NCBI RefSeq assembly: GCF_004364285.1
Contig: NZ_SOBE01000004.1
Coordinates: 1 to 64,000, forward strand
Direction of reading: 5' to 3'
Length of the DNA: 64,000 nucleotides
Source: Frigoribacterium sp. PhB116
GTDB lineage: Bacteria; Actinomycetota; Actinomycetes; Actinomycetales; Microbacteriaceae
The number at the start of each line of letters is the position of its first letter. Position 1 is the stretch's first letter. Of this stretch, positions 1 to 64,000 are shown piece after piece. Under the pieces are notes generated by a model. That model did not search any database. It was not told the DNA's origin and saw only the letters and a program-made list of their open reading frames with translations. A program made the translations under genes and the position numbers.

Positions 1-91
1 TCGAGGAGCAGGCGGCGAGGCTGAAGATGAGGGCGCCGGAGGCGACGATGCCGAAGGCGGACTTGGTGATGGTCTTGCGTGAGATGTTCAC
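1..91 (-). CDS. lipoprotein, N-terminal part only
   Basis: Only the first 30 codons are inside the window; the rest lies beyond base 1. The GTG start at 91 follows a clear AAGGAG ribosome site (5-base spacing after GAATC). The peptide begins VNISRKTITKSAFGIVASGA and continues to a lipobox ending L-A-A-C, so the mature protein should be lipid-anchored on the outside of the membrane. Such N-termini are typical of ABC-transporter solute-binding proteins, but nothing of the mature domain is visible, so no function is assigned. Confidence 0.75.
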   Translation of the reverse strand, partial: MNISRKTITKSAFGIVASGALIFSLAACSS

Positions 92-171
92 GATGATTCT
101 CCTTGTCTGTGGTTCCCGGTGGGGAGTTGACAGGGGTTCGCCACCCTCGCGCAGAACGACTGGTCCCGTTA

Positions 172-1959
172 TCAGTCCGTGACCTTCGAGTCCCGAACGG
201 GTCTGCCAGGGCTGCCGCGGCGCCCCCTCCGGCCCGGTCGCGTGCCTGCGGGCTCGTGCGGCACTCGCCCCCTCAGCCGGATCGCGATCTCGGAGGCGTC
301 GAGATCCGCCAGGGACTCGGCCAGCACCTCGGCGTCGACCGTTCCCGCGTCGCGGGCGTCGAGCAGCGCGGTCCGCTGGGCGGCCAGCACCGCCAGGGTG
401 TGCTGGACGGCGGCGTCGATGCGGGCACGCCGCGCGTCGTCGTCCAGGTCGGCAGCGGCAGCGGCGGCAGCGGTGTCCCGCACCACCTCGCCGCCCGGCA
501 CCGCGGCAGCCGTGTCGCGGAGCAGCACCACGAGGCGGCGCCGTTCCGCCTCCGTCTGCCGGTGTGCCGCCTCCTCGTCGACGGGTGCCGCGATGCGACG
601 CAGCAGCGGCCCGATCGTGCCGCCCTGCACCAGCAGCGACAGCGCGGCCACCGCGTACGCGATCAGCACGAGCACGGGACGCTGCGGGGTGTCGTCGGGC
701 AGCGTCTGTGCGGCCGCGACCGTCACCGCGCCGCGCATGCCGGCCCAGACCACAGCGGTGCCGTCCCGCCAGCCGAGGGGCTGCGCGAGGAAGTACTCGA
801 TGTCGGCGAGCCCCTGCGTGACCCGTCTGGCGAACTGGTCGAGGGCCCGGGGCGACGGCGTCCGTCGGCCGCGGTTCATCTCCGTGAACGATTCGTGCGT
901 CCCCTCGCTCGTCGAGATGCGCTGATGCATGTCGGCGACGCGGGGACGCATCGCCTCGGCGTGCCGGGCCCGCGCCGAGAGCACCCTCAGCAGCGGCGCC
1001 ACGTAGGCGGCGCGCACGAGCACCGTCAGCACGAGCGCCCCTACGGCGATGAGGAGGGCCGGGGCGAGGCCGGCGTGGTCCTGCTCGACGGCGATCACGA
1101 TCGACCGGATCTGCAGCCCCATCGTGAGGAATACCGCGCCCTCGAGCACGAGCTCGACGGTGCGCCAGTTCTGCCCGTCCGACAGGCGCGACTGGGGCGA
1201 CAGCTCGCGCGGCGCCCGGATGCCGGTCACGAGCCCGGCGACGACGGCCGCGACCAGGCCCGATGCGCCTACGACACCGGCCGGCACGGACGCGAGGAAC
1301 GGCACCGCGAACGAGATGACCGTGTTGACGGTCGGGTCGGTGAGCCGACGCCGCACGGCCAGGTTCACGGCCCCGACGACCAGCCCGATCACGACCGCCA
1401 CGACGACCGAGTACGCGAAGGAGCCGAGGGCGCCCCAGAACGAGAAGGAGGCGGCGGTCGCCACGATCGCCGTCCGCAGCAGCACGAGGGCGGTCGCGTC
1501 GTTGAGCAGGCTCTCGCCGTCGAGCATGGCGACGACCCATCGCGACACCGAGGTCTGCTTGACGATCGACGTCGCGACGGCGTCGGTGGGGCTGACGATC
1601 GCGCCGAGGGCGACGCCCCACGCGAAGCCGAGATCGGGCAGCACCAGCGAGAAGAACAGGCCGAGCAAGAGCGAGCTGGCGACGACGAGCAGCACCGACA
1701 GCCCGCTGATCGCGCCGAACTCGCGTCGGAAGTTCATCGCCGGCATCGACACCGCCGACGAGTAGAGCAGGGGCGGCAGCACCCCCGCCAGGATCAGCTC
1801 GGGATCGATCTCGACCGAGCCGAGCGCCGGCAGGAAGCTGGCGCCCACCCCCACGGCGACGAGGAGGAGCGGCGAGGCCACGCCGAGGCGCGGGCCGACG
1901 ACCGTGGAGGCCGCGATCACCACGAGGCCGGCCACGAGGAAGAGGAGGGTCTCGGTCAC
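172..1959 (-). CDS. CPA1-family Na+(K+)/H+ antiporter
   Basis: This 595-residue integral membrane protein should exchange Na+ or K+ for protons in pH and salt homeostasis. About 12 hydrophobic segments fill the first ~430 residues. The family ion-binding motif is present as GESLLNDATALVL, and a second family motif, GMRGAVTVAAAQTLP, comes after a polar insert. The last ~110 residues are hydrophilic, Ala/Arg rich and probably cytoplasmic. The GTG start (VTETLLFLVAGL) places the first membrane helix at the N-terminus; the open frame continues upstream but there it reads as an Arg-rich shadow of the GH13 gene. Cation specificity cannot be read from sequence. Confidence 0.9.
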   Translation of the reverse strand: MTETLLFLVAGLVVIAASTVVGPRLGVASPLLLVAVGVGASFLPALGSVEIDPELILAGVLPPLLYSSAVSMPAMNFRREFGAISGLSVLLVVASSLLLGLFFSLVLPDLGFAWGVALGAIVSPTDAVATSIVKQTSVSRWVVAMLDGESLLNDATALVLLRTAIVATAASFSFWGALGSFAYSVVVAVVIGLVVGAVNLAVRRRLTDPTVNTVISFAVPFLASVPAGVVGASGLVAAVVAGLVTGIRAPRELSPQSRLSDGQNWRTVELVLEGAVFLTMGLQIRSIVIAVEQDHAGLAPALLIAVGALVLTVLVRAAYVAPLLRVLSARARHAEAMRPRVADMHQRISTSEGTHESFTEMNRGRRTPSPRALDQFARRVTQGLADIEYFLAQPLGWRDGTAVVWAGMRGAVTVAAAQTLPDDTPQRPVLVLIAYAVAALSLLVQGGTIGPLLRRIAAPVDEEAAHRQTEAERRRLVVLLRDTAAAVPGGEVVRDTAAAAAAADLDDDARRARIDAAVQHTLAVLAAQRTALLDARDAGTVDAEVLAESLADLDASEIAIRLRGRVPHEPAGTRPGRRGRRGSPGRPVRDSKVTD

Positions 1960-2002
1960 GGCACGAGTGTGGCACGGGCGCCGTCCGCCGCAGGTTCTGT
2001 CG

Positions 2003-2074
2003 TCGAGGGCGGGTGTTCCGGGCCGAGGGCGGGTCGCAGGGGACCCGCCCTCGGCCCGGAATGCCCGCCCTCGA
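2003..2074 (-). terminator. long hairpin after the GH13 gene
   Basis: Two 33-base arms (2003-2035 and 2042-2074) match at 31 of 33 positions around a 6-base loop. They lie between the stop of the GH13 gene (2106) and the start of the antiporter. I read it as a terminator-like RNA hairpin; there is no T-tract, as is usual in high-GC actinomycetes. Confidence 0.65.
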
Positions 2075-2105
2075 GAGGCTCTTCGGGCGTCGACGGGGAC
2101 GGCGC

Positions 2106-3545
2106 TCAGGCTCGGGGCGCGACGACCGCCCAGCCGTGCGCACCGACGACGAGCACGTCGCCGTCGAGGCCGGCGTCGCGTCCCGCGACCCAGCCGTCGG
2201 CGGCGGGCGCGGGGTCCGCGACGCGGAGGGGCTCGTCGCCGAGGTTGAGCGCGACGAGCAGCAGCTCGTCCGCCCCGTCGGCCCCGGCCGCGGCCCCGCG
2301 CACCTCGAGCACGAGCGTCTCGTTCGTCACCGAGACCGTGCGCGTGCGCGCCCCGTGCAGCCACGGGTGACGACGACGGACGCCGACCATCTCCTGGTGG
2401 AGGGCCAGGACGGCCGGGTCGGCGCCGGCCACGAGGGACACGGCGTCGGCACCGGCGTCGGTGCCGACGGCGTCGTCGCCCGACCAGCGAGGGAACGCGG
2501 GACGGATCGCGTCGTCGCCGCCGACCCGCTCCTCCTTGACGGCCCGCAGCCCGAGCTCGTCGCCGTAGTAGACGGACGGCACGCCGCCCAGGGTGAACAG
2601 CAGCACGACGGCGTGCGCGTGGTGCCGCTCGTCGTCGATCTGGCTGGCGATGCGGGTGACGTCGTGGTTGCCGACGAACGTCAGCGGCGCGAACTCGTCG
2701 AGGAACTCGTCGTGCCGCGTCAGCGCCCAGGCGAGCTCGTGCAGGTTGACGTCCTGGATGCCGTGCCAGGTGCCCTGCCAGAGCTCGTACTGGGTGACGC
2801 TGTCGAGGCCTCCGTCGCGGACGGCCGCCGCGTAGTCGCCGTGCAGCACCTCGCCGACCACCCAGACGTCGGGGTGGCTCTCGCGCAGGGGAGGCAGCAC
2901 CTCGGCCCAGAACGACGACGGCACCGAGTAGGCGGCGTCGAGGCGCCAGGCGTCGGCGCCGCGGTCGGCCCAGTGCACGATCACCTCTGAGACGAGGCGG
3001 ACCACCTCGGGCGACGAGTGGTCGAGTGCGATCAGTCCGCCGTGCCCCTCGAAGGTCGCCAGCTCGCCGTGCTCGTCGCGACGGAACAGGGCGGCGGCCG
3101 GCGAGGACGAGTCGGCCCGCGCCTCCTGCAGGGCCGGGAACTCGGGGCCGACGTGGTTGAAGACGCCGTCGAGCATCACCCGCACGCCCTTGGAGTGAGC
3201 GGCGTCGATGAGCGTGACGAGGTCGTCGTCGGTGCCGAGGCGCGGGTCGACGCGGAGCCAGTCGATCGTGTCGTAGCCGTGCGTCGACGACGCGAAGACG
3301 GGGCCGAGCGCGAGCCCGTTCGCACCGAGCGCGAGCAGGTGGTCGAGCCACGGCACGAGGTCGAGGAGGCGCGGCTGCGGCGAGCGGTCCGCCCCGGTCG
3401 TGTCGGCCCCGCCGAACCCGAGCGGGTAGACGTGCCACCAGATGACGTGCTCGGTCCAGGCACGCTCGGGGGCGGTCGGGGTGCGGGCGTCGGTGCTGGT
3501 GCTGGTGCTGGTGCTGCCGGGGGTGGCCGGGGTGCTGTGCTGCAT
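2106..3545 (-). CDS. GH13 alpha-amylase family enzyme
   Basis: This predicted alpha-glucan or alpha-glucoside active hydrolase or transferase shows the four GH13 signature regions in order: DGVFNHVGPEF, GADAWRLDAAYS (nucleophile Asp in RLD), VVGEVLHGDY (acid/base Glu) and FVGNHDVTRI (transition-state Asp). There is no signal peptide, so it should be cytoplasmic; the N-terminus is a Ser/Thr-rich stretch. At 479 residues it is short for the family, with a small C-terminal beta domain. The ATG at 3545 is used; a GTG three codons upstream (3554) is equally possible, and neither has a good ribosome site. Substrate is not determined. It stands alone, followed by a long hairpin. Confidence 0.85.
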   Translation of the reverse strand: MQHSTPATPGSTSTSTSTDARTPTAPERAWTEHVIWWHVYPLGFGGADTTGADRSPQPRLLDLVPWLDHLLALGANGLALGPVFASSTHGYDTIDWLRVDPRLGTDDDLVTLIDAAHSKGVRVMLDGVFNHVGPEFPALQEARADSSSPAAALFRRDEHGELATFEGHGGLIALDHSSPEVVRLVSEVIVHWADRGADAWRLDAAYSVPSSFWAEVLPPLRESHPDVWVVGEVLHGDYAAAVRDGGLDSVTQYELWQGTWHGIQDVNLHELAWALTRHDEFLDEFAPLTFVGNHDVTRIASQIDDERHHAHAVVLLFTLGGVPSVYYGDELGLRAVKEERVGGDDAIRPAFPRWSGDDAVGTDAGADAVSLVAGADPAVLALHQEMVGVRRRHPWLHGARTRTVSVTNETLVLEVRGAAAGADGADELLLVALNLGDEPLRVADPAPAADGWVAGRDAGLDGDVLVVGAHGWAVVAPRA

Positions 3546-3642
3546 GCGGGCCACGGTAGCGGCGGGCGCGCGGGCCGGTCCGCCTGCACGTCGTCACGCG
3601 CGCTGCGCGGCTGCGCCTGCGCGGCCCGAGGGCGGTCGCGCC

Positions 3643-4827
3643 TCAGTCCGCGTCGATCTCGACCGGGTCGCTGAGGTCGAGCGACCAGACGGCGACGCCG
3701 GCGAGGCCCAGCCCGCGGGCGAGCTGGACGCGCGTGTCGAGCGAGCGCGAGTCCGACCACCACATCACCGCGCCGTCGGCGAGGGTCGCGGTCTGCTCCG
3801 CGGCCGTGGAGTCCCAGCGGGCGCTGCCGCCGGCGTCCTCGACGCGGTCGCGCGCCTCCTCGTCGGACACCTGCCCGGCGGGCTCGTCGCCGCCCCAGCG
3901 GTAGCCGTAGCCCGCGACGCCGAGCACGACCTGGTCGGTCGGCGCGAGCGCGGTGAGGGCGGCGAGCGAGTCGATCGTCCAGCCGAGGGAGCCGACGGGG
4001 CCCGGGTCGTCGGGCTCCCACGGTCCGTGCTGGTCGTAGGCCATCAGCGTGAGGTGGTCGAGGGACGCCGCCAACACCGGCACGTCGTAGCCGAGGTCGC
4101 CGTAGCCCTCGACCGTCGTCGAGGCCTGCAGCGCGACGTCCAGCCGCACGTCGGGGCCGACGGCTGCACGCAGCTCCGAGGCGAAGGCGGTCAGCCCGGC
4201 GGAGTCGCCGGCCGTGAGGCCCTCGAGGTCGACCATGAGCGAGTCCCAGCCGCCCGTCGACACGCGCGAGGCCAGGTCGGCCGCGACCGCGGACCGGTTC
4301 GCCGGGCTCGACAGCAGAGCGCTCGCGACCGGCTCGCTGAAGTCACCGATCCGGTCGTCGTAGTTGCTCACGAGCAGCTGCGCCTGCAGTCCCCTGGCGT
4401 GGGCCGCGTCCCGTTGGGCCTCGGCGTCGAGCGACGGGCTGCTCACGCTGGCCCCGTCGGCGGCCACGAGCACGCCGTCGACCCCGACCACGTCGAGGGA
4501 GGCGGCGCTCGCGTCGACGAGGTCGGGGTCGGAGCCCTCGAGCACGAAGCCCGTGACGTCGAGGGCAGGGGCAGTGGCGGCGTCGGCGGGGGTGGCGTCA
4601 GCAGGGACGGCGTCGGCGGGGGCGGCGTCGTCCGATGCCGCGGCGTCGTCGAGCGTCGCCCCGGACGAGGAGGCGGCCGGGGCGTCCGGCGACGAGGCGC
4701 CAGTGGTCGACGTGCACCCGCTCAGCGCCAGGGCGAGCAGGGCCAGGGCCGCGATGGGGGCGACGGCCACGACGGGACGCGACCCGCCCGCGCGGACGGA
4801 GCGGGAGCGGCCGGACGTCGGTGTCAT
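3643..4827 (-). CDS. GH18-like lipoprotein
   Basis: This 394-residue exported lipoprotein has a signal peptide (ALLALALSGC, lipobox Cys near residue 38), then an Ala/Pro/Asp-rich linker with ADA(V/T)PADA repeats, then a (beta/alpha)8 domain of the GH18 type. The GH18 catalytic strand appears as WDSLMVDLEG, ending in the expected D-x-E, and the later barrel motif LMAYDQHGPW is also present. The closest relatives by feel are the spore-germination/YaaH-type GH18 proteins that bind or cut peptidoglycan or chitin-like glycans. ATG 4827 is chosen because it gives a clean lipoprotein signal; the open frame runs further upstream but without signal logic. Substrate is unknown. Confidence 0.8.
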   Translation of the reverse strand: MTPTSGRSRSVRAGGSRPVVAVAPIAALALLALALSGCTSTTGASSPDAPAASSSGATLDDAAASDDAAPADAVPADATPADAATAPALDVTGFVLEGSDPDLVDASAASLDVVGVDGVLVAADGASVSSPSLDAEAQRDAAHARGLQAQLLVSNYDDRIGDFSEPVASALLSSPANRSAVAADLASRVSTGGWDSLMVDLEGLTAGDSAGLTAFASELRAAVGPDVRLDVALQASTTVEGYGDLGYDVPVLAASLDHLTLMAYDQHGPWEPDDPGPVGSLGWTIDSLAALTALAPTDQVVLGVAGYGYRWGGDEPAGQVSDEEARDRVEDAGGSARWDSTAAEQTATLADGAVMWWSDSRSLDTRVQLARGLGLAGVAVWSLDLSDPVEIDAD

Positions 4828-4875
4828 GGACGGATCGTACGACGACTCGCGACCGATGCGAACTCCCGCTGCAGG

Positions 4876-5079
4876 ATGACTCAGCGCTCCGGCGACGTGT
4901 ACGACTGCACGGACCGTCTCGGCGGGACCGTCTGCCAGTCCACCCGCACCGAGGAGCAGTACGGGACGGACTTCACGCAGACCGTGCTCGTCCGCGACGA
5001 CGTCGTCGTCACGGTGCGCCAGTCGAACTGCCCCACGAACGACTTGCTCGGCTCGATCGTCACCCGCATCTGCGGCTGA
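4876..5079 (+). pseudogene. C-terminal fragment of a lipoprotein family
   Basis: This 67-codon frame lies in the gap between the divergent GH18 gene and the response regulator. Its last ~55 residues align with the C-terminus of the 232-residue lipoprotein at 30748-31446: both have Cys-x3/4-GG-x2-CQ, then EQY, then V-R-(G/D)-D-(L/V) and the strongly matching (C/V)PTNDL(L/I)GS block. The signal peptide and first ~170 residues are absent, and upstream sequence is occupied by the GH18 start. It is therefore most likely a decayed copy truncated at its 5' end. An ATG at 4876 exists, so expression as a small protein cannot be excluded. Confidence 0.55.
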
Positions 5080-5204
5080 CGCCCGACCTCGCGCACGTGC
5101 TCGTGCGCGGTGCCGGGAACGACGTGACGCTGCGAGGGAGTGGGAAGCTGCGGGACACCCCGGACGCGTCACATCGCTTTCGCCTCAGGGCAGGTCAGAC
5201 GCGG

Positions 5205-5242
5205 CCGCCGGGGCGGGCGGTCGTGACGGCCCGCCCCCGACG
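5205..5242 (-). terminator. GC hairpin after the two-component operon
   Basis: Arms 5205-5218 and 5229-5242 pair at 12 of 14 positions around a 10-base loop, 41 bases past the stop of the response regulator gene. This is a terminator-like position. Confidence 0.5.
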
Positions 5243-5282
5243 AACTCGCCCGTCGTGCGTTGTCGCCGGGGCAGGCGCAGGC

Positions 5283-6020
5283 TCAGCGCAGCAGCCCCGA
5301 GCGCCAGGCCCAGACCACGGTCTGCAGCCGGTCGCGCGTGTCGAGCTTCGTCATGACCCGGGTCAGGTGCGACTTGACCGTGCTGGTCTCGATCACGAGG
5401 CGTGCACCGATCTCGTCGTTCGACAGGCCCTCGCCCAGCAGCCGGACGATCTCCTGCTCGCGCGGCGTCAGCACGTCGACCGAGGCCCCGGACGAGGAGG
5501 CGGCCCGCCGTCTCGTGAACTCCGCGATGACCCGGCGGGTGGTCGCGCCGTCGATCGCGGCGCGCCCCGACGCCAGAGCGCGGACGGCGGCGACGAACTC
5601 GTCGGGCTCCGCGTCCTTGAGGACGAACCCGCTCGCCCCCGCCTCGAGGGCGCCGAAGACGTACTCGTCGAGGTCGAAGGTCGTCGCGACGAGCACGGCC
5701 GGGCCGCGGCGGGCGTCGCCGGGCGTGGCTGGCTCCGCCTGCGGGTCGCCGGGCACCGCGACCGAGGAGGCCTGCCGGTCGCCGCCCGGAGGTGCGCCCG
5801 GGGCTGCGCCCGTGATCGACCGCGTCGCCTCGATGCCGTCGCCGCCGGGCATCCGGACGTCCATCACGACGACGTCGGGCCGGGTGCGCCGCACGACCTC
5901 GACGCCCTCGCGGCCGCCGGATGCCTCGCCGACGACCTCGATCCCTCCGGCGGTCTCGAGCACGATGCGGAACCCGGCCCGCACGATCGACTGGTCGTCG
6001 ACGAGCACGACCCGGATCAC
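5283..6020 (-). CDS. NarL/LuxR-type response regulator
   Basis: This is the output half of a two-component system. The receiver domain has the acidic pair D8-D9, phospho-acceptor D54 (VVMDVRMPGGDG), T113 and the conserved Lys in GFVLKDAEP. The C-terminal LuxR-type helix-turn-helix reads LTPREQEIVRLLGEGLSNDE and on to TVKSHLTRVMTKL. The GTG start overlaps the kinase stop in GTGA. Odd: residues ~70-107, between helix 3 and strand 4 of the receiver, are a Pro/Gly/Ala-rich insertion of roughly 38 residues that NarL relatives normally lack. It presumably controls genes for envelope stress or drug response, given the serine hydrolase in the operon; that is inference. Confidence 0.92.
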   Translation of the reverse strand: MIRVVLVDDQSIVRAGFRIVLETAGGIEVVGEASGGREGVEVVRRTRPDVVVMDVRMPGGDGIEATRSITGAAPGAPPGGDRQASSVAVPGDPQAEPATPGDARRGPAVLVATTFDLDEYVFGALEAGASGFVLKDAEPDEFVAAVRALASGRAAIDGATTRRVIAEFTRRRAASSSGASVDVLTPREQEIVRLLGEGLSNDEIGARLVIETSTVKSHLTRVMTKLDTRDRLQTVVWAWRSGLLR

Positions 6021-7675
6021 GAGACGGCCCCGTCGGCGGCGTCGGTCCCGTCGCGCCCGTCGGCGGCGCCGGGCTCCGTCTCGACGGGCAGCTCGAGCCG
6101 CACGCGCCAGGTGCGGGCGCCGACCGCGTCGGCCCCGCCTGTGGCAGCGGCCCAGGCGTCCGCGTCCCCGGCCCCTCGGCCGTCGACCGGTCGCGTCTCG
6201 GCCGCCCCCGTCTGGGCCGGACCCGTCTGGGCCGGCCCCGTCTGGGCCGGACCCCTCTCGGCCGGCCCCGTCCCGACGACGCCCGCCTCGAGCAGCCCGC
6301 CCACGAGGGCCGCGCGCTCGCGCATCCCGACCAGCCCGTACCCTGCCGGAGCAGAGCTCGCGGGCCCCCGGGGCACCGCGTTCTCGACGACGACGACGAG
6401 CCGCCCCTGCCGCACCGTCGTGGTCAGCAGGACGCCGGCGCCGGGGGCGTGCCTGCGGGCGTTGGCCAGCGCCTCCTGCACGGTTCGGTAGGCCGTGACG
6501 TCGGCGAGCGGGGCGAGCGTGGGCAGCTCGCTCTCGACTCGCTCGTCGACGACGGTGCCGGCCGCACGGGCCGCGGCGACGAGCCCGCCGACGTCGCGCA
6601 GCCCGGGCACCGGAGCGGTGCCGGTGGCGTCGTCGCCGGTCTCGCGCAGGATCCCCACGATCGACCGCAGCGAGTCGAGCGTCTCGCGCCCCTGCGACCG
6701 GACGCTGCGGAGCGACTCCTTCGCGCGCTCGGGGTCGACGTCGACGAGGCGCTCGGCGGCGCCCGCCTGCACGACGAGGCCGGTGAGGTGGTGCGCCGCG
6801 ATGTCGTGCAGTTCGCGGGCCATGCGGGTGCGCTCGGCGGCGACGGCCGACCGGGTCAGCGTCTCGTGGTGCTCGACCGACTCGGCGGCGCGCGCCCGGC
6901 TGTCGCTCTCGTGCCGACGCCGCAGCGCGACCCACGAGCCGACGGAGGCGCTGATCCCGTTCACGAGGACGGCCGTCGCGACCAGCGCGAGCGCCTCGAC
7001 CAGCACGGACGAGCCGGAGGCGCCGACGCCGCCGAGCCCGCTGATGCCCGCGCCTGCCCCGAGCGCCTGCTTGACGACCGCGGTCGCGCCGACCACAGCG
7101 CCGACCGTCTCGACGCCGACGGCGAGGAGCACGACGGTGACCGCCCGACGCGTCGGCAGCAGCGAGCCGACGGTGTACGCGGCGACGACCGGCGCGGCCG
7201 TCCAGATCGCCAGGCCGGTGGGCAGCACGGCCAGCAGACCTGCCTGCACCACGCTGATCGTCAGCAGGGTCGCCACCGGCCAGCGGCGCCGGAGCGCGAG
7301 CGGCAGGCACTGGACGACGGCGAGCACGAGGACGACGGTGATCTGCGCCGCCGGGATGCTGCGCGACGCACCGAGGAACTCGCCCGCGCCCAGGAGCGAG
7401 GCGAGCAGCGCGACGGTCACCAGCGTCCACAGCGCGGCGAGGACGACGTCTCGTCCGGCCGCCGTGCGCACCCCGACTCGAGCCAGGAGGCGCCGCGCCG
7501 CCGCGAAGCCGGGCCCCGTCCCCTCGTGCGTTGCCGCACCTGCGGCATCAGCACGGCCGGAGACGGCGGCGACGCCTGCGAGAGCAGAGCGGGAGGAGGA
7601 GGTGGTCACGTCCCGAGCATGCCAGGTGCCGTCGACCTCGTGGTCGCGGGGCGCACCTCCCTGTGGACGACGCAT
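6017..7675 (-). CDS. sensor histidine kinase (HisKA_3 type)
   Basis: This 552-residue membrane sensor partners the regulator that follows. About five hydrophobic helices lie in the first half (residues ~55-270), with no obvious extracellular sensing domain. Next comes the HisKA_3 dimerisation and phosphorylation segment RMARELHDIAAHHLTGL (phospho-His in ELHD), then a HATPase domain with N-box TVQEALANARRHAP and G-box GYGLVGMRERAALVGG. After the G-box comes a low-complexity insert built from Gln-Thr-Gly-Pro-Ala repeats (15-base DNA repeats, 6210-6269) before the last strand of the fold. The ATG at 7675 shares one base with the upstream stop (TGATG); a later GTG (VTTSSS) is an alternative start. 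Confidence 0.92.
   Translation of the reverse strand: MRRPQGGAPRDHEVDGTWHARDVTTSSSRSALAGVAAVSGRADAAGAATHEGTGPGFAAARRLLARVGVRTAAGRDVVLAALWTLVTVALLASLLGAGEFLGASRSIPAAQITVVLVLAVVQCLPLALRRRWPVATLLTISVVQAGLLAVLPTGLAIWTAAPVVAAYTVGSLLPTRRAVTVVLLAVGVETVGAVVGATAVVKQALGAGAGISGLGGVGASGSSVLVEALALVATAVLVNGISASVGSWVALRRRHESDSRARAAESVEHHETLTRSAVAAERTRMARELHDIAAHHLTGLVVQAGAAERLVDVDPERAKESLRSVRSQGRETLDSLRSIVGILRETGDDATGTAPVPGLRDVGGLVAAARAAGTVVDERVESELPTLAPLADVTAYRTVQEALANARRHAPGAGVLLTTTVRQGRLVVVVENAVPRGPASSAPAGYGLVGMRERAALVGGLLEAGVVGTGPAERGPAQTGPAQTGPAQTGAAETRPVDGRGAGDADAWAAATGGADAVGARTWRVRLELPVETEPGAADGRDGTDAADGAVS
6210..6269. repeat. 15-bp tandem repeat in the kinase gene
   Basis: Four consecutive 15-base units (three of the form GTCTGGGCCGGMCCC and one diverged) lie at 6210-6224, 6225-6239, 6240-6254 and 6255-6269. 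Being in frame, they add or remove five residues (Q-T-G-P-A) per unit, so copy number can change without a frameshift. Confidence 0.85.
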
Positions 7676-9909
7676 CAGAAGCTCACGCTCGGGGCGAGGA
7701 GACGCCACGTGACCGCGAACACGGCCAGCACGACGAGCGCCACGACGACGAGCACCCGTCCGGTCACCGAGGCCCAGCCCCGTCGCTCGCGCACGGCCTG
7801 CACGGCGGCGACGGCGGCGGGCACGATCGCGACGACGCCCACCAGCTGCAGCGCCTGCACCACGCGGATCGACCCGGCCGAGACGTCGACGAACGACATG
7901 GCCTGCCCGGCCACGACCGCCCAGCCGGCGAGGGCGAGCAGCGTCGCGACCTGGCCGATGCGCGACAGCAGCAGCGCGCGGCGGCGACGTCCGGTCTCGG
8001 GACGGCGTGCGGCGACGAGGTCGCGGCGTCCGGTGCGGCGGCCGAGCCCGACGAGCGCGGCGGTCGGCCACGCGACCACCGAGACGAGCAGCACGGCGAC
8101 GGCGGCGATCACCGACGGCAGCGCCGTCGACGCGACCTGCCAGGGCTGCGCCCGCAGCATCGTGAAGGAGGCGCCCCACGAGATCGCCTGGACGGTCGCG
8201 TCGGCGTCGTCAGAGTCGCCGTCGGTCCGCGTCGCGAGCAGGGAGTCGCCGCCCACCTCGCGCCACAGGTGCTCGTCGACCAGCTCGTACACGCCGGTCG
8301 TCGTGGCGAGCGGCTTCGGGGTGACCGCGATCGTGCCGTCCGAGCGGGGGACGATCGTCGTCTGGCCGCTCAGGGCGAGGAGCGCGCCCGGGTTCGTGAC
8401 CGGCGAGCGGGAGGACGTGAAGGTGCCGGCCATCGCGGCGGCCGCGGCGGCGCTGTCGAGCTGGCCCGCGCCTCCTGCGGTCTCGTCCGACCCCGACGAC
8501 GTCGCCGAGGAGGGGGCGGCGTCTCGTGCGGCTGATCCGTCTCGAGACGGATCAGCCGCAGCAGCGACCGAGTCCGCGCCGGTCCCCGCCAGGTCGGCCT
8601 CAGCCGAGGCGTCGCGCAGGTACCGGTCGGCGAAGCCCTGCAGCAGCGTCGTGCGCAGGTCGAGCGTCGCGGTCGGGGTGCGTCCCGAGGCGTTGAACGA
8701 CACGAAGATGCCCGCGTCGGACTCGGGGAACATCCGCATCGCGCTGTGGAACACCTGCGTGTCGCCGTCGTGCCCGAAGGCCGGGACGCCGGGGGTGCTG
8801 TCGTCGAAGAAGCCGAGGTCCATGCGTTGCCCGACGGCGAGCGTGCCGAGCTGGTCGGCTCCGAGGGCGGGGCGGTGCATCTCGTCGAGGGTCGCGGGCT
8901 CGAGCAGGGACTGCTCGGCGGGCAGGTCGCCCAGGTGCGCGAGCATGAATCGCGCCATGTCGGAGGCGGTGGCCGACATCGCGCCGGCGGGTGCCGCGTT
9001 CACGACCTCGGTCGGCACGGACGGCGCCGAGTCGTTCGGGTAGCCCTTCGCGAGCCGCGCCTGGAGGTCGTCGGGCAGGGGCTGCTCGAAGGTCGACGAC
9101 GTCATGTCGGCGCGGTCGAGGACCTGCTCCTGCACCAGCTCGGCGAACGGCTTCCCGCTCACCCGCTCGGCGACGTAGCCGGCCAGCGTGGCGCCGTAGT
9201 TCGAGTACGCAGGAGTCGTGCCGGGCTCGTAGACCTGCGCCGGGGGAGCGTCCGTCACCGCCTCGCGCAGCGTCTTCTCGCTGCCGGGGGTGCCGATCAG
9301 GCCGGCGATGACCTCCTCGAAGCCGGCCGTGTGGGTCAGCAGGTGCCGCAGCGTGATCGCGCCCTTCGGGGTGTCGAGGTCGAAGTCGAGGTACTGCTGC
9401 ACGTCGGCGTCGAGGTCGAGCTTCCCCTGCTCGACGAGCTGCATGATCGCGGTCGCCGAGACGACCTTCGAGACGGAGCCGATGCGGAACAGGGTGTCGT
9501 CGGGGTCGACCGGGCGGGCCGGGTCGCCGTCCGTGCCGGTGTCGGCGAGGCCGTAGCCGCGGGCGGTGAGCACCTGGCCGTCCGAGACGACGGAGACCGT
9601 CGCGCCGGGGATGCCGGCCGTCTGCAGCGCCGAGCCGAGCGCGCCGTCGAGCCAGGCGTCGACGTCGCCCTTCGTGAGCTCACCCCCGCCGGGCTGGCGC
9701 TGAGGGGTCGCAGGAGGCGCGGGCTCGGTGACGGGGGAGGTCGCGCCGGCCGCGGTGCCGCCCGCGGTGGCCGGGTCGGACGCGCCGGCCGAGCAGGCGG
9801 CGAGCGGGACGGCGAGGGCGACGACGGCCGCGGCGGCGGCGAGCCGGGGCAGGAGGCGGCGGCCGCGGAGGCCCGTCCGCGGCGGGGTGGGGAGGGGTGT
9901 CGATGTCAT
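7675..9909 (-). CDS. membrane lipoprotein serine hydrolase, beta-lactamase/DD-peptidase fold
   Basis: This 744-residue protein has a lipoprotein signal (LAAC, Cys39), a class-C beta-lactamase/penicillin-binding-type domain (~80-430) and, after an Ala/Ser-rich linker, several C-terminal membrane helices (~580-744). Catalytic motifs: S145-V-S-K148 (SxxK), Y-S-N in PAYSNYG, and HDG in FGHDGDTQ in place of KTG. Such proteins act on D-Ala peptides or small esters outside the cell. It is the first gene of an operon with the sensor kinase and regulator, so it may help sense cell-wall damage; this is inference. ATG 9909 is chosen for the signal peptide, although the GGAGG before it is only one base away; GTG 9942 is the other candidate. 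Confidence 0.85.
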   Translation of the reverse strand: MTSTPLPTPPRTGLRGRRLLPRLAAAAAVVALAVPLAACSAGASDPATAGGTAAGATSPVTEPAPPATPQRQPGGGELTKGDVDAWLDGALGSALQTAGIPGATVSVVSDGQVLTARGYGLADTGTDGDPARPVDPDDTLFRIGSVSKVVSATAIMQLVEQGKLDLDADVQQYLDFDLDTPKGAITLRHLLTHTAGFEEVIAGLIGTPGSEKTLREAVTDAPPAQVYEPGTTPAYSNYGATLAGYVAERVSGKPFAELVQEQVLDRADMTSSTFEQPLPDDLQARLAKGYPNDSAPSVPTEVVNAAPAGAMSATASDMARFMLAHLGDLPAEQSLLEPATLDEMHRPALGADQLGTLAVGQRMDLGFFDDSTPGVPAFGHDGDTQVFHSAMRMFPESDAGIFVSFNASGRTPTATLDLRTTLLQGFADRYLRDASAEADLAGTGADSVAAAADPSRDGSAARDAAPSSATSSGSDETAGGAGQLDSAAAAAAMAGTFTSSRSPVTNPGALLALSGQTTIVPRSDGTIAVTPKPLATTTGVYELVDEHLWREVGGDSLLATRTDGDSDDADATVQAISWGASFTMLRAQPWQVASTALPSVIAAVAVLLVSVVAWPTAALVGLGRRTGRRDLVAARRPETGRRRRALLLSRIGQVATLLALAGWAVVAGQAMSFVDVSAGSIRVVQALQLVGVVAIVPAAVAAVQAVRERRGWASVTGRVLVVVALVVLAVFAVTWRLLAPSVSF

Positions 9910-9960
9910 GCCTCCACGCTCGCCGGTCGGGCGCCGCGCCACAGGGGGCAGAGGTCGGGA

Positions 9961-9990
9961 CCTCGCCTGCGACCTGAGTCGCAGGCGAGG
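9961..9990. promoter_or_regulatory. perfect inverted repeat upstream of the serine hydrolase operon
   Basis: The 13-base arms CCTCGCCTGCGAC and GTCGCAGGCGAGG are separated by only 4 bases. They sit 52 bases upstream of the serine hydrolase start, in the gap shared with the divergent 10245 gene. The symmetry suits an operator or a transcript hairpin; which of these is not known. Confidence 0.45.
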
Positions 9991-10004
9991 CCCGCCCTGC
10001 CGCC

Positions 10005-10170
10005 GTCGCCGGGGTCGCCGGGGTCGCCGGGGTCGCCGACGTGTCGCGTCACGTTCCGAGCATCACGTCCCGCCACGACACGACGTGCTGCTCGGAACAC
10101 GATGCGACACGGGAAGCGCGAGACGAACGCGGGTACGCCCGGCGAACCCGCGCGTACCCGCCGGCGCGTG
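10005..10170. repeat. 9-bp tandem repeat followed by two nested inverted repeats
   Basis: The 335-base gap 9910-10244 holds no gene. After the 9961 hairpin it carries 3.7 copies of GTCGCCGGG (10005-10040). Next is a 70-base imperfect palindrome (10041-10110; outer arms about 21 of 25 matching, inner CACGTC/GACGTG). Then comes a third inverted repeat built on GCGGGTACG and CGTACCCGC (about 10129-10161). The stack of three symmetric elements between divergent genes is unusual in this window; its role is unknown. Confidence 0.6.
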
Positions 10171-10244
10171 GGAGGGTGCGCGCGGGTCCGAGGGGTGCGG
10201 AGCGCGCTGCGGCGCGCCGTCGCACGCTGCAATAGTGTCGCGAC

Positions 10245-10556
10245 GTGACGATCACTCGGCGGGCCGGCCGCCGCCTCCTGCGGGCCGCTGTCGTGCTGGC
10301 CGCCTCCGGTGCGCTTCTGCTCGGGCTCGCCGTGCTCCTGACCTGGTGGACCGACCTCACGGCGGGCGATCCCGCCCGGTACAGCTCGGCACCGCAGCCG
10401 GACTGGTTCACCCTCCGGCTGATCGCCGGGAACGTGCTGACGCTCGCCGCGGGCGCGCTGCTCGCGACGGCCCTGGTCGTCGGAGTCGTGGGTCTCGTGC
10501 GGATGCTGCGGGCCGGCGACGGACCCCGGTCGTCGTCCGACGGGCGCCCGGCGTGA
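10245..10556 (+). CDS. small two-helix membrane protein
   Basis: This 103-residue protein begins at GTG 10245 with a basic N-terminus (TITRRAGRRLLR), then a first membrane helix (~12-33), an extracytoplasmic loop rich in Trp, Asp and Pro (WWTDLTAGDPARYSSAP), a second helix (~55-78) and a short charged tail. I recognise no family. Its stop overlaps the GTG of the next gene by 4 bases, so the two are co-translated and probably act together in the membrane. Confidence 0.7.
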   Translation: MTITRRAGRRLLRAAVVLAASGALLLGLAVLLTWWTDLTAGDPARYSSAPQPDWFTLRLIAGNVLTLAAGALLATALVVGVVGLVRMLRAGDGPRSSSDGRPA

Positions 10557-11317
10557 CGGCCGGCACCGGCGGACCCGGCGCTCCCGACCACGACGAGCCC
10601 GGCCCCGACGGGCCCGGCTCGCCAGACCACGACGAGCCCGGCGAGGGCGGCGACGCTGACGGCCCCGACGCTGACGGCCCCGATGCTGACGGCCCCGACG
10701 CTGACGGCCCCGACGCGCCGCTCCCCTCCGGCTGGGTGCGGATCGGAGAGCGCAGCTGGTGGTCGTCGTGGGCCGGGTACAGCGCCGTCTTCGTCGTCAC
10801 GACGATCGTCTACTTCGGCGCGCAGGCCGGCCGGTTCTTCGACGGCCTCGTGCCCTTCCCGAGCGACCTGCTGCTCGGAGCCGTGCTGATCGCGGCCCTG
10901 ATGTGGGTCGCCACCGCGGTGCGGAACGCGATCTACCCGCAGCCCTGGGTGAACCTCGACACCGACCAGCTGCGCGCCGGCACCCGCCGCACCGTCGCGC
11001 TCGCCGACGTCGACCGCGCTCTCGTGCCGCTCGACCCGGCCCTGCGGTCGGACGTGCTCGTGCTCCGCCTGACCGCGAAGGAGGCGCGGGTCGAGATCAT
11101 CCTGCGCGACCGGCGGGGCCCGCGCCTCGACGGCACCTCCACCCGCGTGCTCGCGGAGGCGCTGCGCCGCACCTCCGTCGCGATGCCGACCTCGGCGACC
11201 GACCCGACGGGCCGCTTCGGCCGCTACAACTTCCCCGGGCACATCGGACTCGGCGACGCCATCGCGCTCGTCGAGCACCCGCCTGTTCCCGGGGCGCCGC
11301 TGCCTGCCTCCTGGTGA
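10553..11317 (+). CDS. two-helix membrane protein with conserved FGRYNFPG tail
   Basis: This 254-residue protein starts with an acidic, Gly/Pro/Asp-rich segment containing Asp-Ala-Asp-Gly-Pro repeats, then has two membrane helices (~75-125) and a soluble C-terminal half. The tail block DPTGRFGRYNFPG recurs in the 202-residue protein at 33693-34301 (DPTGAFGRYNFPG), which also has two helices followed by a ~100-residue soluble domain. The two are therefore paralogues of one unnamed family. The soluble part resembles small PH-like membrane-associated domains, a guess from its beta-rich pattern. The GTG start overlaps the preceding stop. Function unknown. Confidence 0.75.
   Translation: MTAGTGGPGAPDHDEPGPDGPGSPDHDEPGEGGDADGPDADGPDADGPDADGPDAPLPSGWVRIGERSWWSSWAGYSAVFVVTTIVYFGAQAGRFFDGLVPFPSDLLLGAVLIAALMWVATAVRNAIYPQPWVNLDTDQLRAGTRRTVALADVDRALVPLDPALRSDVLVLRLTAKEARVEIILRDRRGPRLDGTSTRVLAEALRRTSVAMPTSATDPTGRFGRYNFPGHIGLGDAIALVEHPPVPGAPLPASW
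10652..10711. repeat. 15-bp in-frame tandem repeat
   Basis: Four copies of GACGCTGACGGCCCC (one with a C-to-T change) lie end to end and encode Asp-Ala-Asp-Gly-Pro four times in the acidic N-terminal segment of the membrane protein. This is a likely slippage-prone, length-variable tract. Confidence 0.9.
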
Positions 11318-11398
11318 ACGCGGGCTGTCGCGCCCGCAGCTCGCGCTGGGGCCGCCTGCACGCCTCGGGCGCACGGCTCGTCGAGCTGCACCCTCGAG

Positions 11399-11436
11399 CC
11401 AGCACTACACCCTCGGTTCCGGGGGTGTAGCGCTGG
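11399..11436. terminator. bidirectional hairpin between convergent genes
   Basis: Arms 11399-11412 and 11423-11436 (built on CTACACCC / GGGTGTAG) pair at 13 of 14 positions around a 10-base loop. They lie between the stop of the + strand membrane protein and the stop of the - strand ligase gene, so one hairpin can serve both directions. Confidence 0.7.
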
Positions 11437-11456
11437 ATGCGGGGTGTAGCTCGCAG

Positions 11457-12992
11457 CTAGTGGAGGCGGGCGGCGCGCGCGGCCCACGCGCGGCGGCTGG
11501 TCTTGCCGGCGTCGTCGCGCACGGGCTCGTCCACGAGCCACAGCGCAGCCGGACGTCGCTCGGGGTCGAGCCGCTGCCGCGCCCACGCGAGCAGCTCCTC
11601 CGCGGTGACGCCCGCACCCACGCCCGCGCTCGCCCGCGCCCCCGCACCTGCCCCCGCGCCCGCCACGTCCACCACGGCCTCGATCCGCTGCCCGAGGTCG
11701 TCGTCGGCGACGCCGAACGCGACCGCGCCGCGCACGGCGGGGTGCGCCTCCAGCACCCGCTCCACCTCGGTCGGGTGCACGTTGACGCCGCCGCGCAGCA
11801 CGACGTCGTCGACCCGGTCGACCAGGTGCAGCCACCCGTCGGGGTCGAGGCGGCCGAGGTCGCCGAGGGTGTCCCAGCCGTCGTCGGTCCGGGCCGAGCG
11901 GCCGCCGAGGTACCGGTAGGTCGGGCCTCCCTCGCGCCGGAGCCACACCTGCCCGACAGTGCCCGCCGGCAGGTCGTCGCCGTGGGCCGTGCGGACGGCG
12001 ACGCTCGTCCCGCCGCCCGGGCGACCCACGCTGCCGGGGTGCTCGAGCCACTCGTCGCCGCGGATCGACAGGATCCCGTTCGACTCGCTGCCCGCGTAGA
12101 CCTCGACCACGCGCTCGGCACCGACCCAGGCCATGAACCGGCGCTTGAGGTCGGGCGGGCAGGGCGCTCCGAGGTGCAGCACGGTCTCGAGCGACGACAG
12201 GTCGGCGGCGGCGCGCTCGTCGGCGGGCAGGCGCAGCAGCCGGTGCATCATCGTCGGCACGAGCAGCGCCCAGGTCACCCGGTGCGCCGCGATCGCCTGC
12301 AGCATCCGTCGCTCGTCGAAACGCGGCAGCAGCACGAGCTCGTGTCCGGTCAGCAGCCCGCGGAACGCGTACGTGAAGGTCGCCGAGTGCGTCAGCGGTC
12401 CGGCGACGAGCTGCACCTGGTCGCGCGGCAGGAACGACGCGACGGCGAGCGACGGGTCGAGCAGCGCGGGCGCGGCCGCCAGCACCACCTTCGGCCGGCC
12501 GGTCGACCCCGACGAGGTCGGCGCCTTCCAGCTCGAGGCCCAGGCATCCGGCAGAGGAGGCGCGTCACCGGCCACCGGGGGAGGCGCCCAGCCCGCAGGC
12601 ACCCACGGCACCTCCCCGGCACCACCATCTGCCCCTCCATCGGCACCCGCACCGCTGCCCGCCGACGGCACCCCCACCACCAGCGCCGGCCGCACCAGCG
12701 CCTCCAGCTCGGCTCGCTCCGCGGCGTCGAGCCCGAGCGAGATCGGCTGCGGCGTCGCCCCGCACTTCCAGATCGCGGCGCAGACGACGATCATCTCGAC
12801 GGTGTTCGGCAGGGCCACGGTCACCAGCGAGTCGTGGCCGACGCCGAGGTCGAGGTAGGCGCGGGCGAGCACCGAGGAGGCGCGGTCCAGCTCCGAGGCC
12901 GTCAGCGTCCCGGCGTCGTCGCGTGCCACCACGCGGTCCGGGTCCGCCTCAGCGAGCCCCGTGACGATGCACGAGATCGACTGCCGCGCCAT
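11457..12992 (-). CDS. adenylate-forming (AMP-binding) ligase at the end of the Nit1C operon
   Basis: This 511-residue class I adenylate-forming enzyme would activate a carboxylic acid with ATP, typically for CoA or carrier transfer. Motifs: phosphate loop TSSGSTGRPKVV, A5-like VYAGSESN (relatives normally have YGxTE), hinge region GWDTLGDLGRLDPDGWLHLV and on to DDVVLRGGVNVHPTEVE, and the catalytic Lys in DDAGKTSRR near the C-terminus. An Ala/Gly-rich tract (~450) precedes the last subdomain. The ATG at 12992 lies 44 bases inside the end of the glycosyltransferase gene, so the two are translationally coupled. I do not recall a ligase among the core Nit1C genes; its co-transcription suggests it acts on the cluster's substrate or product. 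Substrate unknown. Confidence 0.85.
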   Translation of the reverse strand: MARQSISCIVTGLAEADPDRVVARDDAGTLTASELDRASSVLARAYLDLGVGHDSLVTVALPNTVEMIVVCAAIWKCGATPQPISLGLDAAERAELEALVRPALVVGVPSAGSGAGADGGADGGAGEVPWVPAGWAPPPVAGDAPPLPDAWASSWKAPTSSGSTGRPKVVLAAAPALLDPSLAVASFLPRDQVQLVAGPLTHSATFTYAFRGLLTGHELVLLPRFDERRMLQAIAAHRVTWALLVPTMMHRLLRLPADERAAADLSSLETVLHLGAPCPPDLKRRFMAWVGAERVVEVYAGSESNGILSIRGDEWLEHPGSVGRPGGGTSVAVRTAHGDDLPAGTVGQVWLRREGGPTYRYLGGRSARTDDGWDTLGDLGRLDPDGWLHLVDRVDDVVLRGGVNVHPTEVERVLEAHPAVRGAVAFGVADDDLGQRIEAVVDVAGAGAGAGARASAGVGAGVTAEELLAWARQRLDPERRPAALWLVDEPVRDDAGKTSRRAWAARAARLH

Positions 12993-14097
12993 GGTCGCCC
13001 TCCCCGCCGACGGCCTCGTAGAACTGCTCGTGGAGCAGGGCGACGTCGTCCCAGGAGTGCGACGCCGCGAGGTCGCGGCCGGGACCGGCTGCGGGGCCGG
13101 CCCCGTCGAGGGCGGCGACCAGCGCCTCCTCGATCGACGGGGGGTCGGCCGCATAGACGACGGTCGGGCCGAACACCTCGTGCAGCACCGGCAGGTCGCG
13201 GGCGACGACGGGCACGCCGGCGGCGAGGGCCTCCATCGCGGCGAGCCCGAAGCCCTCCTTGGTCGAGACGAAGGCGAGGGCGCCGGCGGCGGCGACGAGC
13301 GAGGGCAGCTCGTCGTCGTCGACCACGCCGAGCACGACGGGGTCGAGGCCGAGTGCGGCGATGCGGGCGTCGACCCGGGCGCGGTAGTCGCGATAGTCGA
13401 ACAGGGTCTCGCCGCCGCCGAACACCAGGCGCACGTCGGGTCGGCGGCGCTGCAGCAGCGCGAACGCCTCGACCAGGTCGAGGCTGCCCTTGCGCGGCTC
13501 GATGCCGCCGAGCGCCAGCACGTACTCGCCGAGCCGGTCGCGCCAGCGTGCCCGGTCGCCGTCGCCCGAAGGGCCGGCCGCCGCGGCGAAGCGGGCCGAG
13601 TCGACGCCGTTCGGGATCACGGTCGGGGTCAGCCCCCAGCCGCGCTCGACGTCGGCGGCGACGGCGGCGGACACGCAGATCCGGGCGAGCGGGCGGCGGA
13701 CCGCGTCGTCGTGGCAGCGCACGAGCTCGGGTGTCGTGAACTCGTCGAGGTGGTGGATCGTCCGGAGGCACGGGCCGACCGCGTTGGCCGAGATGCAGTC
13801 CTGCGCGTGCACCACGTCGTACCGCTCGCGCATGCGGGCCTCCGCGAACGCGGCCCCCATCGTCTCGATCGATCGAGCGATCCGCTCGCCGACCGACTCG
13901 TCGTCGCGCGCCTCGAACGGTACGACGCGGATCGACACGGCCGGGTCGACGCGGCGGAAGAACGCCTGGTCGCCGCCGCGGCCGAGGGTCCAGACGGTGA
14001 CGTCGTGACCTCGCCGGGCCAGCGCCTCCGACAGGGCGAGGGCGTGCACGACGCCGCCCCGCGGCTTCGTCGAGTAGGTGACCTGCGCGATCCGCAT
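12949..14097 (-). CDS. MSMEG_0565-family glycosyltransferase
   Basis: This GT4-type retaining glycosyltransferase of 382 residues is recognised as the Nit1C-linked MSMEG_0565 family. The N-terminal Rossmann half starts MRIAQVTYSTKPRGGVVHAL (family Gly-Gly loop). The C-terminal nucleotide-sugar half has IPNGVD, LALGGIEPRKGSLDLVEAF and the E-x7-E signature region in STKEGFGLAAMEALAAGVPV. It should transfer a sugar from a nucleotide sugar to an unknown acceptor in the cytoplasm. Its ATG overlaps the preceding stop by one base (TGATG). Its constant presence with nitrilase and radical SAM genes suggests that a glycosylated small molecule is handled; the acceptor is not known. Confidence 0.88.
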   Translation of the reverse strand: MRIAQVTYSTKPRGGVVHALALSEALARRGHDVTVWTLGRGGDQAFFRRVDPAVSIRVVPFEARDDESVGERIARSIETMGAAFAEARMRERYDVVHAQDCISANAVGPCLRTIHHLDEFTTPELVRCHDDAVRRPLARICVSAAVAADVERGWGLTPTVIPNGVDSARFAAAAGPSGDGDRARWRDRLGEYVLALGGIEPRKGSLDLVEAFALLQRRRPDVRLVFGGGETLFDYRDYRARVDARIAALGLDPVVLGVVDDDELPSLVAAAGALAFVSTKEGFGLAAMEALAAGVPVVARDLPVLHEVFGPTVVYAADPPSIEEALVAALDGAGPAAGPGRDLAASHSWDDVALLHEQFYEAVGGEGDHGAAVDLVHRHGAR

Positions 14098-14972
14098 CAG
14101 CGCAGGCCGCTCTCGTAGGCGGCCGGCACGCGTTGCCGCAGGTGGTCCATCGTGCGGCGGGCCCGGGCGGCGTCAGCGGCGACGTCGGCCGTCGCGACGG
14201 CGAGGCCGCCCTTGGCCCAGGTCTTGGCGACGATCTCGCCGGCAGGGTCGACGACCTTCGCCTGCCCGAGGAACCTCAGCCCGCCGAGCACCCCCGTCTG
14301 GTTCGACGAGACGAGCCAGAGCTGGTTCTCGGCGGCCCTGGCGCAGTCGTAGAGGTCGAAGAGGTGGGCCTGGCGGTCGTTCCGGAGGCGGTCCGAGCGG
14401 TCCGTGACGCTGGCCGGCCAGGCGCTCAGGCAGACGAGCAGCTCGGCGTCCGCGAGCGCCAGCGTGCGCGAGGACTCGGGGAACGTCTTGTCGAAGTCGA
14501 TCATCATGCCGAGGCGGCCGACGGGGGTGTCGACCGGGACGAACTCGGTGCCCGCGCGGTAGACCTCGGACTCGCCGAGGGGCAGGTGCACCTTGCGGTG
14601 CGACCCGAGCACGCGACCGGCCTGGACGCAGACGGCGCTGTTGTACCGGACGTCCTCGCCGCCCTCGAGGGCCCGCTCGGTGACGCCGAAGCAGACCGTC
14701 ATGTCGCCGGCGAGGTCGGCGACGGCCTGCACCTCGGGCCCGTCGATCTCGACCGCCGGCGGCAGCAGCGCGTCGGCGTCGTCGGGACCCGAGGAGGCGC
14801 CCCCCGGGTGCACGAGGTCGAGCAGGTACCCGCCCACGGTCGCGTCGGGCAGCACGAGCAGGTCGACCCCGCGGGCGCGCGCCTGCTCGACCATGCCGGG
14901 GAGCTTCGCGAGCGTCCGCCCGACGTCGCGACCGAAGTGCGCGGCGACGGCTGCCATCGTGATCTCGGCCAT
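14097..14972 (-). CDS. nitrilase-superfamily protein lacking catalytic Cys and Glu
   Basis: This 291-residue paralogue of the nitrilase at 16629-17525 aligns through its length (R-Y-N-(S/A)-A-V-C; S-(H/Y)-R-K-V-H-(L/Q)-P-L-G-E; DTPVGRLGM). The superfamily triad is Glu-Lys-Cys. Here the Glu position is Asp (LVLPD43ATVGGY versus LVFPE42AAIGGY), the Lys is kept (K127), and the nucleophile Cys is Asp (GMMID159FDKTFPE versus GMQIC153YDKAFPE). I confirmed both codons (GAC) on the DNA. It therefore cannot use the standard thiol mechanism. It may be a non-catalytic partner of the active nitrilase, a binding protein, or use other chemistry. High GC3 and intact frame argue against decay. It starts 9 bases after the flavoprotein stop. 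Confidence 0.85.
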   Translation of the reverse strand: MAEITMAAVAAHFGRDVGRTLAKLPGMVEQARARGVDLLVLPDATVGGYLLDLVHPGGASSGPDDADALLPPAVEIDGPEVQAVADLAGDMTVCFGVTERALEGGEDVRYNSAVCVQAGRVLGSHRKVHLPLGESEVYRAGTEFVPVDTPVGRLGMMIDFDKTFPESSRTLALADAELLVCLSAWPASVTDRSDRLRNDRQAHLFDLYDCARAAENQLWLVSSNQTGVLGGLRFLGQAKVVDPAGEIVAKTWAKGGLAVATADVAADAARARRTMDHLRQRVPAAYESGLR

Positions 14973-14981
14973 GGCGTCAGG

Positions 14982-16310
14982 CTAGCCCGCGGCCACGGCC
15001 CTCTCCGCGAGCACCGATCGGTCAGCGCGGCCAGCCCGGCCGGCCCCGCCGGCCCGCGCCGCGATGCTCTCCGCGACGTGCGCGGCGTCGCGGGCGATCG
15101 CCTCGAAACGACCCGACCCCCAGGTGTGCAGCCACGGCAGCCCGAGGAAGTGCAGCCCGGGCGCGGTGGTGACCCCGCGATGGTGCGTCGGGACGCCTCC
15201 TCCGTCGAAGACCCCGACCTGCACCCACGACCAGTCCGCCCGGAACCCGGCCGACCAGACGACGCTCGTGATGCCCGCCTCGCGCAGGTCGAGGCTCGTC
15301 ACCTCGGCCTCGGGCCGCCAGACCGGCACGTAGCGCGGCTCGACGGGCGCGTCGACGCCGGTGCGCTCGACGAAGCGGTCGATGTCGGTCTTGATCGACT
15401 CCATCACCGAGTCCGCGTGGTCGAGCGACGCCTCCGCGGTGGGGCTGAAGGTCAGTGCGGTGCCCTCGGCGCCGGTCAGCCGGCCGTAGAGCCGCATGCC
15501 CTCGAGCGCGAAGGCGCGCAGGTCGATGTCCCGGCCGCCGTCCCGCCCGGTCATGTAGTGGTTCGTCGACTCGCGCTTCGTGAGGCCGCCGACCTGGGCT
15601 TGGACGGGCACGTCGTACACGCCCATGTCGCTCAGCCAGGCGATGCAGTCGCGGCCGCGGTAGAAGCGGGCGCACCGGGGCGCGGAGCCGAGCGCGAGGT
15701 GCACCTGGCGTCCGGCGAGGTGCAGGTCCTCGGCGATCTGGGCGCCCGACTGGCCCGAGCCGACGACGAGCACGCCGCCCTCGGGCAGGGCCTGCGGCGA
15801 GCGGTAGTCGGCGGAGTGCACCTGCACGACGTCGTCGGACACCCCCGCGGCGACGGCCGGCAGCACCGGGCGGTGGTAGCCGCCGGTGGCGAGCACGACC
15901 TGGTCGGCGACGATCGTGCCCTGGTCGGTGACGACCTCGAAGCCGCCGGCCGCCGCCTCCCGCAGCCGGGTGACGAGCACGCCCTCGACGACGGGGGCGT
16001 CGAAGGAGGCGGCGTACCGACGGATCCACGCGTGCACCTCGTCGCGGCCCATGAAGCCGTCGGGGTCGTCGCCGTCGTAGGCGAAGCCGGGCAGCACGCA
16101 CTGCCAGTTCGGGGTCACGAGCGTGAAGGCGTCCCACCGGCGGTCGATCCAGTCGTGCGCGATCGTGTCGCGCTCGAGGACGACGTGGTCGACGCCCTGG
16201 CGCGTCAGGTGCCAGCTGATCGAGAGGCCGGCCTGGCCGCCGCCGACGACGGCCACCTCCACGTGCGTGCCGTCCACGACACGGCGCTGGGCGGTCACGA
16301 GCGCGGTCAC
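14982..16310 (-). CDS. MSMEG_0569-family flavin-dependent oxidoreductase
   Basis: This 442-residue FAD and NAD(P)H-dependent oxidoreductase resembles flavin monooxygenases. The FAD dinucleotide motif VAVVGGGQAGLS is at the N-terminus and a second, NAD(P)H-type motif GVLVVGSGQSGAQIAEDL lies near residue 185. The end carries the conserved GLHFLGLPWLHTWGSGRF block. The start is GTG at 16310, overlapping the stop of the small upstream gene in GTGA and preceded by GCAGGAGCG; the open frame extends further upstream only as an Arg-rich shadow. In Nit1C clusters this enzyme presumably oxidises the substrate or product of the nitrilase/radical SAM steps; the reaction has not, to my knowledge, been settled. 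Confidence 0.88.
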   Translation of the reverse strand: MTALVTAQRRVVDGTHVEVAVVGGGQAGLSISWHLTRQGVDHVVLERDTIAHDWIDRRWDAFTLVTPNWQCVLPGFAYDGDDPDGFMGRDEVHAWIRRYAASFDAPVVEGVLVTRLREAAAGGFEVVTDQGTIVADQVVLATGGYHRPVLPAVAAGVSDDVVQVHSADYRSPQALPEGGVLVVGSGQSGAQIAEDLHLAGRQVHLALGSAPRCARFYRGRDCIAWLSDMGVYDVPVQAQVGGLTKRESTNHYMTGRDGGRDIDLRAFALEGMRLYGRLTGAEGTALTFSPTAEASLDHADSVMESIKTDIDRFVERTGVDAPVEPRYVPVWRPEAEVTSLDLREAGITSVVWSAGFRADWSWVQVGVFDGGGVPTHHRGVTTAPGLHFLGLPWLHTWGSGRFEAIARDAAHVAESIAARAGGAGRAGRADRSVLAERAVAAG

Positions 16311-16636
16311 GACGACGCTCCTGCAGGAGGCGCGGCTGCGGTCGCCGGGGCAGGCAGCGGCGGGTGCATCTCGAGCACGCGCACCGCGCCTCCTGCGTGC
16401 GTCGCCGCGATCGCGACGATCTCGGCCTGCTGCTGCATCGCAGACGTGCAGGCGAAGCCGTAGGCCGCGGCGACGCGCTCGCTGGCGATCTGCAACGCGG
16501 TCGTCGAGCGCTCGACGAACTCGGCGAGCGGGTACTCGGCGCCGGTGACGAGGTGGTCGTGCATCACGAGGCTCGGTGACCAGCACGCGGTCTCGGAGCC
16601 GTCAGGCCAGCGCACCTGGAACGTCATCTCAGGCAC
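16307..16636 (-). CDS. MSMEG_0570-family nitrogen starvation protein
   Basis: This small soluble protein of 109 residues beginning MPEMTFQVRWPDGSE is the hallmark start of the MSMEG_0570 family found only in Nit1C-type clusters. It has a compact alpha/beta core (SLVMHDHLVTGAEYPLAEFV, then a long helix to QIASERVAAAYGFACTSAMQ), with a Pro/Ala-rich tail. GTG 16636 is preferred because it yields the family's MPEM start; ATG 16627 would remove it. The start overlaps the nitrilase stop by 8 bases. No enzymatic motif is visible, so it may be an accessory or substrate-binding component. Confidence 0.88.
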   Translation of the reverse strand: MPEMTFQVRWPDGSETACWSPSLVMHDHLVTGAEYPLAEFVERSTTALQIASERVAAAYGFACTSAMQQQAEIVAIAATHAGGAVRVLEMHPPLPAPATAAAPPAGASS

Positions 16637-17525
16637 GGGCGAGGCTCCTGCCGGCGGCGGAGGCCGCCTCGGCCTCGCCGGTGCGGTACGCGTCGGGCCG
16701 CCGGTCGCGCAGGTGGAACATGCCGCCGCGCATGGCCCGGAAGGTGCCCTCGACGTCGATCTCGGCGATCGCGAGGCCCGCCTCGAGCAGGGTCGTGGCG
16801 AGTACGACGCCGCCGGGGTCGACCACCTTCGCGTTGCCGACGTAGCGGAGCGAGCCGAAGGTGCCGGCCTGGTTCGAGGCGATCCAGAAGACCTGGTTGT
16901 CGAGGGCGCGGGCCGTGTCGAGCAGGTTGAAGCGGTAGGTCCAGCGGTCGTCCTGCAGGTTCTCGGCGGTGGCCGTGCGGGCCACGGGCCAGGCCGACAT
17001 GCTGACGATGATCTCGGCGCCGTCGAGCGCCAGCGACCGGGCCGCCTCCGGGAACGCCTTGTCGTAGCAGATCTGCATGCCGAGGCGGCCGACGGGGGTG
17101 TCGAACGCCTCGTAGACCTCGCCGGCCGAGTACGACATCGCCTCGCCGAGGGGCTGGTGCACCTTGCGGTACGAGCCGTAGATCCTCATGCCGTCGAGGC
17201 AGACCGCGGCGTTGTACCGCGTCTCGCCGTCGTCGGCGAGCTCGCAGAAGCCGATGCAGACGACCATGTCGCCGACGATCTGCTGCACGCGGCGGAGCTC
17301 GGGGCCGTCGAGCGCGACCGCCGGCGGCAGCGAGCGCGTCGTGGTCTTGAGGGTGTCGCCGTGGTTGCCGAGCGACGACAGGTAGCCGCCGATCGCGGCC
17401 TCGGGGAAGACGAGCAGCTGCACGCCGGCCGCCCTCGCCTCGCCGACGAGGGTCTCGATGAGCTCGTAGTTCTGGTCGAGGTCCCGGGTGAAGTTCGCCG
17501 AGACGGCGGCGACGGTCGTCGACAT
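16629..17525 (-). CDS. Nit6803/Nit1-family nitrilase
   Basis: This 298-residue carbon-nitrogen hydrolase should convert a nitrile to a carboxylate and ammonia. The full Glu-Lys-Cys triad is present: E42 in LLVFPEAAIGGY, K121 in SYRKVHQPLGE and C153 in GMQICYDKAFPE. It is the first gene of the leftward Nit1C arm. ATG 17525 has a good ribosome site (AGAGGAGA) and starts MSTTVAAVSANF; an upstream GTG-type extension is Pro-rich and unlikely. Clusters of this type are known from cyanobacterial nitrogen starvation (Sll0784) and, in pseudomonads, were linked to growth on cyanide. A GlnR-type box lies 70 bases upstream of the start. The physiological nitrile is unknown. Confidence 0.92.
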   Translation of the reverse strand: MSTTVAAVSANFTRDLDQNYELIETLVGEARAAGVQLLVFPEAAIGGYLSSLGNHGDTLKTTTRSLPPAVALDGPELRRVQQIVGDMVVCIGFCELADDGETRYNAAVCLDGMRIYGSYRKVHQPLGEAMSYSAGEVYEAFDTPVGRLGMQICYDKAFPEAARSLALDGAEIIVSMSAWPVARTATAENLQDDRWTYRFNLLDTARALDNQVFWIASNQAGTFGSLRYVGNAKVVDPGGVVLATTLLEAGLAIAEIDVEGTFRAMRGGMFHLRDRRPDAYRTGEAEAASAAGRSLARA

Positions 17526-17594
17526 CGTGTCTCCTCTGGTCGGTGGAGGCGGTGGCGCAGGTGCCTGCGGTGCGTCCATCAGACGCCAGGACCT

Positions 17595-17610
17595 GTTTCG
17601 GATTGGTTAC
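17595..17610 (-). promoter_or_regulatory. GlnR-type operator in the Nit1C divergent promoter
   Basis: Read on the - strand, the sequence is GTAAC-N6-GAAAC, exactly the a/b half-site pair of the actinomycete nitrogen regulator GlnR (consensus GTnAC-N6-GAAAC). It lies in the 270-base gap between the nitrilase (start 17525) and the MSMEG_0572 gene (start 17796), in an AT-richer patch. Such a pair is expected about 0.1 times by chance on both strands of this window given its base composition (my estimate). The rest of the gap has no gene; the 17782 AAGGAG is the ribosome site of the rightward gene. Confidence 0.7.
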
Positions 17611-17795
17611 AGCCGGAATAAGAACTCGTGTCGCAGGTCGGGGCCGCAATAGAGAGGCACGATCCGCGACGCCGAAACAAAACGGCGAATCCTCGTAATC
17701 CGCCTGCAACACGGCGGTCGAAGACTCGGGACCAGATCCAGGCACCGCAGTTCGACCGGCACCGTCTCGTCCCGACCCCGCAAGGAGCCCGCACC

Positions 17796-18332
17796 ATGAG
17801 CGACAACGACATCGACTTCGACCAGCAGGTCCTCGACAACATCGAGATCTCCCGCAACGAGATCGCGCACCCCTCGCTGCCGAAGGGGAGCAACATCTAC
17901 GGCTCGACCAAGATCTTCCCCGACTACACGGCCACGAAGGACGAGCACTACTTCCAGCTCGTGCACGGCATCGCCCACGAGTCGTCGGTGAGCTTCGTCG
18001 CCGTGCTGCAGGCGACCAGGGCCCTCCGCAAGGGCTTCACGAGCGTGCTCTACTTCTACGGCCCCGGCTCGATGAACTGCATCGCCAACCGCGGGTTCCC
18101 GACGACGGGCTCGGACGGGTTCCCCGGCGAGAACAACATCAACAACGCGCTCGAGACGTTCATCGCCGAGGGCGGGACGGTGTTCTGCTGTCGATTCGGC
18201 CTCGCGCTGCACGGCAACCGCGAGGAGGACCTGATCGCCGGCGTGATCCCGTGCCACCCCCTCGACGTGCAGGACGCCGTCATCCACTACGCCCGCAAGG
18301 GCGCCATCATCAACAGCACCTACATGGTCTGA
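17796..18332 (+). CDS. MSMEG_0572/Sll0783-family nitrogen starvation protein
   Basis: This 178-residue soluble protein, first gene of the rightward Nit1C arm, has a DsrE/TusD-like alpha/beta pattern: an N-terminal acidic segment, then LVHGIAHESSVSFVAVLQAT, a glycine-rich Tyr-Phe-Tyr-Gly-Pro-Gly-Ser loop with a Cys (FYGPGSMNCIANRGFPT), and GGTVFCCRFGLALHG with paired Cys. ATG 17796 has the ribosome site AAGGAG 9 bases upstream, and the protein reads with the family's usual start. Sll0783 is among the most strongly nitrogen-starvation-induced genes of Synechocystis; its biochemical role is not established. The next gene begins 12 bases after the stop. Confidence 0.9.
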   Translation: MSDNDIDFDQQVLDNIEISRNEIAHPSLPKGSNIYGSTKIFPDYTATKDEHYFQLVHGIAHESSVSFVAVLQATRALRKGFTSVLYFYGPGSMNCIANRGFPTTGSDGFPGENNINNALETFIAEGGTVFCCRFGLALHGNREEDLIAGVIPCHPLDVQDAVIHYARKGAIINSTYMV

Positions 18333-18344
18333 GCCGGTGACCGC

Positions 18345-19460
18345 GTGACGATCACGAACGAGCCGCAGGCCCCCGCGCGCCGCGCCGTGGGCATCTCGAA
18401 CGGCGGGGCGCTCTCCACCCGCGTCGACGTCGCCATCCGCGGCATCCGGGTCGCCGCGCCCGTGCACCGCGAAGGAGGCGCTGGTCCGAGCGACGACGGA
18501 CACGTGCTGTTCCAGGGCCTGCAGTCCGCGATCCCGCAGAGCCAGGACAGTCCGTACCTCGTCGACGACGGGCGACTGCTGCTCGAAGGGGAGGACACGG
18601 GCATCGAGGTCACGCCGGTGGCCCGCCCCCGGTTCTACGACCTGGCGACGGCGGACGGCGTCTCCTACGAGGCGATCGCGCGCCTCCACGGGGCCAAGGT
18701 GCTGGCGACCACCGTCGTCCAGACCTGCGTGCGCTACGACGTCGCCGAGCGCTGCCGGTTCTGCTCGATCGAGGAGTCGCTGAACTCCGGCGCGACCGTG
18801 GCCGTCAAGACGCCGTCGATGATCGCGGAGGTGGCCGAGGCCGCCTGGCGACTGGACGGCGTCGAGCAGATGGTGATGACCACCGGCACCTCGAAGGGGC
18901 GCGACCGCGGCGCGACCCACCTGGCTCGGTGCGTGCGCGCCATCAAGGCCGTGGTGCCCGAGCTCGAGATCCAGGTGCAGTGCGAGCCGCCGGGCGACCT
19001 CACGACGATCACCGACCTGTACGAGGCCGGCGCGCGCTCGATCGGCATCCACGTCGAGTCGATGGACGACGACGTGCGCCGCCGCTGGATGCCGGGCAAG
19101 TCGCGCGTGTCGATGGACGAGTACCGGGCCGCCTGGCGCGAGGCCGTCCGCGTCTTCGGCCGCAACCAGGTCTCGACCTACCTGCTCGTCGGCCTCGGCG
19201 AGGACCCGGACGAGATGGTCGCCGGCGCCCAGGAGCTGATCGACATGGGCGTCTACCCGTTCATCGTCCCGTTCCGGCCGCTGCGCGGGACCCTCGCGAC
19301 CGACGTCGACCACGTGCCCGCGCCGCACGGCTCGGTGCTGCACGACATCACCTTCCGGGTGTCGGAGGCGCTGATCGCGGCCGGCATGAAGGGCACCGAC
19401 CAGAAGGCCGGCTGCGCAGCCTGCGGCGCGTGCTCGGCCCTCCAGACGGCCGGGGGCTGA
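18345..19460 (+). CDS. MSMEG_0568-family radical SAM enzyme
   Basis: This 371-residue biotin-synthase-like radical S-adenosylmethionine enzyme should bind [4Fe-4S] and generate a 5'-deoxyadenosyl radical. The cluster cysteines are C128, C137 and C140 (VVQTCVRYDVAERCRFC), a C-x8-C-x2-C spacing instead of the textbook C-x3-C-x2-C. Downstream are the Gly-rich turn MVMTTGTSKGRDRG and a barrel ending QVQCEPPGDL, and a C-terminal cysteine patch GCAACGACSA that may hold a second metal site. GTG 18345 is the start. It is linked to the GNAT-AIR synthase gene with a one-base gap. It presumably carries out the key carbon rearrangement or cleavage of the Nit1C pathway; the substrate is unknown. Confidence 0.9.
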   Translation: MTITNEPQAPARRAVGISNGGALSTRVDVAIRGIRVAAPVHREGGAGPSDDGHVLFQGLQSAIPQSQDSPYLVDDGRLLLEGEDTGIEVTPVARPRFYDLATADGVSYEAIARLHGAKVLATTVVQTCVRYDVAERCRFCSIEESLNSGATVAVKTPSMIAEVAEAAWRLDGVEQMVMTTGTSKGRDRGATHLARCVRAIKAVVPELEIQVQCEPPGDLTTITDLYEAGARSIGIHVESMDDDVRRRWMPGKSRVSMDEYRAAWREAVRVFGRNQVSTYLLVGLGEDPDEMVAGAQELIDMGVYPFIVPFRPLRGTLATDVDHVPAPHGSVLHDITFRVSEALIAAGMKGTDQKAGCAACGACSALQTAGG

Positions 19461-19461
19461 G

Positions 19462-20889
19462 GTGGCGCTGCTCGACGTGCCCGCCCTGATGGGGCCGCGG
19501 GTCGTCGCGCCGCCCGCCGCGGAGTTCATCGTGGGGGTTGCCGACCGCGCCGAGGTCGAGGCGTACCGACGGCTGCGGCGCGACGCGTTCGTGGACGAGC
19601 AGGGGCTCTTCGAGGGCACCGACCGCGACGAGCTCGACGACGACCCGCGCACCGTCGTGCTCGTCGCTCGCGCTGGCGGAGGCGTCGTCGGCGGGGTGCG
19701 CCTGGCGCCCGTGGGGGAGGAGGACGTCGGCTGGTGGACCGGCTCCCGGCTCGTCGTCGCGCCGTCGGCCCGGAGCGCCCTCGGCGTCGGATCGGCACTC
19801 GTCCGGGCCGCGTCGGCGCTCGCCGAGCAGCTCGGGGTGCTCCGCTTCGACGCGACCGTCCAGGTGCGCTCGTCGGTGCTGTTCCGGCGTCTCGGCTGGG
19901 AGCAGACCGGCCGCTGCGTGATCGGCGGCGTCGACCACCTCCGGATGCGCTGGCCGATCGACCGGCACCAGCGTCTCGTCGACGCGACGAAGTCGCTTCT
20001 CGAGGCCGTGCTCGAGCCGCACACCGCCTGGGCGGCGTCGCCCGACGGATCACTGGGAGGCGCGGGCTGGGTCGGCGACGACGGGGCGCCCGTGCCGGGC
20101 ACCGACGTCGTCGCGGCCTGCGACGCGATCCTGCCCTCGATGGTCGAGCGCGACCCGGAGTGGGCCGGCTGGTGCGGCGTGCTCGTCAACGTCAACGACC
20201 TCAGCGCGATGGGCGCCGCGCCCGTCGGGCTGCTCGACGCGGTGGCGGGCCGCGACGCCGCGTTCGTCCGACGGGTGCTCGCCGGGGTGCGCCGCGGCGC
20301 CGAGGCCTGGGGCGTGCCGTTGCTCGGCGGCCACACGCAGGTCGGGGTGCCGGCCGCGCTCAGCGTCACGGCGCTCGGACGGACGGCCCATCCTGTGCCG
20401 GGCGGCGGCGGCCGGTACGGCGACGCCCTCAGCCTCACGGTCGACGTGAGCGGCTCGTGGCGCGAGGGGCACCACGGCAGCCAGTGGAACTCGACCGAGC
20501 GGCGCCGCTCGCACGAGCTGCGCGACCTCGCGGGCACCGTCGCGCGGGCACGACCCGCGGCGGCGAAGGACGTCAGCATGGCCGGCATCGTCGGCACCGT
20601 CGGGATGCTCGCGGAGGCCAGCGGGTACGGCGCCGTCGTCGACGTAGCGTCCGTGCCGAGGCCGGGCGGCGCCTCCTCGGGGGTGACCGTGGGGGACTGG
20701 CTGAGCTGCTTCCCCGGGTTCGGCATGGTGACGGCAGACCGTCCTGGGGAGTCGCGGATGCACTCGCCGTACGCGGAGACGGCCGAGATCGGCGAACTGT
20801 CGCTGCGGCGTGGGGTCGACCTGCGCTGGCCCGACGGCGAGGTCACGCGTGCGGTCGGCGGCGGTGTGACGGGCCTCGGCCCCGCCTGA
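19462..20889 (+). CDS. MSMEG_0567-type fusion: GNAT acetyltransferase plus AIR-synthase-like domain
   Basis: This two-domain protein of 475 residues has an N-terminal half (~20-170) of GNAT type, with the acetyl-CoA binding stretch SRLVVAPSARSALGVGSALV. The C-terminal half (~190-475) is AIR-synthase/PurM-like, with VNVNDLSAMGAAPVGLLDAV and LLGGHTQVG, and would bind ATP or an amino-imidazole-like ligand. In cyanobacteria these are separate genes (Sll0786, Sll0787); here, as in mycobacteria, they are one chain. GTG 19462 directly follows the radical SAM stop. A likely role is acylation plus ATP-dependent activation or cyclisation of the cluster's intermediate, by analogy only. It ends the rightward arm. 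Confidence 0.9.
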   Translation: MALLDVPALMGPRVVAPPAAEFIVGVADRAEVEAYRRLRRDAFVDEQGLFEGTDRDELDDDPRTVVLVARAGGGVVGGVRLAPVGEEDVGWWTGSRLVVAPSARSALGVGSALVRAASALAEQLGVLRFDATVQVRSSVLFRRLGWEQTGRCVIGGVDHLRMRWPIDRHQRLVDATKSLLEAVLEPHTAWAASPDGSLGGAGWVGDDGAPVPGTDVVAACDAILPSMVERDPEWAGWCGVLVNVNDLSAMGAAPVGLLDAVAGRDAAFVRRVLAGVRRGAEAWGVPLLGGHTQVGVPAALSVTALGRTAHPVPGGGGRYGDALSLTVDVSGSWREGHHGSQWNSTERRRSHELRDLAGTVARARPAAAKDVSMAGIVGTVGMLAEASGYGAVVDVASVPRPGGASSGVTVGDWLSCFPGFGMVTADRPGESRMHSPYAETAEIGELSLRRGVDLRWPDGEVTRAVGGGVTGLGPA

Positions 20890-20951
20890 GCGGTGCGGAC
20901 GCCGGCGCCGCCGCGGACGGCGCCGACCGGATGCTCGGCGACACCCGACGG

Positions 20952-20967
20952 GAAACACGACCGTAAC
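20952..20967 (+). promoter_or_regulatory. GlnR-like half box upstream of the cohesin gene
   Basis: GAAAC-N6-GTAAC fits the internal b-then-a half of the extended GlnR box and the mycobacterial AC-N9-AC pattern. It is 63 bases past the GNAT-AIRS stop and 202 bases before the cohesin start. The neighbouring half-sites expected in a full box are not recognisable, so this is weaker than the 17595 site. Confidence 0.4.
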
Positions 20968-21004
20968 GACACTGTGCGTCTGCTCGAAACACCCCATGAA
21001 TACG

Positions 21005-21026
21005 GTGTGGATCGTGTGATCCACAC
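21005..21026. promoter_or_regulatory. inverted repeat GTGTGGAT-N6-ATCCACAC
   Basis: This is a perfect 8-base inverted repeat with a 6-base centre in the 279-base gap before the cohesin gene, next to an AT-rich run (ATGAATACGG). Its symmetry and spacing suit a dimeric repressor operator. No regulator gene is adjacent. The remainder of the gap (21030-21160) shows nothing recognisable. Confidence 0.45.
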
Positions 21027-21168
21027 GAGCGGACCGACGGCGATCTGCGAGGCACGAGGCCGTCCCGTCGGCCCCGTCGTGCAGCCCGGCCGTGCGTCGG
21101 ACCAGCGTCCCCCTGCCCCGCAGTCGTCGACGAGCCGCGCTCGACCTCGACCGAAGGAACCTGCCCCG

Positions 21169-21936
21169 ATGCAGCACACCACCCGGCGCCTCGTGCGCCC
21201 CCGGACGGCCCTGGCCACCGGCGCCCTCGCCGTCGGCCTCGTCGCCCTCGGGAGCGCTCCGGCCCTCGCCGCGCCCGCCCCGATCGCGCCCGGCATCACC
21301 GCCGCGTCGATCACCGCTCCCGCCGCGGCCACGGTCGGCGACGTCGTCGACGCGTCGGTCGCGCTGACCGGCACCAGCGACGTCTACGCGTACGAGCTCG
21401 TGGTCGAGTACGACCCCGCCGTGCTCGACTACGTCGACGGCAGCGCGACCGCGCCCGACGGCGGCTTCGACGCCGTCGACGAGCAGGACGGCACACTCAC
21501 CGTCACGCACACCCGGCTCGGCACCTCACCCGGGCTCGCGGGCGACCTCGCCGTCGACCTGCAGTTCGCCGCGATCGGCGCCGGCGACGGCACGCTCGAC
21601 CTCGCCTCGGTCACGCTCGTCTCCGAGGACGGGCTGACGACGACGCTCGCGGCGCCGTCCACGGCGCCCCTCGCGGTGACGGCCGCCGCAGTGCCCCCGG
21701 TCGACCCGGCACCCGCGCCGGTACCCGACCCGAGCACGCCCGCAGGAGGCGGCACCGCGCCGGTGCCCTCGCCCACGTCCGGCGCGACCGGCGCCTCCTC
21801 GGCCTCGGGGCCCCTGGCCTTCACGGGCTCGGACGCGTTCCCGGGGATCCTCGCGGGCGCCGCCGTGCTGCTCGCCGGGATCGCCGCCGTGGTCGTCGCC
21901 CAGGTGCGCCGCCGCCGCTCGGCGGGCACCCGATGA
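21169..21936 (+). CDS. cell-wall-anchored cohesin-domain protein
   Basis: This 255-residue secreted protein has a signal peptide (cleavage after GSAPALA, ~33), one cohesin-type domain (~38-158: VGDVVDASVALTGTSDVYAY, then ELVVEYDPAVLDYVDGSA, the classical cohesin strand pattern), a Pro/Ser/Thr-rich linker, then LAFTG (216-220), a membrane helix and an RRRR tail. That arrangement is a sortase substrate of the LAxTG class, so the cohesin should be displayed on the wall. ATG 21169 has the ribosome site GAAGGAA. The next gene encodes an amidase with a dockerin, the cognate partner module of cohesins, so this looks like a one-cohesin surface scaffold. Confidence 0.85.
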   Translation: MQHTTRRLVRPRTALATGALAVGLVALGSAPALAAPAPIAPGITAASITAPAAATVGDVVDASVALTGTSDVYAYELVVEYDPAVLDYVDGSATAPDGGFDAVDEQDGTLTVTHTRLGTSPGLAGDLAVDLQFAAIGAGDGTLDLASVTLVSEDGLTTTLAAPSTAPLAVTAAAVPPVDPAPAPVPDPSTPAGGGTAPVPSPTSGATGASSASGPLAFTGSDAFPGILAGAAVLLAGIAAVVVAQVRRRRSAGTR

Positions 21937-21939
21937 GCG

Positions 21940-22000
21940 CGCTCCGCCCCGGCGCCCGCCAGGCGCCGCTCCGCCCCGGCGCCCGCCAGGCGCCGCTCCG
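21940..22000. repeat. 27-bp direct repeat between cohesin and amidase genes
   Basis: Two exact 27-base units (21940-21966, 21967-21993) and 7 bases of a third lie in the short gap between the cohesin stop and the amidase ribosome site. Frame is open through it, but the codons are Arg/Pro/Gln-rich and no ribosome site precedes ATG 21933, so it is read as non-coding. Confidence 0.8.
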
Positions 22001-22064
22001 TGCCGACTCGCCCGGCCACGTCTCGCCCGCCCCCGACTCGACCAGCCACAGGAGGACCTCCCTC

Positions 22065-23954
22065 GTGCCATCCACCCGACGCCGCGCCCTCGCCGCGACG
22101 ACCGTCACCTGCGCCCTCGCGCTCGGCGGGCTCGTGGCCGTCCCGGCCGCGAACGCCGCTGACGCAGCCGCAGGCACCGACACCGCCGCCGCGGCAGCGC
22201 CCGCGCCCGCGCCCGCCGCCGGCACGTTCCTCGCCCCGTACTGGGTCGAGCTCGACCTGACCGGCGACCGCCAGGTGACGGCCGACGACCTCGAGGTGCT
22301 GAGCTCGGCGCTCGGGGCGACCAGCGCCTCCCCGGCGTGGGACCAGGTCGCGGTCGCCGACACGGACGCCGACGGCGTGGTCACCGTCTCGGACGTCGCC
22401 GCCCTGTCGCAGCGCATCGTCTACGACGACGGCCCCTTCGAGATCGTCGAGGCGTCGGTGGTCGAGATGCAGGCCGCCATGAACGCCGGGGTCACGACCT
22501 CGGTCGAGCTCACGCAGGTCTACCTCGACCGCATCGCCGCCTACGACACGGCCAAGGTCGACCCGGCGTCGAACGGGCGCCCGCTGCGCTCGATCATCAC
22601 GACCAGCACGGTCGCGCTCGCCGCGGCCGCCGAGGCCGACGCGACCCGCGCCTCCGACGGGATGACCGACATGCTGCTCGGCGTGCCGATCGCGGTGAAG
22701 GACAACTACGACACGGTCGACATGCCGACCACCGGCGGCTGCGGCTGCTGGGACGGCAACCAGACCACGACCGACGCGGCCATGGTCGCCGGGCTGCGGG
22801 CGTCGGGCGCCGTGATCCTCGCGAAGGCGAGCCTCGACGAGTTCGCGTTCGGCTTCGCGTCCGAGTTCTCGTCGTACCAGCCCGCCGGCACGAGCACGCT
22901 CGTCGCCAGCCCCTACGTCACCAGCCAGACGGCCGGCGGCTCGAGCGGCGGCACCGGGGCGGCGATCGCGGCGAACCTCGCCGGCATCGGGTTCGGCACC
23001 GACACGGGCGGCTCGATCCGCATCCCGTCGTCGTTCAACCAGCTCGTCGGCGTCCGCCCGACCGTGGGCCTCGCGAGCCGCGACGGCATCATCCCGCTCG
23101 CCCTCTCGCAGGACACCGGCGGCCCGATCGCCCGCACCGTCACCGACGCGGCCGTGGCGCTCGACTCCGTCACCGGCGTGGACGCGGCCGACCCGGTCAC
23201 CGCCGAGCAGCAGGGCCTCGTGCCGGAGTCGTACACGAGCTTCCTCGACGCGGACGCCCTCGCCGGCACCCGCATCGGCTACGTGACGTCGATGGTCAGC
23301 ACCAACCGGACCACCGCTCGGCTCTTCGCGGAGGCGCTGGTCACCCTGCAGGCGCAGGGCGCGACGGTCGTCCCGATCTCGGCGCCGCCGAGCGGCTTCG
23401 TCGCCGTGCTCGCCGAGGGCAGCGGCAGCACGAACGAGTTCAAGCACGACCTCGACGCCTACGTCGCGAGGCACCTGGCGCCGAACGTCGAGGCGCGCTC
23501 GCTGCAGGGCGTGCTGGCGTCGGGCAAGTACGTGCCGTCGCGGGCCGGCACCTACCGGTCTCGCGACGCCGTCACCGAGGCGACCTACCAAGGGTGGGCG
23601 GGCCCGACCGGCACGCACACCACGGCCATCGCGAACGGGCACGCCCTGGTCACGGCGATGCTGGAGGACCAGGACCTCGACACGCTGATCTACCCGTCGG
23701 GCAACCCCTACGCCGCGTTCAGCACGAACATGCGCCTCAGCCCCAACACGGGCATGCCGGCCGTGACGGTCCCGATGGGGCAGGCGACCGACGCGGACGG
23801 CACCGTCACCGGCGCCGGCGTCAACCTCGAGTTCCTCGGGCGGGACTACGCCGAGGGCGACCTGCTCGGCCTCGCCTACGCGTTCGAGCAGGCCACGGGT
23901 CCGTCGCAGTCGCGCACGGCGCCGGGCTTCTACGGCCCGCTGCCCGCGGGCTGA
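22065..23954 (+). CDS. secreted amidase with N-terminal dockerin
   Basis: This 629-residue exported amidase-signature hydrolase has a signal peptide (~1-31, VPAANAA), a dockerin type I module (~64-118) and an amidase domain (~120-629). The dockerin has two EF-hand-like Ca loops: D64-LTG-D68, ending D75, and D99-T-D101-A-D103-G, ending D110. The Ser-cisSer-Lys triad is intact: K212 in GVPIAVKDNYD, S293 in GGSSGG and S317 in FGTDTGGSIRIPS. GTG 22065 is the start because of a perfect AGGAGG nine bases before it and the clean signal peptide; ATG 21933 is an upstream alternative. It should release ammonia from an extracellular amide while docked on the neighbouring cohesin. Confidence 0.88.
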   Translation: MPSTRRRALAATTVTCALALGGLVAVPAANAADAAAGTDTAAAAAPAPAPAAGTFLAPYWVELDLTGDRQVTADDLEVLSSALGATSASPAWDQVAVADTDADGVVTVSDVAALSQRIVYDDGPFEIVEASVVEMQAAMNAGVTTSVELTQVYLDRIAAYDTAKVDPASNGRPLRSIITTSTVALAAAAEADATRASDGMTDMLLGVPIAVKDNYDTVDMPTTGGCGCWDGNQTTTDAAMVAGLRASGAVILAKASLDEFAFGFASEFSSYQPAGTSTLVASPYVTSQTAGGSSGGTGAAIAANLAGIGFGTDTGGSIRIPSSFNQLVGVRPTVGLASRDGIIPLALSQDTGGPIARTVTDAAVALDSVTGVDAADPVTAEQQGLVPESYTSFLDADALAGTRIGYVTSMVSTNRTTARLFAEALVTLQAQGATVVPISAPPSGFVAVLAEGSGSTNEFKHDLDAYVARHLAPNVEARSLQGVLASGKYVPSRAGTYRSRDAVTEATYQGWAGPTGTHTTAIANGHALVTAMLEDQDLDTLIYPSGNPYAAFSTNMRLSPNTGMPAVTVPMGQATDADGTVTGAGVNLEFLGRDYAEGDLLGLAYAFEQATGPSQSRTAPGFYGPLPAG

Positions 23955-24175
23955 GCGCAGGAGGCGGCCGCCCGGCCGCGCAGGACGGGGCCTGCGTGCC
24001 GTCGCTCACCACGAGCGGCGGGGCGCGGGCCCCGCGCTGTGCGCAGAGCATCGCCGCCGTGCGTGGGAGCACCTCCGCCGCCGCCCGTCAAGCCCGGGAC
24101 ACCGGCCGCGCGGGCGCGCAGCGTGGTGTGACGGCGGCGATCGGGCCGCTGTCACGGACTGAGGAGAGAACACCC

Positions 24176-24712
24176 ATGGCAGGACGCAACACGGTCATCC
24201 GCAGCATGCACGACCTGGGCCTGGCGGCCTGGTTCGGCGGCAACCTGATGGGCGCCGTCGGCGTGAACGGCGCCGCGGCGGGCGCGAAGGACCCGGTCGA
24301 GCGCCTGACGCTCTCGTCGCTCGGCTGGACCAAGTGGGCGCCGTTCCAGGTCGGCGCGCTCGTCGTGCACGGCATCGGCGGGATCGGCCTCATCGCCGGG
24401 AACAAGAGCCGGCTCGCCGGACAGCGAGAGGCGCGCGGCAACACCGCGCTGAAGCTCGTCCTCACGGCTGCGGCCATCGGCACGACCGCGTGGTCGGGCG
24501 TGGTCGGGACCCAGATGGCGAAGAACGCCCAGGAGGGCGCGAAGGGCACCACCGAGCCGGGCGCCGGCACCTCGGACGAGCTCGCGAGCGCCCAGCGCCA
24601 GCAGAAGCTGCTGCAGTGGGCGACACCGGTCCTCACGGGCGTGCTCCTCGTGCTCGGCGCCCAGCAGGGCGAGCAGCAGCGGCCGTTCGCGGGGCTGCTC
24701 GGCCGTCGCTGA
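24176..24712 (+). CDS. four-helix membrane protein, unknown family
   Basis: This 178-residue protein has a good ribosome site (GAGGAGA, 24161) and ATG 24176. It begins AGRNTVIRSMHDLGLAAWFG and has about four hydrophobic segments (~13-32, 55-78, 90-112, 150-168) with Gly-rich turns and a Lys/Gln-containing loop. Similar small actinobacterial membrane proteins are common near stress genes, but I cannot name the family or a function. It is a single gene closed by a long inverted repeat. The 221 bases before it hold only GC-rich palindromic bits and no gene. Confidence 0.75.
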   Translation: MAGRNTVIRSMHDLGLAAWFGGNLMGAVGVNGAAAGAKDPVERLTLSSLGWTKWAPFQVGALVVHGIGGIGLIAGNKSRLAGQREARGNTALKLVLTAAAIGTTAWSGVVGTQMAKNAQEGAKGTTEPGAGTSDELASAQRQQKLLQWATPVLTGVLLVLGAQQGEQQRPFAGLLGRR

Positions 24713-24724
24713 GCACCTCCGGCA

Positions 24725-24773
24725 CCCCCGACGATGCACCCCTGAACTCGGGGGTGCGGTGCATCGTCGGGGG
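24725..24773 (+). terminator. perfect 14-bp inverted repeat with nested inner stem
   Basis: Arms 24725-24738 and 24760-24773 (built on CCCCCGACGATGCA / TGCATCGTCGGGGG) are perfect complements. An inner CACCCC/GGGGTG (24737-24742, 24751-24756) can extend the stem around TGAACTCG. It follows the membrane protein stop by 12 bases. Confidence 0.75.
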
Positions 24774-24781
24774 CGTCGGAC

Positions 24782-25090
24782 GTGACGGCGGACACCGCCG
24801 CCGAACAGTGCCCCACGCTGCACCATCCCGGGCGCGGGCGCGCGCGCTGGCCTTCGACGGTGGACGACGACCTGCCCTGGGCCAGCTACCAGAAGGACAG
24901 GCTGCCGCGCGGCTGGGGCTGGCCCCTGACCCGGTCATCTGTCGCGGAGCTGCTGCGCGAGCAGGAGGTGGTGGTCGACCACCTGCACTTCTCGCTGCCC
25001 CTCCTCCCGGTCGACCTCTCCCGCGTCTCGCTGGTCTCCGCGCGGATCCCCGGGAACGCTGTCTCCTCTCTTCGCATGACGCCGGCGTGA
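24782..25090 (+). CDS. small hypothetical protein
   Basis: This 102-residue frame from GTG 24782 has consistent G/C third positions, unlike most shadow frames here. It is rich in Trp and charged residues near the centre (DDDLPWASYQKDRLPRGWGW), then LLREQEVVVDHLHFSLPLLP. There is no signal peptide or membrane helix, and no recognised domain. It sits directly after a terminator with no clear ribosome site, and 39 bases before the luciferase-like gene. It could be a real small protein or the eroded start of a larger one. Confidence 0.45.
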   Translation: MTADTAAEQCPTLHHPGRGRARWPSTVDDDLPWASYQKDRLPRGWGWPLTRSSVAELLREQEVVVDHLHFSLPLLPVDLSRVSLVSARIPGNAVSSLRMTPA

Positions 25091-25129
25091 CGACGCGCGT
25101 GGCGCAGCCGCCCCTGCGAGACTCGGAGC

Positions 25130-26170
25130 ATGCCCGAACACGGTTCCCCGCTGCAGCGCCTCGGCTTCCTCACGATCGGGTCGTTCGACCCCGCGTCCCC
25201 GGCCGGCGGCCACGAGGACACGCTGCGCGTCATCGAGCGGGGCGAGCAGCTCGGCCTCGATAGCGCCTGGCTGCGGCACCGGCACCTCCAGCCGGGCATC
25301 TCGTCACCCGTCGCGATCATGGCCGCCGCGTCGCAGCGCACCCGCCGCATCGAGCTCGGCACCGCCGTCACGCCGATCGGCGCCGAGAACCCGTTCCGCC
25401 TCGCGGAGGACCTCGGCACCGTCGACGTGCTGCTCGGCGGTCGCCTCAACCCCGGCTTCTCGACGGGCACGCCGATGAACTTCGACCTCTACCGCGACGC
25501 CATCTACCCCGACACCCTCGACCAGGAGGACCTCGGTCCCGACCGCCTCCTCCGTCTCCGCGACCTCGTCGGCGGCGACGTCGTCAGCGCCTCGCCGGGC
25601 CGACGCGGCATCGAGGAGTTCAGCGACGTCGTGCAGCCGCACAGCCCCGGCCTGGTCGACCGGCTGTGGTGCGGCGTGGGCAGCACCCGGTCGGCGGTCT
25701 GGGCCGCCGAGCACGGGTTCCACCTGCTGGCGTCGAGCGTCACGAAGGCCGAGCAGGGCACCGACTTCGCCGTGAACCAGCGCGCCCAGATCGACGCGTA
25801 CCGCGACGCCCACCCGGCCGGCGCCTCCGCCCGGGTCTCGCAGGGCCTCGTCGTCGTGCCGACCGACTCGGCGACCCCGGAGCAGCGCGCCCGCTACGCC
25901 GCGTACGCCGAGTCGCGCGCGGGACGAGTAGGTGTGCCGCAGGGCCCCGGGCAGCTGCTCTTCGCCGCCGACCTGGTCGGCACCTCGGCGGAGATCGCCG
26001 ACGCCCTGCACGCCGACCCGGCCTACCAGGCGGTCGACGAGGTCGCCTTCGCGCTGCCCTTCGCCCTCGAGCCGGACGACTACGCGCAGATCCTCACGGA
26101 CCTCGCCGAGCACCTCGGGCCGGAGCTCGGCTGGACGCCTGCGCCTGCGTGCGCCGACGCCGCCCGCTGA
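25130..26170 (+). CDS. LLM-class (luciferase-like) flavin oxidoreductase
   Basis: This 346-residue TIM-barrel flavoprotein of the bacterial luciferase superfamily uses FMN or F420. It shows the usual course: the first strand LGFLTIGSFD, then RVIERGEQLGLDSAWLRHRH, SSPVAIMAAASQRTRRIELG, and the phosphate-binding region LLGGRLNPGFSTGTP. A later segment (GPGQLLFAADLVGTSAEIAD) matches the family's C-terminal helix, where oxidoreductases gate cofactor. The reaction is not predictable; many such enzymes are monooxygenases that attack nitrogenous or sulfur compounds. Single gene, ATG start at 25130, closed by a hairpin shared with the convergent GntR gene. Confidence 0.85.
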   Translation: MPEHGSPLQRLGFLTIGSFDPASPAGGHEDTLRVIERGEQLGLDSAWLRHRHLQPGISSPVAIMAAASQRTRRIELGTAVTPIGAENPFRLAEDLGTVDVLLGGRLNPGFSTGTPMNFDLYRDAIYPDTLDQEDLGPDRLLRLRDLVGGDVVSASPGRRGIEEFSDVVQPHSPGLVDRLWCGVGSTRSAVWAAEHGFHLLASSVTKAEQGTDFAVNQRAQIDAYRDAHPAGASARVSQGLVVVPTDSATPEQRARYAAYAESRAGRVGVPQGPGQLLFAADLVGTSAEIADALHADPAYQAVDEVAFALPFALEPDDYAQILTDLAEHLGPELGWTPAPACADAAR

Positions 26171-26202
26171 CGACCGCGTCCGCGTCCACTCAGGCGCGAT
26201 GA

Positions 26203-26258
26203 ACCGCGTTCCGAACCAAGAACTGCGTTTTATCGCGGTTCATGGTTCGGAACGCGGT
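26203..26258. terminator. bidirectional hairpin between convergent genes
   Basis: Perfect 16-base arms (26203-26218, ACCGCGTTCCGAACCA; 26243-26258) flank a 24-base AT-richer loop. They stand between the luciferase-like gene and the convergent GntR gene. Confidence 0.75.
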
Positions 26259-26278
26259 GCGAGGCGAGAGAAGAGACC

Positions 26279-27088
26279 TCAGGCGCCGCCGCCACCGCTG
26301 CCGCGCACCACGCGCTCGAGCAGCTCGAGGTCGATGCCGACGTGCGCGCGAGCGAGCGCCGCCGCCTCCCGTGCCCGCCCCGCGCTGATCGCGTCGACGA
26401 TCGCCTCGTGCTCGGCGAGCGCGCGCAGCTCCATCTCGCGCATGCCGTCCCGACCGCCCCAGGGGTGGGCCGGCGCGGCGATGCTGACCCGCGCCTCCAG
26501 CTCGAACAGGACGTCGCGCAGGACGGCGTTGTGGGCGGCCTCGGCGATCGCGACGTGCAGCAGCTCGTCGGCCTTCTGCGAGGCGAGCCCCGAGTCGGCG
26601 GCGCGGTAGGCCTCGAGGCGGTCGCGCAGCAGGGCGACGTCGGCGTCCGTGCGGTTCTCGGCCGCCGCCTCCGCGACGGTGCCGTGCAGTCGGCCGATGG
26701 CGGCGCTCGTGTCGCTGAGGTCCGACCACCGGGCGGCGAGGGTGCGCTGCGCGACGGCGGACGTCGATCGGGCATCCTGCTCGGGGCGGGAGTCCTGCGC
26801 GAGCACGAACGAGCCGCCCCCGCGCCCGCGCTGCGTCTCGATCAGCCCCTGCTCGACGAGCCGCGCGAGAGCCTGCCGCACGGTCATGCGCCCGACGCGC
26901 AGCGAGGTCGCGAGCTCGCGCTCGGCGGGGAGGCGCTGGCCGGGCAGGTACTCGCCGGTCGCGATGGCCGTGACCAGGCGGTCGGTGATGTCGTCGGCCC
27001 GGGTCGTCGGCTCGAGGGGAGCGTCGAGGGCGCCGGAGGCGGTCGTCTCGCTCGTCGTCATCCGCCCTGCCCCTGCCTGCGTCCTCAT
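26279..27088 (-). CDS. FadR-subfamily GntR transcriptional regulator
   Basis: This 269-residue repressor-type regulator has a winged helix (~33-100: LPGQRLPAERELATSLRVGR, then MTVRQALARLVEQGLIETQRGRGGGSFV) and an all-helical FCD ligand-binding domain (~125-265). The FCD metal/ligand positions include the Asp/His pair around ADELLHVAIAEAAHNAVLRD and the later His in LAEHEAIVDAI. It is divergent from the amide-utilisation operon, with inverted repeats between, so it most likely represses that operon until an amino-acid amide or a breakdown product binds. ATG 27088 is used; ATG 27061 (MTTSETT) is an alternative. Confidence 0.9.
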   Translation of the reverse strand: MRTQAGAGRMTTSETTASGALDAPLEPTTRADDITDRLVTAIATGEYLPGQRLPAERELATSLRVGRMTVRQALARLVEQGLIETQRGRGGGSFVLAQDSRPEQDARSTSAVAQRTLAARWSDLSDTSAAIGRLHGTVAEAAAENRTDADVALLRDRLEAYRAADSGLASQKADELLHVAIAEAAHNAVLRDVLFELEARVSIAAPAHPWGGRDGMREMELRALAEHEAIVDAISAGRAREAAALARAHVGIDLELLERVVRGSGGGGA

Positions 27089-27099
27089 GTGCTGCGTCT

Positions 27100-27151
27100 C
27101 TTTGTTACCGCCACATTAAGTCACGAACAAAGGTCTTGGCACGAGACCTTT
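27100..27151. promoter_or_regulatory. two inverted repeats in the GntR/amidase divergent promoter
   Basis: CTTTGTT (27100-27106) faces AACAAAG (27126-27132), and AAAGGTCT (27129-27136) faces AGACCTTT (27144-27151); both pairs are perfect. They fill the AT-rich 83-base gap between the regulator and the first catabolic gene. The second lies just before that gene's start, a place where a bound GntR dimer would block transcription. Confidence 0.55.
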
Positions 27152-27171
27152 CCGGGTGCATGCTCTCTCGC

Positions 27172-28089
27172 ATGTCCACGAGCACCGCCGACGTCCTCCC
27201 CTTCCGTGACGGCCACACCTGGCTCCAGGTGACCACGCCCGACGAGCCGCGCGCGGACGCCCTGCCCCTCGTCGTGCTGCACGGCGGCCCCGGCATGGCG
27301 CACGACTACCTGCGGAACCTCGCGGCGCTCGCCGACGAGACCGGCCGCACGGTCGTCCACTACGACCAGTTCGGCTGCGGCCGCAGCAGCCACCGGCCCG
27401 GCGCCCCCGTCGAGACCTGGACCCCGGCGCTCTTCGTCGCCGAGTTCGACGCCGTCGTGGCGCACCTCGGCCTCCAGCGCTTCCACGTGCTCGGCCAGTC
27501 GTGGGGCGGCATGCTCGGCGCCGAGATCGCGGTTCGGCAGCCCGCGGGGCTCGCCAGCCTCGCGATCTGCAACTCGCCCGCCTCGATGCAGCTCTGGGTC
27601 GAGGGCGCGGCCGAGCTGCGGGCCCAGCTGCCGGCCGAGACGCAGGAGGCGCTGCAGCGTCACGAGGACGCCGGCACCACCACCGACCCCGAGTACCTGG
27701 CCGCGACGCAGGTCTTCTACGAGCGCCACGTCTGCCGTGTGGTCCCGATGCCCCAGGACTTCGTCGACAGCGAGGAGCAGATGGAGGCCGAGCCGACGGT
27801 CTACCACACGATGAACGGGCCGAACGAGTTCCACGTCATCGGCACGATGCGCGACTGGAGCATCGTCGACCGGCTGCCCCGCGTGTCCGCTCCGACCCTC
27901 GTCGTGGCCGGCGAGCACGACGAGGCGACGCCCGCCACCTGGCAGCCGTTCGTCGACGGCATCGCCGACGTCCGGTCGCACGTCTTCGCCGGAGCCAGCC
28001 ACTGCAGCCACCTCGAGCAGCCCGAGGCGTTCCGCCGCGTCGTCGCGGAGTTCCTGAGCGCACACGACGTCGCTGCGCACGACGCCTGA
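27172..28089 (+). CDS. proline iminopeptidase / L-amino-acid amidase family hydrolase
   Basis: This 305-residue cytoplasmic alpha/beta hydrolase has the oxyanion motif VVLHGGPGMAHDYL, the nucleophile elbow LGQSWGGMLG (Ser), an Asp in LVVAGEHDEATP and the His in GASHCSHLEQPE. The family releases N-terminal Pro or hydrolyses L-amino acid amides. With a permease and an acetamidase/formamidase in the same operon, the amidase role is favoured. ATG 27172 is called; ATG 27160, four codons earlier, is also possible, and neither has a strong ribosome site. Confidence 0.85.
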   Translation: MSTSTADVLPFRDGHTWLQVTTPDEPRADALPLVVLHGGPGMAHDYLRNLAALADETGRTVVHYDQFGCGRSSHRPGAPVETWTPALFVAEFDAVVAHLGLQRFHVLGQSWGGMLGAEIAVRQPAGLASLAICNSPASMQLWVEGAAELRAQLPAETQEALQRHEDAGTTTDPEYLAATQVFYERHVCRVVPMPQDFVDSEEQMEAEPTVYHTMNGPNEFHVIGTMRDWSIVDRLPRVSAPTLVVAGEHDEATPATWQPFVDGIADVRSHVFAGASHCSHLEQPEAFRRVVAEFLSAHDVAAHDA

Positions 28090-28218
28090 CCCGTCCCCCC
28101 CTGACCGGCGCGGGTCGCGCTCCCTGAACCGACGCGACCCGCGCCTCCCGCACCTCCTCCGCCCCACCCCCACCGCACCTCCTCGTCGTTCACCCGCCTC
28201 GACCCGAGAAGAGACACC

Positions 28219-29664
28219 ATGTCCGAGAAGACCGCGTCACCCGAGCTGAGCAACCAGCAGCAGCTCGAGCAGTACGGCTACAAGCAGGAGCTGAAGCGGT
28301 CGGTCTCGACCGTCGACCTGCTCATCTACGGCCTGATCTTCATGGTGCCCATCGCGCCGTGGGCGATCTTCGGCACCGTCTACAACGCGTCGTCGGGCAT
28401 GGTGCCGCTGGTCTACCTCGTGGGCCTCGTCGCGATGATCTTCACGGCGCTCGCCTACGCGCAGATGGCCAAGTCGATCCCGCTCGCCGGCTCGGTGTTC
28501 TCGTACGTCGGCCGGGGCATCCACCCGATCGCCGGGTTCTTCGCCGGCTGGGCGATCCTGCTCGACTACCTGCTCGTGCCGACGCTGCTCTACGTGTTCG
28601 CAGCCGAGTCGATGATCGGCATCTTCCCGGGCAGCGCCCGCTGGATGTGGGCGCTGATCTTCGTCGCGATCAACACCGCGGTGAACCTGCTCGGCATCAG
28701 CTCGATCAAGGTGATGAACCGCGTGTTCCTCGCGATCGAGGTCGTCTTCATCGCGATCTTCGTGATCATCGCCGTGGTCGCGCTGAACAACGGCACCATC
28801 CCCGGTGCGGAGTTCACGACCGACCCGATCTGGGACTCCAGCAAGGTCACCGCGCCCCTCATCGCCTCGGCGCTGTCGATCGCGGTGCTGAGCTTCCTGG
28901 GCTTCGACGGCATCTCGACCCTCTCGGAGGAGAGCACCGGCAAGCGAGGAGGCGCGGGCAAGGCGATGATCATCGCCCTGTTCATCGTCGCGTTCTGCTT
29001 CGTGCTGCAGACCTGGCTGGCGAGCGCGCTGGCGGGGGGCCGGGACTCGTTCCCCGAGGGCGAGGCCGGCAACGCCTTCTTCGACCTGGTCAGGGCCGCG
29101 TCGAACAGCGGCTGGGCGACGGCGTTCTTCGTCGTGAACGTGCTCGCGGTGGGCATCGCCAACGCGATGGCGGCGCAGGCCGCCACCTCGCGCCTCCTGT
29201 TCTCGATGAGCCGCGACAAGCAGCTGCCGGCGTTCCTGTCGAAGATCAACACCCGCAAGGTGCCGCAGGCCGCGATCCTGGTCGTGTCGGCCCTGTCGGC
29301 CGTGCTCGTGCTGTTCTTCGTCGGGCAGATCAACGTGATCGCGTCGCTCGTGAACTTCGGTGCGCTGTTCGGCTTCATGCTGCTGCACGTCTCGGTCGTC
29401 GTGCACTACGTCGTCAAGAAGAAGTCGCGCAACTGGCTGCTGCACCTCGTCGTGCCCGTGATCGGGTTCCTCATCATCGGCTACGTGCTGGTGAACGCGG
29501 CGCCCGAGGCGAAGATCGGCGGGCTGGTGTGGCTCGTGCTCGGCGCCGGGGTGTTCCTGTACTACCGCAGCCGAGGAGGCGCCGCCCCGACCCTGGGACA
29601 GGGCGCCGACGACGCCGCGGTCGCGTCGACCCCGGCCGCCGACTCCGAGCGGCACGACGCGTGA
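28219..29664 (+). CDS. APC-family amino acid/amine permease
   Basis: This 481-residue inner-membrane transporter has about 12 hydrophobic helices and begins after an acidic, Gln-rich N-terminus. The APC hallmarks are present: the first helix with IYGLIFMVPIAPWAIFG, the second with MVPLVYLVGLVAMIFTALAY, then KSIPLAGSVFSYVGRGIHP, and FLGFDGISTLSEES in helix 6-8. It should import an amino acid, amino-acid amide or amine by H+ or Na+ symport. Ribosome site GAGAAGAGA precedes ATG 28219. It overlaps the next amidase gene by 4 bases (GTGA), tying uptake to hydrolysis. Confidence 0.92.
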   Translation: MSEKTASPELSNQQQLEQYGYKQELKRSVSTVDLLIYGLIFMVPIAPWAIFGTVYNASSGMVPLVYLVGLVAMIFTALAYAQMAKSIPLAGSVFSYVGRGIHPIAGFFAGWAILLDYLLVPTLLYVFAAESMIGIFPGSARWMWALIFVAINTAVNLLGISSIKVMNRVFLAIEVVFIAIFVIIAVVALNNGTIPGAEFTTDPIWDSSKVTAPLIASALSIAVLSFLGFDGISTLSEESTGKRGGAGKAMIIALFIVAFCFVLQTWLASALAGGRDSFPEGEAGNAFFDLVRAASNSGWATAFFVVNVLAVGIANAMAAQAATSRLLFSMSRDKQLPAFLSKINTRKVPQAAILVVSALSAVLVLFFVGQINVIASLVNFGALFGFMLLHVSVVVHYVVKKKSRNWLLHLVVPVIGFLIIGYVLVNAAPEAKIGGLVWLVLGAGVFLYYRSRGGAAPTLGQGADDAAVASTPAADSERHDA

Positions 29665-30599
29665 GCGGCAGCGACGGCATCGACCACTTCCTCGGCAACG
29701 AGCTCGGCCGGCCCGGCTTCAGCGCCGCCGTCGAGCCCGTGCTGCGGATCACGCCCGGCACCGGCGAGACGATCGGCTTCGAGACGAGCGACGCGGTCTA
29801 CGCCGAGCTGCACGGGCACCACGACCTCGCGCAGCTGTCGGTGCCGATCAACCCCGTCACCGGGCCCGTCTTCGTCGAGGGGGCGATGCCCGGCGACGCC
29901 CTCGCCGTGACGGTGCACGACATCCGGCTGGTCGACCACGGCTGGTCGGTCAGCCTGCCCGGCTCGGGAGCGCTGCAGCACGTGATGGGCGACGAGATGT
30001 TCACCCGGCGCGTGCCGATCGACGCCGACGGGGTGCACGTGACGTCGCGGCACACCTTCGCGGCACGGCCGATGATCGGCTGCATGGGCACCGCGCCCGC
30101 CGAGGGCGAGAACTCGACGATCATGCCGGCGTACCCGCAGGGCGGCAACATGGACGTCACCGAGAACACGATCGGCTCGACCGTCTACCTGCCCGTGATG
30201 GTCGAGGGCGCGTACCTCTCGATCGGTGACGTGCACGCGATCATGGCCGAGGGCGAGTCGTCGTTCGTGGCGATCGAGGCGCAGGGCACCGCCGTCGTCT
30301 CGATCGACCTCGTGAAGGGACTCGGGCTGCGGGCGCCGCGGATCGAGACGGCCGACGACTGGATCTTCGTCGGCCTCGGCGACCCCGTGCAGGAGAGCGT
30401 CCGGCGGGGCTACGAGGACGCGTTCGCGTTCCTCGTCGACGACCACGGCTGGTCGCGGGGAGACGCCTACGCCGTGCTCAGCGCGGTCGGGCACTCCCGG
30501 CTGGGCGGGCCGACGGGGTCGGTCGCGCCCGACCCGCTGCACCTGTTCGCGGCGGTCGGCGCGGTGACGCTGCACCGCGTGCCGAAGAGCGTGCTGTAG
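29661..30599 (+). CDS. acetamidase/formamidase family amidohydrolase
   Basis: This 312-residue FmdA/AmdA-type enzyme hydrolyses short aliphatic amides to acid plus ammonia, in the cytoplasm. Family features: NPVTGPVFVEGAMPGDALAV, HTFAARPMIGCMGTAPAEGE, PQGGNMDV and YLPVMVEGAYLSIGDVHAIM. GTG 29661 overlaps the permease stop. As the third gene of the operon it would finish the release of ammonia from imported amides, the same end product as the Nit1C nitrilase and the dockerin amidase upstream. Confidence 0.92.
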   Translation: MSGSDGIDHFLGNELGRPGFSAAVEPVLRITPGTGETIGFETSDAVYAELHGHHDLAQLSVPINPVTGPVFVEGAMPGDALAVTVHDIRLVDHGWSVSLPGSGALQHVMGDEMFTRRVPIDADGVHVTSRHTFAARPMIGCMGTAPAEGENSTIMPAYPQGGNMDVTENTIGSTVYLPVMVEGAYLSIGDVHAIMAEGESSFVAIEAQGTAVVSIDLVKGLGLRAPRIETADDWIFVGLGDPVQESVRRGYEDAFAFLVDDHGWSRGDAYAVLSAVGHSRLGGPTGSVAPDPLHLFAAVGAVTLHRVPKSVL

Positions 30600-30634
30600 G
30601 CCGCTGCTCTCTCTCGCACGCTCGCCCCTGTCCT

Positions 30635-30696
30635 GACACCGCCGAGTGAACCGGACACCACCCCTCGACACGGTGTTCCGTTCACTCGGCGGTGTC
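30635..30696. terminator. long bidirectional hairpin
   Basis: Arms 30635-30659 and 30672-30696 pair at 23 of 25 positions with a 12-base loop, between the convergent acetamidase gene and the lipoprotein gene. Confidence 0.75.
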
Positions 30697-30747
30697 GGAA
30701 CGCGGTTCTTCGCGAGACCGGCGACCCCACGGCCGGGGCGGCCGGGG

Positions 30748-31446
30748 TCAGCTCTCGAGGTGCGCGAGCATCGAGCCGATCAGGTCGTTCGTGGGCACGT
30801 TGTACTGCTCGACGGCGATGTAGAGGTCGCCCCGGACGAACCACGTGTGCGCCGCCTCGATCGGGTACTGCTCGACCTCGATCGGCTGCTGGCAGAGCTG
30901 GCCGCCGTGCGCGTCCTCGCAGGTGGCGCCTGCAGCGGTGACCTGATCGAGCAGGGAGGCGGCGGTCGGCTGGTCGAGACGGCCGAGGATCACGCCGATG
31001 CCGGTGATGTCGGCGGCAGGGTCGCGCCAGAAGCAGTCGAGCTCGGCGGCGGCGTCGACGATCTGGAACGGCTGCGATCCGGCCTCGGGGACGGTTGCCG
31101 TCCGTGAGCCCCTGGCGGTGCCGTCACGACGCGGGAACTCGACCGGGTTGAGCGGGGTGCTGCCGAACGTGGCGGCGTAGGTGGACCCGTCGACGATCTG
31201 GGTGCAGTCGGTCGGGATGGTCACGACGGGCGCGACGGTCTCCGTCTCGGCGGGCTCCGACGGCTCCGCCGTGGGCGACGACGTCTCGCCCGGCGTCTCC
31301 GTCGGAGTCGGGACGGCCACGGTCGCCGTCGGCCCCGCGGTGACGTCGTCGCCGGACGCACCGCCGGCGCACCCGGTGAGCCCGATCACCGTGGCGGCCA
31401 CGAAGGCGGCGGCCCCCAGCGTCGTGCTGCGTCGTCGGTTCGTCAT
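30748..31446 (-). CDS. lipoprotein of unknown function
   Basis: This 232-residue exported lipoprotein has a basic start (MTNRRRSTTLG), a hydrophobic run, lipobox LTGC (~26), a Thr/Pro/Glu-rich linker to ~75, and a globular domain with four or more Cys (DCTQIV, LDCFWR, ATCEDAHGGQLCQ) that could form disulfides. The C-terminal block VRGDLYIAVEQYNVPTNDL is also found in the small remnant at 4876-5079. No family is recognised. A clean ATG at 31446 and the convergent terminator mark it as a single gene. Confidence 0.8.
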   Translation of the reverse strand: MTNRRRSTTLGAAAFVAATVIGLTGCAGGASGDDVTAGPTATVAVPTPTETPGETSSPTAEPSEPAETETVAPVVTIPTDCTQIVDGSTYAATFGSTPLNPVEFPRRDGTARGSRTATVPEAGSQPFQIVDAAAELDCFWRDPAADITGIGVILGRLDQPTAASLLDQVTAAGATCEDAHGGQLCQQPIEVEQYPIEAAHTWFVRGDLYIAVEQYNVPTNDLIGSMLAHLES

Positions 31447-31614
31447 GGCGTTCCCCCTGCTGTCGTGCGCCCGTCGGTCCGGGTGCCTGTGTTCACGCTA
31501 GCCAGCGCGAGGAGGCGGTCGATCGTCCCGCAGGATGACATCGCCCCCGGTCCGATCACGATCGGATCACGCTGCTCACCCGGCGAGGTCACCGGCCCCG
31601 CCTCGGGCGGCGGG

Positions 31615-32208
31615 TCACCCGTCGGCGTCGACCGTCCAGGTGACGGTCCTGCTGCCGGCCATGCTCCTGCGGGTCCGTTCGTTCTTCGCCCCGGAGTAGC
31701 CGATCTCGGTCACGGTCGAGCCGCCGGGGGCCAGGAGCAGCACGCAGATGTCCGCAGAGCCCTCCGACCGCAGGGCGGCCGCGGTCGCCTCGGCGTCGTT
31801 CGGGCAGTCCTCCCGGTCGAGGTGCGGCCCGCCGAAGCTGAGGCGGCTGGGGCCCTTCACGTAGTCGCCGTCGACGCCCACGACCCACATGCCGTTCTCG
31901 AAGGCGCCCGTCCTGCCGTCGCCCGACCAGCTGCCCTCGACGAGCTCGACGGTGAAGCGTGCCTCGTAGGCGTCCTGGCCGCCCGCGTCGAGCTCCCACC
32001 GGTCGAGCGTCTGCTTGGTCACCGGCTCCAGGGACTCGGCCGTGATCGAGAGGGTCCCGTCCTCGAAGTCGGGCTGGGCCCAGAGACGGGTCTCCACGGG
32101 TTCGCCGAGGGCGGCCTCGGGGCGGTCGCGCCCCAGGTACACGGGCACCACGATGGCGAGGACGGTGATGACGGCGATGCCGATCGGGACTGCTCTGCTG
32201 CGCTTCAC
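31615..32208 (-). CDS. single-pass membrane protein, unknown function
   Basis: This 197-residue protein starts at GTG 32208 with KRSRAVPIGIAVITVLAIVV, a basic tip plus one membrane helix, then an extracytoplasmic domain of ~165 residues with a Cys pair (DREDC, DICVLLLAPGG) and many Asp/Glu/Gly. The domain looks like a small beta-sandwich. GGGAG nine bases upstream supports this start; the ATG at 32316 would add an Arg-rich segment with lower GC3 that does not look coding. It follows the M20 peptidase gene with ~120 bases between. No family recognised. Confidence 0.65.
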   Translation of the reverse strand: MKRSRAVPIGIAVITVLAIVVPVYLGRDRPEAALGEPVETRLWAQPDFEDGTLSITAESLEPVTKQTLDRWELDAGGQDAYEARFTVELVEGSWSGDGRTGAFENGMWVVGVDGDYVKGPSRLSFGGPHLDREDCPNDAEATAAALRSEGSADICVLLLAPGGSTVTEIGYSGAKNERTRRSMAGSRTVTWTVDADG

Positions 32209-32326
32209 GGGACCCTGCTCCCCGGGACCGTCCTGGCCCGGAGCTCGCCCCCTGCGGGCAGACCGGTGGGCTCGCCAGCCTCGTCCACCGCTCTCCGGTG
32301 CCCGACGTCCGCCCATGCCCTGCGCC

Positions 32327-33484
32327 CTACGCCAGCTCGACGAACAGCGCCGAGACGAACTCGGTGCGCTCGACCATGCCGCCGAGGCTGATCCACTCGT
32401 GGCGGGCGTGTGCCCCGCCGCCGACACCGCCGACGCCGTCGAGCACGGCGCAGCCGAGCGCGGCGGCGAAGTTGCCGTCGCTGGCGCCGCCCACCGACAC
32501 CTCGCGCAGCTCGAAGCCGAGCGAGTCGGCCACGGCGGCGGCGCGTCCGTAGAGCGCGGCCGTCGCCTCCGTGCGCTCCATCGGCGGCCGGTTCCAGCCG
32601 CCGGTCACCTCGACGCGGGCGACCGGGTCGTGCGGCGCGAGGGCGGCGAAGACGGCCTCGACCCGCGCGGCCTCGTCCGCCGACGTGACCCGCACGTCGA
32701 CCGAGGCGCGCGCGTGGCCGGCACGCACGTTGGTGCGGGTGCCGCCCTGCACGATGCCGACGTTGAGCGAGGTGCCCGCGTCGATGTCGGCGGCGCCGTG
32801 CAGCTGCAGGATGATCCGGGCCATCTCGTCGACGGCGCTCGCGCCCGATCGCGGGTGCAGCCCGGCGTGCACCTCGACGCCGAACGTCTCGACCTCGAAG
32901 ATGCCGACGCCCTTGCGGGCGGTCTTGACGGCGCCCTCCGCAGCGGACTCGAAGACGAGCACCGCGCCTCCTCGGGAGACCTCGGCCTCGATGGCGCTGC
33001 GCGACGCGAGGCTGCCGATCTCCTCGTCGCCGTTGAGCAGCAGCCGGACGCCCGGCCGGGGCAGCCCCAGGGCGTCGGAGGCAGCGATCGCGTGCCCGAG
33101 CTGGATCAGCCCCGACTTCATGTCGAAGACCCCGGGGCCGGTCATGTGGTCGCCGTCGATCGTGACGGGCCACTCGGCGAGGGTGCCCTCGGACCAGACG
33201 GTGTCGTAGTGGCAGAGCGCCGAGATCCACTCGGCCGACCCGGTGGGCGACGGGTACTCGAGCGTGACGGTGTCCCCGTAGCCCTCGACGACGTGCACGC
33301 GGCGCTCGGCGGGCGGGCCCACGGTGCGGCCGAGCCAGTGCTCGATCCACTCGAGGCCGCGGGCGAGCAGGTCGACGTCGTCGGAGGGCGTCTCGAGGGA
33401 CGCGTAGGTGACCAGGTCGGCGACCATCGCCTCGCGCCGCTGCTCGATGCGCTCGCGCAGGGCGGTGATGTCGAGGTCTGTCAC
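32327..33484 (-). CDS. M20-family metallopeptidase (carboxypeptidase G2-like)
   Basis: This 385-residue di-zinc aminoacylase/carboxypeptidase has metal and catalytic residues in the usual order: His in ISALCHYDTVW (His-x-Asp), Asp in GPGVFDMKSG, the Glu-Glu pair in LLNGDEEIGS, and a final His in GGAHARHEWISLGG. The dimerisation domain lies between (~175-290, GVEVHAGLHPRSGASAVDEM). GTG 33484 has a strong GGAGG site; upstream codons are an Arg-rich extension. There is no signal peptide, so it is cytoplasmic. It probably trims N-acyl amino acids or C-terminal Glu conjugates. Confidence 0.9.
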   Translation of the reverse strand: MTDLDITALRERIEQRREAMVADLVTYASLETPSDDVDLLARGLEWIEHWLGRTVGPPAERRVHVVEGYGDTVTLEYPSPTGSAEWISALCHYDTVWSEGTLAEWPVTIDGDHMTGPGVFDMKSGLIQLGHAIAASDALGLPRPGVRLLLNGDEEIGSLASRSAIEAEVSRGGAVLVFESAAEGAVKTARKGVGIFEVETFGVEVHAGLHPRSGASAVDEMARIILQLHGAADIDAGTSLNVGIVQGGTRTNVRAGHARASVDVRVTSADEAARVEAVFAALAPHDPVARVEVTGGWNRPPMERTEATAALYGRAAAVADSLGFELREVSVGGASDGNFAAALGCAVLDGVGGVGGGAHARHEWISLGGMVERTEFVSALFVELA

Positions 33485-33692
33485 GGTGGTGCCTCCGGGG
33501 GAGTGGCGGCGCGGACGCCGACGTCGCTCGCCAGGAGGACGCACCCCCAGGGTAGGAGGCGCGGGTCGTCACCGCCCGCCGGTCCCGTCAGCCTGGGGGC
33601 GGCTCGGGCCCGCGTGGCCGCTGTGGAGGAGCGGCTCGCTGCCGTCTGCGGGGCGCGCGACCGCCTCCTGCGCGCACGGCCGCGCGCACGGG

Positions 33693-34301
33693 TCAGGGCG
33701 CGTGCTCGCCCGGGGCTGGCGGCTGCAGGACGACCTGCTCCGCGCCCTCTCGGTCGAGCGTCCCCGGGAAGTTGTAGCGGCCGAACGCGCCCGTCGGGTC
33801 GTGCGGGCTGACGGGCCGGGCGATCCGAGAGCCGCGGACCACAGCGAGCAGCAGCTCGCGCCGCTCGTCGTCGAGCACGGGCTCGGCGCGGTCACGCAGC
33901 AGCACGGACGCCGTGCGTCCCTTCTTCTTCCCGAACCTCAGCAGCAGCCCCGAGGCGTCGTCGTTCGACAGGGGCACGAGCTCGGCCGAGTCGACCTCCT
34001 CGAACGCGAGCACCTTCCCGCGGATCCGGAGGCGCCGCCCCGCGACGTCCACCGCGAAGGGCCGTGAGAGGCGCAGCACGACGTTCCAGGTGATCGCGGC
34101 CGCCGTGCTCCAGCCGACGAACCAGATCGGCACCGTGATCAGGCCCCAGGTCTGGAACGGCGACTCTCCCGACTTCGAGAAGAAAGCGCTCGCCGTGCCG
34201 ACGACCACCATGATCGGCAACGCGGTCCGCATCACCCGGAGGAACGCCCGCTGCTTCGGGGCGTCGGCGAACTCGACCCAGGTGCCGGCGTCGTCGGACA
34301 T
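33693..34301 (-). CDS. two-helix membrane protein, FGRYNFPG-tail family
   Basis: This 202-residue paralogue of the protein at 10553-11317 has an N-terminal cytoplasmic stretch, two membrane helices (~27-50 and ~60-85), then a beta-rich soluble domain with RLRIRGKVLAFEEVDSAELV and a basic patch FGKKKGR. The C-terminus carries the shared DPTGAFGRYNFPG block. The pattern of two helices plus a PH-like domain is common in membrane-associated actinobacterial proteins, but this family is unnamed to me. ATG 34301; single gene, divergent from sbcD. Confidence 0.75.
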   Translation of the reverse strand: MSDDAGTWVEFADAPKQRAFLRVMRTALPIMVVVGTASAFFSKSGESPFQTWGLITVPIWFVGWSTAAAITWNVVLRLSRPFAVDVAGRRLRIRGKVLAFEEVDSAELVPLSNDDASGLLLRFGKKKGRTASVLLRDRAEPVLDDERRELLLAVVRGSRIARPVSPHDPTGAFGRYNFPGTLDREGAEQVVLQPPAPGEHAP

Positions 34302-34461
34302 GCGCTCGAGGGTACGGGAACGGCGCCGGGCGAGTGCCGATGTCCCGAGCGGGCGTCCCCGGCGGTGTCGGCGGTGTCGGCGGTGTCGGCGGCCGCCGAT
34401 ACAGTGACGGCGATCTGACGACGGCCGTCACGGCCACATCGACCACGACGAGAGGGCGACC

Positions 34462-35669
34462 GTGCGCATCCTGCACACCAGCGACTGGCACCTCGGGCGC
34501 ACCCTGCACGGGGTCGACCTGCTCGAGCACCAGGCCGCGTTCGTCGACCACCTCGTCTCGCTCGTGGCCGAGCGCGACGTCGACGTCGTCGTGGTGGCGG
34601 GCGACGTGTACGACCGGGCCGTCCCCTCGGTGCCGAGCGTCCGCCTCCTCGGCTCGGCCCTGCGGCGCCTGAGCGAGCACGCGGTCGTGGTCGTGACCCC
34701 GGGCAACCACGACAGCGCCGTGCGGCTCGGCTTCGCGGCCGAGCTGATGCGGCCGGGGCTGCACGTGCTCGCCTCGGTCGAGGCCCTCGACCGGCCGGTC
34801 GTCGTCGCCGACGAGCACGGGCCGGTCGCGTTCTACGGGCTGCCGTACCTGGATCCCGACACGGTCCGGCACACGCTGGCGCCCGGTGTCGGTGCGGGCG
34901 CCGGAGCCGATGCAGGGCCCGGCCCCGCCGCCGAGCGCCCGCCCTTGCCGAGGTCGCACGAGGCCGTCGTCGCTGCCGCGATGGACAGGGTGCGCACCGA
35001 CCTCGCCTCGCGCCCCGGCACCCGCTCGGTCGTCGTCGCGCACGCCTTCGTCAGCGGGGGCGAGGCCAGCGAGAGCGAGCGCGACATCAGGGTCGGCGGG
35101 GTCGACTCGGTACCCTCGGCCGTGCTCGACGGCGTCGACTACGTCGCGCTCGGGCACCTGCACGGCGCCCAGCGCATCGGTGCATCCCGCGGCGAGCGGC
35201 CCGTGATCCGGTACTCGGGCTCGCCCGTGGCCTTCTCGTTCGGCGAGCTCGGGCACGTCAAGTCGACGGCCCTCGTCGACCTCGACGGCGGGGGAGGCGC
35301 GACGGTCGAGCTCGTCCCGGCTCCCGTCCCGCGTCGCCTCGCCGAGGTGACCGACACGCTCGAGCACCTGCTCGACGGTCGCCACGACGAGCTGCGCGAC
35401 GCGTGGCTGCGCGTGCACGTGACCGACCCGGTCCATCCCGAGCGCCTGTACAGCCGGGTCAAGGCGCACTTCCCGCACGCACTCGTGGTGCTGCACGAGC
35501 CGGTCGGCGCCGTCGATGCCCCCGCGCTCCGCCTCGTGACCGCCGAGACCGACCCGCTCGAGGTGGCCGCCGACTTCGTCGCCTTCGCCTCGGGCGGCGT
35601 CGCGACCGACGCCGAGCTCGCGGCCGTCCGGCACGCCTACGAGACCGCCCGCAGCGCCGAGGAGTCCGC

Positions 35670-35673
<4 letters not shown>
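34462..35673 (+). CDS. sbcD: nuclease SbcCD subunit D
   Basis: This 403-residue Mre11-type manganese nuclease subunit has the phosphoesterase motifs HTSDWHLGR, VVVVAGDVYDRAVPS, VTPGNHDSAVRLG, VVAHAFVSGGE and ALGHLHGAQRIG in order. With SbcC it trims hairpin and blocked DNA ends during repair. GTG 34462 starts the gene; its stop overlaps the SbcC start by 4 bases (GTGA). In a genome with many long inverted repeats, as here, a hairpin nuclease has plenty of substrates; this is a remark only. Confidence 0.95.
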
Positions 35674-38936
<3,263 letters not shown>

Positions 38937-38949
38937 GTCTGCGCACGCG

Positions 38950-39011
38950 GACGGGCGGGTCCGTCGCGACCGGGCGCTCGTGAGCGCCCGCCCGGGACGA
39001 ACCCGCCCGTC
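38950..39011. terminator. 30-bp-arm hairpin between convergent genes
   Basis: Arms 38950-38979 and 38982-39011 pair at 26 of 30 positions with almost no loop. They stand between the sbcC stop and the convergent small membrane protein gene. Confidence 0.7.
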
Positions 39012-39037
39012 AGGAGGGTGCGTGTCGGCAGAGCCGG

Positions 39038-39298
39038 TCAGACGACCGGACCGCCGCCGTCCTGCGTCGAGCGACGCGTGACCTGCTCGCCGCTGGCCGG
39101 GTCGACGGCCGTGCGCGCCTCGGTCACGGTGCGGCGACGACGCGTCGCGAACACGATTCCGAGGATCGTCACGAGGACGCCCGCTGCGATGAGGATGTAG
39201 CCGATCAGCATGATGTCGATGCCCGCGACCTGGAAGTCCAGGGCGTACGCGAGGATCGCGCCGATCACGATCAAGGCGATTCCGCCGCCGATGCTCAT
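39038..39298 (-). CDS. DUF6458-type small membrane protein
   Basis: This 86-residue protein beginning MSIGGGIALIVIGAILAYAL has two membrane helices (~4-22 and ~30-52) and a basic tail (FATRRRRTVTEART). It matches the actinobacterial two-helix family I know as DUF6458. ATG 39298 has an AAGGAGA ribosome site. Function is unknown; relatives are usually single genes, as here. Confidence 0.8.
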   Translation of the reverse strand: MSIGGGIALIVIGAILAYALDFQVAGIDIMLIGYILIAAGVLVTILGIVFATRRRRTVTEARTAVDPASGEQVTRRSTQDGGGPVV

Positions 39299-39563
39299 GG
39301 TGTCTCCTTCGTCGAGCGGGGGAGTGTCCACCGCGGTGGACCACGGTACCGACGCCGCGCCTCCTGCGTCACCCCTTCTTCGGGCGCGCCCTGCGCTACC
39401 GCGACGACGGCCGTCGCGCAAGTCCTCCCGCCGGGCCCCTCCTGCGCGCTATCCTCGACTCACTTCGGCGGGTACCCGGCCGTGGAGTCCCTGTTCAGCG
39501 ACGTCCGTCGCTCGTGTTTCCCGGTGTGGGACACAGGGCCGGGTCCGTCGGAGCCCTCGGCTC

Positions 39564-39647
39564 GCGCCCCGCACGACGCGCCCCGCACGACGCGCCCCGC
39601 ACGACGCGCCCCGCACGACGCACCCGACACGACGCGCCCGTCACGAC
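39564..39647. repeat. 14-bp tandem repeat at the 3' end of aroD
   Basis: Four exact copies of GCGCCCCGCACGAC (39564-39619) are followed by two diverged copies (39620-39647), the last running into the aroD stop. The 342-base gap 39299-39640 otherwise contains no gene; 39480-39540 has short inverted repeats only. Confidence 0.85.
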
Positions 39648-40435
39648 TCGGGCGTCGACGCCCCGTGCAGCAGCTCCAGCGCCGCCCGCACGCCCGCCGC
39701 GTCGAGCTGCCCCGGGGCACTCGCCCCGTCCGCCGTCGCCGCGGCGAACGTGAGGCACGACCCGAAGGTCTCGCCGACGAGCCGGGACGCCGCGCCCAGC
39801 GGGCCCATCGACATGGTGACCGCCGGCACGAGGCCGGGGCCCGAGCGGAAGTCGTCCGTCGCCGCGAGCAGGGTGAGCACGTCGGCCGGGCTCGCGGGCA
39901 TCGCGGCGAGCTTCACGACGTCGGCGCCGTGCTCCTGCTGCTGCAGCAGGCGCGAGAGGATCTCGGCCCGCGGCGGCGTGCCCGCGAAGTCGTGCGACGA
40001 CATGACGACGACGACGCCGGCGTGGTGCGCGGTCTCGACCACCGCCTCCCGGATCTCGGGCTGCGTGAACATCTCGACGTCGACCGCGTCGACGCCCCCG
40101 TCGCGGATCGTTCGGGTGAGCAGGTCGCCGTACTCCTCGGGCGTGATGTCGCGGTCGCCGCCCTCCTGCTTCGTGCGGAACGTGAACAGCACGGGGACGT
40201 CGTCGGGCAGCGCGGCCCGGACCGCCGCGACCGCCTCGCGGACCTTCTCGGCGTCGTCGACGGCCGTGAGGTGGTCGACCCGCAGCTCGACGAGGTCGTA
40301 GGAGGCGCGGGTCAGCTGGCCGGCAGCCTCGCCGAGCGCCGAGGCGGTCCGGGCGACGAGGGGCACGCACACCGCGGGCCGGCCGTCGCCGAGCACGAGC
40401 GACCGCAGGTTCGCGGGCCGGGGCGTCGGGCGCAC
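39641..40435 (-). CDS. aroD: type I 3-dehydroquinate dehydratase
   Basis: This 264-residue Schiff-base dehydratase performs step 3 of the shikimate pathway (3-dehydroquinate to 3-dehydroshikimate). Markers: ELRVDHL (active-site Glu/Arg strand), LFTFRTKQEGG, VVVMSSHDFAGTPP (the His base) and ADVVKLAAMP with the Schiff-base Lys. GTG 40435 begins one base before the aroE stop, so the two shikimate genes form an operon with aroE first. Confidence 0.93.
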   Translation of the reverse strand: MRPTPRPANLRSLVLGDGRPAVCVPLVARTASALGEAAGQLTRASYDLVELRVDHLTAVDDAEKVREAVAAVRAALPDDVPVLFTFRTKQEGGDRDITPEEYGDLLTRTIRDGGVDAVDVEMFTQPEIREAVVETAHHAGVVVVMSSHDFAGTPPRAEILSRLLQQQEHGADVVKLAAMPASPADVLTLLAATDDFRSGPGLVPAVTMSMGPLGAASRLVGETFGSCLTFAAATADGASAPGQLDAAGVRAALELLHGASTPES

Positions 40436-40436
40436 G

Positions 40437-41414
40437 TCAGGCCGCCGGTGAGGTCGTCATGGCGGTGGTGGCGACCGGGGCCGCAGCGCCCACACCGCCG
40501 GCCGCGGTCGCACGTCTCTCCGGCAGGCCGACGGCGGCGCGCATGACGGCGCGCACGCGGTCCTCGTCGTCGAGCCGCTCCTCCTGCGCCCGTCCCGTGA
40601 AGAGGCGCACCTGCGACACCGCCTGCTCGACGAGCATGTCGAGCCCGCTGAACGCGATGCCGCCGTCGGCCGACCAGGTCGACGCGACGCGGGTCGGCCA
40701 CGGCTCGTAGGCGACGTCGAACAGGATCGACGACTGGCTCCGCGGGCGCAGCGGGAGGTCGTCGGCGACGCCCCCGGGCAGGGTGCTGATGACGAAGTCG
40801 AGCGGGGCCAGCGTGCCGAGCTCGGTCAGGGGCGCGATGCTGATGTCGCCGCCCAGCTCGCTGGCCAGCGAGGTCAGCTCGCCGGCACGCATGGGGTTCC
40901 GCAGGTGCACCGAGAACGAGCGGGCCCCGAGCTGCCACGCGGCCCACATCGCCGAGGAGGCGGTGGCCCCGCCCCCGAGGATCGTCGCGCTCTCGGGGCG
41001 CGTGTCGTGGTGCGCCTCGACGGTGCGGACGATGCCGTCGACGTCGGTGTTGTGGCCGTGGCGACGTCCGTCGTCGTCGATGACGACCGTGTTCGCGACG
41101 CCGAGCGATCGGGCGAGCGGCGAGACCGTGTCGAGCAGCGGGAGGACCTCGCGCTTGAGCGGCATCGTGAGGCTCAGCCCGCGCCAGGGTCGGTCGCCGG
41201 TGTCGCCGGTGCCGGTGCCGGTGCCGGTGCCGGTGCCGTCGACGGTCTCGGCCAGGAACTGCTCGAGCTCGCCCGAGGCGACCTCCGCGCGGTCGTAGTG
41301 CCAGTCGAGCCCGAGCTCCGCGTAGGCCGCCCGGTGGAGGGCGGGCGACAGGGAGTGGGCGATCGGCGAGCCGAGCACGGCCAGGCGGCGGGGAGCAGCG
41401 GACAAATCGGGCAC
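40437..41414 (-). CDS. aroE: shikimate dehydrogenase
   Basis: This ~325-residue NADP-dependent enzyme performs step 4 of the shikimate pathway. The substrate site GSPIAHSLSPALHRAAY is present, with the catalytic Lys in LTMPLKREVLPLLD and Asp in NTDVDGIV, then a Rossmann turn ILGGGATASSA and the C-terminal AFSGLDMLVEQAV. A Gly-Thr repeat (DNA hexamers, 41205-41234) is inserted near residue 55. The start is uncertain: GTG 41414 (VPDLSAAP) is listed, but TTG 41405 fits the GAGAGGTG ribosome site better (6-base spacing). A Pro/Ala/Thr tail follows the domain. Confidence 0.9.
   Translation of the reverse strand: MPDLSAAPRRLAVLGSPIAHSLSPALHRAAYAELGLDWHYDRAEVASGELEQFLAETVDGTGTGTGTGTGDTGDRPWRGLSLTMPLKREVLPLLDTVSPLARSLGVANTVVIDDDGRRHGHNTDVDGIVRTVEAHHDTRPESATILGGGATASSAMWAAWQLGARSFSVHLRNPMRAGELTSLASELGGDISIAPLTELGTLAPLDFVISTLPGGVADDLPLRPRSQSSILFDVAYEPWPTRVASTWSADGGIAFSGLDMLVEQAVSQVRLFTGRAQEERLDDEDRVRAVMRAAVGLPERRATAAGGVGAAAPVATTAMTTSPAA
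41205..41234. repeat. GCCGGT hexamer tandem repeat in aroE
   Basis: Five GCCGGT units in a row encode alternating Gly-Thr in the aroE protein. They are in frame, so copy changes alter only loop length. Confidence 0.85.
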
Positions 41415-41496
41415 CTCTCTGACGGCGGACGGACGCGACACAGTATGCCCGGGCCCCCTGGGCCGTCCCTCCTCCCGTCCGTGCCAGCATCGTCGG

Positions 41497-41946
41497 ATGC
41501 AGATCCGTCCCTTCGCTCCCGCCGACACCGAGGCCGTCGTCGCCCTCTGGCACGAGTGCGGCCTCACGCGCCCCTGGAACGACCCGCACCGCGACATCGA
41601 GCGCAAGCTCGCGGTGCAGCCCGAGCTCTTCCTCGTGGGCACCGAGCTCGTCGAGCCGGCCGACGACACCGGCAGCCCCGAGGAGGTGCTGGTCGCGACC
41701 GCCATGGCCGGTCACGAGGGCCACCGCGGCTGGCTCTACTACGTCGCGGTCGCGCCCGGGCACCGCGGCGGCGGGCGCGCCCGCCAGATCGTCGCCGAGG
41801 CCGAGCGGCTGCTGCTCGAGGCCGGCTGCCCGAAGGTGCAGCTGATGGTGCGCTCCGGCAACGACACCGCCGAGGCGACCTGGGGCAGCCTCGGCTACGA
41901 GCAGTCCGACGTCGTCGTCTACGGCAAGCGCCTCATCGAGGACTGA
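41497..41946 (+). CDS. GNAT acetyltransferase, YpeA-like
   Basis: This 149-residue acetyl-CoA-dependent N-acetyltransferase begins MQIRPFAPADTEAVVALWHE and continues with CGLTRPWNDPHRDIERKL, as in YpeA. The acetyl-CoA loop reads VAPGHRGGGRARQIVAEAE, and the end carries SGNDTAEATWGSLGYEQSD. A short acidic loop (PADDTGSPEE) is inserted relative to E. coli. Cytoplasmic; substrate unknown. Single gene divergent from aroE, ATG 41497. Confidence 0.9.
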   Translation: MQIRPFAPADTEAVVALWHECGLTRPWNDPHRDIERKLAVQPELFLVGTELVEPADDTGSPEEVLVATAMAGHEGHRGWLYYVAVAPGHRGGGRARQIVAEAERLLLEAGCPKVQLMVRSGNDTAEATWGSLGYEQSDVVVYGKRLIED

Positions 41947-42005
41947 GCCGCAGGCCAGCCCGCCGGGCCGCCACCAGCCCGCACTGCAGCTCAGCGCGGC
42001 GCCGC

Positions 42006-42944
42006 TCAGTCCAGCGCCAGCAGCACCGCCGCGCCGAGGGCCAGCACGAGCCCGCCGACCTGCGCCCGGGTCAGCCGCTCGCGCAGCACGACGGCCGCGA
42101 GCACCACCGTCGCCGCCGAGTAGAGCGCCGTCAGCACGCTCATCACGGTGAGGTCGCCGACCCGCAGCCCCACGAGGATCAGCACGTTCGCCCCGCTGTC
42201 GGCGACGCCGCAGGCGAGGGCCAGCCCCAGGGCGCGACGCAGGGGCAGGAGGCGCGGGGCGGCCCCGTCGACCGGCGCCGCACCTCCTGCGTCCTGCTGC
42301 CGCAGCGGAGCACGCCCCGGCTCCTCGGCCCGGGTGCGCGCCCGCGCCCGCGCGACCAGCAGCAGCACCAGCACCGCCCCGCCCGTCAGCACGAGGTTCG
42401 CCGACCGGTTGGCGACGAGCGGCACGAGCCCGGAGTCGTCCGGCGTCCGGTCGAGGAACACGAGCACCAGCCCGATCCCCGCACCGGCGCCCAGGGCCAT
42501 CAGCAGCCCGCGCGCGCTCGGTCGCGGAGCGGACGGATCGGGCACGAAGCCGACCAGCACGACGGCGACGAGGGCGAGCGCGATGCCGGCCCAGCCCGCG
42601 CCTCCCAGCCGGGAGCCCTGCGCCAGCCCGACCCCCACCGGCACGATCGCCGAGACCACCGCCGTGAGGGGCGAGAGGATGCTCATCGGCCCGAGGGCGA
42701 GGCAGGCGTAGAGCAGGGCGAGGGCGACGGCGCCCGCGACGCCGCTGAGCAGGCCCCAGCCGACGGCGGCCGTCGAGGCCGTGCCGGGCACGACGAGCAG
42801 CAGCAGCGCGAGCAGCACCAGCCCGCTGGCCGCGGCGATCGCGGTGACGCGCAGAGGGGCGAGGCGCCGGGCGGCGAGCCCGCCGAGGAAGTCGGCCGAG
42901 CCGTAGGAGGCGGCGGCCAGCAGGCCGAGGACGGCGGCGATCAC
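42006..42944 (-). CDS. EamA-family (DMT) transporter
   Basis: This 312-residue inner-membrane protein has about ten hydrophobic helices in two repeated halves (first half from VIAAVLGLLAAASYGSADFL; second from PSARGLLMALGAGAGIGLVL), typical of drug/metabolite exporters. Helix ends carry the conserved Ala/Gly/Pro pattern (SILSPLTAVVSAIVPVGVGL; MSVLTALYSAATVVLAAVVL then RE). A polar Arg/Gln loop divides helices 7 and 8. GTG 42944 has GGAG seven bases upstream. Transported compound unknown. Confidence 0.85.
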   Translation of the reverse strand: MIAAVLGLLAAASYGSADFLGGLAARRLAPLRVTAIAAASGLVLLALLLLVVPGTASTAAVGWGLLSGVAGAVALALLYACLALGPMSILSPLTAVVSAIVPVGVGLAQGSRLGGAGWAGIALALVAVVLVGFVPDPSAPRPSARGLLMALGAGAGIGLVLVFLDRTPDDSGLVPLVANRSANLVLTGGAVLVLLLVARARARTRAEEPGRAPLRQQDAGGAAPVDGAAPRLLPLRRALGLALACGVADSGANVLILVGLRVGDLTVMSVLTALYSAATVVLAAVVLRERLTRAQVGGLVLALGAAVLLALD

Positions 42945-43040
42945 GGCGACTCCAGGAGGTGCGGGGCGAGCCAGGACGACAGCTGTCGTCTCACGAGACG
43001 GCCGTCGCGTTAACAACGGATGACGAAGCTGCGGGAGGCC

Positions 43041-43069
43041 TTGTCGGACTCCCAGCTGGATCTTATGGT
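43041..43069 (+). promoter_or_regulatory. possible promoter of the 5'-nucleotidase gene
   Basis: TTGTCG (43041-43046) and TATGGT (43064-43069) stand 17 bases apart, fitting vegetative -35 and -10 elements, about 85 bases before the ATG at 43154. The 209-base gap has no other feature. Confidence 0.4.
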
Positions 43070-43153
43070 CGTGGAGGCCGTCCCTCGACCGGGGGGCAGG
43101 CCGTCGAGGCCGATCCGGCCCCACCCCACAGCCCACCAGGAGACACACTCGTC

Positions 43154-45451
43154 ATGCGCCCCCGCCCCGCCGCCACACCCCAGCTCGAGAACGGGGGCCG
43201 GCGACGTCGCCGCGCCGCCCTCTCGCTCGTCGCCGTCACCACGATGGGCCTCGGCGTCCTCGTCGCCGCCCCTGCCGCCCAGGCCGAGACGAAGACGATC
43301 GACGTCCTCGGGATCAACGACTTCCACGGCCGCCTCGAGCGCGGCACCGACCCGGTCGCCGGCGCCGCCGCCATGGCCGGGACGGTGAACCAGTTCCGTG
43401 CCGCCAACCCGAACGCGCTCTTCGTGTCGTCCGGCGACAACATCGGTGCGTCCACGTTCACCTCGTTCATCCAGGACGACGAGCCGACCCTCGACGCCCT
43501 CAACGCCATGGGCCTCGACGTCAGCACCCCGGGCAACCACGAGTTCGACAAGGGCCAGGAGGACTTCAACGGTCGTGTCCAGGAGAACAGCGAGTTCCCC
43601 TACGTGAACGCGAACATCTACGAGACGGCGACCGGCGAGCGCGCCTACGACCCCTACTCCGTGCAGGACGTGGACGGGGTCAGGGTCGGCTTCATCGGGG
43701 CGATCACCGAGCTGATGCCCGAGCTCGTGAGCCCGGCGGGCATCGAGGGCCTGGAGTTCCGCGACATCACCGACTCGGTCAACGACGCGGCGGCAGAGCT
43801 GACCGACGGCGTCGACGAGGGGGAGAACGGCGAGGCCGATGTCATCGTGCTCCTCGTGCACGAGGGCAATGCCTCGGCTGACCAGGCCGACGCCATGGGC
43901 GACTCGGACTTCGCGGACATCGCCCTGAACGTGACGCCGAAGGTCGACGCCATCCTGTCGGCGCACACGCACGCCACCTACAACTTCACCGGGATCGTCC
44001 CGACCGGCGGCACCAAGGCCCGCCCGGTCGTGCAGACCGGCAGCTACGGCGCGAACCTGAGCCACCTGTCGATCCAGCACGACGACGTGACCGGCGAGAA
44101 CATCGTCACGAGCTCGCTCGTGCCGCTCTTCACCTCCACCGCCGCGCCTGACACCGACGTCGCGAAGATCGTGTCCGACGCCGTCGAGGTCGCGCGCGTC
44201 GAGGGGCGCAAGCCCGTCGGCACCATCACGGGCGACCTGCGTCGTGCGGTCCAGACCAACGGCTCGGAGAACCGCGGCGGGGAGTCGACGCTCGGCAACC
44301 TCGTCGCCGACGCCCAGCTCGCCGCCACGCAGGACCAGCAGTCGCAGATCGCGTTCATGAACCCCGGCGGTCTCCGAGCCGACCTGACGTACGCGTCGAG
44401 CGGCACCGAGGGCGACGCCGAAGGCGTCGTCACGTACCAGGAGGCGGCGGCCGTGCAGCCCTTCGCCAACACGCTCGTGGTGTCCACCCTGACCGGGGCG
44501 CAGATCCGCGCGACCCTCGAGCAGCAGTGGCAGCCGGCCGGCTCCAGCCGCCCGTTCCTCAAGCTCGGCGTCTCGAAGGGGCTGGCCTACACCTACGACC
44601 CGACCGCGGCCGCCGGCTCGCGCGTCGGCACGATCACGCTGAACGGCGTCGTCCTCGACGAGGCCGCGAGCTACAAGGTGACGGTCAACTCGTTCCTCGC
44701 GTCCGGCGGCGACAACTTCACCGCGCTGAACGGCGCCTCGGCGAAGGCCGACAGCGGCAAGATCGACCTGCAGAGCCAGGTCGACTACTTCACGGCCAAC
44801 CCGGTCGTCTCGCCCGACCTCGCCCAGCGCGCCGTGGGCGTCACCACGACTCCTGCGCCCGCGGCCGGCTTCGCCGCCGGTGACGAGGTCACGATCGCGC
44901 TCTCGTCGCTCCTCTTCAGCGCGCAGGACGCCACCGTTGCCGGCGACGTGTCGGTCAGCCTCGACGGCGTCGTGCTCGACTCGAGCGTGATCGACGCCAG
45001 CGTCGTCGACACGTTCGACGAGCAGGGCCGCGCCACGCTGACCTTCGCCGTCCCCGAGGGCATCACCGCCCCCACGGCCGGTCCGGTCACGCGCTCGCTG
45101 CGCGTCACGGTCGCCGGGACGGGCACCGCGGTCGACGTGCCGGTGGTGTTCGCCGCCGCGGCGGCCCCGGTCGTCGTCGACCCGACCCCCGGCGACGGTG
45201 ACCCGGGCACGCCCGGCACCCCGGGCACAGGCGCAGGCGCTGCGCCCGGCACGGGTGCCGGCACCGGCACCGGGTCGGGCACGGGCTCGACCCCGCGCCC
45301 CGCAGCCGCGGGCGACCTCGCCTTCACCGGCTCGGACGCGGCCACGACGGCCCTCCTGGCGGCGCTCGCCCTGATGCTCGCCGGAGCCGGCGTGCTCACG
45401 GCCACGCGCCTCCGTCGCCGTCGCGAGCTGCTCGCCGAGACCACCGACTGA
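43154..45451 (+). CDS. wall-anchored 5'-nucleotidase / metallophosphoesterase
   Basis: This 765-residue secreted UshA/YfkN-type enzyme should hydrolyse nucleotides or other phosphate esters outside the cell to scavenge phosphate and nucleosides. Signal peptide ~1-45 (VAAPAAQA). The di-metal domain has LGINDFHGRLE, FVSSGDNIGAS, STPGNHEFDKG, VLLVHEGN and DAILSAHTHATYNF. The C-terminal substrate domain (~340-560) has MNPGGLRADLTY and VNSFLASGGDNFTAL. An Ig-like segment and a Gly/Thr/Pro linker follow, then LAFTG (722-726), a membrane helix and LRRRR, a sortase anchor. ATG 43154 with AGGAGA upstream. Confidence 0.92.
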   Translation: MRPRPAATPQLENGGRRRRRAALSLVAVTTMGLGVLVAAPAAQAETKTIDVLGINDFHGRLERGTDPVAGAAAMAGTVNQFRAANPNALFVSSGDNIGASTFTSFIQDDEPTLDALNAMGLDVSTPGNHEFDKGQEDFNGRVQENSEFPYVNANIYETATGERAYDPYSVQDVDGVRVGFIGAITELMPELVSPAGIEGLEFRDITDSVNDAAAELTDGVDEGENGEADVIVLLVHEGNASADQADAMGDSDFADIALNVTPKVDAILSAHTHATYNFTGIVPTGGTKARPVVQTGSYGANLSHLSIQHDDVTGENIVTSSLVPLFTSTAAPDTDVAKIVSDAVEVARVEGRKPVGTITGDLRRAVQTNGSENRGGESTLGNLVADAQLAATQDQQSQIAFMNPGGLRADLTYASSGTEGDAEGVVTYQEAAAVQPFANTLVVSTLTGAQIRATLEQQWQPAGSSRPFLKLGVSKGLAYTYDPTAAAGSRVGTITLNGVVLDEAASYKVTVNSFLASGGDNFTALNGASAKADSGKIDLQSQVDYFTANPVVSPDLAQRAVGVTTTPAPAAGFAAGDEVTIALSSLLFSAQDATVAGDVSVSLDGVVLDSSVIDASVVDTFDEQGRATLTFAVPEGITAPTAGPVTRSLRVTVAGTGTAVDVPVVFAAAAAPVVVDPTPGDGDPGTPGTPGTGAGAAPGTGAGTGTGSGTGSTPRPAAAGDLAFTGSDAATTALLAALALMLAGAGVLTATRLRRRRELLAETTD

Positions 45452-45485
45452 CCCACCGGCACGACACGGCACCACCCCGCACGAC

Positions 45486-45529
45486 CCGGCGGCCCGGTCG
45501 CACCTCCACAGGTGCGGCCGGGCCGTCGG
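45486..45529 (+). terminator. hairpin after the 5'-nucleotidase gene
   Basis: Arms 45486-45505 and 45510-45529 pair at 18 of 20 positions with a 4-base loop, 34 bases past the stop. Confidence 0.75.
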
Positions 45530-45545
45530 CGTTAACCTCGGGGGC

Positions 45546-46499
45546 GTGACCACCGCCTCCATCGAGTACCACCGGCTGTTCCGTGCACTGCCGACGTACC
45601 GCTGGTGGCGGCCGCTGCTCGCGGCCGTGATCGGCGCCGTCCTCTACTGGGTGCTCGCGAACGCGGTCGTGCTGGCGATCTTCGCGGTCCTCCGGGCGGT
45701 CGGCGGCCAGGAGCTCACCTCGACGGTGGCGCAGGGCGTCCAGGACGACCCGCTCGACGCCTCCCAGCCGCTCGTCCTGCTGACGACGCTCGCGTCCATC
45801 GCGACGCTGCTGCCCGCCGCCCTGCTCGCGACGAAGCTCGCCGGCCTCGGACGACTCGGCCAGCTGTCGAGCGTCACCGGCCGCCTCCGCTGGCGCTGGA
45901 TGGCCCGCACGCTGCCTGCCGCCCTCGTGCTCATGACGCTGACGGTCGGCCTCAGCTACCTCGTGCTGCCCCCGCTGACGGGCCAGGCGATCGGCACGGG
46001 GCCCGTGACGACGCCGCCGGCCACGATCGTCTGGTCGGCACTGGTGATCCTGCTGCTCGTCCCGCTGCAGGCCTCGGGCGAGGAGTTCGTCTTCCGCGGC
46101 TTCGCCATGCAGGCGCTCGGGTCGTGGATCGTGTGGCCCGCGGTCGCGATCGTGCTGCCGACGGCCGCGTTCGCGCTGTCGCACGCGTACAACCCCTGGG
46201 GCATGCTCGACGTCGCCGTGTTCGGGGTCGCGGCGGCGTGGCTGACCTGGCGCACGGGCGGGCTCGAGGCCGCGATCGTCGGCCACGTGCTCAACAACAC
46301 CGTCCTGTTCCTGCTGCTGGCGCCCTTCGCGGGCACCGAGGCGAGCGACGGCAGCCCGCTGGGGCTCGCCGTCACGGTCGTCTGCACGCCGGTCTGGGCG
46401 TGGCTCGTGACCCGTGCCTTCCACAGGTCGGGTGAGCGTCGGTCCTCCCCGGACTCGCCCGCCGACGGCACCGTCCACGAGGAGGCGCAGGTCGGCTGA
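45546..46499 (+). CDS. CPBP-family intramembrane metalloprotease
   Basis: This 317-residue membrane protein of the CAAX protease/bacteriocin-processing family has about eight helices. The three catalytic motifs are present: EE-x3-R in SGEEFVFRGFAMQ, F-x3-H in AAFALSHAYNPWG, and H-x3-N in GLEAAIVGHVLNN. Such proteases are used for protein or peptide maturation and bacteriocin self-immunity. GTG 45546. There is a hydrophilic tail with Ser/Glu. Its position directly before recQ, with a 31-base gap, suggests readthrough but no shared function. Confidence 0.9.
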   Translation: MTTASIEYHRLFRALPTYRWWRPLLAAVIGAVLYWVLANAVVLAIFAVLRAVGGQELTSTVAQGVQDDPLDASQPLVLLTTLASIATLLPAALLATKLAGLGRLGQLSSVTGRLRWRWMARTLPAALVLMTLTVGLSYLVLPPLTGQAIGTGPVTTPPATIVWSALVILLLVPLQASGEEFVFRGFAMQALGSWIVWPAVAIVLPTAAFALSHAYNPWGMLDVAVFGVAAAWLTWRTGGLEAAIVGHVLNNTVLFLLLAPFAGTEASDGSPLGLAVTVVCTPVWAWLVTRAFHRSGERRSSPDSPADGTVHEEAQVG

Positions 46500-46530
46500 C
46501 GCTGTCGGCGCAGCCTCCTAGACTCGTCGC

Positions 46531-48726
<2,196 letters not shown>

Positions 48727-48757
48727 CGCGCCGCCCAGCCGGATACCGGGCCTGGCT

Positions 48758-48813
48758 GACGCGAACGGGACGAAGCGACGCGGGGTCCCGCGTCACCTCG
48801 TCCCTTTCGCGTC
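48758..48813. terminator. 27-bp-arm hairpin between recQ and a convergent gene
   Basis: Arms 48758-48784 and 48787-48813 pair at 24 of 27 positions around a 2-base centre, between convergent stops. Confidence 0.7.
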
Positions 48814-48875
48814 GTATGAGGCACCAGGCTCTCGCGTGGACGGCCGCGTCGGGGCGGAGGAGTCGTGGCGGCAGA

Positions 48876-49373
48876 TCAGCGGCGCGGGGCAGCCTGCTCG
48901 GATGGGACGCCCGGACGCACCACGGGCGCAGGCACGACCGCGACCGGCGCCGTCGGCGTCCGTCGCTCCGAGACGGGCCCGGCCGACCCGAGTCGCAGCT
49001 CCGTCGTCCGCTGGGCGAGCATCACGAGCGCGACGGTGAGGGCGATCATCGCGCCGAACCCGCCGAGGAAGGGCCCGCCGCCCAGTCGGGTCACGTACGC
49101 GGCCGAGAGCAGCATCGCGCTCGCCAGGGGCGTGGTCAGGTAGGCCGCGCGCACCGGGACCAGCGGCACCGCTCCTCCTCGGGTGCCGTGCACCCGGAGG
49201 GCGACGAGCGTCGCCGCCACCGCGGCGAAGAGCGCCCCGGCGGTCGCGTAGAGCACCGTCGCGGCGAGCGGGGCCACGGTGCCGACGTGGCCGGCGTGGA
49301 GCGCGCCGAGCACGGAGAGCACGGCGAAGCCGACGTGCCAGACGGGGGCGAGCAGCCAGGCGGCCCGCTTCAC
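48876..49373 (-). CDS. four-helix membrane protein
   Basis: This ~165-residue protein begins KRAAWLLAPVWHVGFAVLSV, with four hydrophobic helices (~3-22, 30-52, 65-85, 95-115) and a Pro/Val/Arg-rich tail ending PSEQAAPRR. No domain is recognised. The start is uncertain: GTG 49373 is listed without a good ribosome site, and codons upstream in frame (to ~49455) keep high GC3, so the true start may lie further out. The 405-base gap to 49778 has no other gene; it holds the hairpin at 49732. Confidence 0.6.
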   Translation of the reverse strand: MKRAAWLLAPVWHVGFAVLSVLGALHAGHVGTVAPLAATVLYATAGALFAAVAATLVALRVHGTRGGAVPLVPVRAAYLTTPLASAMLLSAAYVTRLGGGPFLGGFGAMIALTVALVMLAQRTTELRLGSAGPVSERRTPTAPVAVVPAPVVRPGVPSEQAAPRR

Positions 49374-49731
49374 GCGACCCGCGGGCAGCGGCAGCAGGCC
49401 GTCGAGCGGCCCCTCGACGAGGTCGCCCTGCGTCCGTCGTCCGTCGTCGAGCGTCAGCCCCCGCTGCGCTCCTGTACCTCGTCCAGTCCCCACGCGGCGA
49501 GCATAGGGAGGGGCTCGGACGGGCCGCAATCCTCCCTGAGGGGGACACCCGTTGTCCCCGCACCGGGCGACAGCGGGCGAGGCGGACGACGTCTTCCGCC
49601 ACCCGCCCCACACGAGGAGGCGGCCAAAGGGTGAGCGGAACTCGCTTCTGCGAAGGGTGTGCCGCTGCCGCGACCGACCCGGCGACGGGCCGCGGTCAGG
49701 CCCGGCGGCAGGCTCGACGCGAGGCGAACGG

Positions 49732-49754
49732 TGCCTCGCATGCCCCGCGAGGCA
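49732..49754. promoter_or_regulatory. 8-bp inverted repeat before the acyltransferase gene
   Basis: TGCCTCGC (49732-49739) faces GCGAGGCA (49747-49754) across 7 bases, ending 24 bases before the acyltransferase GTG. It could be an operator or a leader hairpin over the ribosome site. Confidence 0.35.
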
Positions 49755-49778
49755 TGCCGTCTGCGCCACAGTGGTGCC

Positions 49779-50504
49779 GTGCTCACCTTCCTCAGCCGCG
49801 TCGTGCTCGTGCCCCTCGTCCGGCTGCTCTGGCGCCCGAGGGTCGTCGGGCGGCGCAACGTCCCCCGCCGTGGCGCCGTCATCCTCGCGAGCAACCACCT
49901 CTCGTTCATGGACAGCGTCGTGATCACGCTCATGGCCCCGCGCGAGGTCTCGTTCCTCGCCAAGAACGCCTACTTCACGGGCACGGGCCTCAAGGGCAGG
50001 CTCAGTCGTTCGTTCTTCTCGGGCATCGGCGCCATCGGCGTCGAGCGGGGAGCGGGCGCCGCCGCCCAGCAGGCGCTCGACCTCGGCCTGGGCCGGCTCA
50101 CCGAGGGCCACGCCTTCGCGATCTACCCCGAGGGCACCCGCTCGCTCGACGGTCGCCCGTACAAGGGCCGGACAGGGGTCGCGTGGCTGGCGCTCACGAG
50201 CGGTGCGCCCGTCGTCCCCGTCGCGCTGACGGGCACCCAGGAGCTGCAGCCGGTCGGCACGACCGTGCCGCGCCTCCGTCGCTTCACCGTCGAGTTCGGC
50301 GAGCCGATCGACCTGTCGCACCACGGCGACGCCAGGTCGGGTCGCGCCAGGCGGCACGCGACGGACGAGGTGATGGCCGCGATCCAGCGCCTGAGCGGCC
50401 AGGAGGAGGCCGGCACCTACAACGAGCCGCCGACCCCGTCGGTCGTCGAGCGGGTCCGTCGCGCGATCCGGCGCGACCCCCTCGGGTCGGACGCCGTCGA
50501 CTGA
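49779..50504 (+). CDS. 1-acylglycerol-3-phosphate O-acyltransferase family (PlsC-like)
   Basis: This 241-residue membrane-associated acyltransferase of phospholipid synthesis has motif I NHLSFMDS (Asn-His-x4-Asp), motif III IYPEGTRSLDGRPYKGRTG and motif IV PVVPVALTGT. It begins with a hydrophobic helix (VLTFLSRVVLVPLVRLLW). GTG 49779 is chosen because the helix starts there; an Arg/Pro-rich upstream extension to 49659 looks non-coding. It should acylate lysophosphatidic acid or a related lipid at the inner face of the membrane. Confidence 0.88.
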   Translation: MLTFLSRVVLVPLVRLLWRPRVVGRRNVPRRGAVILASNHLSFMDSVVITLMAPREVSFLAKNAYFTGTGLKGRLSRSFFSGIGAIGVERGAGAAAQQALDLGLGRLTEGHAFAIYPEGTRSLDGRPYKGRTGVAWLALTSGAPVVPVALTGTQELQPVGTTVPRLRRFTVEFGEPIDLSHHGDARSGRARRHATDEVMAAIQRLSGQEEAGTYNEPPTPSVVERVRRAIRRDPLGSDAVD

Positions 50505-50512
50505 CCCGGACC

Positions 50513-50640
50513 GCGCCTCCCGGGGGCCCTCGAGGAGGCGCGTGACGCCTTCCGGGAACAGCTGCCGGAGGCGCGTCGCCCCTCCCCGGGAACGCTGCAG
50601 GAGGCGCGGTGCGCCTCCCGGGTCCGGTGTCGGCGGCCGG
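50513..50640. repeat. cluster of GGAGGCGCG elements between genes
   Basis: In the 262-base gap after the acyltransferase gene, GCGCCTCC or GGAGGCGC occurs five times within 106 bases (50513, 50534, 50567, 50600, 50611). The first pair faces each other as a hairpin, as does the last pair. CCGGGAAC-(A)GCTGC is repeated before the third and fourth copies. No gene is present; it may act as the terminator and is the densest patch of the window-wide motif. Confidence 0.7.
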
Positions 50641-50766
50641 GCGTACGGTCGATCCCGGCGGCGCGCGGCGCCGTCAGCGCGTCGACCGACCACGATCGAC
50701 ACCACGAACACGAACACGACGACGACGCGGCCCGGCGAGACGCCCGGCCGCAGGCGAGGAGCAGGC

Positions 50767-51672
50767 ATGAAGGTCGCGGTGCTGGGCACGGGGATCATGG
50801 GGCAGGGCGTCGTCAGGACGCTCCTGCACGAGGGGCACGACGTCACGGCGTGGAACCGCACCCGCGACAAGGCCGAGCCGCTCGGCGGCGTCGGGGCGAC
50901 CGTCGTCGACACCGCCCGCGAGGCGGTCGACGGGGCCGAGGTCGTCGTCACGGTGTTGTTCGACGGCGAGGCCGTGCTCGGCGTGCTGCGCGAGGCGACC
51001 TCTCCGGTCGACCCGACCGCCGCCTCCGACGCGACTGCCGCCCTCGGCACCTCGGCCGACGGCCCCGTCTGGGTCCAGGCGAGCACGATCGGCGCCGCCG
51101 ACACCGCGCGGGTCGTCGACCTCGCCGCCGAGCGCGGCGTGCCGCTGGTCGAGGCGATGATGCTCGGCACCAAGAAGCCCGCCGAGACCGGCAAGCTGGT
51201 CATGCTCGCGGCCGGCGCCCCCGACCTCCTGGCCCGGGTGCAGCCCGTGCTCGACGCGATGGGCGCGAAGACGATCACCGCGGGCGACTCCGTCGGCCAG
51301 GGCACGGCGCTCAAGCTCGCCGCCAACGCGTGGATCGCGTCCGTCACCGCCGCGGCCGCCCAGTCGCTGGCCCTGACCCGGACGCTCGGGCTCGACCCGC
51401 AGCTGTTCCTCGACGCGATCGAGGGCGGTCAGGCCGACACCCCCTACGCGCACATCAAGGGCGCCAGCATGATCGCGGGCGAGTACCCCGCGCAGTTCGC
51501 GCTCGACGGCCTCCGGAAGGACGTCTCGCTGATGCGCGAGGCCGCGACCGCGGCCGACGCGGGGTTCGACACCTCCTTGCTCGTTGCGCTGGCCGGTCTC
51601 TACGGCACGGCCTCCGACCGGGGGCACGGCGGCGACGACATCGCTGCAGTGCACGCCGCCTTCACCGACTGA
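50767..51672 (+). CDS. NAD(P)-dependent beta-hydroxyacid dehydrogenase / imine reductase-like
   Basis: This 301-residue 6-phosphogluconate/3-hydroxyisobutyrate dehydrogenase-family enzyme has the N-terminal cofactor fold VAVLGTGIMGQGVVRTLLHE and the helical C-terminal domain with the catalytic-Lys motif GQGTALKLAANAW. The substrate motif (DAPVSGG in typical members) is replaced by VEAMMLGTKKPAETG, which suggests a different substrate from hydroxyisobutyrate. ATG 50767 has the GAGGAG site. Cytoplasmic; single gene with a long GC-rich leader. Confidence 0.88.
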   Translation: MKVAVLGTGIMGQGVVRTLLHEGHDVTAWNRTRDKAEPLGGVGATVVDTAREAVDGAEVVVTVLFDGEAVLGVLREATSPVDPTAASDATAALGTSADGPVWVQASTIGAADTARVVDLAAERGVPLVEAMMLGTKKPAETGKLVMLAAGAPDLLARVQPVLDAMGAKTITAGDSVGQGTALKLAANAWIASVTAAAAQSLALTRTLGLDPQLFLDAIEGGQADTPYAHIKGASMIAGEYPAQFALDGLRKDVSLMREAATAADAGFDTSLLVALAGLYGTASDRGHGGDDIAAVHAAFTD

Positions 51673-51841
51673 CCGCTCCCCGGGGCTGCGTTCCTGAGAA
51701 CTTCCCTGACCCTGCCCGTGGCGCGGAATGACCGCGCCGTGGCCCGTGTTGGCACCGCAGGTGCGCGACGACGGGCACTCTCCCCGACGCGTCGCGAGAC
51801 GACGCGGCCACCTCCTCCTCCCCACCGGAAAGGACCCCTTC

Positions 51842-52927
51842 GTGGATCTCTTCTCCTCCGCCGTCCTCGGCGACCTCGTCCTCTCGAACCGCGTCACCAT
51901 GGCGCCGCTGACCCGCACCCGCGCCGACGCGGGCGACGTGCCCGGCGACGTCGTGGTCGAGCACTACGGCCAGCGGGCCACCCTCGGCATGATCGTCACC
52001 GAGGGCACCTACCCGACCCAGGAGGGCAAGGGCTACACCGGTCAGCCCGGCATCGTCACCGACGAGCAGGTCGCCGGCTGGAAGCGCGTCGCCGACGAGG
52101 TGCACGCGAAGGGCGGCACCATCGTCATGCAGGTGATGCACGCCGGCCGCGTCTCGCACCCCGACGTCACCGGCACCGACCGCATCGTAGCCCCGAGCGC
52201 CGTGGCCATCGACGGACAGGTGCACGTCCCCTCCGGCAAGGCCGAGTTCCCCGTGCCGCACGCCCTCACGACCGAGGAGGTGCGCCAGACCGTGCAGGAC
52301 TTCGTCACCGCCTCGAAGCGCGCCGTCCTCGAGGCCGGCCTCGACGGCGTCGAGCTGCACAGCGCCAACGGCTACCTGCTGCACGAGTTCCTCTCGCCCG
52401 TGTCGAACGTCCGCACCGACGAGTACGGCGGCAGCCCCGCCGCGCGCGCCCGCCTCGGCATCGAGGTGGCCGAGGCCGTCTCCGCCGCGATCGGCGCCGG
52501 CCGCGTCGGCATCCGCATCTCGCCGATGCACAACATCCAGGACGTCGTCGAGACCGACCTCGACGACGTGACCGCGACCTACGACGCCCTGATGGACGGC
52601 CTCGCCCCCCTCGGCCTCGCCTACATGAGCGTGCTGCACTCCGACCCCCGCGGCGAGCTCGTCCAGCGCCTCCGCCGCCGCTTCGGCCAGGCGGTCGTGC
52701 TCAACAGCGGCTTCGGCACGGTCACCGACCTCGCCGAGGCGAAGGACCTGGTCGAGAACGGCCACGCCGACGCCGTCGCCGTGGGCCGCCTGGCCATCGC
52801 GAACCCCGACCTCGTTGCCCGCTGGGAGCGCGAGACCGAGCTCAACGAGCCGAACCCCGCCACCTTCTACGCCGACGGGGCGACCGGCTACACCGACTAC
52901 CCGACGCTCGAGTCCGTCTCGCGGTGA
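51842..52927 (+). CDS. Old Yellow Enzyme-type alkene reductase
   Basis: This 361-residue FMN-dependent NADPH reductase of activated C=C bonds shows the OYE course: VTMAPLTRTRADAG, TEGTYPTQEGKGYTGQPGI, MQVMHAGRVSHPD, then GVELHSANGYLLHEFLSP and DEYGGSPAARARLGIEV (FMN phosphate and substrate His/Asn), and VAVGRLAIANPDLVARW. GTG 51842 starts VDLFSSAVLGDLVLSNR with AAAGGA upstream; upstream in-frame codons are not convincing. It is used in detoxification of enones and nitro compounds or in general redox metabolism. It is followed by a perfect hairpin. Confidence 0.92.
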   Translation: MDLFSSAVLGDLVLSNRVTMAPLTRTRADAGDVPGDVVVEHYGQRATLGMIVTEGTYPTQEGKGYTGQPGIVTDEQVAGWKRVADEVHAKGGTIVMQVMHAGRVSHPDVTGTDRIVAPSAVAIDGQVHVPSGKAEFPVPHALTTEEVRQTVQDFVTASKRAVLEAGLDGVELHSANGYLLHEFLSPVSNVRTDEYGGSPAARARLGIEVAEAVSAAIGAGRVGIRISPMHNIQDVVETDLDDVTATYDALMDGLAPLGLAYMSVLHSDPRGELVQRLRRRFGQAVVLNSGFGTVTDLAEAKDLVENGHADAVAVGRLAIANPDLVARWERETELNEPNPATFYADGATGYTDYPTLESVSR

Positions 52928-53007
52928 CCTCGGGGCGCCCTCCGCGCCTCCTCGGCCCGCTCGTCGAGATGGAGCGAGAGCTCCGGCCCGGCACCTCCGG
53001 CCACGCC

Positions 53008-53043
53008 ACGGCGTGCGCCCTGCACCTGCAGGGCGCACGCCGT
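53008..53043 (+). terminator. perfect 17-bp hairpin after the OYE gene
   Basis: Arms 53008-53024 and 53027-53043 are exact complements with a 2-base loop (a longer practical loop forms in RNA). Confidence 0.8.
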
Positions 53044-53168
53044 CGTGCGTCCGCCCCCGATCGAGGTCTGTCCGAGGTCGGCGGCGCGGGATACGATCCT
53101 CCCGGCGGACGCACCCGGCCCGCCGTCGAGGAGCCGTCGCACCCGGCCCCGCCCGTCAGGAGCAGCCC

Positions 53169-54305
53169 GTGTCGCCGTCGATCCCTCCCACGCCCGCCGA
53201 CCTCGAGCGCCTGGCCGGCCTGCTGCGCCACGACCTGACGGGGGCCGAGATCGCCATCGTCCCGTCCGCGTACTCGGCCGACCCGCGTGGGGCGGTCCGG
53301 GTCCGTCTCGGTCGCCGCGCGTTCCTCGACCTCGCCGACGACGGCGCCTCCTGGTTCGTCGCGGGCCTCTGGGCCGACCAGGGCGGCGAGACCCCTCCGG
53401 GCGAGCGCCGTCGCGAGTTCCTGGCCGTGCCGCTGCAGGCCGAGGCCCCCGTCGTCGCGACCGCGGTCGTCGCCTCCGTCTGGCGCTGGGTCGAGGCGAT
53501 CGGCGCGCACGAGGCGGACGCTCCGTTCACGCGCACGTCCCGTTCCGCACCTCCCGCCATCCCCGGCCCGGCCGTCTTCGGCGCCCCGGCGCCGGCGCCC
53601 TACGCGACGGCACCGGCGCCCTACGCGGCGGCGTCTGCGCCCTCCGCGACGGCCGCGGTCGGTCCTCACGCGCCGACGCCCACGCAGTACGCGTCGTACG
53701 CGTCGACCGCGCCCGGCTCCACCTGGCCCGCTTCGTCCGCCCGGCCTCCGCGCCGCCGAAGGGGCCTCCTGATCGGCGGCCTCGTCGCCGCCGGCCTGCT
53801 CGTCCTCGCGGGAGGCACCGCTGCCGCGGTCGCCGTCGCGCACTCGGCGGCCGAGCTCGCGTCGGCGTCGACCTCGCCGGGCGACGGGTCGGGCACGACC
53901 CAGAGCGCTCCCGGGACGAGCGGGGGCGTGCCCGACACGTCGGCGTTCGACCTCGAGGTGGGCGACTGCTTCGCCTTCGGCCTCGGCGACGCCACGGGCT
54001 CGGGCGACGTCGAGGACGTCGACCTGCAGTCGTGCGACGACGAGCACGACAACGAGACCTACCTGGTGTTCGACGCGACGGAGTCGAGCTGGCCGGGCAA
54101 GGAGGCCCTGTGGGACGACGCCGACAAGGGCTGCTACGCCGAGTTCGAGTCGTTCGTCGGCATCCCGTGGGACGACTCCGTGGCCGACTTCGGCTACCTG
54201 ACCCCCACGGAGCAGAGCTGGTCGGAGGGTGACCGCGAGGTGCTCTGCTACGCCTTCATCGACGGCGACACGTCTCCCGGCACCCTCGAGGACTACGGCT
54301 ACTGA
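53169..54305 (+). CDS. membrane protein with C-terminal septum-formation-like domain
   Basis: This 378-residue protein has an N-terminal soluble domain (~1-115, unknown), a Pro/Ala/Tyr-rich linker with PAPYA repeats and a polybasic stretch RRRRG. One membrane helix (GLLIGGLVAAGLLVLAGGTA) leads to an acidic outside domain (~260-378). That last domain reads EVGDCFAFGLGD ... DLQSCDDEHDNETYLVFDA, with paired Cys (C-x~20-C, then GCYAEF and VLCYAF), resembling the septum-formation domain common in actinobacterial membrane proteins. GTG 53169 with AGGAG eight bases upstream. A role at the envelope is likely; a cell-division role is not proven. Confidence 0.75.
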   Translation: MSPSIPPTPADLERLAGLLRHDLTGAEIAIVPSAYSADPRGAVRVRLGRRAFLDLADDGASWFVAGLWADQGGETPPGERRREFLAVPLQAEAPVVATAVVASVWRWVEAIGAHEADAPFTRTSRSAPPAIPGPAVFGAPAPAPYATAPAPYAAASAPSATAAVGPHAPTPTQYASYASTAPGSTWPASSARPPRRRRGLLIGGLVAAGLLVLAGGTAAAVAVAHSAAELASASTSPGDGSGTTQSAPGTSGGVPDTSAFDLEVGDCFAFGLGDATGSGDVEDVDLQSCDDEHDNETYLVFDATESSWPGKEALWDDADKGCYAEFESFVGIPWDDSVADFGYLTPTEQSWSEGDREVLCYAFIDGDTSPGTLEDYGY

Positions 54306-54413
54306 CGGGCGCGGTCCCCGGTGTCCGCCGTGGCGCCGCGAGCCGCCGCCTAGGATCGTCACGACGCCTCACCCGGTTCGTCGCCGCCCCGCCCCGTGAC
54401 CCCAGGAGCCCCC

Positions 54414-55040
54414 GTGCAGCTCGTCGACCGCCTCTTCCGCACCGACGAGTGGCGGACCGTGCCGAACGCGATCACGGCCCTCCGCCTCCTGCTGCTGCCG
54501 GTCTTCGTCGTGCTGATCGTCGGCGAGCACTACTGGTCGTCGATGGTCGTCATCGCGGTCGTGTTCCTCACCGACTTCGTCGACGGCTTCGTCGCGCGCC
54601 GCACCCACACCACCTCTGAGCTGGGCGCCTGGCTCGACCCGGTGGCCGACCGGCTCACGGTCATCGTCGTGGTGCTGGCCTTCTGGCTGGGCGGGCTCCT
54701 CAGCTGGCCGGTGTTCGTGCTGATCCTGCTGCCCGACGTGGTGCTGAGCCTCGTGGCGCTGATCGCGTTCGGGGGCGCCTCCTTCCCCGTGACGTGGGTG
54801 GGCAAGGTCCGCACCGCCCTCATCTTCGTGGGCCTGCTGATGCTGCTCGTCGGCGTCGCCGTGGTGGCCGAGTGGCGCGGCTCCGAGAGCGGCGACGGCC
54901 CTGAGGTGCTGGGCCAGCTGCTCGTCGTCGTGAGCAGCTTCGTGCTGCTGCTCGGGCTCGTCGGGCACTACGTCGCCGCCGTGCTCTACGGCCGCGACCT
55001 CGCCCGCCGCTGGCGGGCTCGCGGCCGCACCGCCTCCTGA
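54414..55040 (+). CDS. CDP-alcohol phosphatidyltransferase (PgsA-like)
   Basis: This 208-residue membrane enzyme joins an alcohol phosphate (glycerol-3-phosphate or inositol phosphate) to CDP-diacylglycerol. The family motif D-G-x2-A-R-x8-G-x3-D-x3-D reads DGFVARRTHTTSELGAWLDP then VAD. It has about six hydrophobic helices. GTG 54414 is chosen for its AGGAG at five bases; GTG 54396 is upstream without a site. It could be phosphatidylglycerophosphate synthase or cardiolipin-type. Confidence 0.88.
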   Translation: MQLVDRLFRTDEWRTVPNAITALRLLLLPVFVVLIVGEHYWSSMVVIAVVFLTDFVDGFVARRTHTTSELGAWLDPVADRLTVIVVVLAFWLGGLLSWPVFVLILLPDVVLSLVALIAFGGASFPVTWVGKVRTALIFVGLLMLLVGVAVVAEWRGSESGDGPEVLGQLLVVVSSFVLLLGLVGHYVAAVLYGRDLARRWRARGRTAS

Positions 55041-55089
55041 CCGGCGTCCGGTCCTCGCCGGCGGACACCGCGCCTCCTAGGCTCGGGGC

Positions 55090-55668
55090 ATGTCGTCGCG
55101 CACCCTCGCCGCCGCCCGTGAGCCACGGTCGCCCGTCGCCCTGCTGCTGCCCGGGGCCGGCTACGCGGTCACGGCGCCGCTGCTCGCCTGGTCGGGGGCC
55201 GTCCTCGCCGCCCGCGGCTGGCACGTCGAGGCGGTCACCTGGTCGTTCGACGCCCGCTCCGGCGAGGGCGACCCCGTCCCGCTGATCGAGGAGGAGGCGG
55301 TCGCGGCTCGCGAGTCGGCCCGCGCCGCCGGGGCGCACGGCCCGTGCGTCGTCGTGGCCAAGTCGCTCGGCACGCTCGCCTTGCCGTGGGCGCTCCGCGA
55401 GGGCCTCGCCGGCGCGTGGCTCACGCCGCTCAGCACCGACGGCGCCGTCCGGACGGCGCTCGCCGACGCCGGCCCGGAGCACCTCGTCGTGGCCGGCGAC
55501 GCCGACCCGTTCTGGCGGCCCGCCGAGCTGGTGACCCGAGCAGACGTCGTCACCGTCCCGGGGGCCGATCACGGGCTCACGCTCGGCGACGACTGGCGTG
55601 CGTCGCTCGCGGCCCAGTCCGCCGTCTTCGAGCGGCTCGACGCCTGGGCTGCGCAGTCCGACGCGTAG
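55090..55668 (+). CDS. small alpha/beta hydrolase
   Basis: This 192-residue compact hydrolase-fold protein has an oxyanion strand VALLLPGAGYAVTAPLLAW, a nucleophile-elbow-like VVVAKSLGTLAL (K-S-L-G-T in place of G-x-S-x-G), an Asp in VVAGDADPFWRP and a His in VPGADHGLTLGDDW. It resembles small hydrolases near phospholipid genes in actinobacteria. Cytoplasmic; substrate unknown. ATG 55090, and a 50-base gap after the phosphatidyltransferase. Confidence 0.82.
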   Translation: MSSRTLAAAREPRSPVALLLPGAGYAVTAPLLAWSGAVLAARGWHVEAVTWSFDARSGEGDPVPLIEEEAVAARESARAAGAHGPCVVVAKSLGTLALPWALREGLAGAWLTPLSTDGAVRTALADAGPEHLVVAGDADPFWRPAELVTRADVVTVPGADHGLTLGDDWRASLAAQSAVFERLDAWAAQSDA

Positions 55669-55670
55669 TC

Positions 55671-55732
55671 GGCGGGTTCCCGTCGTCGACGGCGGGTCAG
55701 CGCTGACCCGCCACGGGCGACGGGAACCCGCC
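55671..55732. terminator. 31-bp-arm hairpin between convergent genes
   Basis: Arms 55671-55701 and 55702-55732 pair at 27 of 31 positions, starting 3 bases after the hydrolase stop and ending before the convergent kinase-like gene. Confidence 0.75.
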
Positions 55733-55802
55733 GCACACGACCCGGACCCGCCGCGGGCGACGACGACCCGCCGGCTCCGCAGGGCCTCCTGCGGGCAGCG
55801 CC

Positions 55803-56567
55803 TCAGGTCGCGTTCCAGAGCCCCCGGTAGAAGGCGGTCCGCACCGGGTCGGGGTCGATCCCGTAGGCGTCGAGCCAGACGGCGTCCCAGCCGGGGCCGT
55901 AGTTCCACTCGAGGCTCATCGTCGCGACGGCGATGTCGGCCCAGCGGTCGGCGACCCCGAGCGCGTCGAGGTCGACGTGGCCCGACCACGTCCCGTCGTC
56001 GAGCAGCAGCGTGTTCGGCACGCACGCGTCGCCGTGGCAGACCACGAGCCGGTCGACCTCGGGGGCCGGCCCCAGCGAGTCGGGGTGCGACGAAGGAGGC
56101 GCGGTGCGCGCTCGCGCACTCGTCGCGATCCGGTCCTCCACCGACCAGCTGAACGGGCAGTCGTCCACCGGCAGGGCGTCGTGCAGCACGCGGAGCCCGT
56201 GCCCCGCCGCCCGCACCGCCCGCTCCGGGTCGCGCACCCACCGCAGGTCCACGGCGCTGCGGCCCGGCAAGCCCGCGGTCACGAGGTGGTCGCCCTCGTC
56301 GTCGCTGCCGATCTCGAGCACCCGCGGCACGACGGCGTGCTCGACGGCCCAGCGCAGGCGCATCTCCTCGGCGTGCAGGTCGAGCCCGCTGCCGTGCGGC
56401 GCCCACTTGGCGAACCGCCGGCCGGGACCGTCCCCGAGGCGGTACGTCACGCCTCCTGCCTCGTTCAGCCACACCGGCGTGACGGTGTCGCCGTCGGCCG
56501 CGGCGAGCACGGGATCCGGCACCACGAGGAGGCGGTCGTCACCGGCCGAGGACGCGTCGGGGATCAT
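55803..56567 (-). CDS. aminoglycoside phosphotransferase-like kinase
   Basis: This 254-residue APH-fold protein has the nucleotide-binding Lys in RRFAKWAPHG, the catalytic loop VVCHGDACVPNTLLLDD and the metal Asp in WSGHVDLDALGVADRWADIA. It matches APH(3')-type kinases in length and motif order. It could phosphorylate an aminoglycoside or a housekeeping small molecule; resistance cannot be inferred from sequence alone. ATG 56567. Confidence 0.85.
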   Translation of the reverse strand: MIPDASSAGDDRLLVVPDPVLAAADGDTVTPVWLNEAGGVTYRLGDGPGRRFAKWAPHGSGLDLHAEEMRLRWAVEHAVVPRVLEIGSDDEGDHLVTAGLPGRSAVDLRWVRDPERAVRAAGHGLRVLHDALPVDDCPFSWSVEDRIATSARARTAPPSSHPDSLGPAPEVDRLVVCHGDACVPNTLLLDDGTWSGHVDLDALGVADRWADIAVATMSLEWNYGPGWDAVWLDAYGIDPDPVRTAFYRGLWNAT

Positions 56568-56597
56568 CCGCCCACGCTACGGCAGCGCCCGCGCACA

Positions 56598-56636
56598 CGA
56601 CGAGGCCCGCCCCGCTCAGCGGGACGGGCCTCGTCG
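56598..56636 (-). terminator. hairpin after the small basic membrane protein gene
   Basis: Arms 56598-56616 and 56618-56636 pair at 18 of 19 positions, 18 bases past the stop at 56654 on the - strand. Confidence 0.75.
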
Positions 56637-56653
56637 ACGTACGTGCGCTCAGA

Positions 56654-56866
56654 TCAGCGCGAGGCCTTCTTGGCCTTCTTGATCGCGGCCTTGCGGGCGA
56701 CGGCGACGTTCTTCTTGGCGCTCTTGCGCGCCTTCTTCACCTGGGGGTCGTTCCAGAACGAGCCGACGTAGCCCGAGATCTGCTTGTAGCGACCGTGCCC
56801 CGCCTTCGCGCCGAAGGTGTAGGCGATGAACGCGATGATGGCGATGAGCAAGAATCGGAAACTCAT
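56654..56866 (-). CDS. small membrane protein with a Lys-rich tail
   Basis: This 70-residue protein begins MSFRFLLIAIIAFIAYTFGA, one membrane helix, then a basic tail (GHGRYKQISGYVGSFWND and a Lys/Ala/Arg stretch KKARKSAKKNVAVARKAAIK) that could lie on DNA or acidic lipid. ATG 56866 has the ribosome site GGGAGGA. No family recognised with certainty. Single gene between two hairpins. Confidence 0.75.
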   Translation of the reverse strand: MSFRFLLIAIIAFIAYTFGAKAGHGRYKQISGYVGSFWNDPQVKKARKSAKKNVAVARKAAIKKAKKASR

Positions 56867-57117
56867 GGGTCCTCCCAGGGAACGTTGACGTGTTGCCTCG
56901 ACGGTAGTCCCCGCGCCTGTGCGGCGTCTCGCCCGTGCGGATGAGACCGCCGAGGACTCGCTCGGCGGCTCGCCCGGGCCCCGCCCGGGCCCCGCCGAGC
57001 CCAGACCAGGCCCGACCAGGCCCCGATCAAGCCCCGACGGGGCCCGGCCGGGAGTCCCGTCCCCGCCCGCAACCGCCCGGAAACACCCTCGCAACACCCC
57101 GTCAGTAGCGTCGAGCC

Positions 57118-58815
57118 ATGGCAGACCTCTTCGACCGCTACGCCGCGGCGACCCCGGCCAGGGGCTCCTCCGCGAGGCAGCCGGCGCTCGCCTGGGACGA
57201 GATGTTCGCCTCGGACCGCGAGGTCCGTCGGGCTTACCAGGAGATCCACGCGACCCTCGAGGGCATGACGCAGGACGACCTCCGCGGCCGCACCGCGGCC
57301 CTCGCCGACTCGTACCTCGCGCAGGGCGTCACCTTCGACTTCGCCGGCGAGGAGCGACCGTTCCCCCTCGACGCGGTGCCCCGCGTGATCGAGCACGACG
57401 AGTGGCTGGACGTCGAGAAGGGCGTGAAGCAGCGGGTCAAGGCGCTGGAGGCTTTCCTCGCCGACGTCTACGGGCCGCAGCGGGCCGTCGCCGACGGGGT
57501 GATCCCCGCGGGGCTCATCACGAGCTCGAGCCACTTCCACCGCCAGGCCGCGGGCATCGACCCGGCGAACGGCGTGCGCATCCAGGTCAGCGGCATCGAC
57601 CTGATCCGTGACGAGGCCGGCGCCTGGTGCGTCCTCGAGGACAACGTCCGCGTGCCCAGCGGGGTCAGCTACGTGATCTCGAACCGCCGGGTGATGGCAC
57701 AGACGCTGCCCGAGCTCTTCGTCTCGATGAAGGTGCGCCCCGTGGGCGACTATCCCGCCCGCCTCCTCGCGGCCCTCAAGAAGAGCGCGCCGTCGGGGGT
57801 CGACGAGCCGACGGTGGTCGTGCTGACCCCCGGGGTCTTCAACTCGGCGTACTACGAGCACACCCTGCTGGCCCGGCTGATGGGCGTCGAGCTCGTCGAG
57901 GGCCGCGACCTCTACTGCTCGGGCGGCCGCGTCTTCATGCGCACGACGGGCGGCCCCGAGCGGGTCGACGTGATCTACCGACGGGTCGACGACGAGTTCC
58001 TCGACCCGCTGCAGTTCCGTGCCGACTCGGTGCTCGGATCGCCCGGCCTGCTGATGGCCGCGCGCCTCGGCACCGTCACCATCGCGAACGCGGTGGGCAA
58101 CGGCGTCGCCGACGACAAGCTCGTCTACACGTACCTGCCCGAGCTGATCCGGTACTACCTGGGCGAGGAGGCGCTGCTGCCGAACGTGCGGACCTGGCGC
58201 CTCGAGGATCCCGGCGCCCTCGAGGAGGTGCTCGACCGCCTCGACGAGCTCGTGGTCAAGCCGGTCGACGGCTCCGGCGGCAAGGGCCTCGTCGTGGGGC
58301 CGGCCGCGAGCCGACGCGAGCTCGACGAGCTCCGCACCCGCCTGCAGCAGGACCCGCGCGGCTGGATCGCTCAGCCCGTCGTGCAGCTGAGCACCATCCC
58401 CACCCTCGTCGACGACGGCCTGCAGCCCCGCCACGCCGACCTCCGGCCCTTCGCCGTGCACGACGGCGACGACGTCTGGGTGCTGCCGGGCGGGCTGACG
58501 CGCGTGGCCCTGCCCGCGGGCCAGCTCGTCGTGAACAGCAGCCAGGGAGGCGGGTCGAAGGACACCTGGATCGTCGGCGGCGACGTGGCGGCCTGGGCAG
58601 GCCACGACGTGAGCGCCCTCATCGCGGAGCAGACGACGCCGACGCAGTCGATCCCGGTGATCACGCCGGAAGCGGCGGCTGCGGCAGCCGCCGCGGCGGA
58701 CCACACGCCCGACCACGCCCCGCAGGACGACCCCCGCAACGACCAGCAGGCCCAGCAGCAGCAACAACGGGTCGACGACGGACCCGCCACCACGACCGAA
58801 GGACGACCATGCTGA
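57118..58815 (+). CDS. circularly permuted type 2 ATP-grasp protein
   Basis: This 565-residue member of the conserved ATP-grasp / alpha-E / transglutaminase trio is thought to ligate amino or peptide groups. Family landmarks: PFPLDAVPRVIEHDEWLDVE, GVKQRVKALEAFLADVYGPQ, CVLEDNVRVPSGVSYVISNR, then PDELIRYYLGEEALL-type sequence and VVKPVDGSGGKGLVVGP (ATP-binding loop), and NSSQGGGSKDTWIVGG. An Ala/Gln/His/Asp-rich tail ends it. It overlaps the alpha-E gene by 7 bases. Natural substrate unknown. Confidence 0.92.
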   Translation: MADLFDRYAAATPARGSSARQPALAWDEMFASDREVRRAYQEIHATLEGMTQDDLRGRTAALADSYLAQGVTFDFAGEERPFPLDAVPRVIEHDEWLDVEKGVKQRVKALEAFLADVYGPQRAVADGVIPAGLITSSSHFHRQAAGIDPANGVRIQVSGIDLIRDEAGAWCVLEDNVRVPSGVSYVISNRRVMAQTLPELFVSMKVRPVGDYPARLLAALKKSAPSGVDEPTVVVLTPGVFNSAYYEHTLLARLMGVELVEGRDLYCSGGRVFMRTTGGPERVDVIYRRVDDEFLDPLQFRADSVLGSPGLLMAARLGTVTIANAVGNGVADDKLVYTYLPELIRYYLGEEALLPNVRTWRLEDPGALEEVLDRLDELVVKPVDGSGGKGLVVGPAASRRELDELRTRLQQDPRGWIAQPVVQLSTIPTLVDDGLQPRHADLRPFAVHDGDDVWVLPGGLTRVALPAGQLVVNSSQGGGSKDTWIVGGDVAAWAGHDVSALIAEQTTPTQSIPVITPEAAAAAAAAADHTPDHAPQDDPRNDQQAQQQQQRVDDGPATTTEGRPC

Positions 58816-59738
58816 GCCGCATCGCCGAGAGCCTCTTCTGGATCGGCCGGTACATCGAGCGGTCCGACGGGACGGCGCGCATCCTCGACGTGCACCTGCA
58901 GCTGCTGCTCGAGGACCCGTGGATCGACGAGGACACCGCCTGCCGCAGCCTCCTCTCGGTGATGGGCAGCGAGGCGGCCTCCGACGTGGCTCTCACCCGC
59001 GGCGACGTGCTCGCGCGGCTGGCCGTCGACCGGCACGACCCGGCCTCGATCGCGTACTCGCTCGGCGCCGCCCGCGAGAACGCGCGGCGGGCCCGCGAGA
59101 TCGTCTCGACCGAGCTGTGGGAGTGCCTCAACACGACCCGCGCCCGCATGCCGCGCAAGGTCGCGGGCGACAAGGTTCACGAGTTCTTCGCCTGGGTGCG
59201 GGAGCGCAGCGCGCTCGCCGTCGGCATCATCGAGAGCGCCACGAGCCGCGACGAGGTGTGGCAGTTCTTCACCCTGGGCCGCTCGATCGAGCGAGCCGAC
59301 ATGACGGCGCGGCTGCTCGCCACGCGCACGCTGACCGAGGCGTCGGGGCCGTCGTGGACGACGATCCTCCGCTCGTGCGGCGCCTACGAGGCCTACCTGC
59401 GCACCTACCGGGGCGTGCCGAGCGCCCGCAACGCGGCGGAGTTCCTGCTGCTCGACCGGTTGTTCCCGCGCAGCGTGATGTTCGCGGTCAGCCGCGCCGA
59501 GGCGTGCCTCCGCGAGGTCGAGCCGTCGAACGGGCGGGTGATCGCGACCGACGGGGGAGTGCGGATCCTCGGGCAGATGCGCAGCGAGCTCGAGTTCCGG
59601 CCGATCGGCGACATCCTCGACGACCTCCCGGCCCAGATGGACGCCGTCCAGGCGGCGACGAGCGCCGCCTCCGAGGCGATCAGGCAGCGGTACTTCCCGA
59701 CCAGCGCGGCCCCGACCTGGGTCGGTGAGCGATCGTGA
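58809..59738 (+). CDS. alpha-E domain protein
   Basis: This 309-residue all-helical alpha-E protein is always found with the ATP-grasp and transglutaminase partners. It begins MLSRIAESLFWIGRYIERSD and has family blocks ENARRAREIVSTELWECLN, FFTLGRSIERADMTARLLAT and FLLLDRLFPRSVMFAVSRAE. It is probably a scaffold or second half of the ligase. ATG 58809 lies inside the previous gene; its stop overlaps the next start (GTGA), so the three proteins are made together. Confidence 0.92.
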   Translation: MLSRIAESLFWIGRYIERSDGTARILDVHLQLLLEDPWIDEDTACRSLLSVMGSEAASDVALTRGDVLARLAVDRHDPASIAYSLGAARENARRAREIVSTELWECLNTTRARMPRKVAGDKVHEFFAWVRERSALAVGIIESATSRDEVWQFFTLGRSIERADMTARLLATRTLTEASGPSWTTILRSCGAYEAYLRTYRGVPSARNAAEFLLLDRLFPRSVMFAVSRAEACLREVEPSNGRVIATDGGVRILGQMRSELEFRPIGDILDDLPAQMDAVQAATSAASEAIRQRYFPTSAAPTWVGERS

Positions 59739-60580
59739 GCCGGCTGCGGATCCGCCACCACACCGGCTTCTCGTACGCCGGCGAGGCCGTCGCGAGCTAC
59801 AACGAGGCGCGCATGCTGCCGGCGCACGCCGAAGGGCAGTTCGTCCTCTCGTCGCACCTCCGCATCGACCCCGCCGCGGGCACCCACGAGTACGTCGACT
59901 ACTGGGGCACCCGGGTGTCGGCGTTCGAGGTGCTGCTGCCGCACCGGCAGCTGTCGCTGACGGCGACGTCGACCGTCGAGCTGCGGCCGGTGCTGCACCC
60001 CGAGACGACGACGGGCTGGGACGACCTCGCCCGCGTCGCCGGCGCCACCGCCCAGTTCGTCGAGCACCTCGAGCAGACGCCGCTGACGGCGCCGCCGGCC
60101 GACCTGGTCGACCTGGCACTCGAGGCGAAGGGGGCGTCGACCTCGCCCTGCTCGACCGCGATGGAGATCTGCCAGAGGGTAGGAGGCGCGGTCCGGTACC
60201 TGCCGGGCGTCACCAACGTGAAGACGACGGCCGCCGAGAGCTGGGCCGCCCGGGCCGGGGTCTGCCAGGACATCGCGCACGTGACCGTGGGGGCGCTCCG
60301 CGCGGCGGGGATCCCGGCGCGGTACGTCAGCGGCTACCTGCACCCGCGGCCGTCGGCCGAGCTGCGCGAGACGGTCACGGGCGAGTCGCATGCCTGGATC
60401 GAGTGGTTCTGCGGCGCCTGGCACGGCTACGACCCCACGAACCTGATCGACATCGGCGACCGGCACGTGGTCGTCGGCCACGGCCGGGACTACCGCGACG
60501 TGCCGCCGCTGCGCGGGGTCTACGCGGGGTCGGGCGCGTCGTCGCTGTTCGTGACCGTGGAGATCACGCGCGAGGCGTAG
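59735..60580 (+). CDS. transglutaminase-like cysteine protease of the trio
   Basis: This 281-residue protein has an N-terminal transglutaminase beta region (RLRIRHHTGFSYAGEAVASY) and a catalytic core with C177 in RAGVCQDIAH, H219 in GESHAWIEWF and D233 in GYDPTNLIDI. It should cleave or transfer peptide bonds, perhaps removing what the ATP-grasp enzyme attaches. GTG 59735 overlaps the preceding stop by 4 bases. Six bases separate its stop from the convergent GH114 gene stop, without room for a hairpin. Confidence 0.92.
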   Translation: MSRLRIRHHTGFSYAGEAVASYNEARMLPAHAEGQFVLSSHLRIDPAAGTHEYVDYWGTRVSAFEVLLPHRQLSLTATSTVELRPVLHPETTTGWDDLARVAGATAQFVEHLEQTPLTAPPADLVDLALEAKGASTSPCSTAMEICQRVGGAVRYLPGVTNVKTTAAESWAARAGVCQDIAHVTVGALRAAGIPARYVSGYLHPRPSAELRETVTGESHAWIEWFCGAWHGYDPTNLIDIGDRHVVVGHGRDYRDVPPLRGVYAGSGASSLFVTVEITREA

Positions 60581-60585
60581 CCGGC

Positions 60586-61524
60586 TCAGCAGCGAGCGAA
60601 CGAGTACCCGGGGTCGTCGGCCGGCACCAGGTCGCGGTCGCGCACGACCGTGCTGCGCGGGGTCGACTCCCGCGAGCAGAGCCCCTCGACCGTGTCGCGG
60701 AGGTCGTCCATGTACTCGATCGCGAGCACGCCGTCGCCGTACACGTCCGTGAAGGCCCCGCACTCGGAGTACAGGTCGCACTCCTCGACGACGGCGAAGT
60801 CGAAGCCGATCTCGTCACGGCCGCGCGCCTCCAGCTCTGCGGTGTTCTTCTGGCCGGCGGCGAGGCCTGCCTGGTGGGTGCGCGCGACGAGCAGCGTCGC
60901 GAAGGCGACCGCGTCGTCGAGGTCGAGTGCGCCGTCGGAGCGGCTGTACGAGTCGAGGTTGTCGAACTCGACCGCGTCGAAGCCGGCCGCCGCGCAGCCG
61001 TCGATGACCGGCGCCTGCAGCTCGGCCAGCGCCTCCCTGGCCTCGGCTGTGGAGGTGTCGAAGAGGTGCTCGTCCGGCCAGCCGGGGTCGACGAGCAGCC
61101 CGCCGGAGGCGTCGTGCAGCAGCAGGGACTCTGGCCAGACCGCGCCGGGCTGCGTCTGGAACCCGTTCACGTAGCAGATGTCGAACCCTGCGCCGGCGGG
61201 CTCGTCGGTGCTGTCGCGGGCGACGACCGTCACGCCGTCGGGCACGGGGGAGGCACCGCCGAGCTGGTAGTCGAAGCCGGCTCCGGCGGGCCAGAGGTCG
61301 GCGTCGGAGGCGCGTGCCGGGCCGGCAGCACCGGTCGCCCCCGCGGTCGCGGCGCCTGCACCGGCTGCGGCGCCTGCTCCGCTCGTCGTCGCCGGCGTCG
61401 TGGCCGAGCAGCCGGCGAGCCCGACCACGAGCGCCGTCGCGGCGGCGACTGTCGCGACCACGGCCGCGGCTCCGGCGGCACGGCCCGACCGCTCGCGCGG
61501 GGAAGTCCGTCGACGTTCGTCCAT
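60586..61524 (-). CDS. GH114/TM1410-like lipoprotein
   Basis: This 312-residue exported lipoprotein has a signal ending VVGLAGC (Cys ~39), a Thr/Ala/Gly linker, then an endo-alpha-1,4-polygalactosaminidase-type barrel. The GH114 start reads AGAGFDYQLGGA; the core has ICYVNGFQTQPGAVWPES, GFDAVEFDNLDSY (acidic catalytic strand), AGLAAGQKNTAEL and FAVVEECDLYSECGAF. Enzymes of this family cut galactosaminogalactan-like polymers. Two Cys pairs could form disulfides. ATG 61524. Confidence 0.85.
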   Translation of the reverse strand: MDERRRTSPRERSGRAAGAAAVVATVAAATALVVGLAGCSATTPATTSGAGAAAGAGAATAGATGAAGPARASDADLWPAGAGFDYQLGGASPVPDGVTVVARDSTDEPAGAGFDICYVNGFQTQPGAVWPESLLLHDASGGLLVDPGWPDEHLFDTSTAEAREALAELQAPVIDGCAAAGFDAVEFDNLDSYSRSDGALDLDDAVAFATLLVARTHQAGLAAGQKNTAELEARGRDEIGFDFAVVEECDLYSECGAFTDVYGDGVLAIEYMDDLRDTVEGLCSRESTPRSTVVRDRDLVPADDPGYSFARC

Positions 61525-61580
61525 GCCGCGAGCCTAGGTCAGCCCGGTCGGACGCCGGACGCCTCGGCGCGTCGGCGATG

Positions 61581-61642
61581 GATGCCCCATTCGGGACGAG
61601 ATGCCACGGGGCCCGCCGCCATGTCGTCCCGTTCCCGTCATC
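61581..61642 (-). terminator. imperfect hairpin after the membrane protein gene
   Basis: Arms 61581-61603 and 61620-61642 pair at about 16 of 23 positions with the best core CGGGACGA/TCGTCCCG. It sits just past the stop at 61643. Confidence 0.45.
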
Positions 61643-62362
61643 TCAGAGCCGAGGGGCGACGGGCTCGATGTCGCCGGGGGTCACCGCCGTACCGACGGGC
61701 ACGGCTTCGTCGCGAGCTGCGGCGGGGGCGCTCACCACGTCGGGGACGCCTGAGCCAGCGGCGGTCGACCGAGCAGTGGTGCCCCGCCCGCCGGTCGTCG
61801 AGCGGACCGCCGCGACCGACCGCGCCACGGCGGCCGCGACCGACGTGGTCGCCGCGCGCTGCGCCGTCGAGGCGTGCTGCCCCGCACGACGCGTCGCGGC
61901 ACCGGCGGCTCGTCGGGCCGTCGCCGCGTGGCGGTGTGCGGCGGTCCGGGCCGCGGACAGCGAGGCGGGGCCGCCGACGGAGGCGGCGGCCGTGCGAGCA
62001 GGCACGACGGACGTCGTGACCGGCGACGCCGACCCGGGCACCGCCTCCTGCGCGGGGGTCACGACGGTCGGGGGAGGCGGCGACGAGGTGGGGGAGAGCG
62101 CGGGGGCGAGGCGGTCAGCGGGTGCGGCCGTCGACGGGGCCGACGAGCCCTCCGCGGGCAGCCGTCCGAGCAGGCGGTCGGCCAGAGCGACGAGCAGCAC
62201 GACCACGCCGCCGACGACGAGCGCGGACGCCAGCAGAAGGAACGAGACCGCGACGTAGTCGTAGGCGCCGTCGACGGCGCGGGCGTCCGCTGCCAGGCCG
62301 AGCGCGCCTCCGGCGACGACGGCGGCGAGAGCCGCTGCCGCGCACCGCGCTGTCCTGCCCAT
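61643..62362 (-). CDS. two-helix membrane protein with an Ala/Thr/Arg-rich tail
   Basis: This 239-residue protein has two hydrophobic helices (~10-27 and ~40-65), then a long low-complexity region rich in Ala, Thr, Ser, Pro and Arg with a central helical run (TAAHRHAATARRAAGAATRR). ATG 62362 is supported by GGAAGG six bases before it; a GTG five codons upstream is weaker. No domain is recognised. The tail resembles structural or nucleic-acid-binding low-complexity proteins, but that is not evidence of function. Confidence 0.6.
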   Translation of the reverse strand: MGRTARCAAAALAAVVAGGALGLAADARAVDGAYDYVAVSFLLLASALVVGGVVVLLVALADRLLGRLPAEGSSAPSTAAPADRLAPALSPTSSPPPPTVVTPAQEAVPGSASPVTTSVVPARTAAASVGGPASLSAARTAAHRHAATARRAAGAATRRAGQHASTAQRAATTSVAAAVARSVAAVRSTTGGRGTTARSTAAGSGVPDVVSAPAAARDEAVPVGTAVTPGDIEPVAPRL

Positions 62363-62481
62363 GTCCGGACCTTCCACGACGGGACGCCGCGGGGCCGGAT
62401 CAGACCCGAGGACTCGTCATGGGCGGACTGTACGCCGGGCGGCCCGACCGTGGTAGCCCCTTGCGCTCAGCGGCCACGCGT

Positions 62482-63870
62482 TCACGACGTGCGCGACGTG
62501 ACCTCGTCGGCGGCCAGCACGGCGGCGGCCTCGTCGCGCCGCTCGCGCGCGGGCCTGCCGCCGTCGCCGTCGTGCTCGACGGTGAAGTGCGGCACGAGCC
62601 GCGGGGCGATCCGACGCACGACCCCGGCGTCCGAGGCCGCGGCGACCGGTGCCACGCGCCGCACCCGCAGGTGCTGTCGGCGCACGAGCCAGACGACGGC
62701 GATCCCTGCGGCGACGAAGCCGGCCGCGGCGCCGACGCCGATCGCCCAGCGGGGCCCGGCCGTGTCGGCGACCCAGCCCACGATCGGGGCGCCGAGCGGC
62801 GTGCCGCCCGTGAAGATCGCCATGTAGAGCGCCATCACACGACCGCGCATCTCGGGGGCGGTCGACAGCTGCACCGTGCTGTTGGCCGTGGTCATCAGGG
62901 TGATCGACGACAGCCCGACGGCGACCAGCACGGCGGCGAACGTCCAGTAGCTGGGCATCAGCGCGGCGACGGTGCAGGTCACCCCGAAGGAGGCGGCGGC
63001 CAGCACCAGCACGCGCATCCGCGGGCGCTCCCGTCGCGCCGAGAGCAGGGCGCCGGTCAGCGACCCCACCGCGATGCACGACGAGAGCAGGCCGAACCCG
63101 CTGGCGTCGACGCCGAACTCGACGCTCGCCATCGTCGACGTGAAGATCGGGAAGTTGAGGCCGAAGGTGCCGATCACGAAGATCATCGTGAAGACGACGA
63201 GCAGGTCGGGCCGCCCCTTCACGTAGCGGAACCCCTCCCTGATCTGTCCCTTCGCCCGCGACACAGGCGGCTTGTGCTCGAGCTGCGACACCCGGATGAA
63301 CCGCAGCGACAGCAGCACCGCGGCGAACGAGGCCGCGTTGATCAGGAAGACCCAGCCGGTGCCCACGCTCGCGATCAGCACGCCGGCGACGGCCGGGCCG
63401 AGGAGGCGCGCGCCGTTGAACGAGGCCGAGTTCAGCGAGACGGCGTTCGAGAGGTGACCCGGGGGGACGAGCTCCGAGACGAAGCTCTGTCGGATCGGGG
63501 CGTCGATCGCGTTCACCGTGCCGAGCAGGAGCGCGAAGACCCACACCATCCAGAGCTGCGCGACGTCGGTGAGCACGAGCAGGCCGAGGGCCAGGCCGAG
63601 CAGGGCCATCGTGCCCTGGGTGAGCATGAGCATGCGGCGCCGGTCGAACCGGTCGGCGATGAGGCCGGTGACGGGCACGAGCAGGATGGGCGGCGCGAAC
63701 TGCAGCGCCATGGTGATGCCGACCGCGGTCGCGTCGTGGTCGGTGAGGTGGGTGAGCACGAGCCAGTCCTGCGCGGTGGCCTGCATCCACGTGCCCGTGT
63801 TCGAGACGAGCGCGCCGCCGAACCAGAGCCGGTAGTTGTAGAGGCCGAGCGAGCGGAACATCGCGCTCAC
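62482..63870 (-). CDS. MFS exporter
   Basis: This 462-residue major facilitator transporter of the enterobactin-exporter/MdfA-like group has about 12 helices. It begins FRSLGLYNYRLWFGGALVSN. The inter-helix 2-3 motif is GLIADRFDRRRML, and the domain swap loop around FRYVKGRPDLLVVF leads to the second half. It should export drugs or metabolites by proton antiport. GTG 63870 overlaps the MarR stop in GTGA; ATG 63861 is an alternative. The pairing with a MarR regulator suggests inducible efflux. Confidence 0.9.
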   Translation of the reverse strand: MSAMFRSLGLYNYRLWFGGALVSNTGTWMQATAQDWLVLTHLTDHDATAVGITMALQFAPPILLVPVTGLIADRFDRRRMLMLTQGTMALLGLALGLLVLTDVAQLWMVWVFALLLGTVNAIDAPIRQSFVSELVPPGHLSNAVSLNSASFNGARLLGPAVAGVLIASVGTGWVFLINAASFAAVLLSLRFIRVSQLEHKPPVSRAKGQIREGFRYVKGRPDLLVVFTMIFVIGTFGLNFPIFTSTMASVEFGVDASGFGLLSSCIAVGSLTGALLSARRERPRMRVLVLAAASFGVTCTVAALMPSYWTFAAVLVAVGLSSITLMTTANSTVQLSTAPEMRGRVMALYMAIFTGGTPLGAPIVGWVADTAGPRWAIGVGAAAGFVAAGIAVVWLVRRQHLRVRRVAPVAAASDAGVVRRIAPRLVPHFTVEHDGDGGRPARERRDEAAAVLAADEVTSRTS

Positions 63871-64000
63871 GACCGGGTCAGCTTCCGGAGGATCTCGGTG
63901 GCGTCGGCCAGGGTGCGGCGCTCGTCGGCGGTCAGCGCGGCCAGCCGCGGCACCAGCCACTCGTCGCGGCGGCGTCGGGTCTCGAGCACGAACGCGGCAC
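63867..64000 (-). CDS. MarR-family regulator, C-terminal part only
   Basis: Only the last ~43 codons lie in the window; the gene starts beyond base 64000. The peptide ETRRRRDEWLVPRLAALTAD and on to ATEILRKLT ends a MarR dimerisation helix, in which the wing-side basic run is followed by W-L and a leucine helix. It is coupled to the MFS gene by a 4-base overlap, so it should be its regulator (usually a repressor released by the transported compound). Confidence 0.75.
   Translation of the reverse strand, partial: AAFVLETRRRRDEWLVPRLAALTADERRTLADATEILRKLTRS

What the first reader, a model, noticed from the sequence alone, without database searches (positions are those of the whole stretch)
21169..23954. 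Adjacent wall-anchored cohesin and dockerin-bearing amidase: a one-enzyme surface complex
Seen: a secreted cohesin-domain protein with an LAFTG anchor is followed, in the same direction, by a secreted amidase whose N-terminus carries both Ca-loops of a type I dockerin (D64...D75 and D99...D110). Known: cohesin-dockerin pairs build cellulosomes by tight Ca-dependent binding; both modules also occur outside cellulose degradation. Inferred: the amidase is pinned to the cell wall by its neighbour, giving an ammonia-releasing surface complex. Cohesin-dockerin recruitment of an amidase for nitrogen scavenging is, to my knowledge, undescribed.
Basis: partly seen in the sequence, partly recalled or inferred. 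Interest (0 to 1): 0.85.

Follow-up and report, generated by a model that had tools for sequence, protein, structure and literature searches.

The report
Wall-anchored cohesin paired with dockerin amidase
Two overlapping neighbour genes encode a wall-anchored cohesin and a secreted amidase that carries a dockerin, and because the two are found together in many actinobacteria they look like a one-enzyme surface complex, a use of cohesin and dockerin outside fibre degradation.

Summary
Window 21169-21936 encodes a secreted cohesin protein (Pfam 41.3 bits, cut-off 24.1; AlphaFold pLDDT 94.7; the 28 best PDB matches are cohesin entries) with a curated LAVTG-type sorting signal. The overlapping gene (to 23954) encodes a secreted Dockerin_1 plus amidase-signature enzyme, closest in the PDB to peptide amidase. 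Pfam finds each module once in the genome. The pairing is not chance: of 44 distinct dockerin-amidases examined, 43 have a cohesin next door or fused (the other is cut by a contig end); 0 of 60 dockerin-less relatives in a capped list do. Order can be reversed, two lineages fused the genes in opposite orders, and in 36 of 38 cohesin-first loci the frames overlap (ATGA/GTGA). Flanking genes differ. Three Paenibacillus relatives carry SLH domains instead. Best reading: a one-cohesin, one-enzyme surface complex. Binding was not shown: the fusion model failed, a mirror-tree test was inconclusive, and seven Nocardioides-type cohesins lack a wall anchor. Nitrogen scavenging is not supported: among the loci compared, the nitrogen-starvation cluster adjoins the pair only in the window and one close relative. 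Substrate unknown.

The parts
21169..21936 (+). Cohesin-bearing surface protein, 255 aa, stop codon TGA included
   Evidence: Pfam Cohesin 41.3 bits; only Pfam cohesin match in the genome
21169..21273 (+). Signal peptide (about residues 1-35, ends ...SAPALAA)
   Evidence: Read from the translation, no signal-peptide program run; a hydrophobic segment precedes the cohesin in 42 of 43 distinct homologues by a hydropathy scan
21271..21705 (+). Cohesin domain as modelled
   Evidence: AlphaFold2 pLDDT 94.7, pTM 0.88; Foldseek best hits 2w1n, 2xdh, 2jh2, 2vo8, all cohesins
21814..21933 (+). LAFTG sorting signal, hydrophobic stretch and Arg tail
   Evidence: NCBIfam NF058582 Microco_LAVTG 27.4 bits, cut-off 27; LxxTG plus hydrophobic tail in 34 of 43 distinct homologues by script, 35 with G348 counted by eye
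21933..21936 (+). ATGA: start of the amidase frame overlaps the cohesin stop
   Evidence: ATGA/GTGA overlap in 36 of 38 cohesin-first loci (copies included), TGATG in the other two; same frame relation in 33 of 33 distinct loci
21933..23954 (+). Dockerin-amidase gene (stop included); alternative start GTG at 22065
   Evidence: SD-like aggagg at 22050-22055 before the GTG
22254..22418 (+). Dockerin type I domain
   Evidence: Pfam Dockerin_1 over cut-off; only such match in the genome
22254..22289 (+). Calcium loop 1, DLTGDRQVTADD
   Evidence: Positions 3 (T) and 12 (D) the same in 44 of 44 distinct rows; position 1 D in 42, position 5 D in 43
22359..22394 (+). Calcium loop 2, DTDADGVVTVSD
   Evidence: Positions 1 and 12 D in 44 of 44; position 3 D in 42, position 5 D in 40
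22443..23951 (+). Amidase-signature catalytic region
   Evidence: PF01425 E 7.5e-71; best PDB match peptide amidase 1m21/1m22, E 5e-69
22698..22700 (+). Putative catalytic Lys codon
   Evidence: Invariant column K160 of the 23-row alignment A2; aligned with a Lys of 1m21. That this is the catalytic Lys is recalled
22941..22943 (+). Putative catalytic cis-Ser codon
   Evidence: Invariant column S241 of A2; role recalled from peptide amidase
23013..23015 (+). Putative nucleophile Ser codon
   Evidence: Invariant column S265 of A2; 24 residues after the cis-Ser, as in the aligned 1m21; role recalled

Best explanation
A self-contained two-gene surface module. [quoted passage not shown] Gene 2, whose frame overlaps the stop of gene 1, makes an exported amidase-signature enzyme whose N-terminal, calcium-loop dockerin binds that cohesin. 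The result is a one-receptor, one-enzyme complex that holds a peptide-amidase-like hydrolase at the surface, where it would cleave amides and release ammonia. Shown here: domains, sorting signal, near-exclusive pairing, frame overlap, fusions, conserved calcium loops and catalytic residues. Inferred: the binding itself, its calcium dependence, coupled translation, sortase attachment, and the substrate class.
For: Domains over curated cut-offs and a confident cohesin model. One cohesin and one dockerin by Pfam in this genome. 398 family genomes: cohesin in 20, dockerin in 25, both in 18 at E 0.001 (overlap counted by hand; Fisher p 1e-23, not corrected for kinship); after reading the flanks, 26 genomes have a dockerin-amidase, 25 with the cohesin adjacent or fused and one split over two contig ends. 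80 named loci (capped list): 20 with dockerin, of which 18 with the cohesin adjacent or fused and 2 cut by contig ends; 60 without dockerin, 0 with cohesin. Of 49 complete pairs, copies included, 9 are in reversed order and 2 are fused, in opposite orders (G348 and Nocardioides daeguensis). Overlapping frames in 36 of 38 cohesin-first loci. Flanking genes mostly differ between genera and the amidase tree does not follow families. Three of three Paenibacillus relatives scanned carry SLH, another surface anchor. In the genus the amidase is in the same 3 of 16 genomes as the cohesin and dockerin.
Against: No binding was measured or modelled: the AlphaFold model of the natural fusion was poor (pLDDT 59, pTM 0.43). 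The mirror-tree test is inconclusive: partial r 0.37, just above the highest of 43 amidase control blocks (0.35), over all 43 pairs, but 0.13, below at least 19 of the 43 control blocks, in 33 cohesin-first pairs (the long-branched cohesin-first L067 left out too). The dockerin profile's best PDB matches are calmodulins. All 7 cohesins from Nocardioides and family f34 lack a sorting signal, so wall anchoring is not general; the window's own signal clears its cut-off by only 0.4 bits. One class-level cohesin (G701) has no dockerin-amidase within the 14 kb fetched. G330 and G367 each hold a second dockerin protein, so one enzyme per genome is not strict.
Confidence: 0.8

Rival explanations
1. 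Same complex, but a nitrogen-scavenging device tied to the neighbouring nitrogen-starvation (Nit1C-like, name recalled) cluster: the surface amidase frees ammonia for uptake.
For: MSMEG_0572, 0568 and 0567 family genes lie just upstream at 17628-20889, and an amidase can release ammonia.
Against: That adjacency is seen only in the window and G015 among the 48 loci compared. In the genus, MSMEG_0567 is in 5 of 16 genomes and the cassette in 3 of 16, only two shared; G001 has the cassette without it.
Confidence: 0.12
2. The EF-hand-like domain is not a recruiting dockerin but a structural calcium module of the enzyme, and the neighbouring cohesin-fold protein serves something else.
For: The dockerin profile's best PDB matches are calmodulin EF-hands; the interface model failed.
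Against: Dockerin_1 matches all 24 domains scanned at E up to 1 and beats the EF-hand models in the window's row; presence of the domain goes with an adjacent or fused cohesin in 43 of 44 distinct cases and its absence with none in 60; fused twice.
Confidence: 0.07
3. The pair makes soluble or head-to-tail assemblies (cohesin of one molecule to dockerin of the next, or intramolecular in fusions) rather than a wall-bound complex.
For: 7 of 7 cohesins from Nocardioides and family f34 have no sorting signal; one of them, L090, ends in a below-cut-off Ig-like match; in two lineages both modules lie in one frame.
Against: 34 of 43 distinct cohesins have LxxTG plus a hydrophobic tail by script (35 with G348 by eye), and the window's reaches a curated sorting-signal model; three dockerin-less Paenibacillus relatives carry SLH.
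Confidence: 0.12

Closest known systems
Clostridium perfringens non-cellulosomal single cohesins (X82 of NagJ/GH84C and of GH33) and their dockerin partners
   Same: Closest solved relatives of the cohesin by profile (2jh2, 2o4e, 2w1n, 2ozn) and among the best by fold (2w1n, 2jh2, 2vo8): single cohesins outside cellulose degradation; five single-Coh proteins in ATCC 13124 (passages of PMC12997984).
   Different: There the modules belong to several proteins, glycoside hydrolases and toxins among them (same passages); here a dedicated wall-anchored receptor and one amidase in overlapping genes of Actinobacteria.
Anchoring scaffoldins of cellulosomes (nonSLH-anchoring class; sortase-attached in Ruminococcus)
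   Same: Cohesin plus a wall-binding motif such as a sorting signal, receiving dockerin proteins (sections 6 and 15 and passages of PMC11557425).
   Different: One cohesin and no other Pfam domain in the protein, one non-carbohydrate enzyme, no multi-cohesin scaffoldin; that survey required a multi-cohesin protein and so would not have listed this.
Stenotrophomonas peptide amidase (1m21/1m22, 5ac3; organism recalled)
   Same: Best PDB matches of the enzyme, E 5e-69 and 1e-66; Lys and Ser residues aligned.
   Different: The match begins after the dockerin (query residue 124); the substrate of the window enzyme is untested.
Paenibacillus SLH-amidases (L098, L102, L103)
   Same: Homologous amidase (42-44% identity in the best segment) with an SLH domain over cut-off.
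   Different: Surface attachment by SLH in the same chain instead of a separate cohesin; no dockerin found.
Archaeoglobus fulgidus non-cellulosomal cohesin (2xdh)
   Same: Second-best fold match, a cohesin labelled non-cellulosomal by its depositors.
   Different: Archaeal; its neighbours and partners were not examined here.
Cellulosimicrobium cellulans F16 'cellulosome-like' complex
   Same: Actinobacterial multienzyme complex in a genus where this cassette also occurs (C. funkei U11, L082).
   Different: Its authors report no cohesin or dockerin domain in that genome (passages of PMC4562250).

Membership tests
Cohesin domain | Sequence over the Pfam cut-off | tested here: met
   41.3 bits against 24.1; 16 of 19 domains scanned match Pfam Cohesin at E up to 0.01
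Cohesin domain | Beta-sandwich fold of solved cohesins | tested here: met
   All-beta model, pLDDT 94.7; 28 best PDB hits are entries of cohesins or their complexes, TM up to 0.76/0.81 with 2vo8
Type I dockerin | Two calcium loops, over the Pfam cut-off | tested here: met
   29.1 bits against 22.9; 24 of 24 domains match at E up to 1; loop acids conserved in 44 distinct rows
Type I dockerin | Closer to dockerins than to general EF-hands | tested here: inconclusive
   Pfam prefers Dockerin_1 in the window's row (29.1 against 16.3 bits for EF-hand_7), but the PDB profile search ranks calmodulins first
Type I dockerin | Binds a cohesin, calcium dependent | not testable with these tools
   Fusion model failed; no binding assay
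Cellulosome | Multi-cohesin scaffoldin | tested here: not met
   One Pfam cohesin match in the genome
Cellulosome | Several dockerin enzymes acting on polysaccharides | tested here: not met
   One Pfam dockerin match in the genome, on an amidase
Sortase-attached surface protein | Sorting signal over a curated cut-off, sortase in the genome | tested here: met
   NF058582 27.4 bits against 27; three sortase matches over cut-off
Sortase-attached surface protein | Covalent link to the wall | not testable with these tools
   Needs fractionation or a sortase deletion
Amidase signature family | PF01425 match and conserved Lys-Ser-Ser | tested here: met
   239.9 bits; K160, S241, S265 invariant in 23 rows; roles of these residues recalled
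Peptide amidase | Hydrolyses C-terminal peptide amides | not testable with these tools
   Nearest PDB relative only; best NCBIfam amidase model at 330.7 bits, under its cut-off of 534
Nit1C-like nitrogen-starvation cluster | Constant linkage with MSMEG_0567/0568/0572 genes | tested here: not met
   Linked only in the window and G015 among 48 loci; in the genus 5 of 16 have MSMEG_0567, 3 of 16 the cassette, 2 both

The most novel reading that the evidence does not exclude
A minimal, mobile, one-receptor/one-enzyme cohesin-dockerin system for fixing a non-carbohydrate enzyme on the surface of Actinobacteria, kept as a pair by overlapping genes and twice fused, with calcium allowing the enzyme to be let go. 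It would show that cohesin-dockerin docking serves as a general plug-and-socket outside polysaccharide degradation.
Probability: 0.6. Interest if true: 0.72.

Novelty: new variant of a known kind. Interest (0 to 1): 0.62.

Why it matters
Cohesin-dockerin docking is mostly studied in multi-enzyme fibre-degrading machines. Here the same plug and socket appears in its simplest form, one receptor for one enzyme, on an amidase, in Actinobacteria of several families. It gives a small system in which partner choice, calcium control and surface retention can be tested directly, possible new docking pairs for engineering, and a route to the unknown substrate of a conserved secreted amidase.

Tried and rejected
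(1) Complex modelling: the tools fold one chain only, so the natural Nocardioides daeguensis fusion L092 was folded from alignment A8 (22 rows, three of them other amidases). Mean pLDDT 59, pTM 0.43: no use for the interface.

(2) Mirror-tree coevolution of cohesin and dockerin: partial r 0.37 over all 43 pairs but 0.13 in 33 cohesin-first pairs (that subset also left out the long-branched L067); inconclusive.

(3) Idea that the amidase is Tat-exported and therefore cannot be sortase-anchored itself: not supported. RR in the n-region in 32 of 43 for both proteins; strict Tat motif 4 of 43 amidases against 3 of 43 cohesins, loose motif 6 against 2.

(4) Nitrogen-starvation link: rejected as a general feature.

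(5) EF-hand rival: not fully excluded by sequence.

(6) Rows dropped before counts: G274's 86-aa dockerin frame at a contig end and G778's weak cohesin (E 6e-4, 29 profile positions) were not counted as cassettes; L075 and L078 (cut by contig ends) were not among the loci given; six rows were removed as copies at 97% identity. G001's cohesin was missed by the 398-genome run though found in the genus run, so survey counts are lower bounds. The named list was capped at 80 of 580 confirmed stretches, best first, and leaves out near relatives of the window.

(7) Genus of the window: not named by any tool. The family is Microbacteriaceae by contig-length matches of G112 (Mycetocola saprophilus) and G153 (Agreia sp. 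Leaf283). Family f34 is unnamed; I label it Nocardioidaceae because its cohesins resemble those of the named Nocardioides, which is an inference.

(8) Literature: the paper on non-cellulosomal cohesin- and dockerin-like modules in the three domains of life, and the NagJ/NagH complex paper, are recalled, not read.
Full report
WHAT IS THERE. At 21169-21936 (+) lies a 255-aa protein with a signal-peptide-like N-terminus, a cohesin domain, a Pro/Ser/Thr-rich linker and a C-terminal LAFTG, hydrophobic stretch and Arg tail. Pfam Cohesin scores 41.3 bits against a cut-off of 24.1. Pfam covers only part of the domain, so the fold was checked: AlphaFold2 on a 19-row alignment gives pLDDT 94.7 and pTM 0.88, an all-beta domain, and the 28 best PDB matches are entries of cohesins or cohesin complexes, led by C. 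perfringens GH84C and Archaeoglobus fulgidus; YcnI and integrin chains follow with weaker E-values. A profile of 26 relatives also finds the C. perfringens NagJ cohesin first, E 1.7e-9. The tail just reaches NCBIfam's LAVTG sorting-signal model (27.4 against 27), and the genome has three sortase matches over cut-off.

The next gene ends at 23954. It encodes an apparently exported protein with Dockerin_1 (24.8 bits in the whole protein; 29.1 on the excised domain) followed by an amidase-signature domain (240 bits). The nearest solved enzyme is peptide amidase (1m21/1m22, E 5e-69). The Lys and two Ser that align with its catalytic residues (roles recalled) are invariant in 23 relatives. Pfam finds no other cohesin or dockerin in the genome.

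IS THE PAIRING REAL? In the genus, 3 of 16 genomes have the cohesin, the same 3 have the dockerin and the same 3 have the amidase at E 1e-60. In 398 genomes of the family, Pfam at E 0.001 finds cohesin in 20, dockerin in 25, both in 18 (Fisher p 1.3e-23, kinship not corrected). Reading the flanks with profiles of my own and by eye gives 26 genomes with a dockerin-amidase. Twenty-five have a cohesin adjacent or in the same frame; in G168 the two genes end two different contigs. Eight of the 26 had looked single because one partner was not picked up there.

A scan of named genomes with the dockerin-amidase alignment kept the best 80 of 580 confirmed stretches. Twenty carry the dockerin (Curtobacterium, Mycetocola, Microbacterium, Frigoribacterium, Agreia, Leifsonia, two Microbacteriaceae named to family only, Cellulosimicrobium, Cellulomonas, Oerskovia, Oceanitalea, Nocardioides). 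Eighteen have the cohesin next door or fused and two are cut by contig ends. Of the 60 dockerin-less relatives in the list, 0 have a cohesin in the DNA held; 48 of the 60 have at least 1.5 kb on both sides. In a class-wide sample of 394 genomes, cohesin occurs in 10 and dockerin in 4 by Pfam; after reading flanks, 8 of the 10 have the dockerin-amidase beside the cohesin, G701 does not within 14 kb, and G778 is a weak match. Together, 50 dockerin-amidases reduce to 44 distinct ones; 43 have a cohesin and the last (L084) is cut by a contig end.

HOW THE GENES ARE TIED. Of 49 complete pairs (copies included), 38 have the cohesin first, 9 have it second and 2 are fused. In 36 of the 38 the amidase frame opens with ATGA or GTGA over the cohesin stop, and in the other two with TGATG. 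Of the 9 reversed pairs, 5 overlap in the same way. In 33 of 33 distinct cohesin-first loci the frame relation is the same although the spacer to the signal core varies. This suggests that the spacer is translated and that translation is coupled. An internal start with a Shine-Dalgarno-like site is also common (23 of 33, against 13 of 33 at the overlap), so which start is used is open; in the window these are 21933 and 22065.

The fusions are opposite in order: cohesin-then-amidase in G348 and amidase-then-cohesin in Nocardioides daeguensis; they lie apart in the amidase tree, so they look independent. In G348 a second signal-like segment lies between the parts, so it may still be made as two proteins. 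The genes around the pair mostly differ from genus to genus and the tree does not follow families: the starred branches force at least two changes for the group I call Nocardioidaceae and three for Microbacteriaceae, with the warning that the long row L067 is unsurely placed. The two genes stay together while their surroundings change.

WHERE IT SITS. By script, 34 of 43 distinct cohesins have LxxTG plus a hydrophobic tail; G348, cut short by the script, makes 35 by eye. G145 has only a hydrophobic tail. The other 7, all from Nocardioides or the unnamed family f34, have neither; one of them (L090) shows an Ig-like Big_3_5 match below its cut-off. So wall anchoring is likely in the window and its relatives but is not the invariant; the docking pair is. 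Independently, 3 of 3 Paenibacillus homologues scanned, all without dockerin, carry an SLH domain over cut-off, an S-layer anchor: a related enzyme is held at the surface by other means.

WHAT IT PROBABLY DOES. The cohesin receives the dockerin and keeps the amidase at the cell surface. Binding, calcium dependence and sortase attachment are inferred. Calcium binding is plausible since the loop acids are nearly invariant. The substrate is unknown; a peptide-amidase-like activity is the best guess. The neighbouring nitrogen-starvation genes (MSMEG_0572, 0568, 0567 families) are not a constant companion: of 16 genomes in the genus, 5 have MSMEG_0567 and 3 have the cassette, two in common. The nitrogen-scavenging story is therefore only one possibility.

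RESULTS AGAINST. The fusion model was unusable. The mirror-tree test was inconclusive. The PDB profile search for the dockerin returns calmodulins first, so sequence alone does not separate dockerin from EF-hand as cleanly as Pfam does. Two genomes, G330 and G367, have a second dockerin protein of about 1250 aa, so the receptor may serve two enzymes there.

KNOWN OR NEW. Single cohesins outside cellulosomes are known in C. perfringens (passages of PMC12997984). Wall-anchored cohesin proteins are a known scaffoldin class (PMC11557425, passages and sections 6 and 15 seen); that survey required a multi-cohesin protein and would not have listed this pair. The C. cellulans F16 'cellulosome-like' complex is reported to lack cohesin and dockerin (passages of PMC4562250). 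In the open-access library I searched cohesin+dockerin+amidase+sortase, cohesin+dockerin+Microbacteriaceae (one paper, whose only mention is general), peptide amidase+dockerin (none), dockerin+Curtobacterium (one review, listing only) and related terms. No title or abstract start in these listings describes this pair; most listed papers were not opened, two listings showed only part of the matches, and subscription papers are not covered. I rate it a new variant of a known kind: it works like a one-enzyme anchoring scaffoldin but fails the defining features of a cellulosome.

Noticed in passing
L077:5333-9109 (G330) and L076:3969-7691 (G367): A second dockerin protein of about 1250 aa in two genomes that carry the cassette, with the dockerin mid-chain. 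For L077 the 400 residues after it match PDB 7tem (putative exported protein YPO2471, E 2e-34) and the dockerin stretch weakly matches 2jnk/2ozn (E 0.007); L076 was not searched in the PDB.
   Followed up: partly
L176:6374-7525 (G701): A cohesin protein without a dockerin-amidase in the 14 kb fetched, directly downstream of an M28 peptidase gene in which Pfam finds no dockerin.
   Followed up: partly
window 21942-22001: A 27-bp tandem duplication in the spacer just after the cohesin stop, read in the amidase frame as a repeated LRPGARQAP; the close relative G015 has no second copy in its frame.
   Followed up: no
L098, L102, L103: Paenibacillus homologues of the amidase with an N-terminal SLH domain over cut-off, an alternative surface anchor for a related enzyme.
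   Followed up: partly
L117, L122, L144: Four or five related amidase-family frames within 8.5 to 13.5 kb in three proteobacterial MAG contigs.
   Followed up: no
window 16629-20889: Nitrogen-starvation cluster: MSMEG_0572, 0568 radical SAM and 0567 families, with a carbon-nitrogen hydrolase on the other strand that stays far below the Nit6803-nitrilase cut-off (40 against 503 bits).
   Followed up: partly
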